NCBI RefSeq assembly: GCF_010091945.1
Contig: NZ_WVIE01000033.1
Location: forward strand, 1-42,460
Source of the DNA: Myxacorys almedinensis A
Lineage (GTDB): Bacteria > Cyanobacteriota > Cyanobacteriia > Leptolyngbyales > Leptolyngbyaceae
DNA length: 42,460 nt
Direction: 5' to 3'
Of the stretch, positions 1 through 42,460 are shown in pieces. The translations under genes and the position numbers were made by a program. The notes beneath the pieces were generated by a model, which ran no database searches, was not told the origin of the DNA, and saw only the letters and a list, made by a program, of their open reading frames with translations. Numbering within the stretch: position 1 is the stretch's first letter; every line of letters starts with the position of its first letter.

Positions 1-111
1 ACACCTGACATTGCTGTTTTTCTCCACACGGCAGAACCCATTCTCTCATTTGTCTCTCCCTTTTTTCAATTTGGTATAAACGGAATTCCTGCATTAACTG
101 ATATCAAACAT

Positions 112-137
112 AAAAAACCTGGAGGCTTCCCCCAGGC
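112..137 (-). terminator. Intrinsic terminator of ndhD
   Basis: Read on the minus strand, a 5-bp GC stem (CCTGG at 136-132 pairing with CCAGG at 122-118, 9-base loop) is followed directly by six T residues (117-112). It lies about 25 bases past the ndhD stop, which fits a rho-independent terminator. The 111 bases to its left show no gene. Confidence 0.75.
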
Positions 138-161
138 TTATGGCAATACTTATTGAGAGAT

Positions 162-1790
162 TTACCTGACCATACCCAAAAGCTCAGGGTTTGCTATGGG
201 CATCTTGGGCGCGATCCCAAAGGGAGGTTGCTCTGCGATCGAAAACTGAGGCTGATCTTTGAAGGTCTGATTTGCCACAACCGGAACTGCATTGCGAGCA
301 TGACTTGCGATCGCAACAGTTTTCACATCATAGGTCTCAGTCGCCAACTTTGGATATAACCCAATCCCGATGATGGGCAGCAGCAGACAAGCCGCGATAA
401 AAAACTCTCTTGGCTTCACATCTAAGACAACAGCTTGCACCACTGCTTTACCCTCTTTGCCATAGAACATATCACGCAGCATGGAGAGCAGGTAAATTGG
501 CGTGATGATCAGCCCCACCGCCGCCAGCAGCACAACTACTCCCTTAAAAGTCGCTGTGTAAGCATCGCTAGTCGTAAAGCCCAAGAAAACTGCCAGTTCA
601 CCCACAAAGCCACTCATTCCGGGCAGGGCTAACGATGCCATCGAACAGATAGTAAACAGAGCAAAGGTTGTCGGCATCTTCTTTGCCAGACCGCCCATAT
701 CGTCCATGTCTAAGGTGTGCGTGCGATCGTAGACAATTCCAGCTAAGAAAAACAGCGCAGGGGCAATCAGCCCATGAGAGAGCATTTGCAGCACTGCGCC
801 ATTCATGCCCAACTCAGTAAACGAGGCAATGCCCAGCAGCACAAAGCCCATATGGGAGATGGAAGAGTATGCCATCCGCCGCTTTAGGTTGCGCTGAGCA
901 AAAGATGCCAACGCTCCATAAATAATATTGACGATACCGAGGATAGCCAGAACTGGCGCGAAGTAGGCATGAGCATGGGGTAACATCTCAATATTCATGC
1001 GGATGAGCGCGTATCCACCCATCTTTAGCAAAACGCCTGCCAAAATCATCGAGACCGGAGCAGAGGCTTCACCATGGGCATCGGGCAACCAGGTGTGAAG
1101 CGGAAAGATCGGTAGTTTGACGCCATAGGCAATCAAAAGACCCGCATAGACCAACAACTCAAACGGTAACGAATACTGTTTTAACCCCAACTCGTGCATG
1201 TTAAAGGTCATGACATCGCCGTAAAACGCCATCGCTAGGGCAGCAACAAGAATAAAGATAGAACCGATCGCGGTATAAAGAATAAATTTAGTCGCTGCGT
1301 AAAGCCGCTTTTGACCACCCCAAATCGAGATGAGGATGTAGACCGGAACCAGTTCAACTTCCCACATGAGAAAGAACTGAATCATGTCTTGAGCGCAAAA
1401 AACGCCAATCTGAGCGGAATACATGACCAGCATCAGAAAATAAAATAATCTGGGCTTTTCCTTAACTTGCCAAGCCGCCAGCATCGATAAGGTAGTGACT
1501 AAGCCCGCCAGAATTACGAGCGGCATTGAAATACCATCGATCGCGACTGACCAGTTTATTCCAACTTGCGGCACCCAAACGTAGCTTTCAGCCAATTGAA
1601 AATCAGAATTTTGGAAATTGTACTGGCTTGAGACAGCATAGACTGAGAGCGCAAAGTCGAGAAGTCCGATGCCCAAGGCGTACCAACGAACGGTTTTGCC
1701 TTGTTTATCGGGCAGAACGGGAATGAAGAGAGATGCCACCAGGGGCAGCAAGATTAGGGTCGTTAGCCAGGGGAAAGAAGTACTCACCAT
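162..1790 (-). CDS. ndhD: NAD(P)H-quinone oxidoreductase chain 4 (NdhD)
   Basis: Proton-pumping, antiporter-like membrane subunit of the NDH-1 complex, which carries out respiration and cyclic electron flow in the thylakoid membrane. The 542-residue protein is almost entirely transmembrane helices. It shows the family signatures [13 protein letters not shown] (the key Glu), [18 protein letters not shown] (about residues 225-242) and [13 protein letters not shown]. Length is normal for cyanobacterial NdhD1/D2; I cannot separate paralogues without an alignment, though the sequence looks NdhD1-like. The ATG at 1790 gives a natural hydrophobic N-terminus. In many cyanobacteria ndhF lies directly upstream, but here the upstream 627 bases are non-coding, so the gene appears monocistronic with its own terminator. 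Confidence 0.96.
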
Positions 1791-2088
1791 GAGGACAGAA
1801 GCTAGTGTTGTAGAGAGCTAAGAGAAGTCGGTTCGATGTAAAGCACAACTAGACGATCCGCAGGGATGCTGGGTTATCGAAAGAGAAGAAAGGCGGTAGA
1901 GTGCCGTCTCTGACGATCGATAGGGAGCAATGCAGGATTCGCGGGTGAATCGAAGTGTCTCAAGGCGAGGCGGTGACTATCCACAAATCCTACAGTCAAT
2001 AAAACAGGGTTCTATTGGGCGGATTTTGAGAGAGGTCGTTAACCGGATGAGGATTAATACCTAGTGAACCAATCTTACCCTAGTTTGA

Positions 2089-2107
2089 TTAAGTTAAGTA
2101 AACTTAA
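2089..2107. promoter_or_regulatory. Inverted repeat upstream of ndhD
   Basis: TTAAGTT at 2089-2095 and AACTTAA at 2101-2107 are perfect inverted repeats around a 5-base centre in an AT-rich stretch about 300 bases upstream of the ndhD start. It could be an operator for a dimeric regulator; no specific regulator is recognised. Confidence 0.3.
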
Positions 2108-2336
2108 ACGACAAAGTATGACGGTTTTTTGATTGAAACCTTGCTTTTGAATCCAAGAAATTCTTCTATCCATCAAGCAAGTTAGCAATGGCAGCGATCG
2201 TTTCTGGTAAAAGCGACCACTTACAGAATCACTTAACAATCGTTCACATTATAAATGGAAGGTTTCAAATCGCGTGAAAACCTTAACATTTGGCTGAAAA
2301 GCTTGTCAGAGAAGAGGTTCAACATTTCACAACACA

Positions 2337-2369
2337 TACAAAATTGGGGATGCAAACTTTACACCCCCA
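2337..2369 (-). terminator. Terminator-like hairpin after the GT2 gene
   Basis: On the minus strand TGGGGGTG (2369-2362) pairs with CATCCCCA (2352-2345) over all eight positions, counting one G-U pair, with a 9-base loop. A T-containing run (ATTTTGT) follows. It lies about 50 bases beyond the stop of the GT2 gene at 2418. Confidence 0.6.
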
Positions 2370-2417
2370 GCTTTTCTCTATTTATTACTAATTGTTACTA
2401 AATGCTGACCTGAGAAG

Positions 2418-3353
2418 TCACGATCGCTTTGCCGCAGAAGCCATCACTAAGCCTTGAAACGCCTTGCTCAGGTATCCGATCTGACCGTAGCTGTAGACCA
2501 AATTCTCGAAGCGCTGAGACGGATTAGCAGCAAACTTTAGCGACTTATATAATCCTCGAATCAACCGCTCACTCCCGCGGCGAAATTGACCGATTCCTGC
2601 TTCTCCAGCAATCTGCTCCCGATAACACTCGCTAATACCTTGCCACCACCCGCGATCGAGAAACCAGCGCGGCTTCACCCGTTCTGGAGCGACATGATGG
2701 GCAACCAAAGCCTCTGGTAGATACGCCACTTGCCAGCCAGACGCTAGGGCAAGATGGGTCATGTGGAGTTCTTCATTAGACAGCAAGTTTTTGCCCACCC
2801 GTCCTAGTTGGGGATCAAATCCGCCAATCTGTTCTAGAAAATCTCTGCGAATAGAATAATTTAGTCCTCGGGGGGTGAGTCCGGGTTGGGTGATGAACAC
2901 AGGAGAATTGCCTAAATCGTAGGCTCCAAGATTTCCGGCAAGTCCTTCTGAGAGCCAGGGCGGAGCGCTCATTCCATCCACCCAAAGGAGCGTTACTTTC
3001 CCGCCTGCGATCGCCAATTTTTCATTTTCTACGTAGGCATCATGCAGACGGCTCAACCAGGGGCGGCTCGCGATCGCATCATCATCTAAATACGCCAAAA
3101 TCTCACCTTGAGCCGCTTTTGCCCCCGTATTTCTCGCGATCGACAAGCCGGTGATGGCTTCATAAACATAGCTGACGCGAGAGTCACTGAGCCGAGATTC
3201 CACGACGTCGCGGGTGCGATCGGTGGAGGCGTTGTCCACCACAATGATCTCAAAGCTTGAAAAATCTTGCTGGAGCAGGCTATCGATCGCGAGTCCGAGA
3301 TAGCGATCGCGATTGTGGGTGCAAATGATGGCGGAAATCTTGGGTTGAGGCAT
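2418..3353 (-). CDS. Family 2 glycosyltransferase
   Basis: Cytoplasmic or membrane-associated transferase with a GT-A fold, likely acting on an exopolysaccharide or another glycoconjugate; acceptor unknown. The N-terminus has the GT2 start ISAIICTHNRDRYLGLAIDS, then IIVVDNASTDRT (nucleotide-sugar binding) and the metal-binding DDD motif in ILAYLDDDAIA (about residues 86-96). The GGFDPQLGR segment near residue 200 is the usual acceptor-side motif. At 311 residues it is a single catalytic domain with no obvious membrane anchor. It stands alone between ndhD and an uncharacterised gene, with a hairpin downstream, so context gives no pathway. Family assignment is firm, substrate is not. Confidence 0.9.
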   Translation of the reverse strand: MPQPKISAIICTHNRDRYLGLAIDSLLQQDFSSFEIIVVDNASTDRTRDVVESRLSDSRVSYVYEAITGLSIARNTGAKAAQGEILAYLDDDAIASRPWLSRLHDAYVENEKLAIAGGKVTLLWVDGMSAPPWLSEGLAGNLGAYDLGNSPVFITQPGLTPRGLNYSIRRDFLEQIGGFDPQLGRVGKNLLSNEELHMTHLALASGWQVAYLPEALVAHHVAPERVKPRWFLDRGWWQGISECYREQIAGEAGIGQFRRGSERLIRGLYKSLKFAANPSQRFENLVYSYGQIGYLSKAFQGLVMASAAKRS

Positions 3354-3425
3354 AGGGTTGAAGCAGAACTGAATCCCGATCTTTACAGGACAGAGTACCC
3401 AAGCCTCGCTAGATTCATGCGCCGC

Positions 3426-4223
3426 CTACGCTTCTCTGAGTTGACTGTGCAGCCCTACCAACGTCTCAGATAGCTGATTGAGGCGGTTTTCCAACTCTTG
3501 CTTGCGCGCAAGCAACTGACGGAGTTTTTGGTGACGTGCGATCGCAAGGCTAACGCTGGGAACTTGCTCTGAAGGACAGGGCGTTGACCACACCTGCCCA
3601 TCGGCATTTAAGCCACACAAAAAATATCCGGACTTAGGAACTTGGGGCGTTGCCTTGGCATCGGGGGTCGCACAGATTTCTTCGACATAATTCATCAAGC
3701 GATCGGGTTCGGCATGGCGCAACACTGCCGGATTTGCATCTGGATCAGGGGCATGAGACTCTAGCCAGCCGTCTACGATTGGGCCTTCTGCATACAAATC
3801 CTGCATATCGCGCAACACTTGGGCAAGCTCAGTTTGCCACCCTTCAGTAATGGTCAGCAAGTCTTTCAGCAAACTAGAGGCAAGAGCAGGATTAGCGCTA
3901 TTGCGATGGCTTGTAAAACTCGGTAGTTTGAACTTTGGCAGATGGAGGCTCTCTTTAGATTCTGATGCCAATTGACCCGGCACAACGATCGCCTCCGTTT
4001 CGAGCGGTGACACCTTGCGATCGCGAGGTGGGATGGCGTCAGGCTGATCGACAGAGGGCACTGATACGGCTGGTTTAGAAGCTTTTGCCTGAACTTCAAA
4101 AGAGACTGGAGGAGCCGAAACAGGTTCGCTAGATGGGGGCATCCGCGAGACAGTCGCTAAAGCCGATGATTTCTGGCTAAGCTGATTTAAGGTGGCTTCA
4201 ATTCGTCTTAGATCTCTTTTCAT
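3426..4223 (-). CDS. Uncharacterised protein, coiled-coil C-terminus
   Basis: I do not recognise a named family. The 265-residue product has three parts: a short helical N-terminus, a Pro/Ser/Val/Ala-rich stretch at about 25-105 that looks disordered, and a structured C-terminal half. That half includes a WLESHAPDPDANP segment, a SGYFLCGLNADGQVWSTPCP segment around residue 200 and a final helix (about 222-262) rich in Leu, Gln and Arg, likely a coiled coil. No signal peptide or membrane helix is visible. The frame is open with codon use like its neighbours and opposite frames contain only short ORFs. It is divergent from cobU with about 140 bases between the starts, so that gap should hold both promoters. 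Confidence 0.75.
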   Translation of the reverse strand: MKRDLRRIEATLNQLSQKSSALATVSRMPPSSEPVSAPPVSFEVQAKASKPAVSVPSVDQPDAIPPRDRKVSPLETEAIVVPGQLASESKESLHLPKFKLPSFTSHRNSANPALASSLLKDLLTITEGWQTELAQVLRDMQDLYAEGPIVDGWLESHAPDPDANPAVLRHAEPDRLMNYVEEICATPDAKATPQVPKSGYFLCGLNADGQVWSTPCPSEQVPSVSLAIARHQKLRQLLARKQELENRLNQLSETLVGLHSQLREA

Positions 4224-4363
4224 GATGACTGCTTAGTCTCCTCTCAAAGGGGCAACTGCTAAGAAATGCTATATATTGTGTCAAAATGGACGGCTCAAAT
4301 CAAGATGTAGCGTTTATTGTAGCGGCAAAATCGACTTTAGAAACCTCTGGTAGAGATTTTACA

Positions 4364-4960
4364 ATGCCTGAGCAAAGAAATTCTGACAATCGCATCATTT
4401 TAGTAACCGGAGCGACCAAATCGGGCAAGAGTGAATGGGCAGAACATCTTGCAACCCAGGCTGAGCAAAACGCCGAGAAAGCCAACGTCCAAAAATCAGT
4501 GATTTACGTGGCAACTGCCCGCCCACAACTCGACGATCGCGAGTGGCAAGCTCGGCTCGATCTCCACCGTCAACGCCGCCCCCACCACTGGAAAACCTGG
4601 GCTGTCGAGAGCGATCTCCCGTCAATATTTCTAGGGGCTACCGAAACAGACTGCCTGCTGATCGACTCGTTGGGGACGTGGTTAGCCAATGTCTTAGAGC
4701 AAGATGATGAAATGTGGCAGCACAACCTAAAGACTTTCCTACAAAACCTCAGAAATGCGAAAAGTGATGTGATTCTGGTGGCAGAAGAGACAGGCTGGGG
4801 AGTTGTGCCTGCCTACCCGCTCGGTAGACTGTTTCGCGATCGCTTGGGGCATTTAATCCGATGTGTAGGCACGATCGCAGACACGGTGTATCTGGTCACA
4901 GGAGGGCACGTTCTGAACCTAAGTCAACTCGGTTTTCCTCTCGATCAGCACCTTTCTTAA
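4364..4960 (+). CDS. cobU: Adenosylcobinamide kinase / adenosylcobinamide-phosphate guanylyltransferase
   Basis: Bifunctional cytoplasmic enzyme of late cobalamin (or pseudocobalamin) assembly: it phosphorylates adenosylcobinamide and then adds GMP to give adenosylcobinamide-GDP. With the start at 4364 the protein is 198 residues, normal for CobU/CobP. A P-loop (GATKSGKS, residues 16-23) lies near the N-terminus, followed by LHRQRRPHHWKT, which carries the candidate guanylylated His. The conserved LLIDSLGTWLAN and VAEETGWGVVPAYPLGRLFRD segments complete the family pattern. A longer frame opens at 4286, but the extra 26 residues do not resemble the family and 4364 sits just ahead of the P-loop strand. 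No cobalamin riboswitch is visible upstream and no other cobalamin gene is nearby. Confidence 0.93.
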   Translation: MPEQRNSDNRIILVTGATKSGKSEWAEHLATQAEQNAEKANVQKSVIYVATARPQLDDREWQARLDLHRQRRPHHWKTWAVESDLPSIFLGATETDCLLIDSLGTWLANVLEQDDEMWQHNLKTFLQNLRNAKSDVILVAEETGWGVVPAYPLGRLFRDRLGHLIRCVGTIADTVYLVTGGHVLNLSQLGFPLDQHLS

Positions 4961-5403
4961 GGCTGATACTTTGCTATCAGATATCCAAAATAAGGTTGCA
5001 GAATGTGACTGGAGACTGATAATTTTTGTAGAAGGAAGCTGTTAACTATAGTTAACTATAAATGCAGAGACTAGTAGGGAAAATGAGATCAAAAACAGAA
5101 CGTGTAAAAAGCTGTTAGCAAGAATTTCTCTAGGTATTACTCCCGATTGCAGCATTCTGAGGTGCGATACCATAGGTCAGGAGGTTACCGATGGAATATT
5201 CAAATCCGATATTCCTCACTAAGTTTTCACGAAGCGATTTTTGCTCATAAAGCATTGTTTCAAAAGTTACAAAAGCCTGAACGATGGCTGTGTTTTGGTT
5301 CGATAAATGCCTTACACCCATCAGCCATTTCCACGCTAAATCTAGGTATCTAAATCTAGGTATTTTGTTTATTTTGTAGAGCCGTTTACGCCTTTAATTA
5401 ACT
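4961..5403. other. Non-coding spacer with GTTAACTATA direct repeat
   Basis: 443 bases between two plus-strand genes, with no convincing coding sequence; short ORFs on both strands here resemble nothing. It contains a small hairpin just after cobU (CTGATA 4963-4968 / TATCAG 4975-4980), a 10-bp tandem repeat at 5041-5060 and a repeated TCTAGGTAT near 5340-5363. Confidence 0.6.
5041..5060. repeat. 10-bp tandem duplication forming a 14-bp palindrome
   Basis: GTTAACTATA occurs twice in tandem, exactly. The junction creates a perfect 14-bp palindrome, TATAGTTAACTATA (5047-5060), which could act as an operator or be a slippage product. No bound regulator can be named. Confidence 0.7.
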
Positions 5404-5820
5404 ATGGCATCTGAGCAACACGTCAAGCAGTATCTTGCCTACTGGGTTCAGTTAGGTAAGAGGGTTATAGTTCACAATGGTCAGAAGGCAATTCTGCCTA
5501 AAACGATCATCGCAGGCGATCGCTACAGCCAAGAATTTGAAGATTTATGGAACTTTACTCGCTCCTCAGCATCAGGTGACTGCTACATAGAAGGGACAGA
5601 GCAAACCTTTAGCGAACTTTTGAGACCAGATTGGGAAATTAATCCCTGTTCTCGTTGCGCGATGCCCGTTCCTACCCGAACGATTGGGTTGCCGCCCGAA
5701 AGCTGCCCCTGCTTTGATCTCCCCCATTGGCCCAACACCGAGATGCCCCAGCCCAGAGAGCCAGTTAGTTCGCAAGCCTCGTTATCAAACATCCGCGATC
5801 GCTTACGGTCTCATTCCTAA
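5404..5820 (+). CDS. Conserved hypothetical protein with cysteine motifs
   Basis: 138-residue soluble protein, family function unknown. The N-terminal half (about 1-75) is a compact mixed alpha/beta sequence. From residue 81 comes a Cys/Pro-rich stretch, NPCSRCAMPVP followed by ESCPCFDLPHWPN, giving four cysteines in C-x2-C and C-x-C spacing that could bind a metal. I recall similar CSRCAMP / CPC..DLP..PN patterns in other cyanobacterial hypotheticals, which supports a real gene, but I cannot verify this here. The C-terminus is Ser/Pro-rich. A GTA-N8-TAC sequence lies only 15 bases before the ATG, too close to drive an activated promoter for this gene. Confidence 0.75.
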   Translation: MASEQHVKQYLAYWVQLGKRVIVHNGQKAILPKTIIAGDRYSQEFEDLWNFTRSSASGDCYIEGTEQTFSELLRPDWEINPCSRCAMPVPTRTIGLPPESCPCFDLPHWPNTEMPQPREPVSSQASLSNIRDRLRSHS

Positions 5821-5838
5821 ACTCTCATTTCTCAACTC

Positions 5839-6795
5839 TCAAGTCATCGCAGACAGGGTTGAAGCCAGTCGCCTAGGAACTTCATAAGTCCAAAAGTCTT
5901 TCGCCAAGTAGGTATTGGGGAAGATAGCGCGGGCTTCATCAAGCAGATGATGCAGTTCTACCGGGTTTCCGGGGGCATAGCGGGGGCTAAAGTGAGTCAG
6001 GATCAGCGATTTGACCTGCGCTGCCAACGCGACTTGGGCTGCCATGGTAGAGGTTGAGTGGAGCCGTTGAAAGGCCATCTCTGCTTCTTGATGGGCAAAC
6101 GTTGCTTCGTGAATCAAGACATCAGCATCGTGGGCAAGCTCTACCGCCGCCTCACAGTACACCGTATCCGTGCAATAAATCACTTTTCGCCCCATTTCGG
6201 TAGAGCCACACAGGTCTTTGCCATTGATCGTGCGTCCGTCGGCAAGGGTGACGCGATCGCCGCGCTTTAGCTGACCGTAAACCGGACCTGACGGAATCCC
6301 CAATTCTTTTGCTTTCTCTACATCAAAATGCCCTGCCCGGTCTTTTTCCTCGACCCGATAGCCAAATGCAGGCACGCGATGCTTCAGCGGCAGGCACTTC
6401 ACCGTAAATTCTGCATCCTCAAACACGGTTCCAGGCTGCACCGTGTGAACCCGGATCGGATAGGCAAAGCGGGTTTGAGAGTAGCGTCTAGATGCCTTGA
6501 GATACTCATCTAAATCTGGCGGTCCATAAATATCGACTTCTTCAACATTGCCAGCGAGACCACAACTGGCCAATAGCCCCATTAAGCCGAAGATGTGATC
6601 GCCGTGCATGTGCGTCACAAAAATGCGGCGAATTTGGCTCATCCGTAAGTCACTGCGAAGCAGTTGATGCTGCGTACCTTCGCCACAGTCAAATAGCCAA
6701 ATTTCGGCTCGTTGAGGCAGCCTTAGCGCCACACTCGACACATTGCGTGATCGCGTTGGCACCCCTGAGCTTGTGCCCAAAAATGTAATTTGCAA
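5839..6795 (-). CDS. rnz: Ribonuclease Z (tRNA 3' processing), TTG start
   Basis: Zinc-dependent endonuclease that trims the 3' trailer of tRNA precursors to expose the CCA attachment end. The 318-residue metallo-beta-lactamase-fold protein has the hallmark [10 protein letters not shown] (H62, H64, D66, H67), the N-terminal [15 protein letters not shown] of short-form RNase [16 protein letters not shown] and the late HEATFAH and LTHFSPRY metal ligands. The family normally starts exactly at MQITFLG, which here corresponds to a TTG codon at 6795. An extended Shine-Dalgarno match (AAGGTGATC) ends five bases upstream, so initiation at TTG is credible; an in-frame TGA a few codons upstream rules out much extension. 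The gene is divergent from the SpoIID-domain gene. Confidence 0.95.
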
Positions 6796-7162
6796 GTTCA
6801 GATCACCTTGTCAGTTCACACTCTTTTCATGGTGACACAGGAACCTTCTCTTCGGAGCCTCGGTCAAGGCAATCGATTGGCAAGGCGCACCGTTAGTTCT
6901 ACCGAAGTTAAGGTGGCATGACCCAAATCCCAGGGGAGCAAATCTACGGATCAGTCAGTTGAAGACTGTAAATTTCTGATGAATACAGACCCCCAAACGC
7001 CCACTGATGCTTTATAAAAGCAAAACTAATGCTAGCTTCTTTAAAGAATTCGCCTATATTAAGCGAGGTTAGCAAGTCGGTGTTTAGTGGCAACTTAACC
7101 CAGATAGCGATCGTTAAAAGCAGCGATCTGTACGTAATTACCCTGTAAGGACTGTTCAGAAG
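6796..7162. other. Divergent promoter region, rnz / SpoIID-domain gene
   Basis: 367 bases without a gene, between divergent starts. It shows an inverted repeat TGCTTT-ATA-AAAGCA (7008-7022) and a TATATT sequence near 7054 that could be a -10 element for the plus-strand gene. No transcription start can be fixed from sequence alone. Confidence 0.5.
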
Positions 7163-8362
7163 ATGAAATGTCGTTTGCTCTTCCCCCTACACTCAAGCTT
7201 CAAGCTCACAACCCAAAAGGTTTGGCTGGCAGCGTTTATTTGGCTAGCCGCGATCGCGCCGACCTTTGCTCGCACGGCTGACTCTGTCGTATTGCGAATC
7301 GCAATTCAGCAGAATGCTTCCCAGGTTAATGTGGGAAGTTCGGTTGATGCACGGGTGGTGGATGGCTCAGGTCAAGCCCTCGGCAAAATCCAGGGAATGA
7401 ACGGATTTGCAGCACAGGCACGAAACGGTGGAGTTGCCCTCGATCGCTGGCAAGCAAGCACCCTCCGAATTGAGCCAGAAGACCCCAATGGCGTCGTGTG
7501 GATTGGCGATCGCTGGTATCGCGGCAGTGTGGCGATCGTCCCGACCGGAAAAGGATTGACAGCGATTAACTACGTTGACCTGGAACATTACCTGTTCAGC
7601 GTTTTGGGGAGCGAGATGAATGGCAGTTGGCCTCAAGAGGCGCTGAAAGCTCAGGCAGTAGCGGCTCGTAGCTATGCCCTGTATGAGCGAGAAAATTCTA
7701 GAAGCCCATTGTTTGATCTCGGCAATACGACGGGGTGGCAAGTCTACGGCGGGGTGCAAACTGAATCGGGAGGGACTCAAAGCGCCGTCGCCGCCACCGC
7801 CGGACAAGTGTTGACCAGCAACAACCGAGTGATCAATGCGGTGTTTCACTCGTCGGCGGGGGGCTGTACTGACAGATCCGAGGAGGTTTGGGTGCAGGCA
7901 TTGCCGTATTTACGCGGAACGAAGAATCAATTTGATGAAGGATCGCCGGTTAACGTATGGTCTAAATCGGTCAGCGCCAGCCAACTCAGCAGTTTTGGCG
8001 TTGGCAATGTCCGTAGCATTGTGCCGACCAAGAAAACCTCGAACTGCGGACGCATCAAAGAACTTGAAATCGTGGGTGAAGGCGGTCGCCGGGTGCGGGT
8101 GAGCGGAGATACATTCCGCGATCGCTTGGGGCTAAGAAGCACCTATCTTACCCAAATCACGCCGCAAGGGGTGGCAAACTCAACCAAGGGCAACACCAAA
8201 TCAACCGCGACCGGATTTTTGATTAATGGGCGCGGCTTTGGGCACGGGTTGGGCATGAGCCAATGGGGAGCCTACAATATGGCGCGTCAGAATTTGAGCT
8301 ATGGGCAAATTTTGGGTCAATATTACCAAAGCACAGCGCTTTCTACGATCGAGGTGAAGTAG
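7163..8362 (+). CDS. Secreted SpoIID/LytB-domain protein
   Basis: Exported protein of the SpoIID/LytB family; SpoIID itself is a lytic transglycosylase acting on denuded glycan strands of peptidoglycan, and cyanobacterial members are mostly uncharacterised. Residues 1-40 form a signal peptide (basic start, hydrophobic WLAAFIWLAAIAP core, likely cleavage near TFA-RTA). An N-terminal beta-rich domain follows. The catalytic-type domain begins near INYVDLEHYLFSVLGSEMNGSWPQEALKAQAVAARSYAL (about residues 136-174; the Glu in GSEM is the family's conserved acid) and includes VFHSSAGGCTD. The C-terminal RGFGHGLGMSQWGA motif is typical. At 399 residues it is a full-length member. It likely takes part in envelope remodelling in the periplasm. 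Confidence 0.93.
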   Translation: MKCRLLFPLHSSFKLTTQKVWLAAFIWLAAIAPTFARTADSVVLRIAIQQNASQVNVGSSVDARVVDGSGQALGKIQGMNGFAAQARNGGVALDRWQASTLRIEPEDPNGVVWIGDRWYRGSVAIVPTGKGLTAINYVDLEHYLFSVLGSEMNGSWPQEALKAQAVAARSYALYERENSRSPLFDLGNTTGWQVYGGVQTESGGTQSAVAATAGQVLTSNNRVINAVFHSSAGGCTDRSEEVWVQALPYLRGTKNQFDEGSPVNVWSKSVSASQLSSFGVGNVRSIVPTKKTSNCGRIKELEIVGEGGRRVRVSGDTFRDRLGLRSTYLTQITPQGVANSTKGNTKSTATGFLINGRGFGHGLGMSQWGAYNMARQNLSYGQILGQYYQSTALSTIEVK

Positions 8363-8396
8363 CGAGTTAAACCTAAGCGGCTGAGCGTTGCCCTCA

Positions 8397-8415
8397 CCCT
8401 AGCCCTTTCCTAGGG
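8397..8415. terminator. Hairpin between convergent genes
   Basis: CCCTAG (8397-8402) pairs with CTAGGG (8410-8415) across a 7-base loop, 35 bases past the SpoIID-domain stop. There is no U-run on either strand, so termination is uncertain. The surrounding CCCTCACCCTAGCCC text resembles low-complexity repeats scattered in many cyanobacterial genomes. Confidence 0.4.
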
Positions 8416-8496
8416 AGAAGGAGCAAGACTCTGATTCCTTTCTTCCTAAAGAGAAGGGGATGTGGAGTCTTCAGTTTAGAGCCGCTCCTACCTGAT

Positions 8497-9804
8497 TTAG
8501 CCGTTACCTTCCAATCGTTCTCGCCACTCGGCATCGATCCGATCGGCTTGCTCACTTTCTTGTTCGATCAAATCGGTTTCGGTGGTGTAGATTAAGTCTT
8601 CATCTCGAATCACCGTTTCAGCCGCAAACTGCTGAGCAAACCCAAGTTTCTGTTGGAGAACCGGATCGGCTTGAGCGAGTTGGCGCGATCGCAGTTCTCG
8701 CTGGTCGTTTCTTGCCTGGATCTTGCGATTTCTAAATTGCAGCCAGAAAGAGCGAATCAGCGGAATGCCCAAAAATGCAACGCTATAACCAAGCGAGAGT
8801 ACCGCGATCGCTCTAACGAAAGCAAGGGCACCACCTGCAATGCCAACGCCCGCTGCCAGCCACAGGTTTAGCACGCCTGCCAACACCAATAATACGCAAC
8901 CGAGCGCGATCGCAGCAACCTTCTGCCCACTCCCGGCTTGGCTAAACTGCCAGAGGGCTTCTCTCAAAAACGGAGGGAAAGATCGGGATTTTGCCTCTGT
9001 CACCGTCGTTTGCAAGGAGGGAAAATGATAGACCATCTGCCCCTCTGGGCTAACTTCTGGGCGTCCATCAAACCGGGTCAAAACCGGCAGCATATACTGC
9101 TCATACTCTTGATCAAAGCCTTTGCCCACATCGTCTAGATATGGGGAGACCTGCTCGGCAATCACCGCACCGCGATTGTGGCGAATCACCGTGCCGATCG
9201 TGCTCCAGCGCCGCTCTTCCAACTCTGCATTGGGATTGCCATCGCCAAAGAGAAACGAGTAAATGGCTTCTAGAAAATTTAACTGGTTGGGCTGAGAACT
9301 ATTGCGTCGTTCTCTGTAGCGATCGGTGTAGTTGGGGTAAAAGATCCAGCCAAAGTCTGGAAAGAACCAAATGCCCGAACCACCGCCTCTGCCAAAATCA
9401 ACGCCGCCCCCATTGTCATCATCTCGACTAGATGACGCCGCGATCGCTAAAATCACAACGGCTGCGATCGCCAGCACGATCAGCAACACCAGCACAATGC
9501 CAAACGAAATCCGAATCAGGTAAAACAGAACGCGCCAAACCCTCTGCCACCATTCTTTGAGGCGCAAGCGAAAATACTTATTGCGGAGAAGATCGCGAAA
9601 ATTTTGAGGAAATTGAAACACCACATCGCCCGACTCTGCAACCTGGAGATGCCCCCCCGCTTCGGAGGCAAGGGCTAACAGTCCTCGCTGTGCCATATTG
9701 ATATCTAAACCAGCTTGAGAAGCAAGGTCTCCTGCTGTCACACGATAGTCAAGCCGCTCGACCGCCTTCATAATGGCTGGATCTAGAGCAGGAGTCATGG
9801 TCAT
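8497..9804 (-). CDS. Conserved membrane protein, cyanobacterial/plastid-type family
   Basis: 435-residue integral membrane protein, biochemical role unknown. Residues about 10-70 look like a winged-helix-type module (AVERLDYRVTAGDLASQAGLDI, then a predicted strand VVFQFPQNF). One strong membrane helix follows (about 90-125). A glycine/aspartate-rich linker leads to FGDGNPNAELEERRW near 190. Two or more further helices lie at about 290-345 and an acidic C-terminal tail ends the protein. From memory this pattern matches a plastid-targeted Arabidopsis family (At5g03900-like), suggesting a thylakoid or envelope role, but this is recall, not a search. The start at 9804 is chosen because GGAGG lies seven bases upstream. 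Confidence 0.8.
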   Translation of the reverse strand: MTMTPALDPAIMKAVERLDYRVTAGDLASQAGLDINMAQRGLLALASEAGGHLQVAESGDVVFQFPQNFRDLLRNKYFRLRLKEWWQRVWRVLFYLIRISFGIVLVLLIVLAIAAVVILAIAASSSRDDDNGGGVDFGRGGGSGIWFFPDFGWIFYPNYTDRYRERRNSSQPNQLNFLEAIYSFLFGDGNPNAELEERRWSTIGTVIRHNRGAVIAEQVSPYLDDVGKGFDQEYEQYMLPVLTRFDGRPEVSPEGQMVYHFPSLQTTVTEAKSRSFPPFLREALWQFSQAGSGQKVAAIALGCVLLVLAGVLNLWLAAGVGIAGGALAFVRAIAVLSLGYSVAFLGIPLIRSFWLQFRNRKIQARNDQRELRSRQLAQADPVLQQKLGFAQQFAAETVIRDEDLIYTTETDLIEQESEQADRIDAEWRERLEGNG

Positions 9805-9999
9805 CGGCAGTCCTCCACATAACTTGTCAATCCGAACGTTGAGTTCGAGTTGCCTGATCTCTAGTATAGATTTTCAAACTAAAGCCTGTCAGATAGACTC
9901 TTTCACAGACTATTTTGCGCGAGTGTCAGAGAGCGTTACACTAAGGAAGCGTCTGAACCCCGCATCCTAAGCCGTTTTCAATTCGTTACAGAGCCAATC

Positions 10000-10521
10000 A
10001 TGTCTAGAACTCAACGCAACGATAATTTTATCGATAAAAGCTTTACGGTCATGGCAGATCTGATCTTGAAGGTCTTTCCAGCCAGTCGTAAGGAGAAAGT
10101 TGCCTTTGCTTATTATCGAGATGGCATGTCAGCCCAAGCCGATGGCGAATATGCAGAAGCGTTAGACAACTATTACGAAGCGCTAAAGCTAGAAGAAGAC
10201 GCCAACGATCGCAGCTATATTCTTTACAACATTGGGCTAATTCATGCGAGTAATGGTGAGCATACCCAAGCGCTAGAGTATTACCACCAAGCGATCGAGG
10301 AAAATCCTCGTCTGCCCCAAGCCATTAATAATATTGCGGTGATCTATCACTACATGGGCGAAAAGGCTGAAGAAGACAACCGAGACCAGGAAAGCAAAGA
10401 ATTTTTTGACAAAGCAGCAGAATATTGGAAACGCGCGATCGTGTTGGCTCCTAACAACTACATCGAAGCCCAAAACTGGCTAAAAACCACAGGTCGCTCT
10501 GGAATGGATGTCTATTTCTAA
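10000..10521 (+). CDS. ycf3: Photosystem I assembly protein Ycf3
   Basis: Thylakoid-associated chaperone needed to assemble photosystem I; it contacts PsaA and PsaD during assembly in studied organisms. The 173-residue length is standard. The N-terminus [25 protein letters not shown] is nearly diagnostic. Three TPR units follow: [48 protein letters not shown] and a third around [14 protein letters not shown], ending in [25 protein letters not shown]. It is followed by gatC on the same strand after 126 bases. Confidence 0.97.
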
Positions 10522-10647
10522 CAACTTTTTTCTAACGATTTTTAGTGAACTGGGTTTAGCAAACTGGGTGTAACCGTCGCGCGTTGACGGCAATCGTTAG
10601 ATCGCTGATTTTCCTACTTTTTTCGTTCTCATCCTCTATTTTTTCTC

Positions 10648-10938
10648 ATGATCGATCGCGAACAAGTTCAAAAAGTCGCCCACCTTGCCCGGCTCAAGCT
10701 CACGCCCGACGAAGAAGAGCAATTCACCACGCAACTCAATGACATTCTCGATTACTTTGAGCAACTGAGCGAACTAGACGTTACAGACGTTCAACCCACG
10801 ACACGAGCGATCGATGTCAGCAATGTGGTGCGTCCAGACCATCATCAACCCTATGGGCAGCGGGAGGCGCTGTTGGAGAACGCGCCCGATCGCGATGGCG
10901 AGTTTTTCAAAGTTCCAAAAATTGTGACAGGCGATTAG
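10648..10938 (+). CDS. gatC: Aspartyl/glutamyl-tRNA amidotransferase subunit C
   Basis: Small structural subunit of the GatCAB amidotransferase, which converts Glu-tRNA(Gln) (and Asp-tRNA(Asn)) to the amidated forms; it wraps around GatA and GatB. The 96-residue length is standard. Signatures are MIDREQVQKVAHLARLKLTPDEEE at the start, LNDILDYFEQLSELD, and the C-terminal RPD...LLENAPDRDGEFFKVPKIV segment. gatA and gatB are not in the window, which is usual in cyanobacteria. Confidence 0.96.
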   Translation: MIDREQVQKVAHLARLKLTPDEEEQFTTQLNDILDYFEQLSELDVTDVQPTTRAIDVSNVVRPDHHQPYGQREALLENAPDRDGEFFKVPKIVTGD

Positions 10939-11027
10939 GAGCGCAACCTAAGCTGTGACCCAATGCATCAAGATTTGGCAAATGTTGAGTTGAGGGGGAG
11001 AGGGGCTAGATTACTGACAGACCCATC

Positions 11028-11072
11028 CACCCATGCACTCTCCACCCATCCACTCTCCACCCATCCACTCCT
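11028..11072. repeat. 15-bp tandem repeat, three units
   Basis: CACCCATCCACTCTC occurs in tandem: unit 1 (11028-11042) has one change, unit 2 (11043-11057) is exact, and unit 3 (11058-11072) differs in the last two bases. It lies in the short spacer between gatC and arsS. A similar CCCATCCACTC text recurs near 33594. A 68-codon ORF across it is an artefact of the repeat. Confidence 0.8.
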
Positions 11073-11101
11073 AGTCCCTCCAAATCTTGACCGACCACTT
11101 A

Positions 11102-12205
11102 CTAGGTCAGCGCTCCCCCACACGAACTCCCTGCCCCCGCCGTGCAGCCAAAACAGTGGCGACCCGTAACAATTTGCCGCCCTGCCAACTGGTCGGGATC
11201 AAAATTGCGGATGTGCATAGGGGCTTGAGCAGACGATGGATTAGACGGGTGACACTCCAACTCCAACATCTGGTTAAAATCGCAGTCAAATAGGCGACCA
11301 TCCCACGAAACCGAGAGCGTGTTGCGACACATCAATCCTTCCACAGTCGCCGGATTAAATGCATTCACCAGCACTTCCATGTAGCTCTGCAAATTGCCCG
11401 ATTGCTCTAGCCATTCCAAATATCGAGAAATCGGCATATTATTCAGCGTGATTAAGCGATCGAAGGTAACTCCCTGATATTTTGCCAATCCTGCCTTCCA
11501 TTCTTGCTCTAGTTTCACTTGGTTGCTCGCCAGAAACGCCCCAACCGGGTTGCTCATCAGCGTCAGTTGTTGCGCTGGATCGCCTTGCCCATAGCCTACG
11601 GCATTGAGCCGGTGTAGCGCCTCGATCGATTTCTCGAACGTGCCATCGCCGCGCTGAGCATCGGTATTGCGCTGACGATAGTGAGGCAAAGAGCAAACAA
11701 TTTCAACGCCGCGATCGCTAAACCATTCGGGCAAATCTTTTAGGGTCGGCAACAGCAGCACCGTCAGATTACAGCGATCAATCACATGCTTGCCTCGCGC
11801 CACACACTGATCGACCAAATAGCGAAAATGGGGATTGAGTTCTGGTGCTCCTCCGGTGATATCGACGGTCTGTGCCTCTGTGCGATCGAGGGCGCGGAGG
11901 CAGTGATCCACCGTCTCGCGGCTCATGTTTTCCTGGGTGCGATCGGGGCTTGAATCTACATGGCAATGCCGACACGCCATGTTACACAGCTTGCCAATGT
12001 TGATCTGAAAAATATCTAATTTAGCGGGGGTCAGAGCAGAGATGCCATGAGCCGATAAGGTTGTTGAGAAATCGCCCCCATGAGGCGCGATCGCAGAAAG
12101 TGCCACTCTTGCCAAGGTATCGCGCTGATAGTGAGCCGATGCCAAAGGAGACTGTCGTTTGAGCAAAGATGAAAGCTTTGAAGGAGCACGATCGAAGGTA
12201 GGCAT
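11102..12205 (-). CDS. arsS: Arsenosugar biosynthesis radical SAM protein ArsS
   Basis: Radical SAM enzyme associated with arsenosugar formation: in studied systems it joins the 5'-deoxyadenosyl group of SAM to methylated arsenic. The 367-residue protein has a classic cluster motif CNMACRHC (C74, C78, C81) and TGGAPELNPHF, the SAM-binding glycine region. The C-terminal domain (DUF3641-like) contains LMCRNTLSVSWDGRLFDCDFN and ends in GRHCFGCTAGAGSSCGG, cysteines probably binding a second cluster. The upstream AhpD-like gene on the same strand is the usual companion. The methyltransferase ArsM that would supply the methylated substrate is not in the window. Confidence 0.92.
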   Translation of the reverse strand: MPTFDRAPSKLSSLLKRQSPLASAHYQRDTLARVALSAIAPHGGDFSTTLSAHGISALTPAKLDIFQINIGKLCNMACRHCHVDSSPDRTQENMSRETVDHCLRALDRTEAQTVDITGGAPELNPHFRYLVDQCVARGKHVIDRCNLTVLLLPTLKDLPEWFSDRGVEIVCSLPHYRQRNTDAQRGDGTFEKSIEALHRLNAVGYGQGDPAQQLTLMSNPVGAFLASNQVKLEQEWKAGLAKYQGVTFDRLITLNNMPISRYLEWLEQSGNLQSYMEVLVNAFNPATVEGLMCRNTLSVSWDGRLFDCDFNQMLELECHPSNPSSAQAPMHIRNFDPDQLAGRQIVTGRHCFGCTAGAGSSCGGALT

Positions 12206-12437
12206 GATGTGAAGCTAAAATTTACATATCTGTTAGAACTCAGGCAGGGAACCAGACGCACGTTCCGTCTCCCGCTGGGGAAACTCCGAAATGAGAGCAG
12301 ATGCAGACTTTCATAAATCCGCATTTTTCACTGAGAGACGTTGCTACTTAACTTCGCTACTGAGTAGACTCGCTGAAACGTTTGACCAGACGCCCGGAGC
12401 CGCTCACCCGTTCTACAAATCCATTTGACCGCCCACT

Positions 12438-12770
12438 TTACATGGCAAGCTTGTGCACATGATCTAGCATCTGCAAGCCATGAATCAATGACGCACCCCC
12501 CCGAATCGCAGTTGCCACATGAACCGCTTCTGTCATTTGTTCTAAATCCGATCCTTCTTGCAAACTCTCTTTGCTGTAAGCCTCAATGCAATAGGGACAC
12601 TGAATGGTATGAGCCACAGCTAGCGCAATCAGCGCCTTTTCGCGTTTTGATAAGGCTCCTTCGGCAAATACAGCCCCATAGTAGGCAAAAAACTTTTGAG
12701 ATAGCTCTGAGTTGCCCTCGCCAATTTCTCCAAATTTGGGGAGGTGTTCTGGCTTGTAATATTGATCCAT
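12438..12770 (-). CDS. Arsenosugar-associated AhpD/carboxymuconolactone-decarboxylase-like protein
   Basis: 110-residue all-helical protein of the AhpD fold. It has the CxxC pair CPYC (C58, C61) in HTIQCPYCIEAYSKESL and the AVHVATAIRGGASLIHGL helix typical of the subfamily found next to arsS (annotated elsewhere as an arsenosugar biosynthesis-associated peroxidase-like protein). The catalytic His that follows the CxxC in AhpD peroxidases is replaced by Tyr (Y65), so peroxidase activity should not be assumed. It is upstream of arsS on the same strand with a 232-base gap, so co-transcription is plausible but not shown. Confidence 0.88.
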   Translation of the reverse strand: MDQYYKPEHLPKFGEIGEGNSELSQKFFAYYGAVFAEGALSKREKALIALAVAHTIQCPYCIEAYSKESLQEGSDLEQMTEAVHVATAIRGGASLIHGLQMLDHVHKLAM

Positions 12771-12859
12771 TGGTTTGATTCCTCTGATTCTCTCTCAGCT
12801 TAGAGGATTTGCTTTCTCTCCTGCATAGTTTTTACACGCTAAATAAGGATGGTACTTTT

Positions 12860-13456
12860 ATGAGCGATCGATTGGGCTTGTCATTTAGGGCAATGGTGAC
12901 AAAAGCGTTGCAGCCGACGACGTTAAACATTGGGGCAAGCATTGGGGCAAGCATTGGGGCAAGCATTGGCATCTGTTTTATCGGGTTGGCGGCAAATCCG
13001 GCTCAGGTCGAGCAACTCATCAACACAAACGACTGTTCGGGGTGCGACCTTTCCAACGCCAACATTTATGGGATGGTGCTAGAAGGGGCTAATTTGACCC
13101 AGGCTAATCTCATGGAAGCCGCCTTTCAAGGATCTAAACTTAATTTTGCAAATTTGACAACGGCTAACGGCGATCGCGCCAACTTTGCTCTCGTTGAATT
13201 TCAAAGCGCCATCTTACAAAGAGCAACGCTGCAAGGGGCTAATTTTTATGGAGCCGATTTGCGCGGTGCCGATTTGTCTGGCGCTAATCTTCAGAAGGCA
13301 GTGCTAGAAGGAGCGGATCTTAGAGGGGCAAATCTCAACGGAGCCAATTTGCAAAATGCAAATCTAGTACGGGCAAAAATAGTGGGCGCAACCCTTGAGG
13401 GTGCCGTTTTGTCGGGGGCGCGGATGCCAGATGGACGAGAGTTCAAGAAAAACTAG
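12860..13456 (+). CDS. Secreted pentapeptide-repeat protein
   Basis: 198-residue protein with a signal peptide followed by a right-handed beta-helix of pentapeptide repeats (A(N/D)Lxx). Repeats run from about residue 55 (CDLSNANIYGM) to the end, with clear units such as GANLTQANLMEAA, GADLRGADLSGANLQKA and GANLNGANLQNANLVRA. The family has no single function; exported cyanobacterial members are uncharacterised. The ATG at 12860 is preferred to an upstream TTG frame because AAGGATGG lies just before it. The hydrophobic core of the signal peptide contains an exact threefold repeat Gly-Ala-Ser-Ile. Two cysteines (CSGC) lie just after the likely cleavage site. Confidence 0.9.
   Translation: MSDRLGLSFRAMVTKALQPTTLNIGASIGASIGASIGICFIGLAANPAQVEQLINTNDCSGCDLSNANIYGMVLEGANLTQANLMEAAFQGSKLNFANLTTANGDRANFALVEFQSAILQRATLQGANFYGADLRGADLSGANLQKAVLEGADLRGANLNGANLQNANLVRAKIVGATLEGAVLSGARMPDGREFKKN
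12932..12967 (+). repeat. In-frame 12-bp tandem repeat in a signal peptide
   Basis: GGGGCAAGCATT is repeated three times exactly (12932-12943, 12944-12955, 12956-12967) inside the pentapeptide-repeat gene, adding Gly-Ala-Ser-Ile blocks to the signal-peptide core. Unit length is a multiple of three, so copy change would keep the frame. Confidence 0.9.
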
Positions 13457-13512
13457 CCTGTCGTCATGTCCACCGCTTTAGCTCCGCACCATGGCGACCT
13501 GATTCGATCACC

Positions 13513-13800
13513 TCATTCAATAAACTGCATGAGTTTAACCTTTGGCTGATCGACATGCCGATACTGAGTTGCCCACGCTTCGATGTCTTGTAGTTGTCCC
13601 AGTGCTAAGCCGCAGGGTCTGCCATATTTTGCTTGAACGCGATCGCTAGCTATAATCAATGCCGTGCGCGATCGCTCGATAAACTCATTCAAGGCATACT
13701 CTTGCCCCGCGCTAAAGTAGTCTTTGACAACGAGCGACGGAGAATAGCACGTCGTTTGAGAGCCGTCGGGTAATTCAACTTGAAACCGGATTTCTGGCAT
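13513..13800 (-). CDS. nitG: MSMEG_0570-family nitrogen-starvation protein (Nit1C cluster)
   Basis: 95-residue protein of the small family conserved in Nit1C nitrilase clusters. It starts MPEIRFQVELPDGS and contains YSPSLVVKDYF, LNEFIERSRTAL and the long helix IASDRVQAKYGRPCGLALGQL. No catalytic motif or known fold is obvious and its role is unknown. It begins four bases after the glycosyltransferase stop and is the last gene of the operon; the next gene is convergent. The symbol follows the Pseudomonas nit1C naming from memory and is the least certain of the set. Confidence 0.88.
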   Translation of the reverse strand: MPEIRFQVELPDGSQTTCYSPSLVVKDYFSAGQEYALNEFIERSRTALIIASDRVQAKYGRPCGLALGQLQDIEAWATQYRHVDQPKVKLMQFIE

Positions 13801-13804
13801 GGGG

Positions 13805-14950
13805 TCAAAGAGAGTAGTAGTGATTGAGATGCAATTTGGCAGAAGCCGCCCAGGTGTACTGGTTGCAAATAGGCTGGCTCTGGTGAATCAGATCTTGAGA
13901 AACCGTAGGATGAATCACCGTTTTCATGGCTTGCGCGATCGCATCGGGTGAATAGGGATCGATCAGCAACGCTTGGCGATCGCAGAGAAATTCTGTGAAG
14001 GGATGCTGATTAGACGTAACCACCGGCAGACCTGATGCGATCGCTTCCATAATTACCAGCCCCCAGCCTTCTTTGATCGACGGAAAGACAAACGCATCTG
14101 CCAGCCGATACAGCGCTGCCAACTCTGGTGCTGGCAACACACCCGGCAAAATTAGCGCGTGCTCAAGCTTGGTGTGATTGGCATCTGCGATCGCAAAAAA
14201 CTGATCCCGGTAGTCTTGATAATCAAACAGCGTTGCCCCACCAGCAATGACGAGTTGAGCCGTGGGATAGCTCGCTCGAAGGTGAATCAAGGCTTTGAGC
14301 AACGTAACTGAATTTTTGCGAGGTTCAATTCCTCCAACGGTAAGATAGATAGGATTGCCAGATAAACCTAATCGCTGTTTCAATGCAGATTCTAACCCAT
14401 TAGAAACCGTAGAAAAGCTTTGAAGGTTAACGCCATTTGTCACCCTAGGAGCATAAATTTGATAGCTATGATGAAGCACCTCTTGCCACTGTAGACTCAC
14501 ACAAAGACACAAATCTGCATCACGAATCGAGCGATCTTGGCATTGCTGCAAGTAGAAACTGGTATACGCCTCGATGTGATGAACAGTCCGAATAAAATGG
14601 GGGATTTTTTCCCGTGCTCTTAGAACAGATAGAGCATTAGCGCTAATGCAATCTTGAGCATGATAACAATCATAAACTTGATCAGATGTGCTCAAGTAAT
14701 TAACAAATTCTTGAATCCGTTGCTGAACTAACCCATCAACCTGAGCAGGGGTCGGTCGAGCCGGAATTAATTCGTAGTTACAACGCAACTCTCGATCAAA
14801 TCCTGAGCCATCTTTATCCAGGGCATAAACACAAACGTCGTGCCCCAAATCGTGCAGTGCTTCTGCTAACTCTAACGTGTGCACAACACTGCCCCTCGGC
14901 TTTGTCGAATAGGTAAACAAGGCAATCCGAAGCGCGATCGCACAACTCAT
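13805..14950 (-). CDS. MSMEG_0565-family glycosyltransferase (Nit1C cluster)
   Basis: 381-residue GT-B glycosyltransferase of the GT4 type. The N-terminal half carries the acceptor domain (RIALFTYSTKPRGSVVHTLELAEALHDLGHDV). The C-terminal half has the sugar-nucleotide domain: YLTVGGIEPRKN and PSIKEGWGLVIMEAIASGLPVV (about 290-312), with the EGWGL..ME pattern of the EX7E motif. The start overlaps the stop of nitF by four bases (ATGA), so translation is likely coupled. A transferase in this cluster suggests that the pathway product, or an intermediate, is glycosylated; donor and acceptor are unknown. Confidence 0.92.
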   Translation of the reverse strand: MSCAIALRIALFTYSTKPRGSVVHTLELAEALHDLGHDVCVYALDKDGSGFDRELRCNYELIPARPTPAQVDGLVQQRIQEFVNYLSTSDQVYDCYHAQDCISANALSVLRAREKIPHFIRTVHHIEAYTSFYLQQCQDRSIRDADLCLCVSLQWQEVLHHSYQIYAPRVTNGVNLQSFSTVSNGLESALKQRLGLSGNPIYLTVGGIEPRKNSVTLLKALIHLRASYPTAQLVIAGGATLFDYQDYRDQFFAIADANHTKLEHALILPGVLPAPELAALYRLADAFVFPSIKEGWGLVIMEAIASGLPVVTSNQHPFTEFLCDRQALLIDPYSPDAIAQAMKTVIHPTVSQDLIHQSQPICNQYTWAASAKLHLNHYYSL

Positions 14951-15960
14951 AGACGCATCCTCGCTGCCGAAAATCCGGTTAACTCCTGCTCACAAAAATC
15001 CCAAAACACAACAGAGCGCTCCTGCGGTTGGCTGTGCCCAGCCCGATCAGAGCGCAACACAAGCTGATGAGTCGAGTCGATTTCTCCCACCACTTCGCAC
15101 ACCAAGTCCCGCTGATGAAACTGCGTCTGCACTGCCTCCACCTTCTCAGGGCGGACACTCAACAAAAACCCATAGCTCGGAAAGCAGACTAACCATTGCT
15201 CTAACGACACCCCCGCCGGACGCGGAATCGCATCAACATCAAGCGTTGCCCCACAGCCAGACGTTTCTAGCAGCATGAGCAACGTTCCCACTATGCCGCC
15301 CATGCTAATATCTTTTCCGGCATTACACAGTCCCGATTCTGCGAGGCGGGGCAAAAGGGCTAAATCTTCCCGCAGTTGAGCAGGCTCGGCGGTGGTGGCG
15401 GCGTTCCAAAACGGGTAACTAGGATGAAGTTGCCCTCGATCGTTGAACGCAACCAACAAGCGATCGCCCGATTGAGCATCAAAGCTGGTGATCAGATGAG
15501 TGGCTCGTCCTAAAATTGCCACCGATAAAGCCGCATAGGGGCTATGGGCGTTGGTGTGCCCGCCGACGATGGGAACATTGTAGGCTTTCGATGCCGCCTG
15601 CATTCCGGCTAAAAGAGGGGCACTTTGATCCGGAGATGTGCTCCAGATCGTATCCACGATCGCGGTGGGTCTCCCGCCCATGGCATAGATATCGCTCACG
15701 TTGACCATAACAGCACTCCACCCTGCAAACCACGGTTCCGTCTCCACCAGCGATGGCAACAGCCCTTCTGCGGCTAGCAAGAGGTAGCCTCCTGCTTTGT
15801 CTGGAATTGCCGCACAGTCATCTCCCAAACGAATTTGCGAATCTAAACCTTGCAAATCTAGACCTTGCAAATCTAGAAACTGCTTCGCGATCGGCTGAAT
15901 ATCTTGCTTTTGCACGATCCCAATTGCCTGTTTTAGCCGTGTTGCCAGATCGATCAGCAT
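14947..15960 (-). CDS. nitF: Sll0787-family PurM/AIR-synthase-like protein (Nit1C cluster)
   Basis: 337-residue member of the PurM superfamily (AIR synthase, SelD, ThiL, HypE), ATP-binding proteins that phosphorylate or activate amides, carbonyls or related groups. Visible signatures are IRLGDDCAAIP (Mg-ATP aspartates), VNVSDIYAMGGRPTAIVDTI, IVGGHTN and NAGKDISMGGIVGTLLMLLE. The start at 15960 is chosen because its ATG overlaps the nitE stop in a TAATG junction; a frame from 15975 would add five residues inside nitE. An in-frame 15-bp duplication near the N-terminus gives Leu-Gln-Gly-Leu-Asp twice. True substrate unknown. Confidence 0.9.
   Translation of the reverse strand: MLIDLATRLKQAIGIVQKQDIQPIAKQFLDLQGLDLQGLDSQIRLGDDCAAIPDKAGGYLLLAAEGLLPSLVETEPWFAGWSAVMVNVSDIYAMGGRPTAIVDTIWSTSPDQSAPLLAGMQAASKAYNVPIVGGHTNAHSPYAALSVAILGRATHLITSFDAQSGDRLLVAFNDRGQLHPSYPFWNAATTAEPAQLREDLALLPRLAESGLCNAGKDISMGGIVGTLLMLLETSGCGATLDVDAIPRPAGVSLEQWLVCFPSYGFLLSVRPEKVEAVQTQFHQRDLVCEVVGEIDSTHQLVLRSDRAGHSQPQERSVVFWDFCEQELTGFSAARMRL
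15843..15872 (-). repeat. In-frame 15-bp duplication in nitF
   Basis: CTAAACCTTGCAAAT (15843-15857) and CTAGACCTTGCAAAT (15858-15872) differ at one base and duplicate five residues in the linker before IRLGDD. Frame is preserved, so the protein should tolerate it. Confidence 0.8.
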
Positions 15961-16484
15961 TACGAGGCATCCCATGTTGCAGTGGGCAAGGTTGCAAGGG
16001 GCAACGCCGGACGGGGCTGCACTCCGGCAGGATAGTAATCTAAATCGGCTTGCATCAGATGATGGGGCAGTCCGCAGATCGTCAGTTCCTCTAGCGAGTT
16101 CCAGTGGTGTCGCTGAAAAAAGCGGACGTTTTGCAGTTGTACAGTTGCCAAAAACCGCTCACATCCCCAGGTGTTTGCCGTGGTGACTGCTTTATAAATC
16201 AAGCCTTTGCCAATGTGACCTGTCCGCCGAAAGCCAGCATGAACCCCTAGCCTGCCGCCATACCACAGCCGAGGTTCTGGCTCGTAGATGCGGACAATTC
16301 CAAATACATCCCCCAACCCGGCTGAGGCTGTGGCAATGATGGGGTAGGCGATCGCATCGAGTTCATCCACGTCGCTGCCTGAAAATAAGCCCTGTTCTTC
16401 GACAAAGATAGATCGCCGCAAGGCATAGTAGGCATGAATTTCGGACGGCGCGATCGCAAGCTTAAATTCGTAGGATGGGGACAT
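15960..16484 (-). CDS. nitE: MSMEG_0567/Sll0786-family GNAT N-acetyltransferase (Nit1C cluster)
   Basis: 174-residue protein of the GNAT fold (acetyl- or acyl-CoA dependent). It begins FKLAIAPSEIHAYYALRRSIFVEEQGLF, has a central strand VFGIVRIYEPEPRLWYGGRLGVHAGFRRTGHIGKGLIYKA in which R-x-x-G-x-I/G is the CoA-pyrophosphate loop, and ends with FFQRHHWNSLEEL. It starts three bases after nitD and its stop overlaps the nitF start, so it is translationally coupled. It likely acylates a small amine or amide intermediate; this is inference. Confidence 0.9.
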   Translation of the reverse strand: MSPSYEFKLAIAPSEIHAYYALRRSIFVEEQGLFSGSDVDELDAIAYPIIATASAGLGDVFGIVRIYEPEPRLWYGGRLGVHAGFRRTGHIGKGLIYKAVTTANTWGCERFLATVQLQNVRFFQRHHWNSLEELTICGLPHHLMQADLDYYPAGVQPRPALPLATLPTATWDAS

Positions 16485-16487
16485 GGG

Positions 16488-17582
16488 TTAATCCTGAGAC
16501 TCGAAGATAGAAAGGGCAGAGCAAGCCCCACATTTGGCACAGCCCGCCTTGATCGATTGAGACGACATACCTGCTCGATCCAGCATTCCAGCAATTTGCT
16601 GATAGAGCGTAACCATAAACTCATGGCGAGGAGGGGCATGATCGGCAAGGGGTGTGCCCGTGATCGGCACGAAAGGAACCACAAACGGATAAACGCCGAT
16701 CGTAATCAAGCGATCGCACGCTTCTAGCAAGGCCGGCAGATCATCCCCCAAGCCTGCCAACAGGTAGGTACTCACCTGTCCCCAACCAAAGGTTTTCACG
16801 GCGGCAGCAAACGCCTCAAAATAATACTCAACGGGCACCGTTGCCTTGCCAGGCATGATCCGCGATCGCACGGTTGGATCGACGGCTTCCAAATGCATGC
16901 CTAAACTATCGACCCCAGCCTTTCGCAATCGCTCAAACCAGGCAAAATCATCCGGCGGCTCGCACTGCGCCTGGATCGGTAAATGAACCCACGCCTTGAT
17001 CGCACTGGCGCACTCGGCGAGATAAGCGGCACCGCGATCGCGGGTATTTGGCGTGCCGGTGGTCATCACCATGTGTTTAACGCCATCCAATCTCACCGCC
17101 GCTTCTGCCACTTCGGCGAGGTGGGCAGGCGTCTTACGAGCGCTCGTCCGATCGGCTTCAAGAGATTGCCCAATCGCGCAAAATTGGCAGGAGGTTGCCG
17201 TGTTGCCGTAGCGAATGCAGGTTTGTAAAACCGTTGTCGCCAAAACATCGCGACTGTGCAGCAGCGCAATTTTCCAGTAAGGAATGCCGTCGGCAGTGGT
17301 GAGCCGGTAGAACGACGGCTGAGATGGAAAATAAATCGGCGCGATCGCGGCTCCATCTAATTCCAGAATTGTCTGATCGGTAGAGGCATCAAACCGGGCA
17401 GTGTAGGGCGAGTCTGAAGATGCACTGGTAAAGATGGGAACCATCACCGTCGTATTGTCAATCACGATCGCTTTATGATCCGATGGACCTGCACCCCCTT
17501 TGCGCCCAGATGCCCCAATTTCGGGTTCAATTAACCTTAATCCCTGCGATTGAATTTCTGTAATTAGCTGTTGTTTATTCAT
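16488..17582 (-). CDS. nitD: MSMEG_0568-family radical SAM protein (Nit1C cluster)
   Basis: 364-residue radical SAM-type enzyme. The cluster cysteines are in QTCIRYGNTATSCQFCAIG, that is C122-x9-C132-x2-C135, not the usual C-x3-C-x2-C; a nine-residue spacing is otherwise known from Elp3-like enzymes. VMTTGTPNTRDRG, MHLEAVDPTVRSRIMPGKA and STYLLAGLGDD are the expected SAM-barrel strands. The C-terminus has GCAKCGACSAL (C348, C351, C354), possibly ligands of an auxiliary iron-sulfur cluster. The ATG at 17582 is preferred to a TTG four codons upstream. It lies 91 bases after nitC. Reaction unknown; the family is considered part of the Nit1C pathway. Confidence 0.92.
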   Translation of the reverse strand: MNKQQLITEIQSQGLRLIEPEIGASGRKGGAGPSDHKAIVIDNTTVMVPIFTSASSDSPYTARFDASTDQTILELDGAAIAPIYFPSQPSFYRLTTADGIPYWKIALLHSRDVLATTVLQTCIRYGNTATSCQFCAIGQSLEADRTSARKTPAHLAEVAEAAVRLDGVKHMVMTTGTPNTRDRGAAYLAECASAIKAWVHLPIQAQCEPPDDFAWFERLRKAGVDSLGMHLEAVDPTVRSRIMPGKATVPVEYYFEAFAAAVKTFGWGQVSTYLLAGLGDDLPALLEACDRLITIGVYPFVVPFVPITGTPLADHAPPRHEFMVTLYQQIAGMLDRAGMSSQSIKAGCAKCGACSALSIFESQD

Positions 17583-17673
17583 AGAACTCAGCAATCAACA
17601 ATGGGATTAGACGATCGGATTAGGCGATGGCTTTAGAAGCTAGGTTAAAACATTAACGTTTTCATTCACATCC

Positions 17674-18702
17674 TTACTTGTCAGGCGCTTGAGAAACTGA
17701 TATATAAGGGTTTGGTAGAAATTTGCCAGAATTTGTAAATTCTATTGCCGAATCCGTTGCTAAATCCGTTTCTAAATTTACTGTTACTGGTTTTGCATTC
17801 ATGTTGACCTGTAGCTGCAATAAATCTGATCGCGCGTAATGACCTACCGAATCCATCATCCGTTTACGTTTTGTAATCAGAGAGAAATCGAGATCTGCGA
17901 TCGCAATGCCTTCCCCTTCTGTAATGGGTTCACACAGGTGCTTTCCTTCCGGGCTAACGATCGCGCTATGGCATCCGCCCCTCAGCACCCGTTGCAGGTT
18001 TTCGTCGGGGGTAATCTGCTCAATTTGCTCTGGCGCGAGCCACCCGGTGGAATTTACCACAAAACAGCCAGCCTCTAACGCATGATGGCGAATGGCAACT
18101 TCGAGTTGGTCTGCAAAAATTTGTCCCACCATCGACCCTGGAAACTGAGCACAATGAATCTGTTCGTGCTGCGCCATCAGCGCAAATCGCGCCAACGGAT
18201 TGTAATGTTCCCAGCAAGCTAGCGCGCCAATTCTGCCTGCCGCCGTTTCCACAACCTTTAGACCAGACCCATCTCCTTGCCCCCAAACCATGCGTTCGTG
18301 GTAGGTTGGCGTAATTTTGCGCCGCTTTAGCACCAGAGTGCCGTCTGCGTCAAACACTAGCTGCGTGTTGTACAGCGAACCATGATCCCGCTCGTTGACT
18401 CCCAGCACAACGACTACGTGATGCGATCGCGCCGCGCTAGCAATCTCCTCTGTCACCAGACCGGGAACCTCTACTGCTTCCTCATACAGCCGCAGATGTT
18501 CGCTGCCCATGAGAACCGGGGGCTGAATAAACGAAAAGTAAGGATAGTACGGCACAAAGGTTTCGGGAAACACGATCAGGTGTGCGCCTTGCTTGGCGGC
18601 ATCTGCGATCGCGCTGAGAACTTTTTCAACCGTGCCATCTCGGCTAAACAAGACAGGACTGATCTGCACAGCCGCCGCCCGGACGATGCGTGAATGATTC
18701 AC
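17674..18702 (-). CDS. nitC: Nit1-subgroup nitrilase (Nit1C cluster), GTG start
   Basis: 342-residue carbon-nitrogen hydrolase converting nitriles to acids plus ammonia (or to amides). The full catalytic triad is present: E47 in [12 protein letters not shown]129 in [16 protein letters not shown], and C163 in [17 protein letters not shown]. This pattern and the cluster context place it with Sll0784-type Nit1 nitrilases; the nit1C cluster has been linked to growth on cyanide in Pseudomonas and other bacteria. It starts at GTG (18702) with GGGGAGG four bases before; no ATG fits better. The 450-base upstream gap to nitB is long for this operon and contains a MITE-like element. Confidence 0.94.
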
Positions 18703-18736
18703 AAAATCCTCCCCATACCGATTTGATTTAGGACTT

Positions 18737-18887
18737 ACACCAAATTAATCTGTAAATGCTACAGATGTGCGACCTCTCCCAACCCCTCCTTAGCAAGAAG
18801 AGGAGCCGGAAAGTCCTTCCTGACCCAGGGGGGATGCCGTAGGCAGGGGGGTCGAGGATCTGTCGCAGTGAACAATCAATTTGGTAT
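18737..18887. mobile_element. MITE-like element, copy 1
   Basis: About 151 bp with outer ends ACACCAAATT and AATTTGGTAT, nearly identical to the copy at 33436-33587. The two 40-base ends of the element are imperfect inverted repeats (about 29 of 40 positions match when read inward in copy 2), so the unit can fold into one long hairpin. It has no ORF for a transposase, as expected of a non-autonomous miniature element. Confidence 0.75.
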
Positions 18888-18992
18888 CAGGCAGAGATTT
18901 TAGGTTAGCAGCAGACGCGATCGCCGACGCCTGCGGCAACGCTTCGCATAAACGTAAACAAGCGGATTGAGGGTTAACTTGGGCGGCTCATC

Positions 18993-19018
18993 TGTGACAT
19001 CCACTTGTGACATCCACT
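18993..19018. repeat. 13-bp tandem duplication
   Basis: TGTGACATCCACT occurs twice in tandem, exactly, in the nitB-nitC spacer. Confidence 0.8.
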
Positions 19019-19152
19019 GGCAAAGCCTCTTCCGAAGGTACCCCCAAATCTGCTGTCACCGCAGGGAGATGCTAAAGGCGGAGCAGTTTATCTGCCCACA
19101 AGTCTGCCGATCAGCCACCTGAAACCCCCCATTTTTGTCACAACTCTGAGGC

Positions 19153-19635
19153 TTAAAGCGTCCAGGTATCTAAAATAAACGCGCCATCTTTGCGGTGCAT
19201 CAGCACCAAGTCCAGCACATCTAACGGATTGATCGGGCGAATCCCCTCAATTAAGGCTGGCTCTCCGTGCCCATACAGGGCTTGCAGAGCAAACCGACAC
19301 GCATACACCTTGCCGCCCTCTGCCATAAATTTGCCGATCTGATTAGCAAAGTTTTGGTGCCCTGGAAAAGCTTCATCCCCCAGTTTTGGGAAACCGCGCT
19401 GCACCCCCAGCGTGACGCCCGGACCATACAGCAGCATCGACGTTTCAAACCCTTTACGGAGCAATCGCAACGCTTGCAGCATATTGACTAATCCGATCGA
19501 GCCTTCAAAGGCAACGGTATGAAACGTGACCAACGCTTTCTCACCCGGTTCTGCTTTCACATCGGGAAACACTTTCTCTTCGTAATCAACAAAAAAGTCT
19601 CCGGTTTTGTGAGCGGGCGCTGTTACTTCAGGCAT
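19153..19635 (-). CDS. nitB: MSMEG_0572/Sll0783-family nitrogen-starvation protein (Nit1C cluster)
   Basis: 160-residue protein with the start at 19635 (ATG preceded by AGGAG). Family members are always found with Nit1 nitrilases; Synechocystis Sll0783 is induced by nitrogen starvation and needed for polyhydroxybutyrate accumulation. Visible segments: [35 protein letters not shown] and [16 protein letters not shown], which recall the DsrE-like fold. Molecular function is unknown. A longer frame opens at 19689, but that ATG lies upstream of the predicted -10 box and could not be in the mRNA. Confidence 0.92.
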
Positions 19636-19663
19636 AAGTTTCTCCTGATCAAGTGGTGCTGCA

Positions 19664-19706
19664 AGCGTAGATCTTGACTGGAAAAACATTTTGTATCTTT
19701 CGCTAC
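19664..19706 (-). promoter_or_regulatory. NtcA-activated (class II) promoter of nitB
   Basis: Minus strand: an NtcA site GTAGCGAAAGATAC (19706-19693), a 23-base spacer and a -10 box TACGCT (19669-19664). This matches the known layout of NtcA-activated promoters (GTA-N8-TAC, about 22 bases, TAN3T). The ATG follows 28 bases after the -10 box. Confidence 0.85.
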
Positions 19707-19836
19707 TAAAACTAGAATTCTAACGATAGAGATAGGACGTGCGATCGCAAGCCTCAATTCAAGCCGCCTTGATCTGACTAATCCTATCGAAATCGATAGG
19801 TGCGATCGCGTCAATTTGTTCCGTAAGATCCCTCAC

Positions 19837-21111
19837 TCATGATCCCAGCAAAAATTCATTAACAACGCTCCAGGCATTAGAAGGAGACGATTTCTTCCTT
19901 GCCACAATATAATCAGCCAAATAGTTAGCATCGCGAGCAATGCCTGAAAATCGCCCCGATCCCCAGGTATGCAACCACGGCAGTCCCAAAAAGTAGAAGC
20001 CCCAAACTGTGGTCACGCCCCGCTCGTGACCGGGATAGCCCTTGCCATCGAAAACAGGAACATCGATCCAGCGAAAATCGGACTGATAGCCCGTGCACCA
20101 AACCACGGCATCTAGGCTGCCGCAATCGAGTTCTAAAACCTCCTGCTCTGGCTGCCAGACTGGGTGGTAAGGCGGATCGAGGGGGGCATTGATCTGATGT
20201 TTTTCAATGAAGCCATCAATCGTTTTCTTAATGCTTTCAGCCACGGCATCGGCTTGATCTAAGTTGTGTTTAAGATCATCGCAAAATTCTAACGTCTGAG
20301 CGCGTACCGCTTTCACCCGACCATAGAGGCGCATTCCCTCTAGGGCAAATTGGCGCAAGTCGATTTCTCGCCCACCATCGCGCCCGGTGACATAGTGATT
20401 GGCTTTCGTTCTCACCTTTTCTTTTTGGGGATGGTCTTCGACGGATAAATCGTAGTAGCCCATCTGATCAAACCAGTCAACTACATCTTTATCCCGATAA
20501 CGCCGGGGCGATCGCGGCGCACCGCCGACGCAGAGATGCACCTGTTTACCAGCTAAATGCAGGTCTTCCGCAATTTGGCAGCCCGACTGCCCAGTTCCCA
20601 CCACCAACACCCGATCAGGGAGCGACTGCGGCGTTTTATACTCCGACGAATGAAGCTGCACCATCGAATCAGGCAGCCGTTCTGCCAGTCTTGGAATTTT
20701 GGGCGTGTGGTAACTGCCCGCCGCCGCAACCACCTGATCGGCGGTGTAGTCTCCGATCGTGGTTGCCACATGAAACCCGTCTTGAGCTTCGCGCTTAGAA
20801 AGTTTCAGCACTTCAACACCCTCGTGGATGGGAGGATCAAACGATGCCGCGTAGGCTTTGACGTAGTTCACAATGTCATCTTTTTGCATGAACCCTTGGG
20901 GATCATCGCCTGGGTAGGGATAGCCCGGAAGCTGACACTGCCAATTGGGCGTGACGAGGCAGAATGAATCCCAGCGTTTTGCCTGCCACGCATAGCCAAT
21001 CTGATGTTTCTCAAAAATCAGGTGGTGGATGCCTCTCTCTTTGAGACAGTAGCTCATCGAAAGACCTGCCTGACCCCCACCAATAATAATGACCGGATAG
21101 TGATTTCCCAT
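19837..21111 (-). CDS. nitH: MSMEG_0569-family flavin-dependent oxidoreductase (Nit1C cluster)
   Basis: 424-residue FAD/NADPH monooxygenase-like protein with the start at 21111. Two Rossmann motifs are clear: IIIGGGQAGLSMSY (GGGQAG, residues 11-16) for FAD and VLVVGTGQSGCQIAED (GTGQSG, about 172-177) for NAD(P)H, with the VAAAGSYHTPKIPRL segment between them. The C-terminal WCTGYQSDFRWIDVP and GFYFLGLPWLHTWGSGRF segments are typical of this family. The first ATG of the frame (21165) is upstream of the -10 box, so the shorter form is preferred. Likely N- or C-oxidation of a pathway intermediate; the substrate is unknown. Confidence 0.92.
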   Translation of the reverse strand: MGNHYPVIIIGGGQAGLSMSYCLKERGIHHLIFEKHQIGYAWQAKRWDSFCLVTPNWQCQLPGYPYPGDDPQGFMQKDDIVNYVKAYAASFDPPIHEGVEVLKLSKREAQDGFHVATTIGDYTADQVVAAAGSYHTPKIPRLAERLPDSMVQLHSSEYKTPQSLPDRVLVVGTGQSGCQIAEDLHLAGKQVHLCVGGAPRSPRRYRDKDVVDWFDQMGYYDLSVEDHPQKEKVRTKANHYVTGRDGGREIDLRQFALEGMRLYGRVKAVRAQTLEFCDDLKHNLDQADAVAESIKKTIDGFIEKHQINAPLDPPYHPVWQPEQEVLELDCGSLDAVVWCTGYQSDFRWIDVPVFDGKGYPGHERGVTTVWGFYFLGLPWLHTWGSGRFSGIARDANYLADYIVARKKSSPSNAWSVVNEFLLGS

Positions 21112-21139
21112 TATTCGTTCTCTATGGCTGATTGATGCC

Positions 21140-21182
21140 AGCGTAGGGGGTAGCTTAGAGGACATGTTGTAGTTCTGACTAC
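21140..21182 (-). promoter_or_regulatory. NtcA-activated (class II) promoter of nitH
   Basis: Minus strand: GTAGTCAGAACTAC (21182-21169), a 23-base spacer and TACGCT (21145-21140), then 28 bases to the ATG at 21111. The spacing and the -10 hexamer are identical to those of the nitB promoter. Confidence 0.85.
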
Positions 21183-21228
21183 GGAAACCCCAACTCTAGC
21201 AGTAGGGATAGGAGGGTGCCGTTTTGCT

Positions 21229-21243
21229 CGTAAAACCAGGGGT
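21229..21243. other. Short hairpin between the regulator and nitH
   Basis: AAAACC and GGTTTT form a 6-bp stem with a 3-base centre, in the 155 bases between the regulator stop and the nitH promoter. It may help to end the regulator transcript; weak evidence. Confidence 0.3.
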
Positions 21244-21337
21244 TTTGCCTGAAAAATAGTCTACTACTGATCGTCCAACCCTGGCGAAAAAACTAGGGTT
21301 ACTATCGATCAAGCATCCAGGAGCGAGTCATCCGAGA

Positions 21338-22789
21338 TCAAGTAATCCAGCCATTGACGATCGCTTGATGAATGGCTTGATAGCGAGTCCGCACCTTGAG
21401 TTTTGACACCACATTATTCATGTGAAACTTGACAGTGCTTTCGCTGATGGTGAGATGATGGGCAATATCGCGATCGCGCAATCCTTTGACCAAAAGCGCC
21501 ATTACTTCCTGTTCTCGCTCCGAAAGACCGGGTAAGCCTGACGGTTTTATATTCCACGGCTCGCCGCGTGTTACTGATGCGATCGCATCTTGCAACTGGT
21601 CGGCACTCATCGACAAATCTAGCTTTGCCATCACCTGTTTAGCACTTGGATGAGCGAGTTGGGGCAAAGCGGTCACCATCAGCACCAGATGGCAAGCACC
21701 AACCTGAGACAAATCATCTGTCAAAACTGGAATCTCTAGATCATCTTCTAAGCAAACCGTTAATCCGGCTAAATATGATAAATGCGTAAACGCAAACTGC
21801 AACGCTGGAGAAACACAGCGAATCCGCAGTCGCAACCCTAAAATGCAATTAGAATAGGGCAAAACTAGCAACACTTGAAGCAACTTTTGCGCGGCGTCTT
21901 CGTTAATCTGAAGCGTGCCGCCCAGATAAGATGTAGCGAACAACAATTCTTGAAACGGAGATGCCAGTTTGTCAGGCGAATATTCTCTCGTTGAAACCAT
22001 TGCCTCTAAAGAAACGTGGTCGTCTCCGTACGTTAGCCGACCATAGATACAGTGCAACTGATTTAAAATCTCGCCTGCCCGCAGAAACAGACAATCGAGG
22101 GATGTGGTTAAAGGGCGTTCTGTCCCTAGTAATGCCAGCCGCGACTGCTGCAACAGATGCGCCAGTTGCTCAGACAGAGGTGCACAATGGGGCGATGATT
22201 TGGTTGCTAAATGCCAAAACTGCTGTTCTTGCTGGTGGTGCAGAGCGTTATCTAGCGCAACCGTAACCGTTGTACACAGACCCTGCAAAATTTCTAGAAA
22301 TTCTGGCTCCATCGCCTGCTGGCTGAACACTGCCAACACCCCAATCACTTGCTCGGCGGTCGCTAATGGATATCCGGCAAACCCCCGGATCTGATGTGCG
22401 ATCGCCCACTCTCGATCTTTGACCCAGAGTTCGTCTGCCAACTGATTACTCAAAAATGGGATGCCGTGTTGGGCAATTTTCCCCACCTTAAACGCCCCCA
22501 TCGGCACTCTTGCAAACGCCCCATCCAGGCGAGTGTACATTCCTGAAGACGCGACCAGTTTGAGCATGGCGCGCTCTTCGGGATCGGCGTACAGCACATC
22601 GCGCTCTACGATCCAGATGCGAGCGAAGGCACAGCCAAACTTTTCGACCAGCCCATCGGTGATGCGACCCGCGATCGCAGATGTCTCTAAACAGCCACTC
22701 AAACTTTGGGCAATTTCATTGGCTTGCCGTAGCCCCAACAAGAGCCGAGTCGAATCTAAAAAACCAGACGATAATTCAGACACAAGCAA
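21338..22789 (-). CDS. GAF-domain LuxR-type transcriptional regulator, non-ATG start
   Basis: 483-residue regulator. Residues about 25-185 look like a GAF sensor domain (IAQSLSGCLETSAIAGRITDGLVEKFGCAFARIWIVE ... GFAGYPLATAEQVIGVLAVFSQ). A less conserved middle region follows. The C-terminus is a LuxR/FixJ helix-turn-helix (GLSEREQEVMALLVKGLRDRDIAHHLTISESTVKFHMNNVVSKL, about 418-462). No receiver domain is seen, so control is probably by a ligand or redox signal at GAF. No ATG precedes the GAF domain: the frame opens after a TAG with TTG (22789) and GTG (22783) as the possible starts and no clear Shine-Dalgarno. Upstream of and co-oriented with nitH, it is the likely pathway-specific regulator (inference). 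Confidence 0.88.
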   Translation of the reverse strand: MLVSELSSGFLDSTRLLLGLRQANEIAQSLSGCLETSAIAGRITDGLVEKFGCAFARIWIVERDVLYADPEERAMLKLVASSGMYTRLDGAFARVPMGAFKVGKIAQHGIPFLSNQLADELWVKDREWAIAHQIRGFAGYPLATAEQVIGVLAVFSQQAMEPEFLEILQGLCTTVTVALDNALHHQQEQQFWHLATKSSPHCAPLSEQLAHLLQQSRLALLGTERPLTTSLDCLFLRAGEILNQLHCIYGRLTYGDDHVSLEAMVSTREYSPDKLASPFQELLFATSYLGGTLQINEDAAQKLLQVLLVLPYSNCILGLRLRIRCVSPALQFAFTHLSYLAGLTVCLEDDLEIPVLTDDLSQVGACHLVLMVTALPQLAHPSAKQVMAKLDLSMSADQLQDAIASVTRGEPWNIKPSGLPGLSEREQEVMALLVKGLRDRDIAHHLTISESTVKFHMNNVVSKLKVRTRYQAIHQAIVNGWIT

Positions 22790-23475
22790 TGGCTAATCGT
22801 GAATGGATGATTCGCATTAAGTGGGGATCGATAGATTTAGCTAGCTCATAATTTTATGCACTCTCGCCTTCAGGTATTGTAATTGTAGTGGAGGGTAGTT
22901 TTTAAGGTCAGCCGTTAAGAGTGGTTGTAAGGTTAGTCGCGATCGCAGATCTGCTCCGTCTGACCCCACACTTAGTATCACCGCTCGCCTGTCTTCGCTA
23001 ACGTTGGCGCATTAGAGTGATCCGCTCAAAAAACTATTACAGAGTGTAGCGAAGAATTGAGAAGTCTATCAAAGGTATGAAATCTGCCGCACAAAAGTTC
23101 AAAAAGCCCTACGATGCAAAAGTTTTAAGGTTCAATCAGGTTTAGGAACAAACAGCAGATTTTGATTTGTGATTAGATTATGCTCTGGGTTAGATTGTGA
23201 TTTTCTTCAAATTCATTAAATTATTGAAGACCTCAACAACCTTGTTCATCACAAAACCTATCTCAAGCGTATCTTAATAGTTATCAAGCAGTTATCAAGC
23301 AGTTATCAAGCAACGATTGCAACCACCTTGGCAAAAGTTTGAGCTAGCCGATAGCTAACGTCTAAATTTAGTGATTAATCTAGATTAGGCTCGAAATACT
23401 TGCCAGAATTTAAGAAAGCTTTAGTCTTAGCATTGCCGTTCACGAGATCTTGTAGTCTTCTTTAGGTTTTACTTC
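22790..23475. other. Long divergent spacer, regulator / GH57 gene
   Basis: 686 bases without a gene, AT-rich in the right half. It holds the promoters of the regulator (minus) and the GH57 gene (plus). Notable: an 11-bp tandem repeat (23279-23311) and a small hairpin AGCTA-N5-TAGCT (23342-23356). No GTA-N8-TAC site was found. Confidence 0.6.
23279..23311. repeat. 11-bp tandem repeat, three units
   Basis: AGTTATCAAGC is repeated three times exactly, about 165 bases upstream of the GH57 gene. The 11-bp period is close to a helical turn, so the copies would face the same side of the DNA; this could be iterated regulator sites or plain slippage. Confidence 0.85.
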
Positions 23476-26010
23476 ATGACATTAACTCCTGATGCGCCGT
23501 CTTGCTCGCTCGTTGCAAAAACAGTTGAAGCAGCATCACATCAAGCCTACACTGCTCCGGGGATCGCTCCTCTCAATACCGCCACGGGAGTGTATATCAC
23601 CGTCCATGGGCACTTTTACCAGCCCCCCCGAGAAAATCCTTATTTAGATGCGATCGAGCGTCAACCCAGCGCGGCTCCTTTCCACGATTGGAATGAGCGA
23701 ATTCACCACGAGTGCTATCGCCCGAATGCATTTGCCCGCGTGCTCAACGATCGCGGCGAAGTGGTGGGGATCGTCAACAACTACGAGTATCTCAGCTTTA
23801 ATATTGGACCGACGTTGATGAGTTGGATCGAGCGTCACGATGTGGAGGTGTATCAGCGCATCGTAGATGCCGATCGCAAAAGCTGCGATCGCTTAAACGG
23901 GCACGGGAACGCGATCGCTCAAGCCTACAATCACATGATCTTGCCCCTCGCCAACGCACGGGATAAGCGAACTCAGATTCGTTGGGGTAAAGAAGACTTT
24001 AAATCTCACTTTGGGCGTGATCCCGAAGGCATGTGGTTGGCAGAAACTGCCGTCGATTATCCGACCCTGGAAGCACTCGTCGCAGAAGGGATCATGTTCA
24101 TTGTGCTCGCACCCTCTCAAGCCAAGCGCTGTCGCCCCTTTTTCCAAGAAGAATGGCATGAAGTCGGTGGCAGTCAGATCGATCCGACGCGCCCTTATCG
24201 CTGCTTCTTAAACGATGGCGATCGCGCTGATCCCCACGCGCCTTACATTGACATCTTCTTCTACGATGGTCCCATTTCTCGCGACATGGGGTTTGATCAA
24301 GCCCTGAGCAGTTCTCACCACCTAGCCGGACGATTGGGGCAAGCCGTGCGCGGGGATCACCGCCCATCGCAACTGATTTCAGTCGCAACCGATGGCGAAA
24401 CCTTTGGGCATCACAAAGGCGGAACCGAGAAATGCTTGGCATACGCCTTTGTCGGCGAGTTTCCCAATCGCCATTGGACGGTGACCAACTATGCCCACTA
24501 TCTCAGCCTTTGCCCACCCGAATGGGAGGTTGAGCTTAAGGCGGTCACCGCGTGGAGTTGTGCTCACGGCGTTGACCGATGGCAGGATGACTGCGGCTGC
24601 GGCGGCGGGGGATTGTGGCATCAAAAATGGCGACGCCCGTTGCGCGATGCGTTGGACTGGCTGCGGGATCAGATGGTCAAAGTCTACGCAGAGGTGGGCG
24701 GAAAGCTATTTTCTGATCCCTGGTTGGCGCGGGACGAATACATCCATGTGATGCGATCGCGCACGCCTGCCACGGTTCAAAAATTTCTTGCTCAGCATCA
24801 ATCTCACCGCCTGAATGCTTTAGAACGACTTGATGCGCTGCGGTTGCTCGAAATGCAGCGTCACGCCATGCTGATGTACACAAGCTGCGGCTGGTTTTTT
24901 GAAGAACTCTCTCGACCAGAAGGCACTCAGATTCTCCGCTATGCTGCTCGTGCGCTAGAACTGGCAGGCGATGTTGCCGGGGTGCAGCTTGAAAAAGGCT
25001 TTATCAAACGTCTGGCGCTTGCCCCTAGTAACGTGGAGTGCTTTAAAACGGGCGCAGAAATCTATCGGCAGCTTGTGATCCCGGCACAAATTAGCTTTGA
25101 GCAAGTGGCGGCGCACTATGCGATCAGTTCGCTGTTTACGACCTATGACCGAGAAGAGCGCGTATATTGCTATACCGCCAGCCAACTAGATTACCACCGG
25201 CATCGGATGGGGTCGATGACGTTAGCGATCGGGCAACTGCAACTCACCTCAGAAATTACCCACGAAACAGAGCATCTGGTGTTTGCCGTTTTGCACTTGT
25301 GCGGTTGGGATTTCCATTGCTGCATTCAAAGGTTTTCAGGCAGGCGGAATTATACGCAGCTAAAAGAGCAGTTGGCGGAGGCGCTGGGGCAGGGAAGCGC
25401 GGCAAAGACGATTCTAATGATGAATCAACACTTCAACGATCGCGCCTACAGTTTGCACGACCTGTTTGCCGAAGAGCGGCATCGCATCATGCAACTGCTG
25501 AGCCAGGAGACGCTGACGCGCCTCGATCAGCTTTATACTCAGGTTTACCGCGATAACTATGGTGTGCTGATTGCCTTTCATCGGGATGAGTTGCCCGTGC
25601 CACGAGAATTGCAGGTTGCGGCTGAAATCGCCTTGGGGCACCGGCTCTTGGTCACATTGCGATCGCTAGAACGCGATCCCAATCCCCATGATTTGGTCGA
25701 GCTTGACACGATCGCAACCGAGGCAAATCATCTGCGCTGTCAGCTTCAGCTTCCCGAAGCTCGGCAGATTCTAGAACGCACGATCGCACGATCGCTGCAC
25801 CTGCTACTCCAAGATCCAGAGCCGTCGGATCTACAGGTTCAGTTTCTAGAGAAATTGGTTGATCTCAGTCAGCAGTTAACATTGGGTGTATCGTTGGGGC
25901 GATCGCAGGAGCTATACCTTCAGTGGTTGCACAGCATTGCGGTAGAGGGGCGGTGTGCAAGTGCAGTGTTATTAACATTGGGACAGAAACTCGCAATCGA
26001 TCTATCCTAA
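23476..26010 (+). CDS. GH57-family glycoside hydrolase-like protein with DUF3536
   Basis: 844-residue cytoplasmic protein. The N-terminal GH57 domain (about 40-330) starts with YITVHGHFYQPPRENPY and carries GMWLAETAVDYPTLEAL, whose Glu (E190) is the candidate nucleophile, and SVATDGETFGHHKGG (D306 or E308 as candidate acid). The long C-terminal half, from about 470, is helical and matches the DUF3536 architecture common in cyanobacteria. GH57 enzymes act on alpha-glucans (amylase, branching or transferase activities), so a role in glycogen metabolism is likely; the exact activity is unknown. No signal peptide. Divergent from the Nit1C regulator. Confidence 0.9.
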   Translation: MTLTPDAPSCSLVAKTVEAASHQAYTAPGIAPLNTATGVYITVHGHFYQPPRENPYLDAIERQPSAAPFHDWNERIHHECYRPNAFARVLNDRGEVVGIVNNYEYLSFNIGPTLMSWIERHDVEVYQRIVDADRKSCDRLNGHGNAIAQAYNHMILPLANARDKRTQIRWGKEDFKSHFGRDPEGMWLAETAVDYPTLEALVAEGIMFIVLAPSQAKRCRPFFQEEWHEVGGSQIDPTRPYRCFLNDGDRADPHAPYIDIFFYDGPISRDMGFDQALSSSHHLAGRLGQAVRGDHRPSQLISVATDGETFGHHKGGTEKCLAYAFVGEFPNRHWTVTNYAHYLSLCPPEWEVELKAVTAWSCAHGVDRWQDDCGCGGGGLWHQKWRRPLRDALDWLRDQMVKVYAEVGGKLFSDPWLARDEYIHVMRSRTPATVQKFLAQHQSHRLNALERLDALRLLEMQRHAMLMYTSCGWFFEELSRPEGTQILRYAARALELAGDVAGVQLEKGFIKRLALAPSNVECFKTGAEIYRQLVIPAQISFEQVAAHYAISSLFTTYDREERVYCYTASQLDYHRHRMGSMTLAIGQLQLTSEITHETEHLVFAVLHLCGWDFHCCIQRFSGRRNYTQLKEQLAEALGQGSAAKTILMMNQHFNDRAYSLHDLFAEERHRIMQLLSQETLTRLDQLYTQVYRDNYGVLIAFHRDELPVPRELQVAAEIALGHRLLVTLRSLERDPNPHDLVELDTIATEANHLRCQLQLPEARQILERTIARSLHLLLQDPEPSDLQVQFLEKLVDLSQQLTLGVSLGRSQELYLQWLHSIAVEGRCASAVLLTLGQKLAIDLS

Positions 26011-26023
26011 AATACCAAGTCAA

Positions 26024-26063
26024 CAACTTGCCTGTAGCTATTTCAATGGCTATAGGCAAGTTG
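26024..26063. terminator. Strong hairpin between convergent genes
   Basis: CAACTTGCCTGTAGC (26024-26038) pairs with GCTATAGGCAAGTTG (26049-26063), one mismatch (G-T), loop of 10. It lies 13 bases past the GH57 stop and 51 bases past the DUF3181 stop on the other strand, so it may end transcripts from both sides; there is no long U-run. Confidence 0.6.
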
Positions 26064-26114
26064 CTCCAACAGGGGTTGCCCAAGAAGGCAACTGAACCAG
26101 CCCAGGTTTGACGG

Positions 26115-26423
26115 CTAGAGATTACGCTGAAACTCTTCGAGGGTGTCCATTAGGTTAACCTGACACTGCATCGGCAACAGATCTGTTAACGGAACCTCGC
26201 GTTTGCCACCACCCAGTTTCACAGGAATATTGTTGAGAATTTCCAACACTTGATCTTCCTCGATCGCTTGTCCGTTGGAAATTAAGGGAAATAGCTGTTC
26301 AGCTAAAACCGTGTGCAGATGAGCATCAGCTAGGTAAAGATGCCACTTGGCGATATCCATGTAAAGATTTTCGCCGAGATCGGCTGCCAAGGTTTCGATC
26401 GCTTCAGAAGAACTAATAGCCAT
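26115..26423 (-). CDS. DUF3181-family protein
   Basis: 102-residue soluble helical protein of a cyanobacteria-specific family of unknown function. The pattern AIETLAADLGENLYMDIAKWHLYLADAHLHTVLAEQLFPLI (about 6-46) is characteristic. A C-terminal stretch with IPVKLGGGKREVPLTDLLP follows. The ATG at 26423 is used; the frame extends four codons to a TTG that has no better ribosome site. Confidence 0.88.
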   Translation of the reverse strand: MAISSSEAIETLAADLGENLYMDIAKWHLYLADAHLHTVLAEQLFPLISNGQAIEEDQVLEILNNIPVKLGGGKREVPLTDLLPMQCQVNLMDTLEEFQRNL

Positions 26424-26540
26424 AGGAGTTTTCAAAAATAGGTTTGCACGTCGTTTAAAGTTTGTAGCCCAGATAAGAATAACGACCTTTCAACTATTAC
26501 GCCATCTCCCAGCATCGTACTCCTGTCTGTTGGCTGATGT

Positions 26541-26792
26541 TTAGGATTTGCTGGGTTTAGAGTAGTCTGCGATCGCAAAGATATAAATCCCGTGGGCGAC
26601 TAGCACTGCCAACCAGCTACCCGTCATCCAAGCCGTCCAACCCCAATCGGGATGCTGTGCCAATCGAAAAAACCACACGCCAGAGTTGCCTGCGCTAAAC
26701 AACGCCACATGGGTTGCAAACGTCATGCGATCGTCGAGGCGGCGGAAGTCAGGATCGTTACGATCAGGAGGGCGAGACCAACGGGGAGGCAT
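26541..26792 (-). CDS. Small two-helix membrane protein
   Basis: 83-residue protein with a basic, Arg/Asp/Pro-rich N-terminus (about 1-22) and two predicted membrane helices (about 23-43 and 53-75) joined by a short Trp-rich loop (HPDWGWTAWMTGSW). This layout resembles 2TM-domain proteins common in cyanobacteria; function unknown. It is preceded by a 19-bp tandem repeat that may overlap its promoter. Confidence 0.75.
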   Translation of the reverse strand: MPPRWSRPPDRNDPDFRRLDDRMTFATHVALFSAGNSGVWFFRLAQHPDWGWTAWMTGSWLAVLVAHGIYIFAIADYSKPSKS

Positions 26793-26820
26793 AGAACCTG
26801 TGTGTAAGGAATACTCTTAT

Positions 26821-26858
26821 TGTAAAGGGTATAAGTTGTTGTAAAGGGTATAAGTTGT
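26821..26858. repeat. 19-bp tandem duplication with a decayed third unit
   Basis: TGTAAAGGGTATAAGTTGT occurs twice exactly (26821-26839, 26840-26858). A third, altered unit (TGTAAAGGCATGAGTTG) overlaps its end and runs to about 26872. It lies just upstream of the small membrane-protein gene on the minus strand. Confidence 0.85.
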
Positions 26859-27050
26859 AAAGGCATGAGTTGCAGGAAAGGGAATCCACCGTTAGTGGCG
26901 GGTTAAACCTCACACCAAACGGCGGCAAATCTAGAAAGCCTCGTTTGAACAGGTTAATCGAATACGGGGATCGCCTGCTGTTTTTTTGTCCCCTCCATCG
27001 TTTCCATTTCTTTACACCCTACAAAATATTAAATTCCTACCATTGGCTGT

Positions 27051-27644
27051 ATGTATTCCTATACCAAGGGTTTAGAATTCAGACAGAAACCGCCATTCTC
27101 TACAAGTTCTCCTGTGTCAGTTAATCGCTTCTTGAATAAAACTGGTCTCGTACGCCGACAGTCTCATCTCGCCGTTTTGGTTTTTCCCGATGAGACTTCT
27201 GTTTTTCAGGCGTACCGTTTGCTCCACTATCACGGGGTCTCCCCTGAGCATCTCGCGATCGTGGGTGAGGGATACAGCAACCCCGAACATGTAGGATTGC
27301 TTAAACCGATGCAGCTTGCTACCCGAAAAGCAAAGGCGTTTAGCATCCTCGCTGGCACAATCGGCGCGATCGCGGGGTTTGCCCTTTTTCTGGTATCTAC
27401 CCTGCACAGCATTGGTCTATCAGGAATACAACCGATTCTGCTGGCTCCTGCGTTTGCTGTGGTAGGTGGGTTTACGGGCGCAGTTATTGGTGGGCTGTTT
27501 GGGCTGTTTGGGGAAGGAACCACGGCAAGCATCTATCGGCATCACGTCGATCGCGGGCAGTATCTTCTGATGATCGAAGGACCCGATCGGATTGTGCGCT
27601 GGGGGCAAGAAGTATTAAGCCATTATGCAACTTCTCGGCTGTAG
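27051..27644 (+). CDS. Hypothetical membrane protein with glycine-zipper helices
   Basis: Up to 197 residues. A cytoplasmic N-terminal domain (HLAVLVFPDETSVFQAYRLLHYHGVSPEHLAIVGE) looks like a small alpha/beta module similar to the heat-induced general-stress 17M type. Two hydrophobic Gly/Ala-rich helices follow (about 97-118 and 128-152, with GGFTGAVIGGLFGLFGEG). A short tail contains RGQYLLMIEGPDRIVRWG. The start is uncertain: the first 22 codons from 27051 look non-coding, and a GTG at 27114 is a reasonable alternative. Function unknown. Confidence 0.7.
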   Translation: MYSYTKGLEFRQKPPFSTSSPVSVNRFLNKTGLVRRQSHLAVLVFPDETSVFQAYRLLHYHGVSPEHLAIVGEGYSNPEHVGLLKPMQLATRKAKAFSILAGTIGAIAGFALFLVSTLHSIGLSGIQPILLAPAFAVVGGFTGAVIGGLFGLFGEGTTASIYRHHVDRGQYLLMIEGPDRIVRWGQEVLSHYATSRL

Positions 27645-27709
27645 CAGGGTCTAGGTACACATCGTTCTAATTTTTCTCTCCCTCGTCCCCTTGCGCCCCG
27701 TTTCACCGG

Positions 27710-28813
27710 ATGGAAGTAGACCATCAATCTAGCTTTGATTCGGCGATCATGCAGCGTTGTCTAGAATTGGCACGCACTGCGTTTGGGCGTACGGCTCCGA
27801 ACCCGATGGTCGGGTGTGCGATCGTTCAAAAGGGCGAAATTGTAGGCGAAGGGTTTCACCCAAAAGCGGGGGAACCTCATGCTGAAATATTTGCGTTGAG
27901 ACAAGCAGACACCCGTGCCCTGGGCGCAACGCTGTATGTCAATTTAGAGCCATGTAGCCACTATGGGCGAACGCCTCCTTGTGCTGATGCGGTGATCGCG
28001 GCAGGCATCGGGCGAGTGGTGATTGGTATGGTAGATCCCAATCCTCAGGTGGCGGGGCAAGGCATCGCGAAACTTCGAGACGCCGGAATTGAGGTCACGG
28101 TTGGCATAGAAGCTGCCGACTGCCAAACCCTAAACGAAGCGTTTGTGCATCGCATTGTGCATCATCGCCCGTTTGGCATTCTCAAGTATGCGATGACCTT
28201 AGATGGCAAAATTGCGGCAACGACTGGGCATAGCAGTTGGGTGACGGGAACCGCAGCAAGACAGGAAGTGCATCAGTTGCGATCGCGCTGTGATGCGATC
28301 GTGGTGGGGGGCAACACGGTTCGCAAAGACAATCCTTTTTTAACAACGCATGGCGTTGCTCAGCACACGCCGCTGCGGGTTGTGATGAGTCGCACCCTCG
28401 ACTTGCCGCCAACGGCGCATTTGTGGAATTTGGATATTGCCCCAACTGTGGTGTTTACTGGCTCAGATGGAAATCTAGCAATGCAGCACCGCCTGTTGGA
28501 TCAAGGTGTAGATGTAATCCAACTGGCGGCATTAACCCCGGCTGAAGTGATGGCTCAGTTATACGATCGCGGCTTGAATACGGTGCTTTGGGAGTGTGGT
28601 GGCACATTGGCAGCCCGTGCGATCGCAGATCAGTGTGTCCAAAAGGTGTGGGCATTCATTGCCCCTAAAATTATTGGCGGAAACGATGCCGCTTCCCCGG
28701 TCGGCGAGTTGGGCTTAACCGAAATGACTCAAGCTTTGTCGTTAACGCGAGTTGCCATCGAAGCGATCGGGACAGATTTCTTGATACAGGGGTATTTGGC
28801 AAACAAACAGTAG
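27710..28813 (+). CDS. ribD: Riboflavin biosynthesis deaminase/reductase RibD
   Basis: Bifunctional cytoplasmic enzyme for the second and third steps of riboflavin synthesis: deamination of diaminohydroxyphosphoribosylaminopyrimidine, then NADPH-dependent reduction of the ribose. The N-terminal deaminase has the zinc motif HAE (57-59) and PCSHYGRTPPC (C82, C91). The C-terminal reductase begins near PFGILKYAMTLDGKIA (about residue 157) and includes VGGNTVRKDNP and LWECGGTLAARAI. Length (367) is normal. No FMN riboswitch is visible in the 65-base upstream gap. Other rib genes are not in the window. Confidence 0.96.
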   Translation: MEVDHQSSFDSAIMQRCLELARTAFGRTAPNPMVGCAIVQKGEIVGEGFHPKAGEPHAEIFALRQADTRALGATLYVNLEPCSHYGRTPPCADAVIAAGIGRVVIGMVDPNPQVAGQGIAKLRDAGIEVTVGIEAADCQTLNEAFVHRIVHHRPFGILKYAMTLDGKIAATTGHSSWVTGTAARQEVHQLRSRCDAIVVGGNTVRKDNPFLTTHGVAQHTPLRVVMSRTLDLPPTAHLWNLDIAPTVVFTGSDGNLAMQHRLLDQGVDVIQLAALTPAEVMAQLYDRGLNTVLWECGGTLAARAIADQCVQKVWAFIAPKIIGGNDAASPVGELGLTEMTQALSLTRVAIEAIGTDFLIQGYLANKQ

Positions 28814-28841
28814 CATTAGCGTCTAGAACATTAGCAACAGA

Positions 28842-29108
28842 TTAGGTCGCGATGCGATCGTAGGCTAAATCGCGAATGAGGGAGATTCTCGTGTGGATAT
28901 AGTTAGCCAAAAGATTGCTCTCTTCAGCATCAAGGGCTTGCTGATCGCCGAAAAGATTGAGCAACCACTGGACTAGGCTTGAATCGTCTAGGTTAACCAG
29001 GGTTGTGGCTTGGGTTGTCTCGACGAGTGACCAAAGTTGACGAATCATGAGGGGAGGCATAGAAGATTGCACACAGGTTGTGGGTTGAGTGATTTCTCCT
29101 CTCACCAT
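28842..29108 (-). CDS. Small conserved hypothetical protein
   Basis: 88-residue helical protein, function unknown. The core MIRQLWSLVETTQATTLVNLDDSSLVQWLLNLF and LDAEESNLLANYIHTRISLIRDLA has a pattern I recall from cyanobacterial hypotheticals. The ATG at 29108 is preferred (GAAGAG seven bases upstream); the frame extends to a TTG at 29177 without a ribosome site. Convergent with ribD, 28 bases between stops. Confidence 0.7.
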   Translation of the reverse strand: MVRGEITQPTTCVQSSMPPLMIRQLWSLVETTQATTLVNLDDSSLVQWLLNLFGDQQALDAEESNLLANYIHTRISLIRDLAYDRIAT

Positions 29109-29490
29109 ACTGAAACTCTTCAATGCCTGCGCCGAGATCATACAAGATGACACAAGAGTTACGAAACACTTAATCAACAGACTTATAACTTGACGTGAGC
29201 CTCAGAAACCCCTCAGGCGAGTTAGATCCTAAGTGCCAGCAGCGTTATGTCTAGCGCGAGATGAAATTTGTAAAGCAGCGTTGGAGTGCCCTACCCGTAG
29301 CTCCTTGCTCCAAGCAGAGAGCGAAACATCTTGATGTTTTCTATCTGGCTACTTCTCGCACTTGGATGCGCTCTTCTCTCAATCAAAAAAGAATTAACGG
29401 GTAAAGCCGTGCTCGATTGCATTGATACTTAACAAGATTAGAGGACATTCTGGCTGTGGCTATAATTCGTAATGTTTAATTTAGATTTCT
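29109..29490. other. Spacer without a gene
   Basis: About 380 bases with no supported gene on either strand. A small hairpin, AAACATC-TT-GATGTTT (29324-29339), is the only clear structure. A non-coding RNA cannot be excluded but nothing specific supports one. Confidence 0.45.
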
Positions 29491-30447
29491 CTAGCGGTAG
29501 GCTGCTATTGGCTCTTTGATGAAGCGAATGTATAGATGTTTGAAGGTGGATTTTAGGACACGGGGCGCTCCAAAGTCGATGGGCATCAGGGTATCTGGCA
29601 GTTTCCAGTCTGCGATCGCAAGGTCTTCGGGGCGCAGGTGGGGAAATTCGATCTCTGCCACTTCTGGACATAGCCCCAACTGCTGACTTGCCACGATCGT
29701 GGGGATAGAGGCTGGGTCGGCTCCCAAAATTTCAACCACTGCCCGATCAAGAGCAAAAACATGGGTTGAGGCTCCCAAGACGCCGAGTGCTTTGGGTTCA
29801 CCGCCGCTAGGTCCGTTCCCTTCGTGCCCAATAATGCCATCGAGGATAGTCAGATCAGGAGCGATCGCGCGAGCCGTTTCCACCAGCATTCTGCCAAAGC
29901 GTTCTCGATCTTTGCCTGCTTCCAGGTGCCACCAGGCTTTCATCTTGCCCGGAACGCAGCCAAATAAATTTTTTGTGCCGAGTGTCAGGGTTAGCTGCAT
30001 ATGAGACTTAACCTTGGGCAGATTGATCACCACATCAGCTTCCATCGCTTCTTTCGAGAGCAGCAAGTGGTTAAAGTCGGCGCTCACGGTTTCATAGCGT
30101 TTGCCTTTCATCTCCACGATCGGTAATTTCAAGGCTTCGATCAGGGGAAGATAGCCGTTGGCTTTGGCAACTCCAAGGGCGCTTCCAAAGGCGGGGCTGT
30201 CTCCTAAGAAAGGTTCTCCGCCTGCTTCTCTGACCAGTTGGGTGACGCAGTAGACAATTTCGGGGCGGGTGACGCATTCTTTGGTGGGTCGCGCTCCGGT
30301 GAGGAGGTTGGGTTTGAGTAAGACGCGATCGCCGGGTTTGACGAAGGCTGACATGCCGCCCAGGGGGGCTAAGAGGGTTTCGAGGGAGGCGCGCAGGTGG
30401 GTGAGATCGTAGGAGGTGGCGTGCAGGAGGCTAACGGCAGAATTCAT
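29491..30447 (-). CDS. DUF362 domain protein
   Basis: 318-residue protein of the DUF362 family, often annotated as an iron-sulfur cluster-binding protein although this form has no ferredoxin-type cysteine set. Family marks: VLLKPNLLTGARPTKECVTRPEIV (about 43-66), FLGDSPAFGSA, VVINLPKVKSHMQLTLTLGTKNLFGCVPG and DGIIGHEGNGPSGGEPK. No signal peptide or membrane helix. Function unknown; members occur widely in cyanobacteria. Upstream neighbour is the DUF429 gene on the same strand with a 163-base gap. Confidence 0.9.
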   Translation of the reverse strand: MNSAVSLLHATSYDLTHLRASLETLLAPLGGMSAFVKPGDRVLLKPNLLTGARPTKECVTRPEIVYCVTQLVREAGGEPFLGDSPAFGSALGVAKANGYLPLIEALKLPIVEMKGKRYETVSADFNHLLLSKEAMEADVVINLPKVKSHMQLTLTLGTKNLFGCVPGKMKAWWHLEAGKDRERFGRMLVETARAIAPDLTILDGIIGHEGNGPSGGEPKALGVLGASTHVFALDRAVVEILGADPASIPTIVASQQLGLCPEVAEIEFPHLRPEDLAIADWKLPDTLMPIDFGAPRVLKSTFKHLYIRFIKEPIAAYR

Positions 30448-30610
30448 ATAACATTATTTAGATTTTCTTTTTCTTAATGTACCTGCAATTACACTTGCCC
30501 AACAAAACTTTAGAAGACTTGGCGATGGGAAAAGTGTTACCAGCCCAAAAGTTTGACACCCTGTTGATTCAGACAGCAACAAGGGGTTTAAGAGAATCGG
30601 ATGTACCAAC

Positions 30611-31345
30611 TCAGATGCTAGCAGCAAACGGAGCCGGAACCACGATATAGCCTTCCTCGCGATCGCCCAAAACCAAATTTTTCTCCAACCCCCAATACCA
30701 CCAGTGAGCCGCAACATACGCACAAATAATACTGTCAAGCTGATCTTCCAATGCTTTGATTGCTACTCCTCTGAGCGGCACTTCAGGTAATATCTTGAGA
30801 TCCAATCTCGGCTCTAACTTCGGCAAATCCTCGAGAATATGCTGACGCAAAATCGCTAGCCCAGACCTGCGATCGCTCACCGTTCCCTTCTTATACTTGA
30901 TGATCCGCTCTAGCCCAAAGAGATGAACCATCGCCGGATGCGGAAAAACTTCGATCTGATAACGCCCCAACGTTTGAGGCAAAATCTCCGGCGCATGTTC
31001 AAAGTTACGCGCTTCCAAACTTAAACCAAATCCCACCGTTCGCTCTGCAAAGGGCAACCCCAAATTAGCCGGATAACAGCCTGCATGGTAGCGCCCAAAT
31101 ATTTTGTGAGCCAACCGATCCGGCGATCGCATGCCCGTTTGGTTAGGAATGAGCGTCGGAGCATCGATCGCAATCATAGCGGCATCCGTCGCACCAACCT
31201 GGCGATCGATCCACGCCAAAACCTCCGCAAACGAACTCTCTCGCCGCAAATCCACCAGTTCTAACTGCATGCCCTGCAAGGCTAAGCAACATACCCCACT
31301 CGGATTTGAACTCCAGCCCAAATCAACGCCAATGAACTTCATCAT
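30611..31345 (-). CDS. DUF429 domain protein (predicted nuclease-like fold)
   Basis: 244-residue soluble protein of the DUF429 family, thought to have an RNase H-like fold. The N-terminal strand FIGVDLGWSSNPSGVCCLAL carries the conserved Asp and is followed by AMIAIDAPTLIPNQTGMRSPDR and the Asp-rich VEVFPHPAMVHLFGL-type region (here QIEVFPHPAMVHLFGL, about 150-165). The C-terminal ALEDQLDSIICAYVAAHWW supplies further acidic residues. Function unknown. Two adjacent ATG codons (31345, 31342) could start the protein. Confidence 0.88.
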   Translation of the reverse strand: MMKFIGVDLGWSSNPSGVCCLALQGMQLELVDLRRESSFAEVLAWIDRQVGATDAAMIAIDAPTLIPNQTGMRSPDRLAHKIFGRYHAGCYPANLGLPFAERTVGFGLSLEARNFEHAPEILPQTLGRYQIEVFPHPAMVHLFGLERIIKYKKGTVSDRRSGLAILRQHILEDLPKLEPRLDLKILPEVPLRGVAIKALEDQLDSIICAYVAAHWWYWGLEKNLVLGDREEGYIVVPAPFAASI

Positions 31346-31416
31346 TCAATCATCGGTGAGGGTTGAGGGTAGGGGGTTAGGGGTAGCGATCGCTCAAGAA
31401 CATGCAGAACAGCCCA

Positions 31417-31791
31417 CTAAGACTGTTCCTGATTCTTCAATCGTTCGACCTCAGCCCGAATAGCAGACAACTGCGCGGTTAACTCTTGCAATTCCAACTG
31501 CACCTCTGTAGACGTTGGCGGTACCTCGGTTGCCGTTGTCGTCAGCGTCGTTGGAACCTCGGTTCCGCGCCGTTGAGCCATGAAACTATCTACATAGATT
31601 CGGGCTTCGCGTTCTGTCATTTCGCCTTTGGTTGCCCACTCTTGAGTTAGCTCGCCCAGTTCTAGCCTCAGTTTGGTTAAATTCGCATCTCGCTTTTGCG
31701 GATCTTGAAGAATTTCGACCAGAGCAGTCGTTGCCCCAAGCGTGACCCGAAATCCTCGTTGCAACAGTTGAACAACTGAATCAGAATTCAT
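31417..31791 (-). CDS. Phasin-like coiled-coil hypothetical protein
   Basis: 124-residue protein. An amphipathic N-terminus (VVQLLQRGFRVTLGATTALVEILQDPQKR) is followed by a helical domain (ELTQEWATKGEMTEREARIYVDSF), a Thr/Pro/Val-rich low-complexity linker (about 76-95) and a C-terminal coiled coil (LELQELTAQLSAIRAEVERLKN). Overall layout recalls the PhaF-like phasin regulators in broad databases, but polyhydroxybutyrate binding is not shown. Conserved in cyanobacteria as far as I recall. Confidence 0.75.
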   Translation of the reverse strand: MNSDSVVQLLQRGFRVTLGATTALVEILQDPQKRDANLTKLRLELGELTQEWATKGEMTEREARIYVDSFMAQRRGTEVPTTLTTTATEVPPTSTEVQLELQELTAQLSAIRAEVERLKNQEQS

Positions 31792-31874
31792 AAACCTATC
31801 CCGATTTTGCCGATAAGGTGATTCACTGCCTTAATTTTAGTGCATACCCTTCGACCCAGGGGTTACAACACCTT

Positions 31875-31920
31875 TACCTAACCACTGCTGAGCCTCGTAC
31901 CTAACCACTGCTGAGCCTCG
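31875..31920. repeat. 23-bp tandem duplication
   Basis: A 23-base unit starting TACCTAACCACTGC occurs twice in tandem exactly (31875-31897 and 31898-31920), 30 bases past the E2 gene stop and upstream of the phasin-like gene. Confidence 0.9.
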
Positions 31921-31950
31921 CCACACCCCAGCTTTAGTCAAAGAAATTCA

Positions 31951-33258
31951 TCACATCGTCAGCGATTCAGGATTAGTTTCGATCAATTTCGCGAGATCTT
32001 TTAAGAACGCCGCCGCATGAGCACCATAAATGATTCGGTGATCGCAGGTGATGTTTACCTGCATCTGCCGACGTACACCCAACAGACCATCACTCGTTGC
32101 CACAACCTGCGGACTCGATCCACCCACTGCCAAAATAGAGCCTTGTCCTGGAGGCAAAATCGCATCAAACGAACTGACCCCAAACATGCCTAAATTGGAA
32201 ATTGTGAAGGTTCCTGAACTATATTCGTCGGGCTGGAGTTGCTTGGCACGAGCGCGATCAACCAGATCTTTCCAGTTGCGAGAGAGCGAATAAATATCTA
32301 GCGTATCTGCCTGCTGAAGCACGGGCGTAATCAAGCCGCCATCATCCATAGCAACAGCAACAGCAACGTTAATATTAGTATTGAAATGAGTGCCTTGGTT
32401 CACATAGCTGGCATAGAGTAGCGGGTGTTTTTGCAACGTTACCGCAACTGCTTTTGCCAATAGCGCCGTCATCGTTACCCCTTTAGACTTGATTTGCTTA
32501 TACAGCTTGTCTAAGTTGTCAGTGGTGATGGTATAGGCAACATGAAAGGTTGGAACATCCAAACTTGCCATCATGTTACGAACCACTGCATTTTGGAGAG
32601 TGGTCATTGGCTGAGTGTGCCCGGCTTGGGCAGCAACCGGAACCGAGGCAGGCGCAGGACGAGGAGTAGGGGTCGGTGCAGGGGCTACAGGGGCAGCAGT
32701 TGTCGCTACCGTCGGGGCGACAGCAGGAGCAGGGGATTTACCGGCTGCCGATTCAATATCTTCTGCCACAATCCGCCCGTGAGGCCCGCTACCCGTTAGG
32801 GTTGCCAAATCGACTTTGAACTCTTTCGCGAGTTTACGAGCACGGGGAGACGCCACAATTCGACCATTTTTCGGAGCGGAGGCATTGCCATTTGCTGCGA
32901 TCGCTGCCGTTTCAGCGACGGCAACCTGTGCCTCAGTCGCTGCCGATTGCTGGGTCGCCGCCGGAGGGGTTGCACCGCCGCCGTTTGTGGCTTGTTGCTG
33001 CGCTGCACTAAGTTCCGCTTCCGTTTCTGCCAGCAGCGCGATCGCAGATCCGACCAGAGCCGATTCTCCTGCCGGAGTCACGATCGCTGCCAAAATTCCG
33101 TCGTAAAACGACTCCACGTCCATATCGGCTTTATCCGACTCCACCACCACCACGGTTTCGCCTTTTTCAACTTTGTCACCCGGAGACTTAACCCAAGAAA
33201 CAATCTTTCCTTCGGTCATGGTGGAACTCAGGGCGGGCATGAAAATCTCATGAATCAT
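31951..33258 (-). CDS. pdhC: Pyruvate dehydrogenase E2 (dihydrolipoamide acetyltransferase)
   Basis: Core enzyme of the pyruvate dehydrogenase complex; moves the acetyl group from lipoate to CoA. The 435-residue protein has one lipoyl domain (1-77; lipoylated K43 in VVVVESDKADMDVES), an Ala/Pro/Thr-rich linker, an E3-binding domain (IVASPRARKLAKEFKVDLATLTGSGPHGRIVAEDIE, about 135-170), a second Ala/Pro linker and the catalytic domain. The active-site motif is DHRIIYG (H407), with Tyr where bacterial E2s have Asp (DHRxxDG); from memory this DHR-IYG form is normal for cyanobacterial and plastid E2. Genes for E1 and E3 are not adjacent, as is usual in cyanobacteria. Confidence 0.95.
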   Translation of the reverse strand: MIHEIFMPALSSTMTEGKIVSWVKSPGDKVEKGETVVVVESDKADMDVESFYDGILAAIVTPAGESALVGSAIALLAETEAELSAAQQQATNGGGATPPAATQQSAATEAQVAVAETAAIAANGNASAPKNGRIVASPRARKLAKEFKVDLATLTGSGPHGRIVAEDIESAAGKSPAPAVAPTVATTAAPVAPAPTPTPRPAPASVPVAAQAGHTQPMTTLQNAVVRNMMASLDVPTFHVAYTITTDNLDKLYKQIKSKGVTMTALLAKAVAVTLQKHPLLYASYVNQGTHFNTNINVAVAVAMDDGGLITPVLQQADTLDIYSLSRNWKDLVDRARAKQLQPDEYSSGTFTISNLGMFGVSSFDAILPPGQGSILAVGGSSPQVVATSDGLLGVRRQMQVNITCDHRIIYGAHAAAFLKDLAKLIETNPESLTM

Positions 33259-33731
33259 GGGAGTTGCTCAGAATTTAGGATCTATAGGGAGCGGTGGAAA
33301 CCACAACGTAGCTCCGCCTTTCGCAGATCAAATTCTATCGGATCGGGGTCGCGAATTTGAACCACAGACTACAGATAGACTTTGAACCGATGATGGGTAG
33401 AGGGGTGAGAGGGGTGAGAGGTAGATGGAGATGTTATACCAAATTAATCTGTAAATGCTACAGATGTGCGACCTCCCCCCAACCCCTCCTGAGTCAGGAG
33501 AGGAGCCGGAAAGTCTCTCTTGACCCAGGGGGGATGCCGTAGGCAGGGGGGTCGAGGATCTGTCGCAGTGAACAATCAATTTGGTATTACCCATCCACTC
33601 ATCGATTCCCAGTCCATCATTTCAATCTTGACAGACCACTAGAAAAAACAGGTTAAACCTGGAGACTTAGCACAATTTTCTAGGGAACGGCGCGCCCCCA
33701 ATCTCACCCAATTAGGCTCAGGCAATCTCAT
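33259..33731. other. Spacer with MITE copy 2 and small repeats
   Basis: 473 bases upstream of the E2 gene, without a supported gene. It contains a 9-bp tandem duplication (AGGGGTGAG, 33401-33418), the MITE-like element (33436-33587) and CCCATCCACTC text like that at 11 kb. Short ORFs here are products of the element sequence. Confidence 0.65.
33436..33587. mobile_element. MITE-like element, copy 2
   Basis: About 152 bp with terminal inverted repeats ATACCAAATT / AATTTGGTAT. About 29 of the outer 40 positions match between the two inverted ends. The central part holds a CTCCT-GAGTC-AGGAG hairpin. TTA flanks both ends and could be a target duplication or part of the element. Same orientation as copy 1, with clustered differences only in the middle. 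Confidence 0.75.
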
Positions 33732-34181
33732 CTATACATCGCCACGAATCTCTTCAACAATGCCATCGCGCAGCACAATCTCGACATCCATTTTCGAGAT
33801 TAAATTATCTCCCGGCTCAACCCGAAAGACGCTGCCAATCTGGGCTTGCACAACTTCCTGATCTAGATCCAACATCTGCACCTGCTGGAGTTGTTGCAGA
33901 ATTTGGTTTTTTTGCTCTAGCAGTTCGCTTTTGCGCTGGTTAAACTGCATTTTGATCCCTTCCATTTGCTGGATGGCATCAGGACCAGGCGGTTGAATGC
34001 CTTGCCGTTGAACTTCAGAGAGAACTTGTTGAAGCTGCATATCCAACTGTTGCAGTTGACCATCCAACTGATTGAGTTGACCTTGGAGTTGCTGTTGCGC
34101 TTCGTCTTTCCACCGAGGAGTCACGATCGCTTTAACATTGACATTGCGCTGTAGCAGCAGATGAGATTTAGAAACTTCCAT
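33732..34181 (-). CDS. YlqD-family coiled-coil protein
   Basis: 149-residue protein of the YlqD family (unknown function). A short N-terminal strand region (LLLQRNVNVKAIVTPRWKDE) leads into a Gln/Leu-rich coiled coil (about 25-105: LNQLDGQLQQLDMQLQQVL, KSELLEQKNQILQQLQQVQ). A beta-rich C-terminus ends IGSVFRVEPGDNLISKMDVEIVLRDGIVEEIRGDV. It starts 50 bases downstream of the acyl-ACP synthetase stop on the same strand, so the two are probably co-transcribed. Confidence 0.88.
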   Translation of the reverse strand: MEVSKSHLLLQRNVNVKAIVTPRWKDEAQQQLQGQLNQLDGQLQQLDMQLQQVLSEVQRQGIQPPGPDAIQQMEGIKMQFNQRKSELLEQKNQILQQLQQVQMLDLDQEVVQAQIGSVFRVEPGDNLISKMDVEIVLRDGIVEEIRGDV

Positions 34182-34231
34182 ATGCAGTTCAAGAGTAAGG
34201 ACGTTGGGAGGGGGGTTCCCTGGTTCCCGGT

Positions 34232-36151
34232 CTACGATGAAAACATCTCGTTAATCATACCCTGGTAGCGATCCATCACAACGTTACGACGAATCTTCAG
34301 GGTGTGGGTGAGGAGGTTATTGTCGATGGTAAACGGTTCTGTAAGTAGGCGGAACGGTCCGATGCGATCGTCGGCTCGGTAGCCAGGGCGCTCTTTCACC
34401 AGTCGGGTCAATTCTTGCCGATAAAGCTCTTGCACTGCCGCGCTGTTGAGATCGAGGTTGCCTGGGGTGGCAGACCATTTTTCTAAGGTTTCCAGATTTG
34501 GCACAACCAGCGCACCGAGAACTTTTTGATCTTGCCCGACCAGCATAATCTGATCGATGTAGGCGCTTCTAAGGCAGGCATCTTCGATCGGTTGCGGTTC
34601 AATGTTTTCGCCGTTGGTCAGCACGATCGTATCTTTCGCCCGTCCGGTAATCACCAGATCGTTGTAGGGCGTCACCATGCCAAGATCGCCCGTATCCAAC
34701 CAGCCGTCGGCGTCGAGCGCTTTTGCGGTTGCCTCAGGATTTTTGTAGTAGCCCTTCATCACTTGCTGACCCCGAATCAGAATCAACCCGCGCTCACCCA
34801 CCGGCAGGGCTTGGCGCGTTTCGGGATCAACAACGCGCGTTTCGGTGGTGGGGAGCGGCTCACCATCTGCCCCCCGTACATTGCGCCAAGTGCGGCGGGC
34901 ATGGGTAATCGGAGCCGTTTCGGTTAAGCCGTAGCCGCCCAAAATATCAATACCAACGATTTCAAAAAAATCTTCGAGATGATCGGCGATCGAGCCGCCG
35001 CCACTAACGACAAATTTCAAACTACCGCCGACGCCTTCGCGGATTTTTCGATAAACCAATTTGTCGCCCAACTGATGGATTAGTTCTAGGGGTGCAGCTT
35101 TGAGGGCTGCGATCGCACGGGTTGTCGCCGACGCATCCAAATGATCCAAATCCAATCCGGTGGCTGTTCGCTGCGCTTTGATATATCGCTGACTGTTCTT
35201 TAAAAAGAACTCAACCAACTTTTGCTTTTTCTCCGGTTGCTCCCGAAATTGTTTTTGAATGCCTTCGTAAATCGACTCCCATAGACGGGGCACACCAACC
35301 ATATAATGAGGCTTAAAGTCCTTTAAATCTTTTTTGACAAAGCGAATATTGGTGTAGATCTGAGTGCAACCATTTGAGAAAATGAAATATTCAAACGCTC
35401 GCTCATAGCAGTGCCAGATCGGAAGAATGCTAAGAACCCGTTCTCCGGCTTGGGGTTGCACTACCGTTGCTGCTGCCGAAACCTGGTATAAAAAATTACC
35501 ATGGGTCAGCATCACTCCTTTGGGCATTCCGCTAGTTCCGGAGGTGTACATCAAGGTAGCTAGCGTGTCGCGGGACGGGTGAACAGGGCGCAGAGCAGAT
35601 GTTTTTCCCAGTTCTAGAACGTGATTAAACGCCAGGGTTTTCAGACCGTCATCGGGCGGCGTTTCGTCAGAGAGCAAAATCACGAACTGAAGTGGAAGCT
35701 GATCCAAATGGGGGCGCAGTTTTCTCAGCAATTCCAGATCTTGAACGACCAGTGCGATCGCGTCACTATGTTGCAAGATATACAGCAATTCGTCTCGGTC
35801 TGCCTGTGCGCCACGCACTACATCCATCGCGCCCGATCGCATGATGCCCTGATCCGCAACCAACCAGCGTGGGCAGTTATCAGAAAAGAGAGCGATTCGA
35901 GGGGGGATGTCTTCTGAAGAGAGCGCCAGAACGCCCAACGCTTGCAACCCAGAAGCAAAGTGTTGCATTTGCTCGTGTAGCTCAGCATAGGTCAATTTCA
36001 CCTCTGGGGTGCTGTGCGGATCATGAACTGCCGTTACCGTGGCAAACCGCTGCGCTGCGATCGCCCACATGTCAGGCAGCGATTTTACCCGAGTGTAGGG
36101 GGATTGCTCCAGGGTTGGAACATTGGCGGGGGCATGGGTGGCGTGGCTCAT
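34232..36151 (-). CDS. aas: Long-chain fatty acid-CoA/ACP ligase (AMP-forming)
   Basis: 639-residue adenylate-forming enzyme; cyanobacteria usually have a single such enzyme, the acyl-ACP synthetase that recycles free fatty acids released from membrane lipids. The P-loop-like motif TLMYTSGTSGMPKGVMLTHG (202-212 core) is intact, and GGYGLTETAPITHARR, GWLDTGDLG and ITGRAKDTIVLTNGENIEPQPIE are the expected adenylation motifs. A long insertion (about 300-380, FRPHYMVGVPRLWESIYEG then a helical stretch) is typical of this branch. The N-terminus has no transit signal. Whether CoA or ACP is the acceptor cannot be read from sequence alone. Confidence 0.93.
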   Translation of the reverse strand: MSHATHAPANVPTLEQSPYTRVKSLPDMWAIAAQRFATVTAVHDPHSTPEVKLTYAELHEQMQHFASGLQALGVLALSSEDIPPRIALFSDNCPRWLVADQGIMRSGAMDVVRGAQADRDELLYILQHSDAIALVVQDLELLRKLRPHLDQLPLQFVILLSDETPPDDGLKTLAFNHVLELGKTSALRPVHPSRDTLATLMYTSGTSGMPKGVMLTHGNFLYQVSAAATVVQPQAGERVLSILPIWHCYERAFEYFIFSNGCTQIYTNIRFVKKDLKDFKPHYMVGVPRLWESIYEGIQKQFREQPEKKQKLVEFFLKNSQRYIKAQRTATGLDLDHLDASATTRAIAALKAAPLELIHQLGDKLVYRKIREGVGGSLKFVVSGGGSIADHLEDFFEIVGIDILGGYGLTETAPITHARRTWRNVRGADGEPLPTTETRVVDPETRQALPVGERGLILIRGQQVMKGYYKNPEATAKALDADGWLDTGDLGMVTPYNDLVITGRAKDTIVLTNGENIEPQPIEDACLRSAYIDQIMLVGQDQKVLGALVVPNLETLEKWSATPGNLDLNSAAVQELYRQELTRLVKERPGYRADDRIGPFRLLTEPFTIDNNLLTHTLKIRRNVVMDRYQGMINEMFSS

Positions 36152-36489
36152 GGCACAAGCTCCTAAAATGATGACTTAACTTCAACCCTATTTTGTGTCT
36201 CGGTGCAGAAACAGGACTAGGGGACAGAATCTATTGTGTCTGAAGAGGGTTCTGCTGAGCCAAATTTTCTACAAACCTTCGCACACTACGTTGGTTAAGC
36301 TTTCATCTGCATAAAACTAACTCAGTAAATACTTGCAATTTATCTCTAGTTTTTGCGTAATAAATTAGACATAAACTGGTTCGTACTTAGCAAAAATTGG
36401 CTAGAAAACTGGGCAGAATACATTGAGTACAGCCCGTCAACAAAGTGTGTGAAGCAGGGTGCTAGAGAACAATTTAACTAGTTTGTGAA
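36152..36489. other. Divergent spacer without a gene
   Basis: 338 AT-rich bases between divergent starts (aas on the minus strand, a small gene on the plus strand). It should hold both promoters; no clear operator or repeat is seen. Confidence 0.5.
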
Positions 36490-36726
36490 ATGTGGTGGTT
36501 TTCTATGCAAGCGAGACTCAATCGTGTTTTGAGACCAACTGGTATTTCAAGATCAAATAGCATTTGGTGGGTGACGATCCTGCTCGGAATAGCATTTTTT
36601 GGAACAGTTGCTACTGCTCGTATCATTTTAGACAGTCCAAATTCAACCCAAGAGCAAACAGAGTGCGACGCAACGGAAGTGTTTCGTTGGAGTGACCAAA
36701 TGTGCTATGTGCCGCAAGGAGAATAA
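36490..36726 (+). CDS. Small single-helix membrane/exported protein
   Basis: Up to 78 residues, not recognised. A basic N-terminus (QARLNRVLRPTGISR) precedes one hydrophobic helix (about 25-45, IWWVTILLGIAFFGTVATARIIL), followed by a polar tail with two cysteines (ECDATEVFRWSDQMCYVPQGE) that would be outside the cytoplasm and might form a disulfide. An internal ATG at 36505 is an alternative start; neither has a clear ribosome site. A strong hairpin right after the stop supports an expressed unit. Confidence 0.55.
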   Translation: MWWFSMQARLNRVLRPTGISRSNSIWWVTILLGIAFFGTVATARIILDSPNSTQEQTECDATEVFRWSDQMCYVPQGE

Positions 36727-36732
36727 GCTTGC

Positions 36733-36773
36733 AAGGCAATGCCCTATCAGAAATGCTGCGATCGCATTGCCTT
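36733..36773. terminator. Perfect 10-bp stem hairpin
   Basis: AAGGCAATGC (36733-36742) pairs exactly with GCATTGCCTT (36764-36773), loop of 21 bases containing a HIP1 site. It starts seven bases past the stop of the small gene at 36490. A-rich sequence follows on the plus strand, so it is not a textbook intrinsic terminator; it may stabilise the 3' end. Confidence 0.5.
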
Positions 36774-36878
36774 AAAAAGCATCATTTCCTCTGAGGTGCT
36801 GCCGATTTGAGTTGCAAACCGGGATTGAAATTCGTTAGTCTTCTTCTAGATAGACTTTGAGAAGAAGGGAATGGGACA

Positions 36879-37163
36879 ATGCCAAAAGCGACTTGGAATG
36901 GTGCAGTTTTAGCAGAAAGTGATCAGTGCGAAGTGGTAGAGGGAAATCAATATTTTCCGCCTAGTGCCATTCAGCGCGAGTACTTTCAGGAGAGCAACAC
37001 GCACACGGCTTGTCCGTGGAAAGGCACGGCAAGTTACTACGATGTGGTCGTAGATGGGCAAGTCAACAAAGATGCGGCGTGGTATTACCCAACAGCAAAA
37101 GAGGCAGCAAAAAATATTGAAGGCTATATTGCGTTTTGGAAAGGGGTAAAGATCGAAAACTAG
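36879..37163 (+). CDS. DUF427 domain protein
   Basis: 94-residue soluble protein of the DUF427 family (compact beta fold, function unknown). Signatures: MPKATWNGAVLAES, VVEGNQYFPPSAI, TACPWKGTASYYDV and the ending AAWYYPTAKEAAKNIEGYIAFWKGVKIE. Full length for a single-domain member. AGAAGGGA lies upstream of the ATG as ribosome site. Convergent with the DUF3352 gene. Confidence 0.93.
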   Translation: MPKATWNGAVLAESDQCEVVEGNQYFPPSAIQREYFQESNTHTACPWKGTASYYDVVVDGQVNKDAAWYYPTAKEAAKNIEGYIAFWKGVKIEN

Positions 37164-37204
37164 TGCGTCGTTAAATCGTTTGTTGCCAGGCTGAAATTTG
37201 AGTT

Positions 37205-37237
37205 GTAGCGGATGAGCAAGAGATGTTCATCTGCTAC
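37205..37237. terminator. Hairpin between convergent genes
   Basis: GTAGCGGATGA (37205-37215) pairs with TCATCTGCTAC (37227-37237), 10 of 11 positions, loop of 11. It lies between the DUF427 stop and the DUF3352-TPR stop and may serve both. No U-run. Confidence 0.45.
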
Positions 37238-37274
37238 CGCTGCTAGATCTGCTGCCCATCCGTCATTAATCAAA

Positions 37275-39806
37275 CTACGATGCATTGCTTATCATTTGGA
37301 TTGCCTTTTCGATCCGTTTTTCAGCAACAGCATCGCCCCGTTGTCTAGCAACACCTAAAACCCTTTGTAAATCTTCTAGCGCGCCTTTTTTATCTCCCAA
37401 TAGCGCTTTTGCCAGCCCTCGATCTTCATAATTGTAGTCATAGTCTGGATCGAGATTAAGCGCTTGCTCGCAGTCTTCCAGTGCTTGCTCGTCCTTCAAC
37501 CCTGCTCGGACATAGCAGCGACTGGTGTAATGTGCAGGCGATTTTGAATCAAGGGCGATCGCTGTTTCGCAGTCAGGCAATGCTGCTTTGAAGTCTTTCA
37601 ATCCACGGGCACGAGCATAACAGCGAATATTATAAGCATCCCGATCAAATTTATCTTGCCGAATCGCGTGATCCGCATCTGCGATCGCACCTTCATACTC
37701 TTCCAGCCTAGCCCGAAGATTTGCCCGGAGCGTATAGACTCCTGCCGCAGCCGGATCAGCTTGAATGGCTTGATCTAAATCCATTAACGCCGCTTGTTCT
37801 GCTTGTTCTGCATCAACTCTAGCCCGACCGAGATAGGCAGCGGTAGTTTTAGGATGAAGTTGAATGGCTTGAGTGGAATCTGCAAGCCCTTGGGGCGTGG
37901 CGGAGCCAATCGTGAGTTTGCGCGACTCCGAAGAAACCGAGGGTTCCTCCGGTTCGCGCAGTGAGATTGGCTCAGGGCGAGTGGTAGCTAGCGCCATAAA
38001 ACCATCCGTCTGAAAGCGTTGGGCATTAAGGGACGTCGTTCCGCTCAGGCTACGAATGCTGCCTAACGAGGCTTTGAGTTCGTCTAAATAAGGAGCCGAA
38101 TTTGTACCTAGAAACATCGGCAAAATGGAGTTGTTCACCAAGCTTAAAACTGCGCCCCCATTGACATAGGAGTAGCCAAAGTTCTCGGTTGGAAGGGGCG
38201 CGATCGCGGCTTTGAAGTTCGCCGATTGCCGCAAAGTTTGGTTGGGTTTGACCGTCACCTCAGAGAGCGCCCCGCCGCCACCCAACAGCACCAGCGTATC
38301 GGGCTTGACCCAGCCATGAGCAAACACACTTTTCTTGGTTCCGCTGATCGGGGCATCCCAACTGGTAAAGCTAGGCTGGGCATTCACAAAGGGGCTGCCA
38401 AATTTCTGTTGAGCAAAGCGATCAAGCTTGGTGAGGGCAACTTCTGCCGCCGCGCGATCGCTCGTTTGCACCATCAAGCCAAACCCGACATCTAGATTTA
38501 GCCCCGTCGCGGGCAAAAAGCCTTGGCGGGTAGGGTAGGCAAACGTGGCATATTCGCCATCCATCCAGGGAAAAATGTCGCGATCGTCCAGTCCAATCGT
38601 GGTTTGGCTGAGTTGGCGAAACTGAGCTAGCTTGGGCTTGAGCATCGGCTGAGTTTCAATCGCCAACGTCAGCAATTTCCAAATTGTCGCAAGTCCTCGG
38701 CTGTTAGCGACCATATAATTTGTGCCAGGAAGCTGCTCCAAAATTTGATTTGGGTTGGCAAGCTCTCTGGTAGCGATCGCCGGAAGCGGGGTTTTTAAGT
38801 TGGCTCCAAATTGCAGATGCAGCCCGTCTGGTTCTGCCCAAACGAAGCCATCGACCGACTCGTAACTCTCCTTCCCCGACAGTTTTTCAGGAAATTGAGG
38901 CAGAGTGATCCCAGGGGCAAGCTTCTGGAGTTGCTCGATATCGTAGGCAAGAATGGCTGAGAAAGATTTTTCATAATCCCCGTATGCCACGATCAGCGAC
39001 TTGGCAGCCTGCGATCGCGCTAGGGTGCGTTGAAATGTAGGCAGATTAGCTAATACAGCGTTAGTCAACTGCGCGTCGATCACCTGTTGCACTGCTTCCA
39101 CCGATGGTGAGCTAATGATGTGGTTGGGCAGCACTGCGATCGCGAGACCTTTAGGGGCAAAGGGCGAATTGGGTGGTACGTCTGACGATGGGGCTGAGCG
39201 CGGACGAAGGGGAATGTCTACAGGTTTTTTAAGATCGGGGTGCGCTTTGATAGACAACTGCGGCGCAGGCATGACCAGAGGGGCTTTCTGGTCTTGATCT
39301 AAAATATCTAGCGGATTTTCAGGCTCCCATTCTAAAAGTGTGACTCCTTTATATTGTCGCTCTTTGGCAGGTTTTACCCGAGAAGCTTTGACCTGATCGA
39401 GAAACCGAGCAATGGGAGCAGCATCTTTGACCATGGCAACGGTTGTCAGTTGAGGCTGCGGTGCGGGAAGATAGACGTAGGCAATGGAGCCACCGAGCCA
39501 AGGGCGAACATCAGTATAAAAATCTACTTTTAATGGCGTCGGATAGAGTGCCCCAGGGAACGAAAAGTCTTTGGGAAAGATGCCAAATCGGCTGAGCGCT
39601 TCCCATTTTGCGGCAGTGGTATCGATCAAAATAACTGCGATCGCACTATCAGGCAGCAAATTGCCAATCGTCATCGGGGCATCTGTTGCCGCAGGGGAAA
39701 GGGCGATGGGTTCTGCAATCTGGTGAATGGCGAGAGGAGCGGGGATGGCTTTTGCAGAAGCAGGTGCAACAAAAGTGCTCATCGCAGATAGAACGGGCAG
39801 CAACAT
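37275..39806 (-). CDS. DUF3352 domain protein fused to TPR repeats
   Basis: 843-residue exported or membrane-associated protein. The N-terminus is a signal-peptide-like segment (LLPVLSAMSTFVAPASAKA). A large DUF3352 domain follows (from about 45, IGNLLPDSAIAVILIDTTAAKWEAL, to about 610), with a Pro-rich insertion near 175-215. From about 630 there are five or six TPR units, for example AAGVYTLRANLRARLEEYEGAIADADHAI and AYNIRCYARARGLKDFKAALPDCETAI. DUF3352 function is unknown; the TPR part suggests protein binding. The DUF3352 plus TPR combination is worth noting because many DUF3352 proteins end without TPRs. Confidence 0.88.
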   Translation of the reverse strand: MLLPVLSAMSTFVAPASAKAIPAPLAIHQIAEPIALSPAATDAPMTIGNLLPDSAIAVILIDTTAAKWEALSRFGIFPKDFSFPGALYPTPLKVDFYTDVRPWLGGSIAYVYLPAPQPQLTTVAMVKDAAPIARFLDQVKASRVKPAKERQYKGVTLLEWEPENPLDILDQDQKAPLVMPAPQLSIKAHPDLKKPVDIPLRPRSAPSSDVPPNSPFAPKGLAIAVLPNHIISSPSVEAVQQVIDAQLTNAVLANLPTFQRTLARSQAAKSLIVAYGDYEKSFSAILAYDIEQLQKLAPGITLPQFPEKLSGKESYESVDGFVWAEPDGLHLQFGANLKTPLPAIATRELANPNQILEQLPGTNYMVANSRGLATIWKLLTLAIETQPMLKPKLAQFRQLSQTTIGLDDRDIFPWMDGEYATFAYPTRQGFLPATGLNLDVGFGLMVQTSDRAAAEVALTKLDRFAQQKFGSPFVNAQPSFTSWDAPISGTKKSVFAHGWVKPDTLVLLGGGGALSEVTVKPNQTLRQSANFKAAIAPLPTENFGYSYVNGGAVLSLVNNSILPMFLGTNSAPYLDELKASLGSIRSLSGTTSLNAQRFQTDGFMALATTRPEPISLREPEEPSVSSESRKLTIGSATPQGLADSTQAIQLHPKTTAAYLGRARVDAEQAEQAALMDLDQAIQADPAAAGVYTLRANLRARLEEYEGAIADADHAIRQDKFDRDAYNIRCYARARGLKDFKAALPDCETAIALDSKSPAHYTSRCYVRAGLKDEQALEDCEQALNLDPDYDYNYEDRGLAKALLGDKKGALEDLQRVLGVARQRGDAVAEKRIEKAIQMISNAS

Positions 39807-39824
39807 AATTCGTACGTCAGGTTA

Positions 39825-39895
39825 GTTAAAGTAGCGGCGATAGAGGCACACTATACAAGTGCGCTGAGAACAAGTGCGCTGAGAGCCACTTTAAC
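39825..39895. repeat. 15-bp tandem duplication inside an 8-bp inverted repeat
   Basis: ACAAGTGCGCTGAGA occurs twice exactly (39855-39869, 39870-39884). An inverted pair GTTAAAGT (39825-39832) and ACTTTAAC (39888-39895) flanks it. It lies just upstream of the DUF3352 gene and downstream of recQ, so it may overlap the DUF3352 promoter or a recQ 3' structure. Confidence 0.75.
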
Positions 39896-39907
39896 CCAAT
39901 CTTTTGG

Positions 39908-42211
39908 CTACAAATTATTTTTTTGATGCCACGCTCTCGTTAGTTTAATCTCGTCCCAGCCATAGCCCTCACCCAAGGCGGCGCGAATATCTGTCAGCGA
40001 TCCATCCCCCACCGTTTGAATGGCGTCGATAATTTTCTGCTGGCGATCGCGGGGCACTAAACGATCAAGATCAACCGCGTAGCCCATACTTACAAGGTCA
40101 GCAAGATGCGTCATCACCGTGGTCAAGCGCAGGGTTCTCTGCTCTGCAATGTCAGCAGGTTTTGTGCCTTGCTGAAACAGTTCGAGCGTATAGAGTTGAG
40201 TATAGGTTGCTTCGTCGGCACTGGGCAAAACCACCGGAGCATCGAGCTTGATCACCCTTGGAGCCGGAGCGGAATCGGGTTGAACAGTCAGCCCTTTTTC
40301 TTCGCGAAACGCTCGGATTTCCGCCAAAAAGGCATCGCCATACTGGGCAACTTTGCGCGTACCCACCCCTGAAATTGCCAGAAACTGATCGCGATTTTGA
40401 GGTTGCCGCTGCGCCATGAGCCGCAAACTTGCATTCGAGAAAACAACATAGGGTGGCACCGATTGTTCATCAGCTAGGCGTTTGCGTAAGTGTTGTAAAC
40501 GATTGAACAGTTCTTCCGATTCTTCTGTATCTGATGGTAGCGTTTCCGTTGCAATTGGCGTTGGCTTAAGTTTGTCTACAGCAATCTGAACCGTTCGTTG
40601 ACCGCGTAAGATCTCCCAACTTAACTCATTCAACAGTAGGACTGAGTAACCATCGGTTGCTTCATCGATCAGGCGTTGGTGAACCAGCGATCGCGCTAAA
40701 AGTCTCCAGTCGTCGGGGGTGCGATCGCGCCCAATTCCATAGGTTGAAAGCTGGTCGTGCCCATTTTTCAAAATTCGCTCTGCCCGCGAACCACGCAGCA
40801 CATCGATGGTGTAGCCAATCCCAAACTGCTGATTTTTCTGGGCAAAACGCGCCACACACGACAGAAATTTCTGCGCCTCCACCGTCCAATCTTCCGTCGG
40901 TTTGGGATATTTGCAGTTATCACAATTGTTGCACTGTCCTGGAAACTCTTCCCCAAAATAAGACAACTGAATCGTCCGCCGACAATCGGTGGCTTCTGCA
41001 TAGTTGATCATTCGGCGCAATTGCTGCATTGATTTGCGCTGCTCTTCTTCCAGTGGCTCTCCGGTAGTTGGGTCAACTTTCTGGTTGATAATATATTCGA
41101 TCGTTTTAATGTCTGCAAGACTGTAATATAACGTGCATTGGGCGGGTTCACTATCTCGTCCGGCTCGACCTGATTCTTGATAATATCCTTCAATATTTTT
41201 AGCAATATCGTAATGAATCACAAATCTAACATCGGGCTTGTTGATTCCCATTCCAAACGCAACCGTAGCCACAATCACTCGCACATCATCTCGAATAAAT
41301 CGCCTTTGATTTTCTGTTCGGGTTTCTGCATTTAGCCCAGCATGATAGGGAAGCGCTGCAATTCCTTCATGCCTTAGCTTTGCTGCTAGTTCATCAACCT
41401 TTTTACGGCTGAGGCAGTAGACAATTCCTGCCCCCGGTGTATCTTTAATTTGTTTGACTAATTCTTGATAGGCTGTCTTTCCTTTCGGACGCACTTCATA
41501 ATATAAGTTTGGGCGATTAAAACTTGACACAAGAACAGTGGGTTCTCGTAACTGAAGTTGCTTGATAATATCGTCGCGGACTCGCTCAGTGGCGGTTGCC
41601 GTTAGCCCCATAATAGGAACTGTTGGGCAGTGCGATCGCAGGCAAGACAACTGCCGATATTCAGGGCGAAAATCATGTCCCCATTCCGAAACGCAATGCG
41701 CCTCATCAATCGTGATCGACGAAATGCCCACGCGATCGCGGATATGCGGCAAAACAGCATTGATAAAATCTTCGCTAAGCAACCGTTCGGGCGCAACGTA
41801 GAGCAGCTTGATCCGCCCTTCCATCACCGCTCGACCCCGCGATCGCCGTTCTTCTACCGTTAGGCTGCTGTTTAAAAACGTGGCGGCAATCCCGTTATCA
41901 CGCAACAGGTCTACCTGATCTTGCATCAGCGCAATCAAGGGAGAGACCACAATCATTAAGCCGGGTCTCAGCAATGCGGGAAGCTGAAAACACAGTGACT
42001 TGCCGCCCCCAGTTGGCATGATTACTAGCTGATCGCGGTTGTTTAACGCCTGCTCAATCACCTCACGCTGACCCGGACGAAAGCTATCGTAGCCAAAATA
42101 ATGTTTGAGGGCTTGCTCTAGCGAGACAAATTCAGGGGCAGGTGCTTCGCTGTTCCCTCTAAAGGGGATTGCATGGCGAGAGTCCTCTGGAGTCGAAAGG
42201 CTGGAAGTCAT
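39908..42211 (-). CDS. recQ: ATP-dependent DNA helicase RecQ
   Basis: 767-residue 3'-5' DNA helicase for recombination and replication-fork repair. Helicase motifs are complete: Walker A MPTGGGKSLCFQLPALL (K71), DEAH (169-172 in TIDEAHCVSEWGHDFRPEY), TATATERVRDDI, VATVAFGMGINKPDVRFVIH and QESGRAGRDSEP. A zinc-binding/RQC region follows (CRRTIQLSYFGEEFPGQCNNCDNC, about 400-423), then an HRDC domain (about 560-635, YVVFSNASLRLMAQRQP) and a C-terminal helix-turn-helix (EQRTLRLTTVMTHLADLV) as in bacterial RecQ with an extra tail. Longer than E. coli RecQ (about 610) because of that tail. Confidence 0.96.
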   Translation of the reverse strand: MTSSLSTPEDSRHAIPFRGNSEAPAPEFVSLEQALKHYFGYDSFRPGQREVIEQALNNRDQLVIMPTGGGKSLCFQLPALLRPGLMIVVSPLIALMQDQVDLLRDNGIAATFLNSSLTVEERRSRGRAVMEGRIKLLYVAPERLLSEDFINAVLPHIRDRVGISSITIDEAHCVSEWGHDFRPEYRQLSCLRSHCPTVPIMGLTATATERVRDDIIKQLQLREPTVLVSSFNRPNLYYEVRPKGKTAYQELVKQIKDTPGAGIVYCLSRKKVDELAAKLRHEGIAALPYHAGLNAETRTENQRRFIRDDVRVIVATVAFGMGINKPDVRFVIHYDIAKNIEGYYQESGRAGRDSEPAQCTLYYSLADIKTIEYIINQKVDPTTGEPLEEEQRKSMQQLRRMINYAEATDCRRTIQLSYFGEEFPGQCNNCDNCKYPKPTEDWTVEAQKFLSCVARFAQKNQQFGIGYTIDVLRGSRAERILKNGHDQLSTYGIGRDRTPDDWRLLARSLVHQRLIDEATDGYSVLLLNELSWEILRGQRTVQIAVDKLKPTPIATETLPSDTEESEELFNRLQHLRKRLADEQSVPPYVVFSNASLRLMAQRQPQNRDQFLAISGVGTRKVAQYGDAFLAEIRAFREEKGLTVQPDSAPAPRVIKLDAPVVLPSADEATYTQLYTLELFQQGTKPADIAEQRTLRLTTVMTHLADLVSMGYAVDLDRLVPRDRQQKIIDAIQTVGDGSLTDIRAALGEGYGWDEIKLTRAWHQKNNL

Positions 42212-42460
42212 TAATCGTCCTTGTAAAGCACTGCCAATGGTAGAGTGCCGTAGCCAGTTGAATGCACTTTATTTTAAAGCGTGTAGAGCCAGATGAGAGC
42301 GTAAAAATTAGCGAGACGACTTTTCACATGTCGTCCCCCACCACCTAACTTGCTTGTGGAAAAAACTAGCCAGCGATAATAAGTTAACCTGAGTTCGGGA
42401 TAAGGAAGGGGCAAAACAGATAGGGTGAAAGTGCTAACTTCTCATCCATCTGAAATTACC

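Follow-up and report, generated by a model that had tools for sequence, protein, structure and literature searches.

We propose that the GAF-LuxR regulator (REG) encoded upstream of the Nit1C gene cluster of Myxacorys almedinensis A is a dedicated, trans-acting regulator of that cluster, which would bind an inverted repeat in the nitH and nitB promoters and help NtcA to activate both. We regard this reading as likely. With its site paired to the NtcA site at a fixed distance, REG is probably the second control that the cyanide/nitrile-use genes have for themselves.

The Nit1C cluster and the regulator gene

The stretch of DNA analysed here (the window) is 42,460 nucleotides long. It carries a Nit1C set, with TIGR04044, TIGR04048, TIGR04043, TIGR04045, TIGR04049 and TIGR04046 all above cut-off. 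The initial annotation had placed the regulator upstream of this cluster and in the same orientation, which was confirmed by the order nitH-nitB-nitC-nitD-nitE-nitF-glycosyltransferase, each above its NCBIfam cut-off. It had also called the cluster an NtcA regulon, in agreement with the NtcA gene in the genome (388.5 bits, cut-off 244.95) and the exact GTAN8TAC boxes ahead of nitH and nitB. The genes and domains are:

21338-22789, minus strand: ORF encoding REG, 483 codons/aa as listed, with a TTG start
21338..22783, minus strand: REG with the proposed GTG 22783 start, from comparison of the start column among relatives
22250..22681, minus strand: GAF domain of REG, residues 37-180 (Pfam and fold match)
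21365..21526, minus strand: LuxR/GerE helix-turn-helix of REG, residues 422-475 (Pfam)
19837..21111, minus strand: nitH, flavin-dependent oxidoreductase (TIGR04046); listed ORF 19837-21165, model match from listed residue 23
19153..19635, minus strand: nitB (TIGR04044, Sll0783 family) with the proposed ATG 19635; listed ORF 19153-19689, model match from listed residue 20
17674..18702, minus strand: nitC, nitrilase (TIGR04048, Nit6803 family; NCBIfam)
16488..17594, minus strand: nitD, radical SAM protein (TIGR04043; NCBIfam)
15960..16484, minus strand: nitE, GNAT acetyltransferase (TIGR04045; NCBIfam)
14947..15975, minus strand: nitF, AIR-synthase-like (TIGR04049; NCBIfam)
13805..14950, minus strand: cluster glycosyltransferase (TIGR04047; NCBIfam)
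13513..13800, minus strand: nitG-like protein of 95 aa, from position, length and similar small ORFs beside other nit clusters

Beyond the cluster, positions 11102-12205 encode a radical SAM protein of the ArsS type, which belongs to arsenosugar synthesis (TIGR04167, 414 bits against a cut-off of 300). Tandem short copies of ttgataactgc occupy positions 23278-23310, between REG and a divergent GH57/DUF3536 gene.

The identification of the 21338-22789 frame as a GAF-LuxR regulator was borne out by Pfam. GAF_2 matches residues 37-180 with 50.9 bits and GAF reaches 36.3 bits, both above the curated cut-offs, and the C-terminal GerE helix-turn-helix (PF00196) scores 65 bits against a cut-off of 23.5 and is matched by all 46 of the 46 aligned sequences of the family. 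Receiver or kinase domains were not found in Pfam even at E values up to 5. Nor did Pfam return an autoinducer-binding domain; the sensor part is a GAF domain, unlike that of the LuxR proteins of AHL quorum sensing. A frame in the same genome that is 34% identical (G000:C4) was judged by eye to be a GAF-type histidine kinase and not an orthologue of REG.

The start of the gene had been left between TTG 22789 and GTG 22783, with no ATG before the GAF domain. That absence stands: after an in-frame TAG (22795-22793), these two codons are the sole starts before the conserved helix 'LDSTRLL', and there is no ATG in the frame ahead of the helix or the GAF domain. It is not peculiar to one genome either, since 50 of 93 REG sequences (a few duplicates included) have no ATG available within 40 codons. 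The two alternatives could be narrowed, because 55 of 81 sequences have a start codon (GTG 37, ATG 14, TTG 4) in the column of GTG 22783, transferred without gaps. GTG 22783 is thus more probably the start, and TTG 22789 was dropped.

NtcA-activated promoters carry the GTAN8TAC box about 22-23 nt ahead of the -10 element. Both the nitH and the nitB promoter appear to fit this layout, with 23 nt from GTAN8TAC to TACGCT. The listed ATG codons of nitH (21165) and nitB (19689) lie a few bases past the NtcA box and upstream of the implied transcript starts, which makes ATG 21111 and ATG 19635 the better candidates and probably the true starts.

An inverted repeat at a fixed distance from the NtcA box

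An inverted repeat, CTANC-N6-GNTAG, precedes the NtcA box by 13 nt in the nitH and nitB promoters. The spacer 21183-21337 thus contains a predicted site of the LuxR-box form (21196-21211), fixed in position relative to the NtcA box and repeated at nitB:

21196..21211, minus strand: predicted site for REG ahead of nitH, CTATCCCTACTGCTAG, inverted repeat with CT-N12-AG geometry
21169..21182, minus strand: NtcA box of nitH, GTAGTCAGAACTAC, exact GTAN8TAC, 13 nt downstream of the repeat
21140..21145, minus strand: putative -10-like element of nitH, TACGCT, placed by sequence 23 nt past the NtcA box
19720..19735, minus strand: predicted site for REG ahead of nitB, CTATCTCTATCGTTAG, inverted repeat
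19693..19706, minus strand: NtcA box of nitB, GTAGCGAAAGATAC, exact GTAN8TAC
19664..19669, minus strand: putative -10-like element of nitB, TACGCT, placed by sequence 23 nt past the NtcA box

Alignments that were anchored on the NtcA box and ignored the repeat gave the consensus CCTAnCnnTAnCGCTAGACTT-n5-TTCn-GTAN8TAC for nitH (40 sequences less than 85% alike) and CCTnTCnnTAnnGnTAGACnT-n5-TTTT-GTAN8TAC for nitB (55 sequences less than 85% alike). CT-N12-AG is a motif reported for LuxR-type factors in two papers (PMC6113619, PMC4074388). Inverted repeats of this kind are conserved at nit promoters, and REG is their predicted binder.

We counted promoters that match the repeat in at least 6 of 8 positions. 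Where REG is present, 40 of 64 nitB and 40 of 48 nitH promoters do so; where it is missing, none does, neither in family f19 (0/12 for nitB, 0/12 for nitH), which we take to be picocyanobacteria, nor in genome G159 (0/1). The spacing was 13 nt in 79 of the 80 nit cases, and shifted controls gave 0-6 of 65 for nitB and 2-14 of 48 for nitH. Several of the apparent misses at nitB match in part at a place 390-610 nt ahead of the gene. A count per locus searched 700 nt and tolerated one differing letter in the NtcA core. Here 6 or more of the 8 positions matched at 60 of 69 nit loci accompanied by REG, some genomes being counted twice (e.g. L122, L210), and at 0 of 13 loci without it. Nine of the 69 REG-accompanied loci are without a good site. 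All but one of the 60 scoring loci (59/60) keep the 13-nt spacing. The site is found both where a nit gene is near REG (26/30) and where REG is not beside nitC (34/39), a few of these 'unlinked' genomes having REG next to nitH on a separate contig; L211, one of 40 unlinked loci, was left out because it has no nitB or nitH start. Among the 25 nitrilase genomes of our phylum sample, the site occurs in 11 of 12 with REG and in 0 of 13 without (Fisher p 2.7e-6), an absence that is confounded with kinship because 12 of the 13 REG-less genomes belong to f19.

The Nit1C clusters of f19 (L223-L230, L232-L235) have no REG, no repeat and no exact GTAN8TAC ahead of nitB/nitH; GTAN8CAC or GTGN8TAC-like boxes take the place of the exact NtcA box. 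The short form of REG (L046-L050) is accompanied by repeat scores of 7 or 8 of 8 in four of five genomes, and by a score of only 5 in G058.

Predicted mode of action

The repeat lies directly upstream of an activator box, its spacing is fixed and it is absent together with REG, which suggests co-activation with NtcA. The LuxR-type helix-turn-helix of REG, probably as a dimer, would bind the 16-bp repeat, whose centre lies 28 bp ahead of the NtcA box, at the promoters of nitH and nitB, and would help NtcA to turn both on. Full nit expression would then require nitrogen shortage, reported by NtcA, and a signal that we infer to be sensed by the GAF domain.

The strongest competing reading, which we consider unlikely, is that REG binds the same site but represses the nit genes until a ligand such as a nitrile or a cyanide adduct arrives. 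Ligand-released repressors are common for catabolic genes, and the GAF domain is conserved. The site, however, is upstream of the activator box, at about -70 from the inferred transcript start and not over the promoter, and the loss of both REG and the site in f19 fits a missing extra activator at least as well. It is from the upstream position of the repeat that we infer activation rather than repression.

Genome-wide specificity of the site and the promoter of REG

The exact composite CTANCN6GNTAG-N13-GTAN8TAC occurs at two places in the 4.96-Mb genome, the nitB and nitH promoters, where simple arithmetic on 14 fixed bases gives a chance expectation of about 0.04. One single-mismatch composite lies elsewhere than at nit genes, and no enrichment was seen in this genome when up to 3 mismatches were allowed (200 places; reversed control 924). 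A pattern that was exact but somewhat broader had 34 matches in 27 of 60 REG-bearing genomes, a set that contains duplicates (G060=G402 and G193=G430 by coordinates). nitH or nitB follows directly downstream in 33 of the 34, and the remaining match (G394) comes immediately after nitH at the end of a contig, where nitB would be the next gene; the reversed pattern had 18 matches in those 60 genomes. In the 386-genome sample of the phylum the pattern was present in 14 genomes (reversed control, about 30 matches). Eight of these have REG, with the pattern always at nit genes, and the other six have neither REG nor a nitrilase above cut-off, nor a nit gene within 1.5 kb. A strict pattern of the repeat without the NtcA box gave 10 matches in 54 REG-bearing genomes, of which 8 are at nit genes by coordinates and 2 elsewhere. 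With repeat and composite matches mostly at nit genes, the regulon of REG looks very small.

We also examined the promoters of REG itself. An exact NtcA box lies 45-210 nt upstream in 53 of 85 (shuffled sequences 4.8%), at 61-69 nt from the first query residue in 28 of the 53, and GTGN8TAC is the best match in 13 of the other 32. In the window, the search of the REG promoter returned no NtcA box; the best candidate has 5 of 6 letters, lies at 109 nt and lacks the GT at the start. An NtcA -> REG -> nit feed-forward loop is therefore likely in much of the REG family but less evident in this genome, whose REG is probably expressed by other means. The repeat, in turn, scores 6 or more in just 2 of 85 REG promoters, so that it is not a general part of NtcA promoters.

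This last result bears on the reading that the repeat is the site of another protein, or a longer NtcA or RNA-polymerase element, and that REG merely co-occurs with Nit1C. Binding of REG to the repeat is a prediction, the fixed spacing to the NtcA box could mean one composite element, and the REG-less comparison set is mostly one family, all of which leave this reading some room. We nevertheless think it improbable, somewhat more so than repression, as REG promoters often have the NtcA box and almost never the repeat, the exact composites of REG-bearing genomes stand at nit genes (and, in G394, behind nitH), and the CT-N12-AG geometry suits a LuxR-type dimer.

Co-occurrence and physical linkage of REG and Nit1C

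Genome content was compared in the sample of 386 genomes, with the REG search run at E values up to 1e-15 and the four best candidates scored per genome. The Nit1C nitrilase was above cut-off in 25 genomes, and relatives matching REG along the full length (long or short form) were found in 13. The nitrilase is present in 12 of these 13, the exception being G133; the association has a Fisher p of 3.4e-15, uncorrected for phylogenetic kinship. Twelve of the 25 nitrilase genomes are members of f19 (1.6-3.7 Mb) and none of them has REG, while outside f19 REG accompanies the nitrilase in 12 of 13 genomes and is missing from G159. Pfam detected no other regulator in the five ORFs beside Nit1C of G289 (f19), nor in the five beside that of G159. 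In genera g1, g7, g17, g19 and g57, REG was present in those sampled members that have Nit1C and absent from the others; REG and the nit genes are not neighbours in g57, so that the pairing there is not hitch-hiking.

A second set comprised the best 80 of 402 relatives from 84,980 species genomes, all cyanobacterial by their titles. Nitrilases were checked for 50 of these 80 loci, some of which have an adjacent nit gene, by searching 48 genomes (L071 and L099 were left out). We found the nitrilase in 43 of the 48 (40 above cut-off, 3 fragments). Among the negative genomes, G394 has nitH beside REG (L077), G424 has the cluster glycosyltransferase beside REG (L120), and G426 has nitH elsewhere in the genome. 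G396 and G409, both of metagenome origin, have REG with no nitrilase match, no nit gene in the REG flanks and no composite promoter site. The clearest exception to the pairing is REG on a 3541-base contig of G133 (L042), a genome in which the nitrilase was not matched; L102, from the Snowella MAG G409, is apparently the same contig, likewise without a nitrilase match.

Nitrilase relatives outside Nit1C were seen as well. Stand-alone relatives of about 470 bits, below cut-off, occur in G185 (L034/L236) and G390 (G390:C89), the latter together with a true nitC. The one in G185, a genome of the same genus, was not counted as Nit1C (468.8 bits, with no other nit genes in 16 kb). At L035 (G221:C1:331705-332607), a nitrilase match of 202 bits contains an in-frame stop and may be a copy in decay.

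Physical linkage is less common. A nit gene lies within the examined flank at 28 of the 80 REG loci (in L120, L134 and L136 the glycosyltransferase only), and in 19 of the 28 it begins at most 1.5 kb downstream of REG and is co-oriented. The other 52 loci show no nit gene in the examined flank, and for 20 of these the flanks extend 9.9 kb each way; among the 30 loci with that much sequence on both sides, 10 have one. The claim that the regulator travels with Nit1C therefore holds for genome content but, with a minority of loci, not for adjacency: REG is usually found away from Nit1C by position and not by genome. Where REG sits apart, the 22 largest neighbour families gave no conserved partner and nothing beyond synteny within lineages. 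Distances of REG and NitC are correlated (Mantel rho 0.60 for 61 pairs, a value reached in 0 of 999 permutations), a result that we did not take as support since common species history explains it equally well.

That REG is an ordinary local or stress regulator beside Nit1C by chance, with its main targets elsewhere, would suit the 52 loci lacking a nit gene in the flank, but is very improbable given the nitrilase in nearly all sampled REG genomes, the 8 of 10 strict repeat matches at nit genes, and non-nit neighbour families (among the 22 largest) that are lineage-bound save for single stray members.

Hidden folds in the regulator

An AlphaFold2 model of full-length REG (46 sequences) had a mean pLDDT of 88 and a pTM of 0.45, so that the arrangement of the domains is uncertain. 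The GAF domain is modelled with a clear fold (best match Z 19.9 over 164 residues, 2.6 A), from which its ligand is not readable. GAF domains dominated the fold searches with the whole model, and the middle, residues 198-419, was then folded alone (pLDDT 89, pTM 0.71). It contains two parts:

21848..22186, minus strand: cryptic GHKL/HATPase (CA)-like domain, residues about 202-314, from the model fold; catalytic motifs not conserved
21539..21841, minus strand: shrunken receiver-like domain, residues about 317-417, from the model fold

Residues 202-314 resemble the CA domains of DosS (Z 14.3, 111 aligned, 2.4 A), DesK and VraS, and Foldseek ranks the CA domain of VanSA first for the middle (E 8.2e-6). 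For residues 317-417 the similarity is to the receiver of ChrA (Z 10.4, 100 aligned, 2.8 A), with no other receiver among the matches listed, and a profile alignment spans the end of the DesR receiver into the DesR helix-turn-helix. The initial annotation had stated that REG has no phosphorylation domain. This stands in sequence searches, but AlphaFold and fold comparison point to degenerate kinase-CA-like and receiver-like folds in residues 202-417. For the window protein, residues 198-419 gave no sequence homology to PDB, Pfam or NCBIfam families; in relatives, weak family matches appeared in only one to three of 41 sequences, and none of the 41 had a Pfam receiver match in the middle region at E values up to 10.

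The catalytic hallmarks are not conserved. The N, DxG and GxG ATP-binding motifs are absent from the conserved columns of the middle region, and no His is conserved outside the helix-turn-helix, leaving neither a conserved phospho-acceptor nor a match to the definition of a histidine kinase. As to the receiver, D358 is nearly invariant, and the acidic pair and the Lys are not among the conserved columns. The short form of REG (5 of the first 13 orthologues) is missing residues about 313-420, the receiver-like part. Because CA- and receiver-like folds occur together with unconserved catalytic motifs and His and with a receiver part that the short form lacks, we interpret REG, by inference from the models, as a collapsed two-component system in which self-phosphorylation is not to be expected. 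It seems an even bet that this one-chain system of GAF domain, pseudo-kinase, pseudo-receiver and LuxR helix-turn-helix acts in trans on a single pathway as the AND-gate of cyanide/nitrile use, in which REG would dock at a fixed distance from NtcA and the inputs would be nitrogen hunger and a second signal.

Comparison with known systems

Presumably, NtcA control of the Nit1C cluster was known before. The cluster and its repression by ammonium have been described (PMC10094980), and the 2005 definition of Nit1C, from seven clusters in several phyla, reported that a conserved transcription-factor site was not found upstream (PMC1199592). In the literature searched, of which most subscription papers were not part and some papers were covered in excerpts, we found no report linking cyanobacterial Nit1C with a regulator of the LuxR type. 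What appears to be new, as not found in that literature, is the candidate trans-acting regulator family tied to Nit1C, the composite site and the hidden domains. Both nit promoters can thereby be assigned a concrete composite site, specific in the genome, together with a candidate protein. The control of cyanide/nitrile use becomes open to direct tests, and the GAF domain gives access to the true inducer and hence to the substrate of the pathway. If our proposal is true, cyanobacterial cyanide/nitrile use would be an AND-gate of nitrogen hunger and a second signal.

In the Pseudomonas nit1C cluster a regulator gene, nitA, adjoins nitBCDEFGH, as REG adjoins its cluster (PMC11049912). NitA is a Fis-family, sigma54-dependent regulator according to the same source, whereas REG has a GAF domain and a GerE helix-turn-helix and, by Pfam, no such domain. 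In Synechocystis, Sll0782 is numbered adjacent to sll0783 (nitB type) and annotated as an HTH protein or as 'protein kinase, transcriptional regulator' in two studies (PMC5318462, PMC10094980). According to these studies, sll0782 is repressed by ammonium as its operon is (log2 -1.58; PMC10094980), and its mutant is one of seven in which metabolism changed most strongly at 48 h (PMC5318462). Sll0782 as the REG orthologue, from gene numbering and annotation, is an unproven lead.

Kinases of the DosS/DesK/VraS type and NarL-type regulators are partners in ordinary two-component systems. REG appears to share their CA-like and receiver-like folds and the helix-turn-helix. Unlike those pairs, it is one chain, has no conserved phospho-acceptor His or ATP motifs, and its receiver is shrunken or absent. 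With regard to function, a close parallel may be NtcB, a LysR-type, pathway-specific second regulator at NtcA-dependent promoters. NtcB and other co-activators have the role that we propose for REG, which differs from NtcB in being of the LuxR type and would be a LuxR-type, pathway-specific partner of NtcA.
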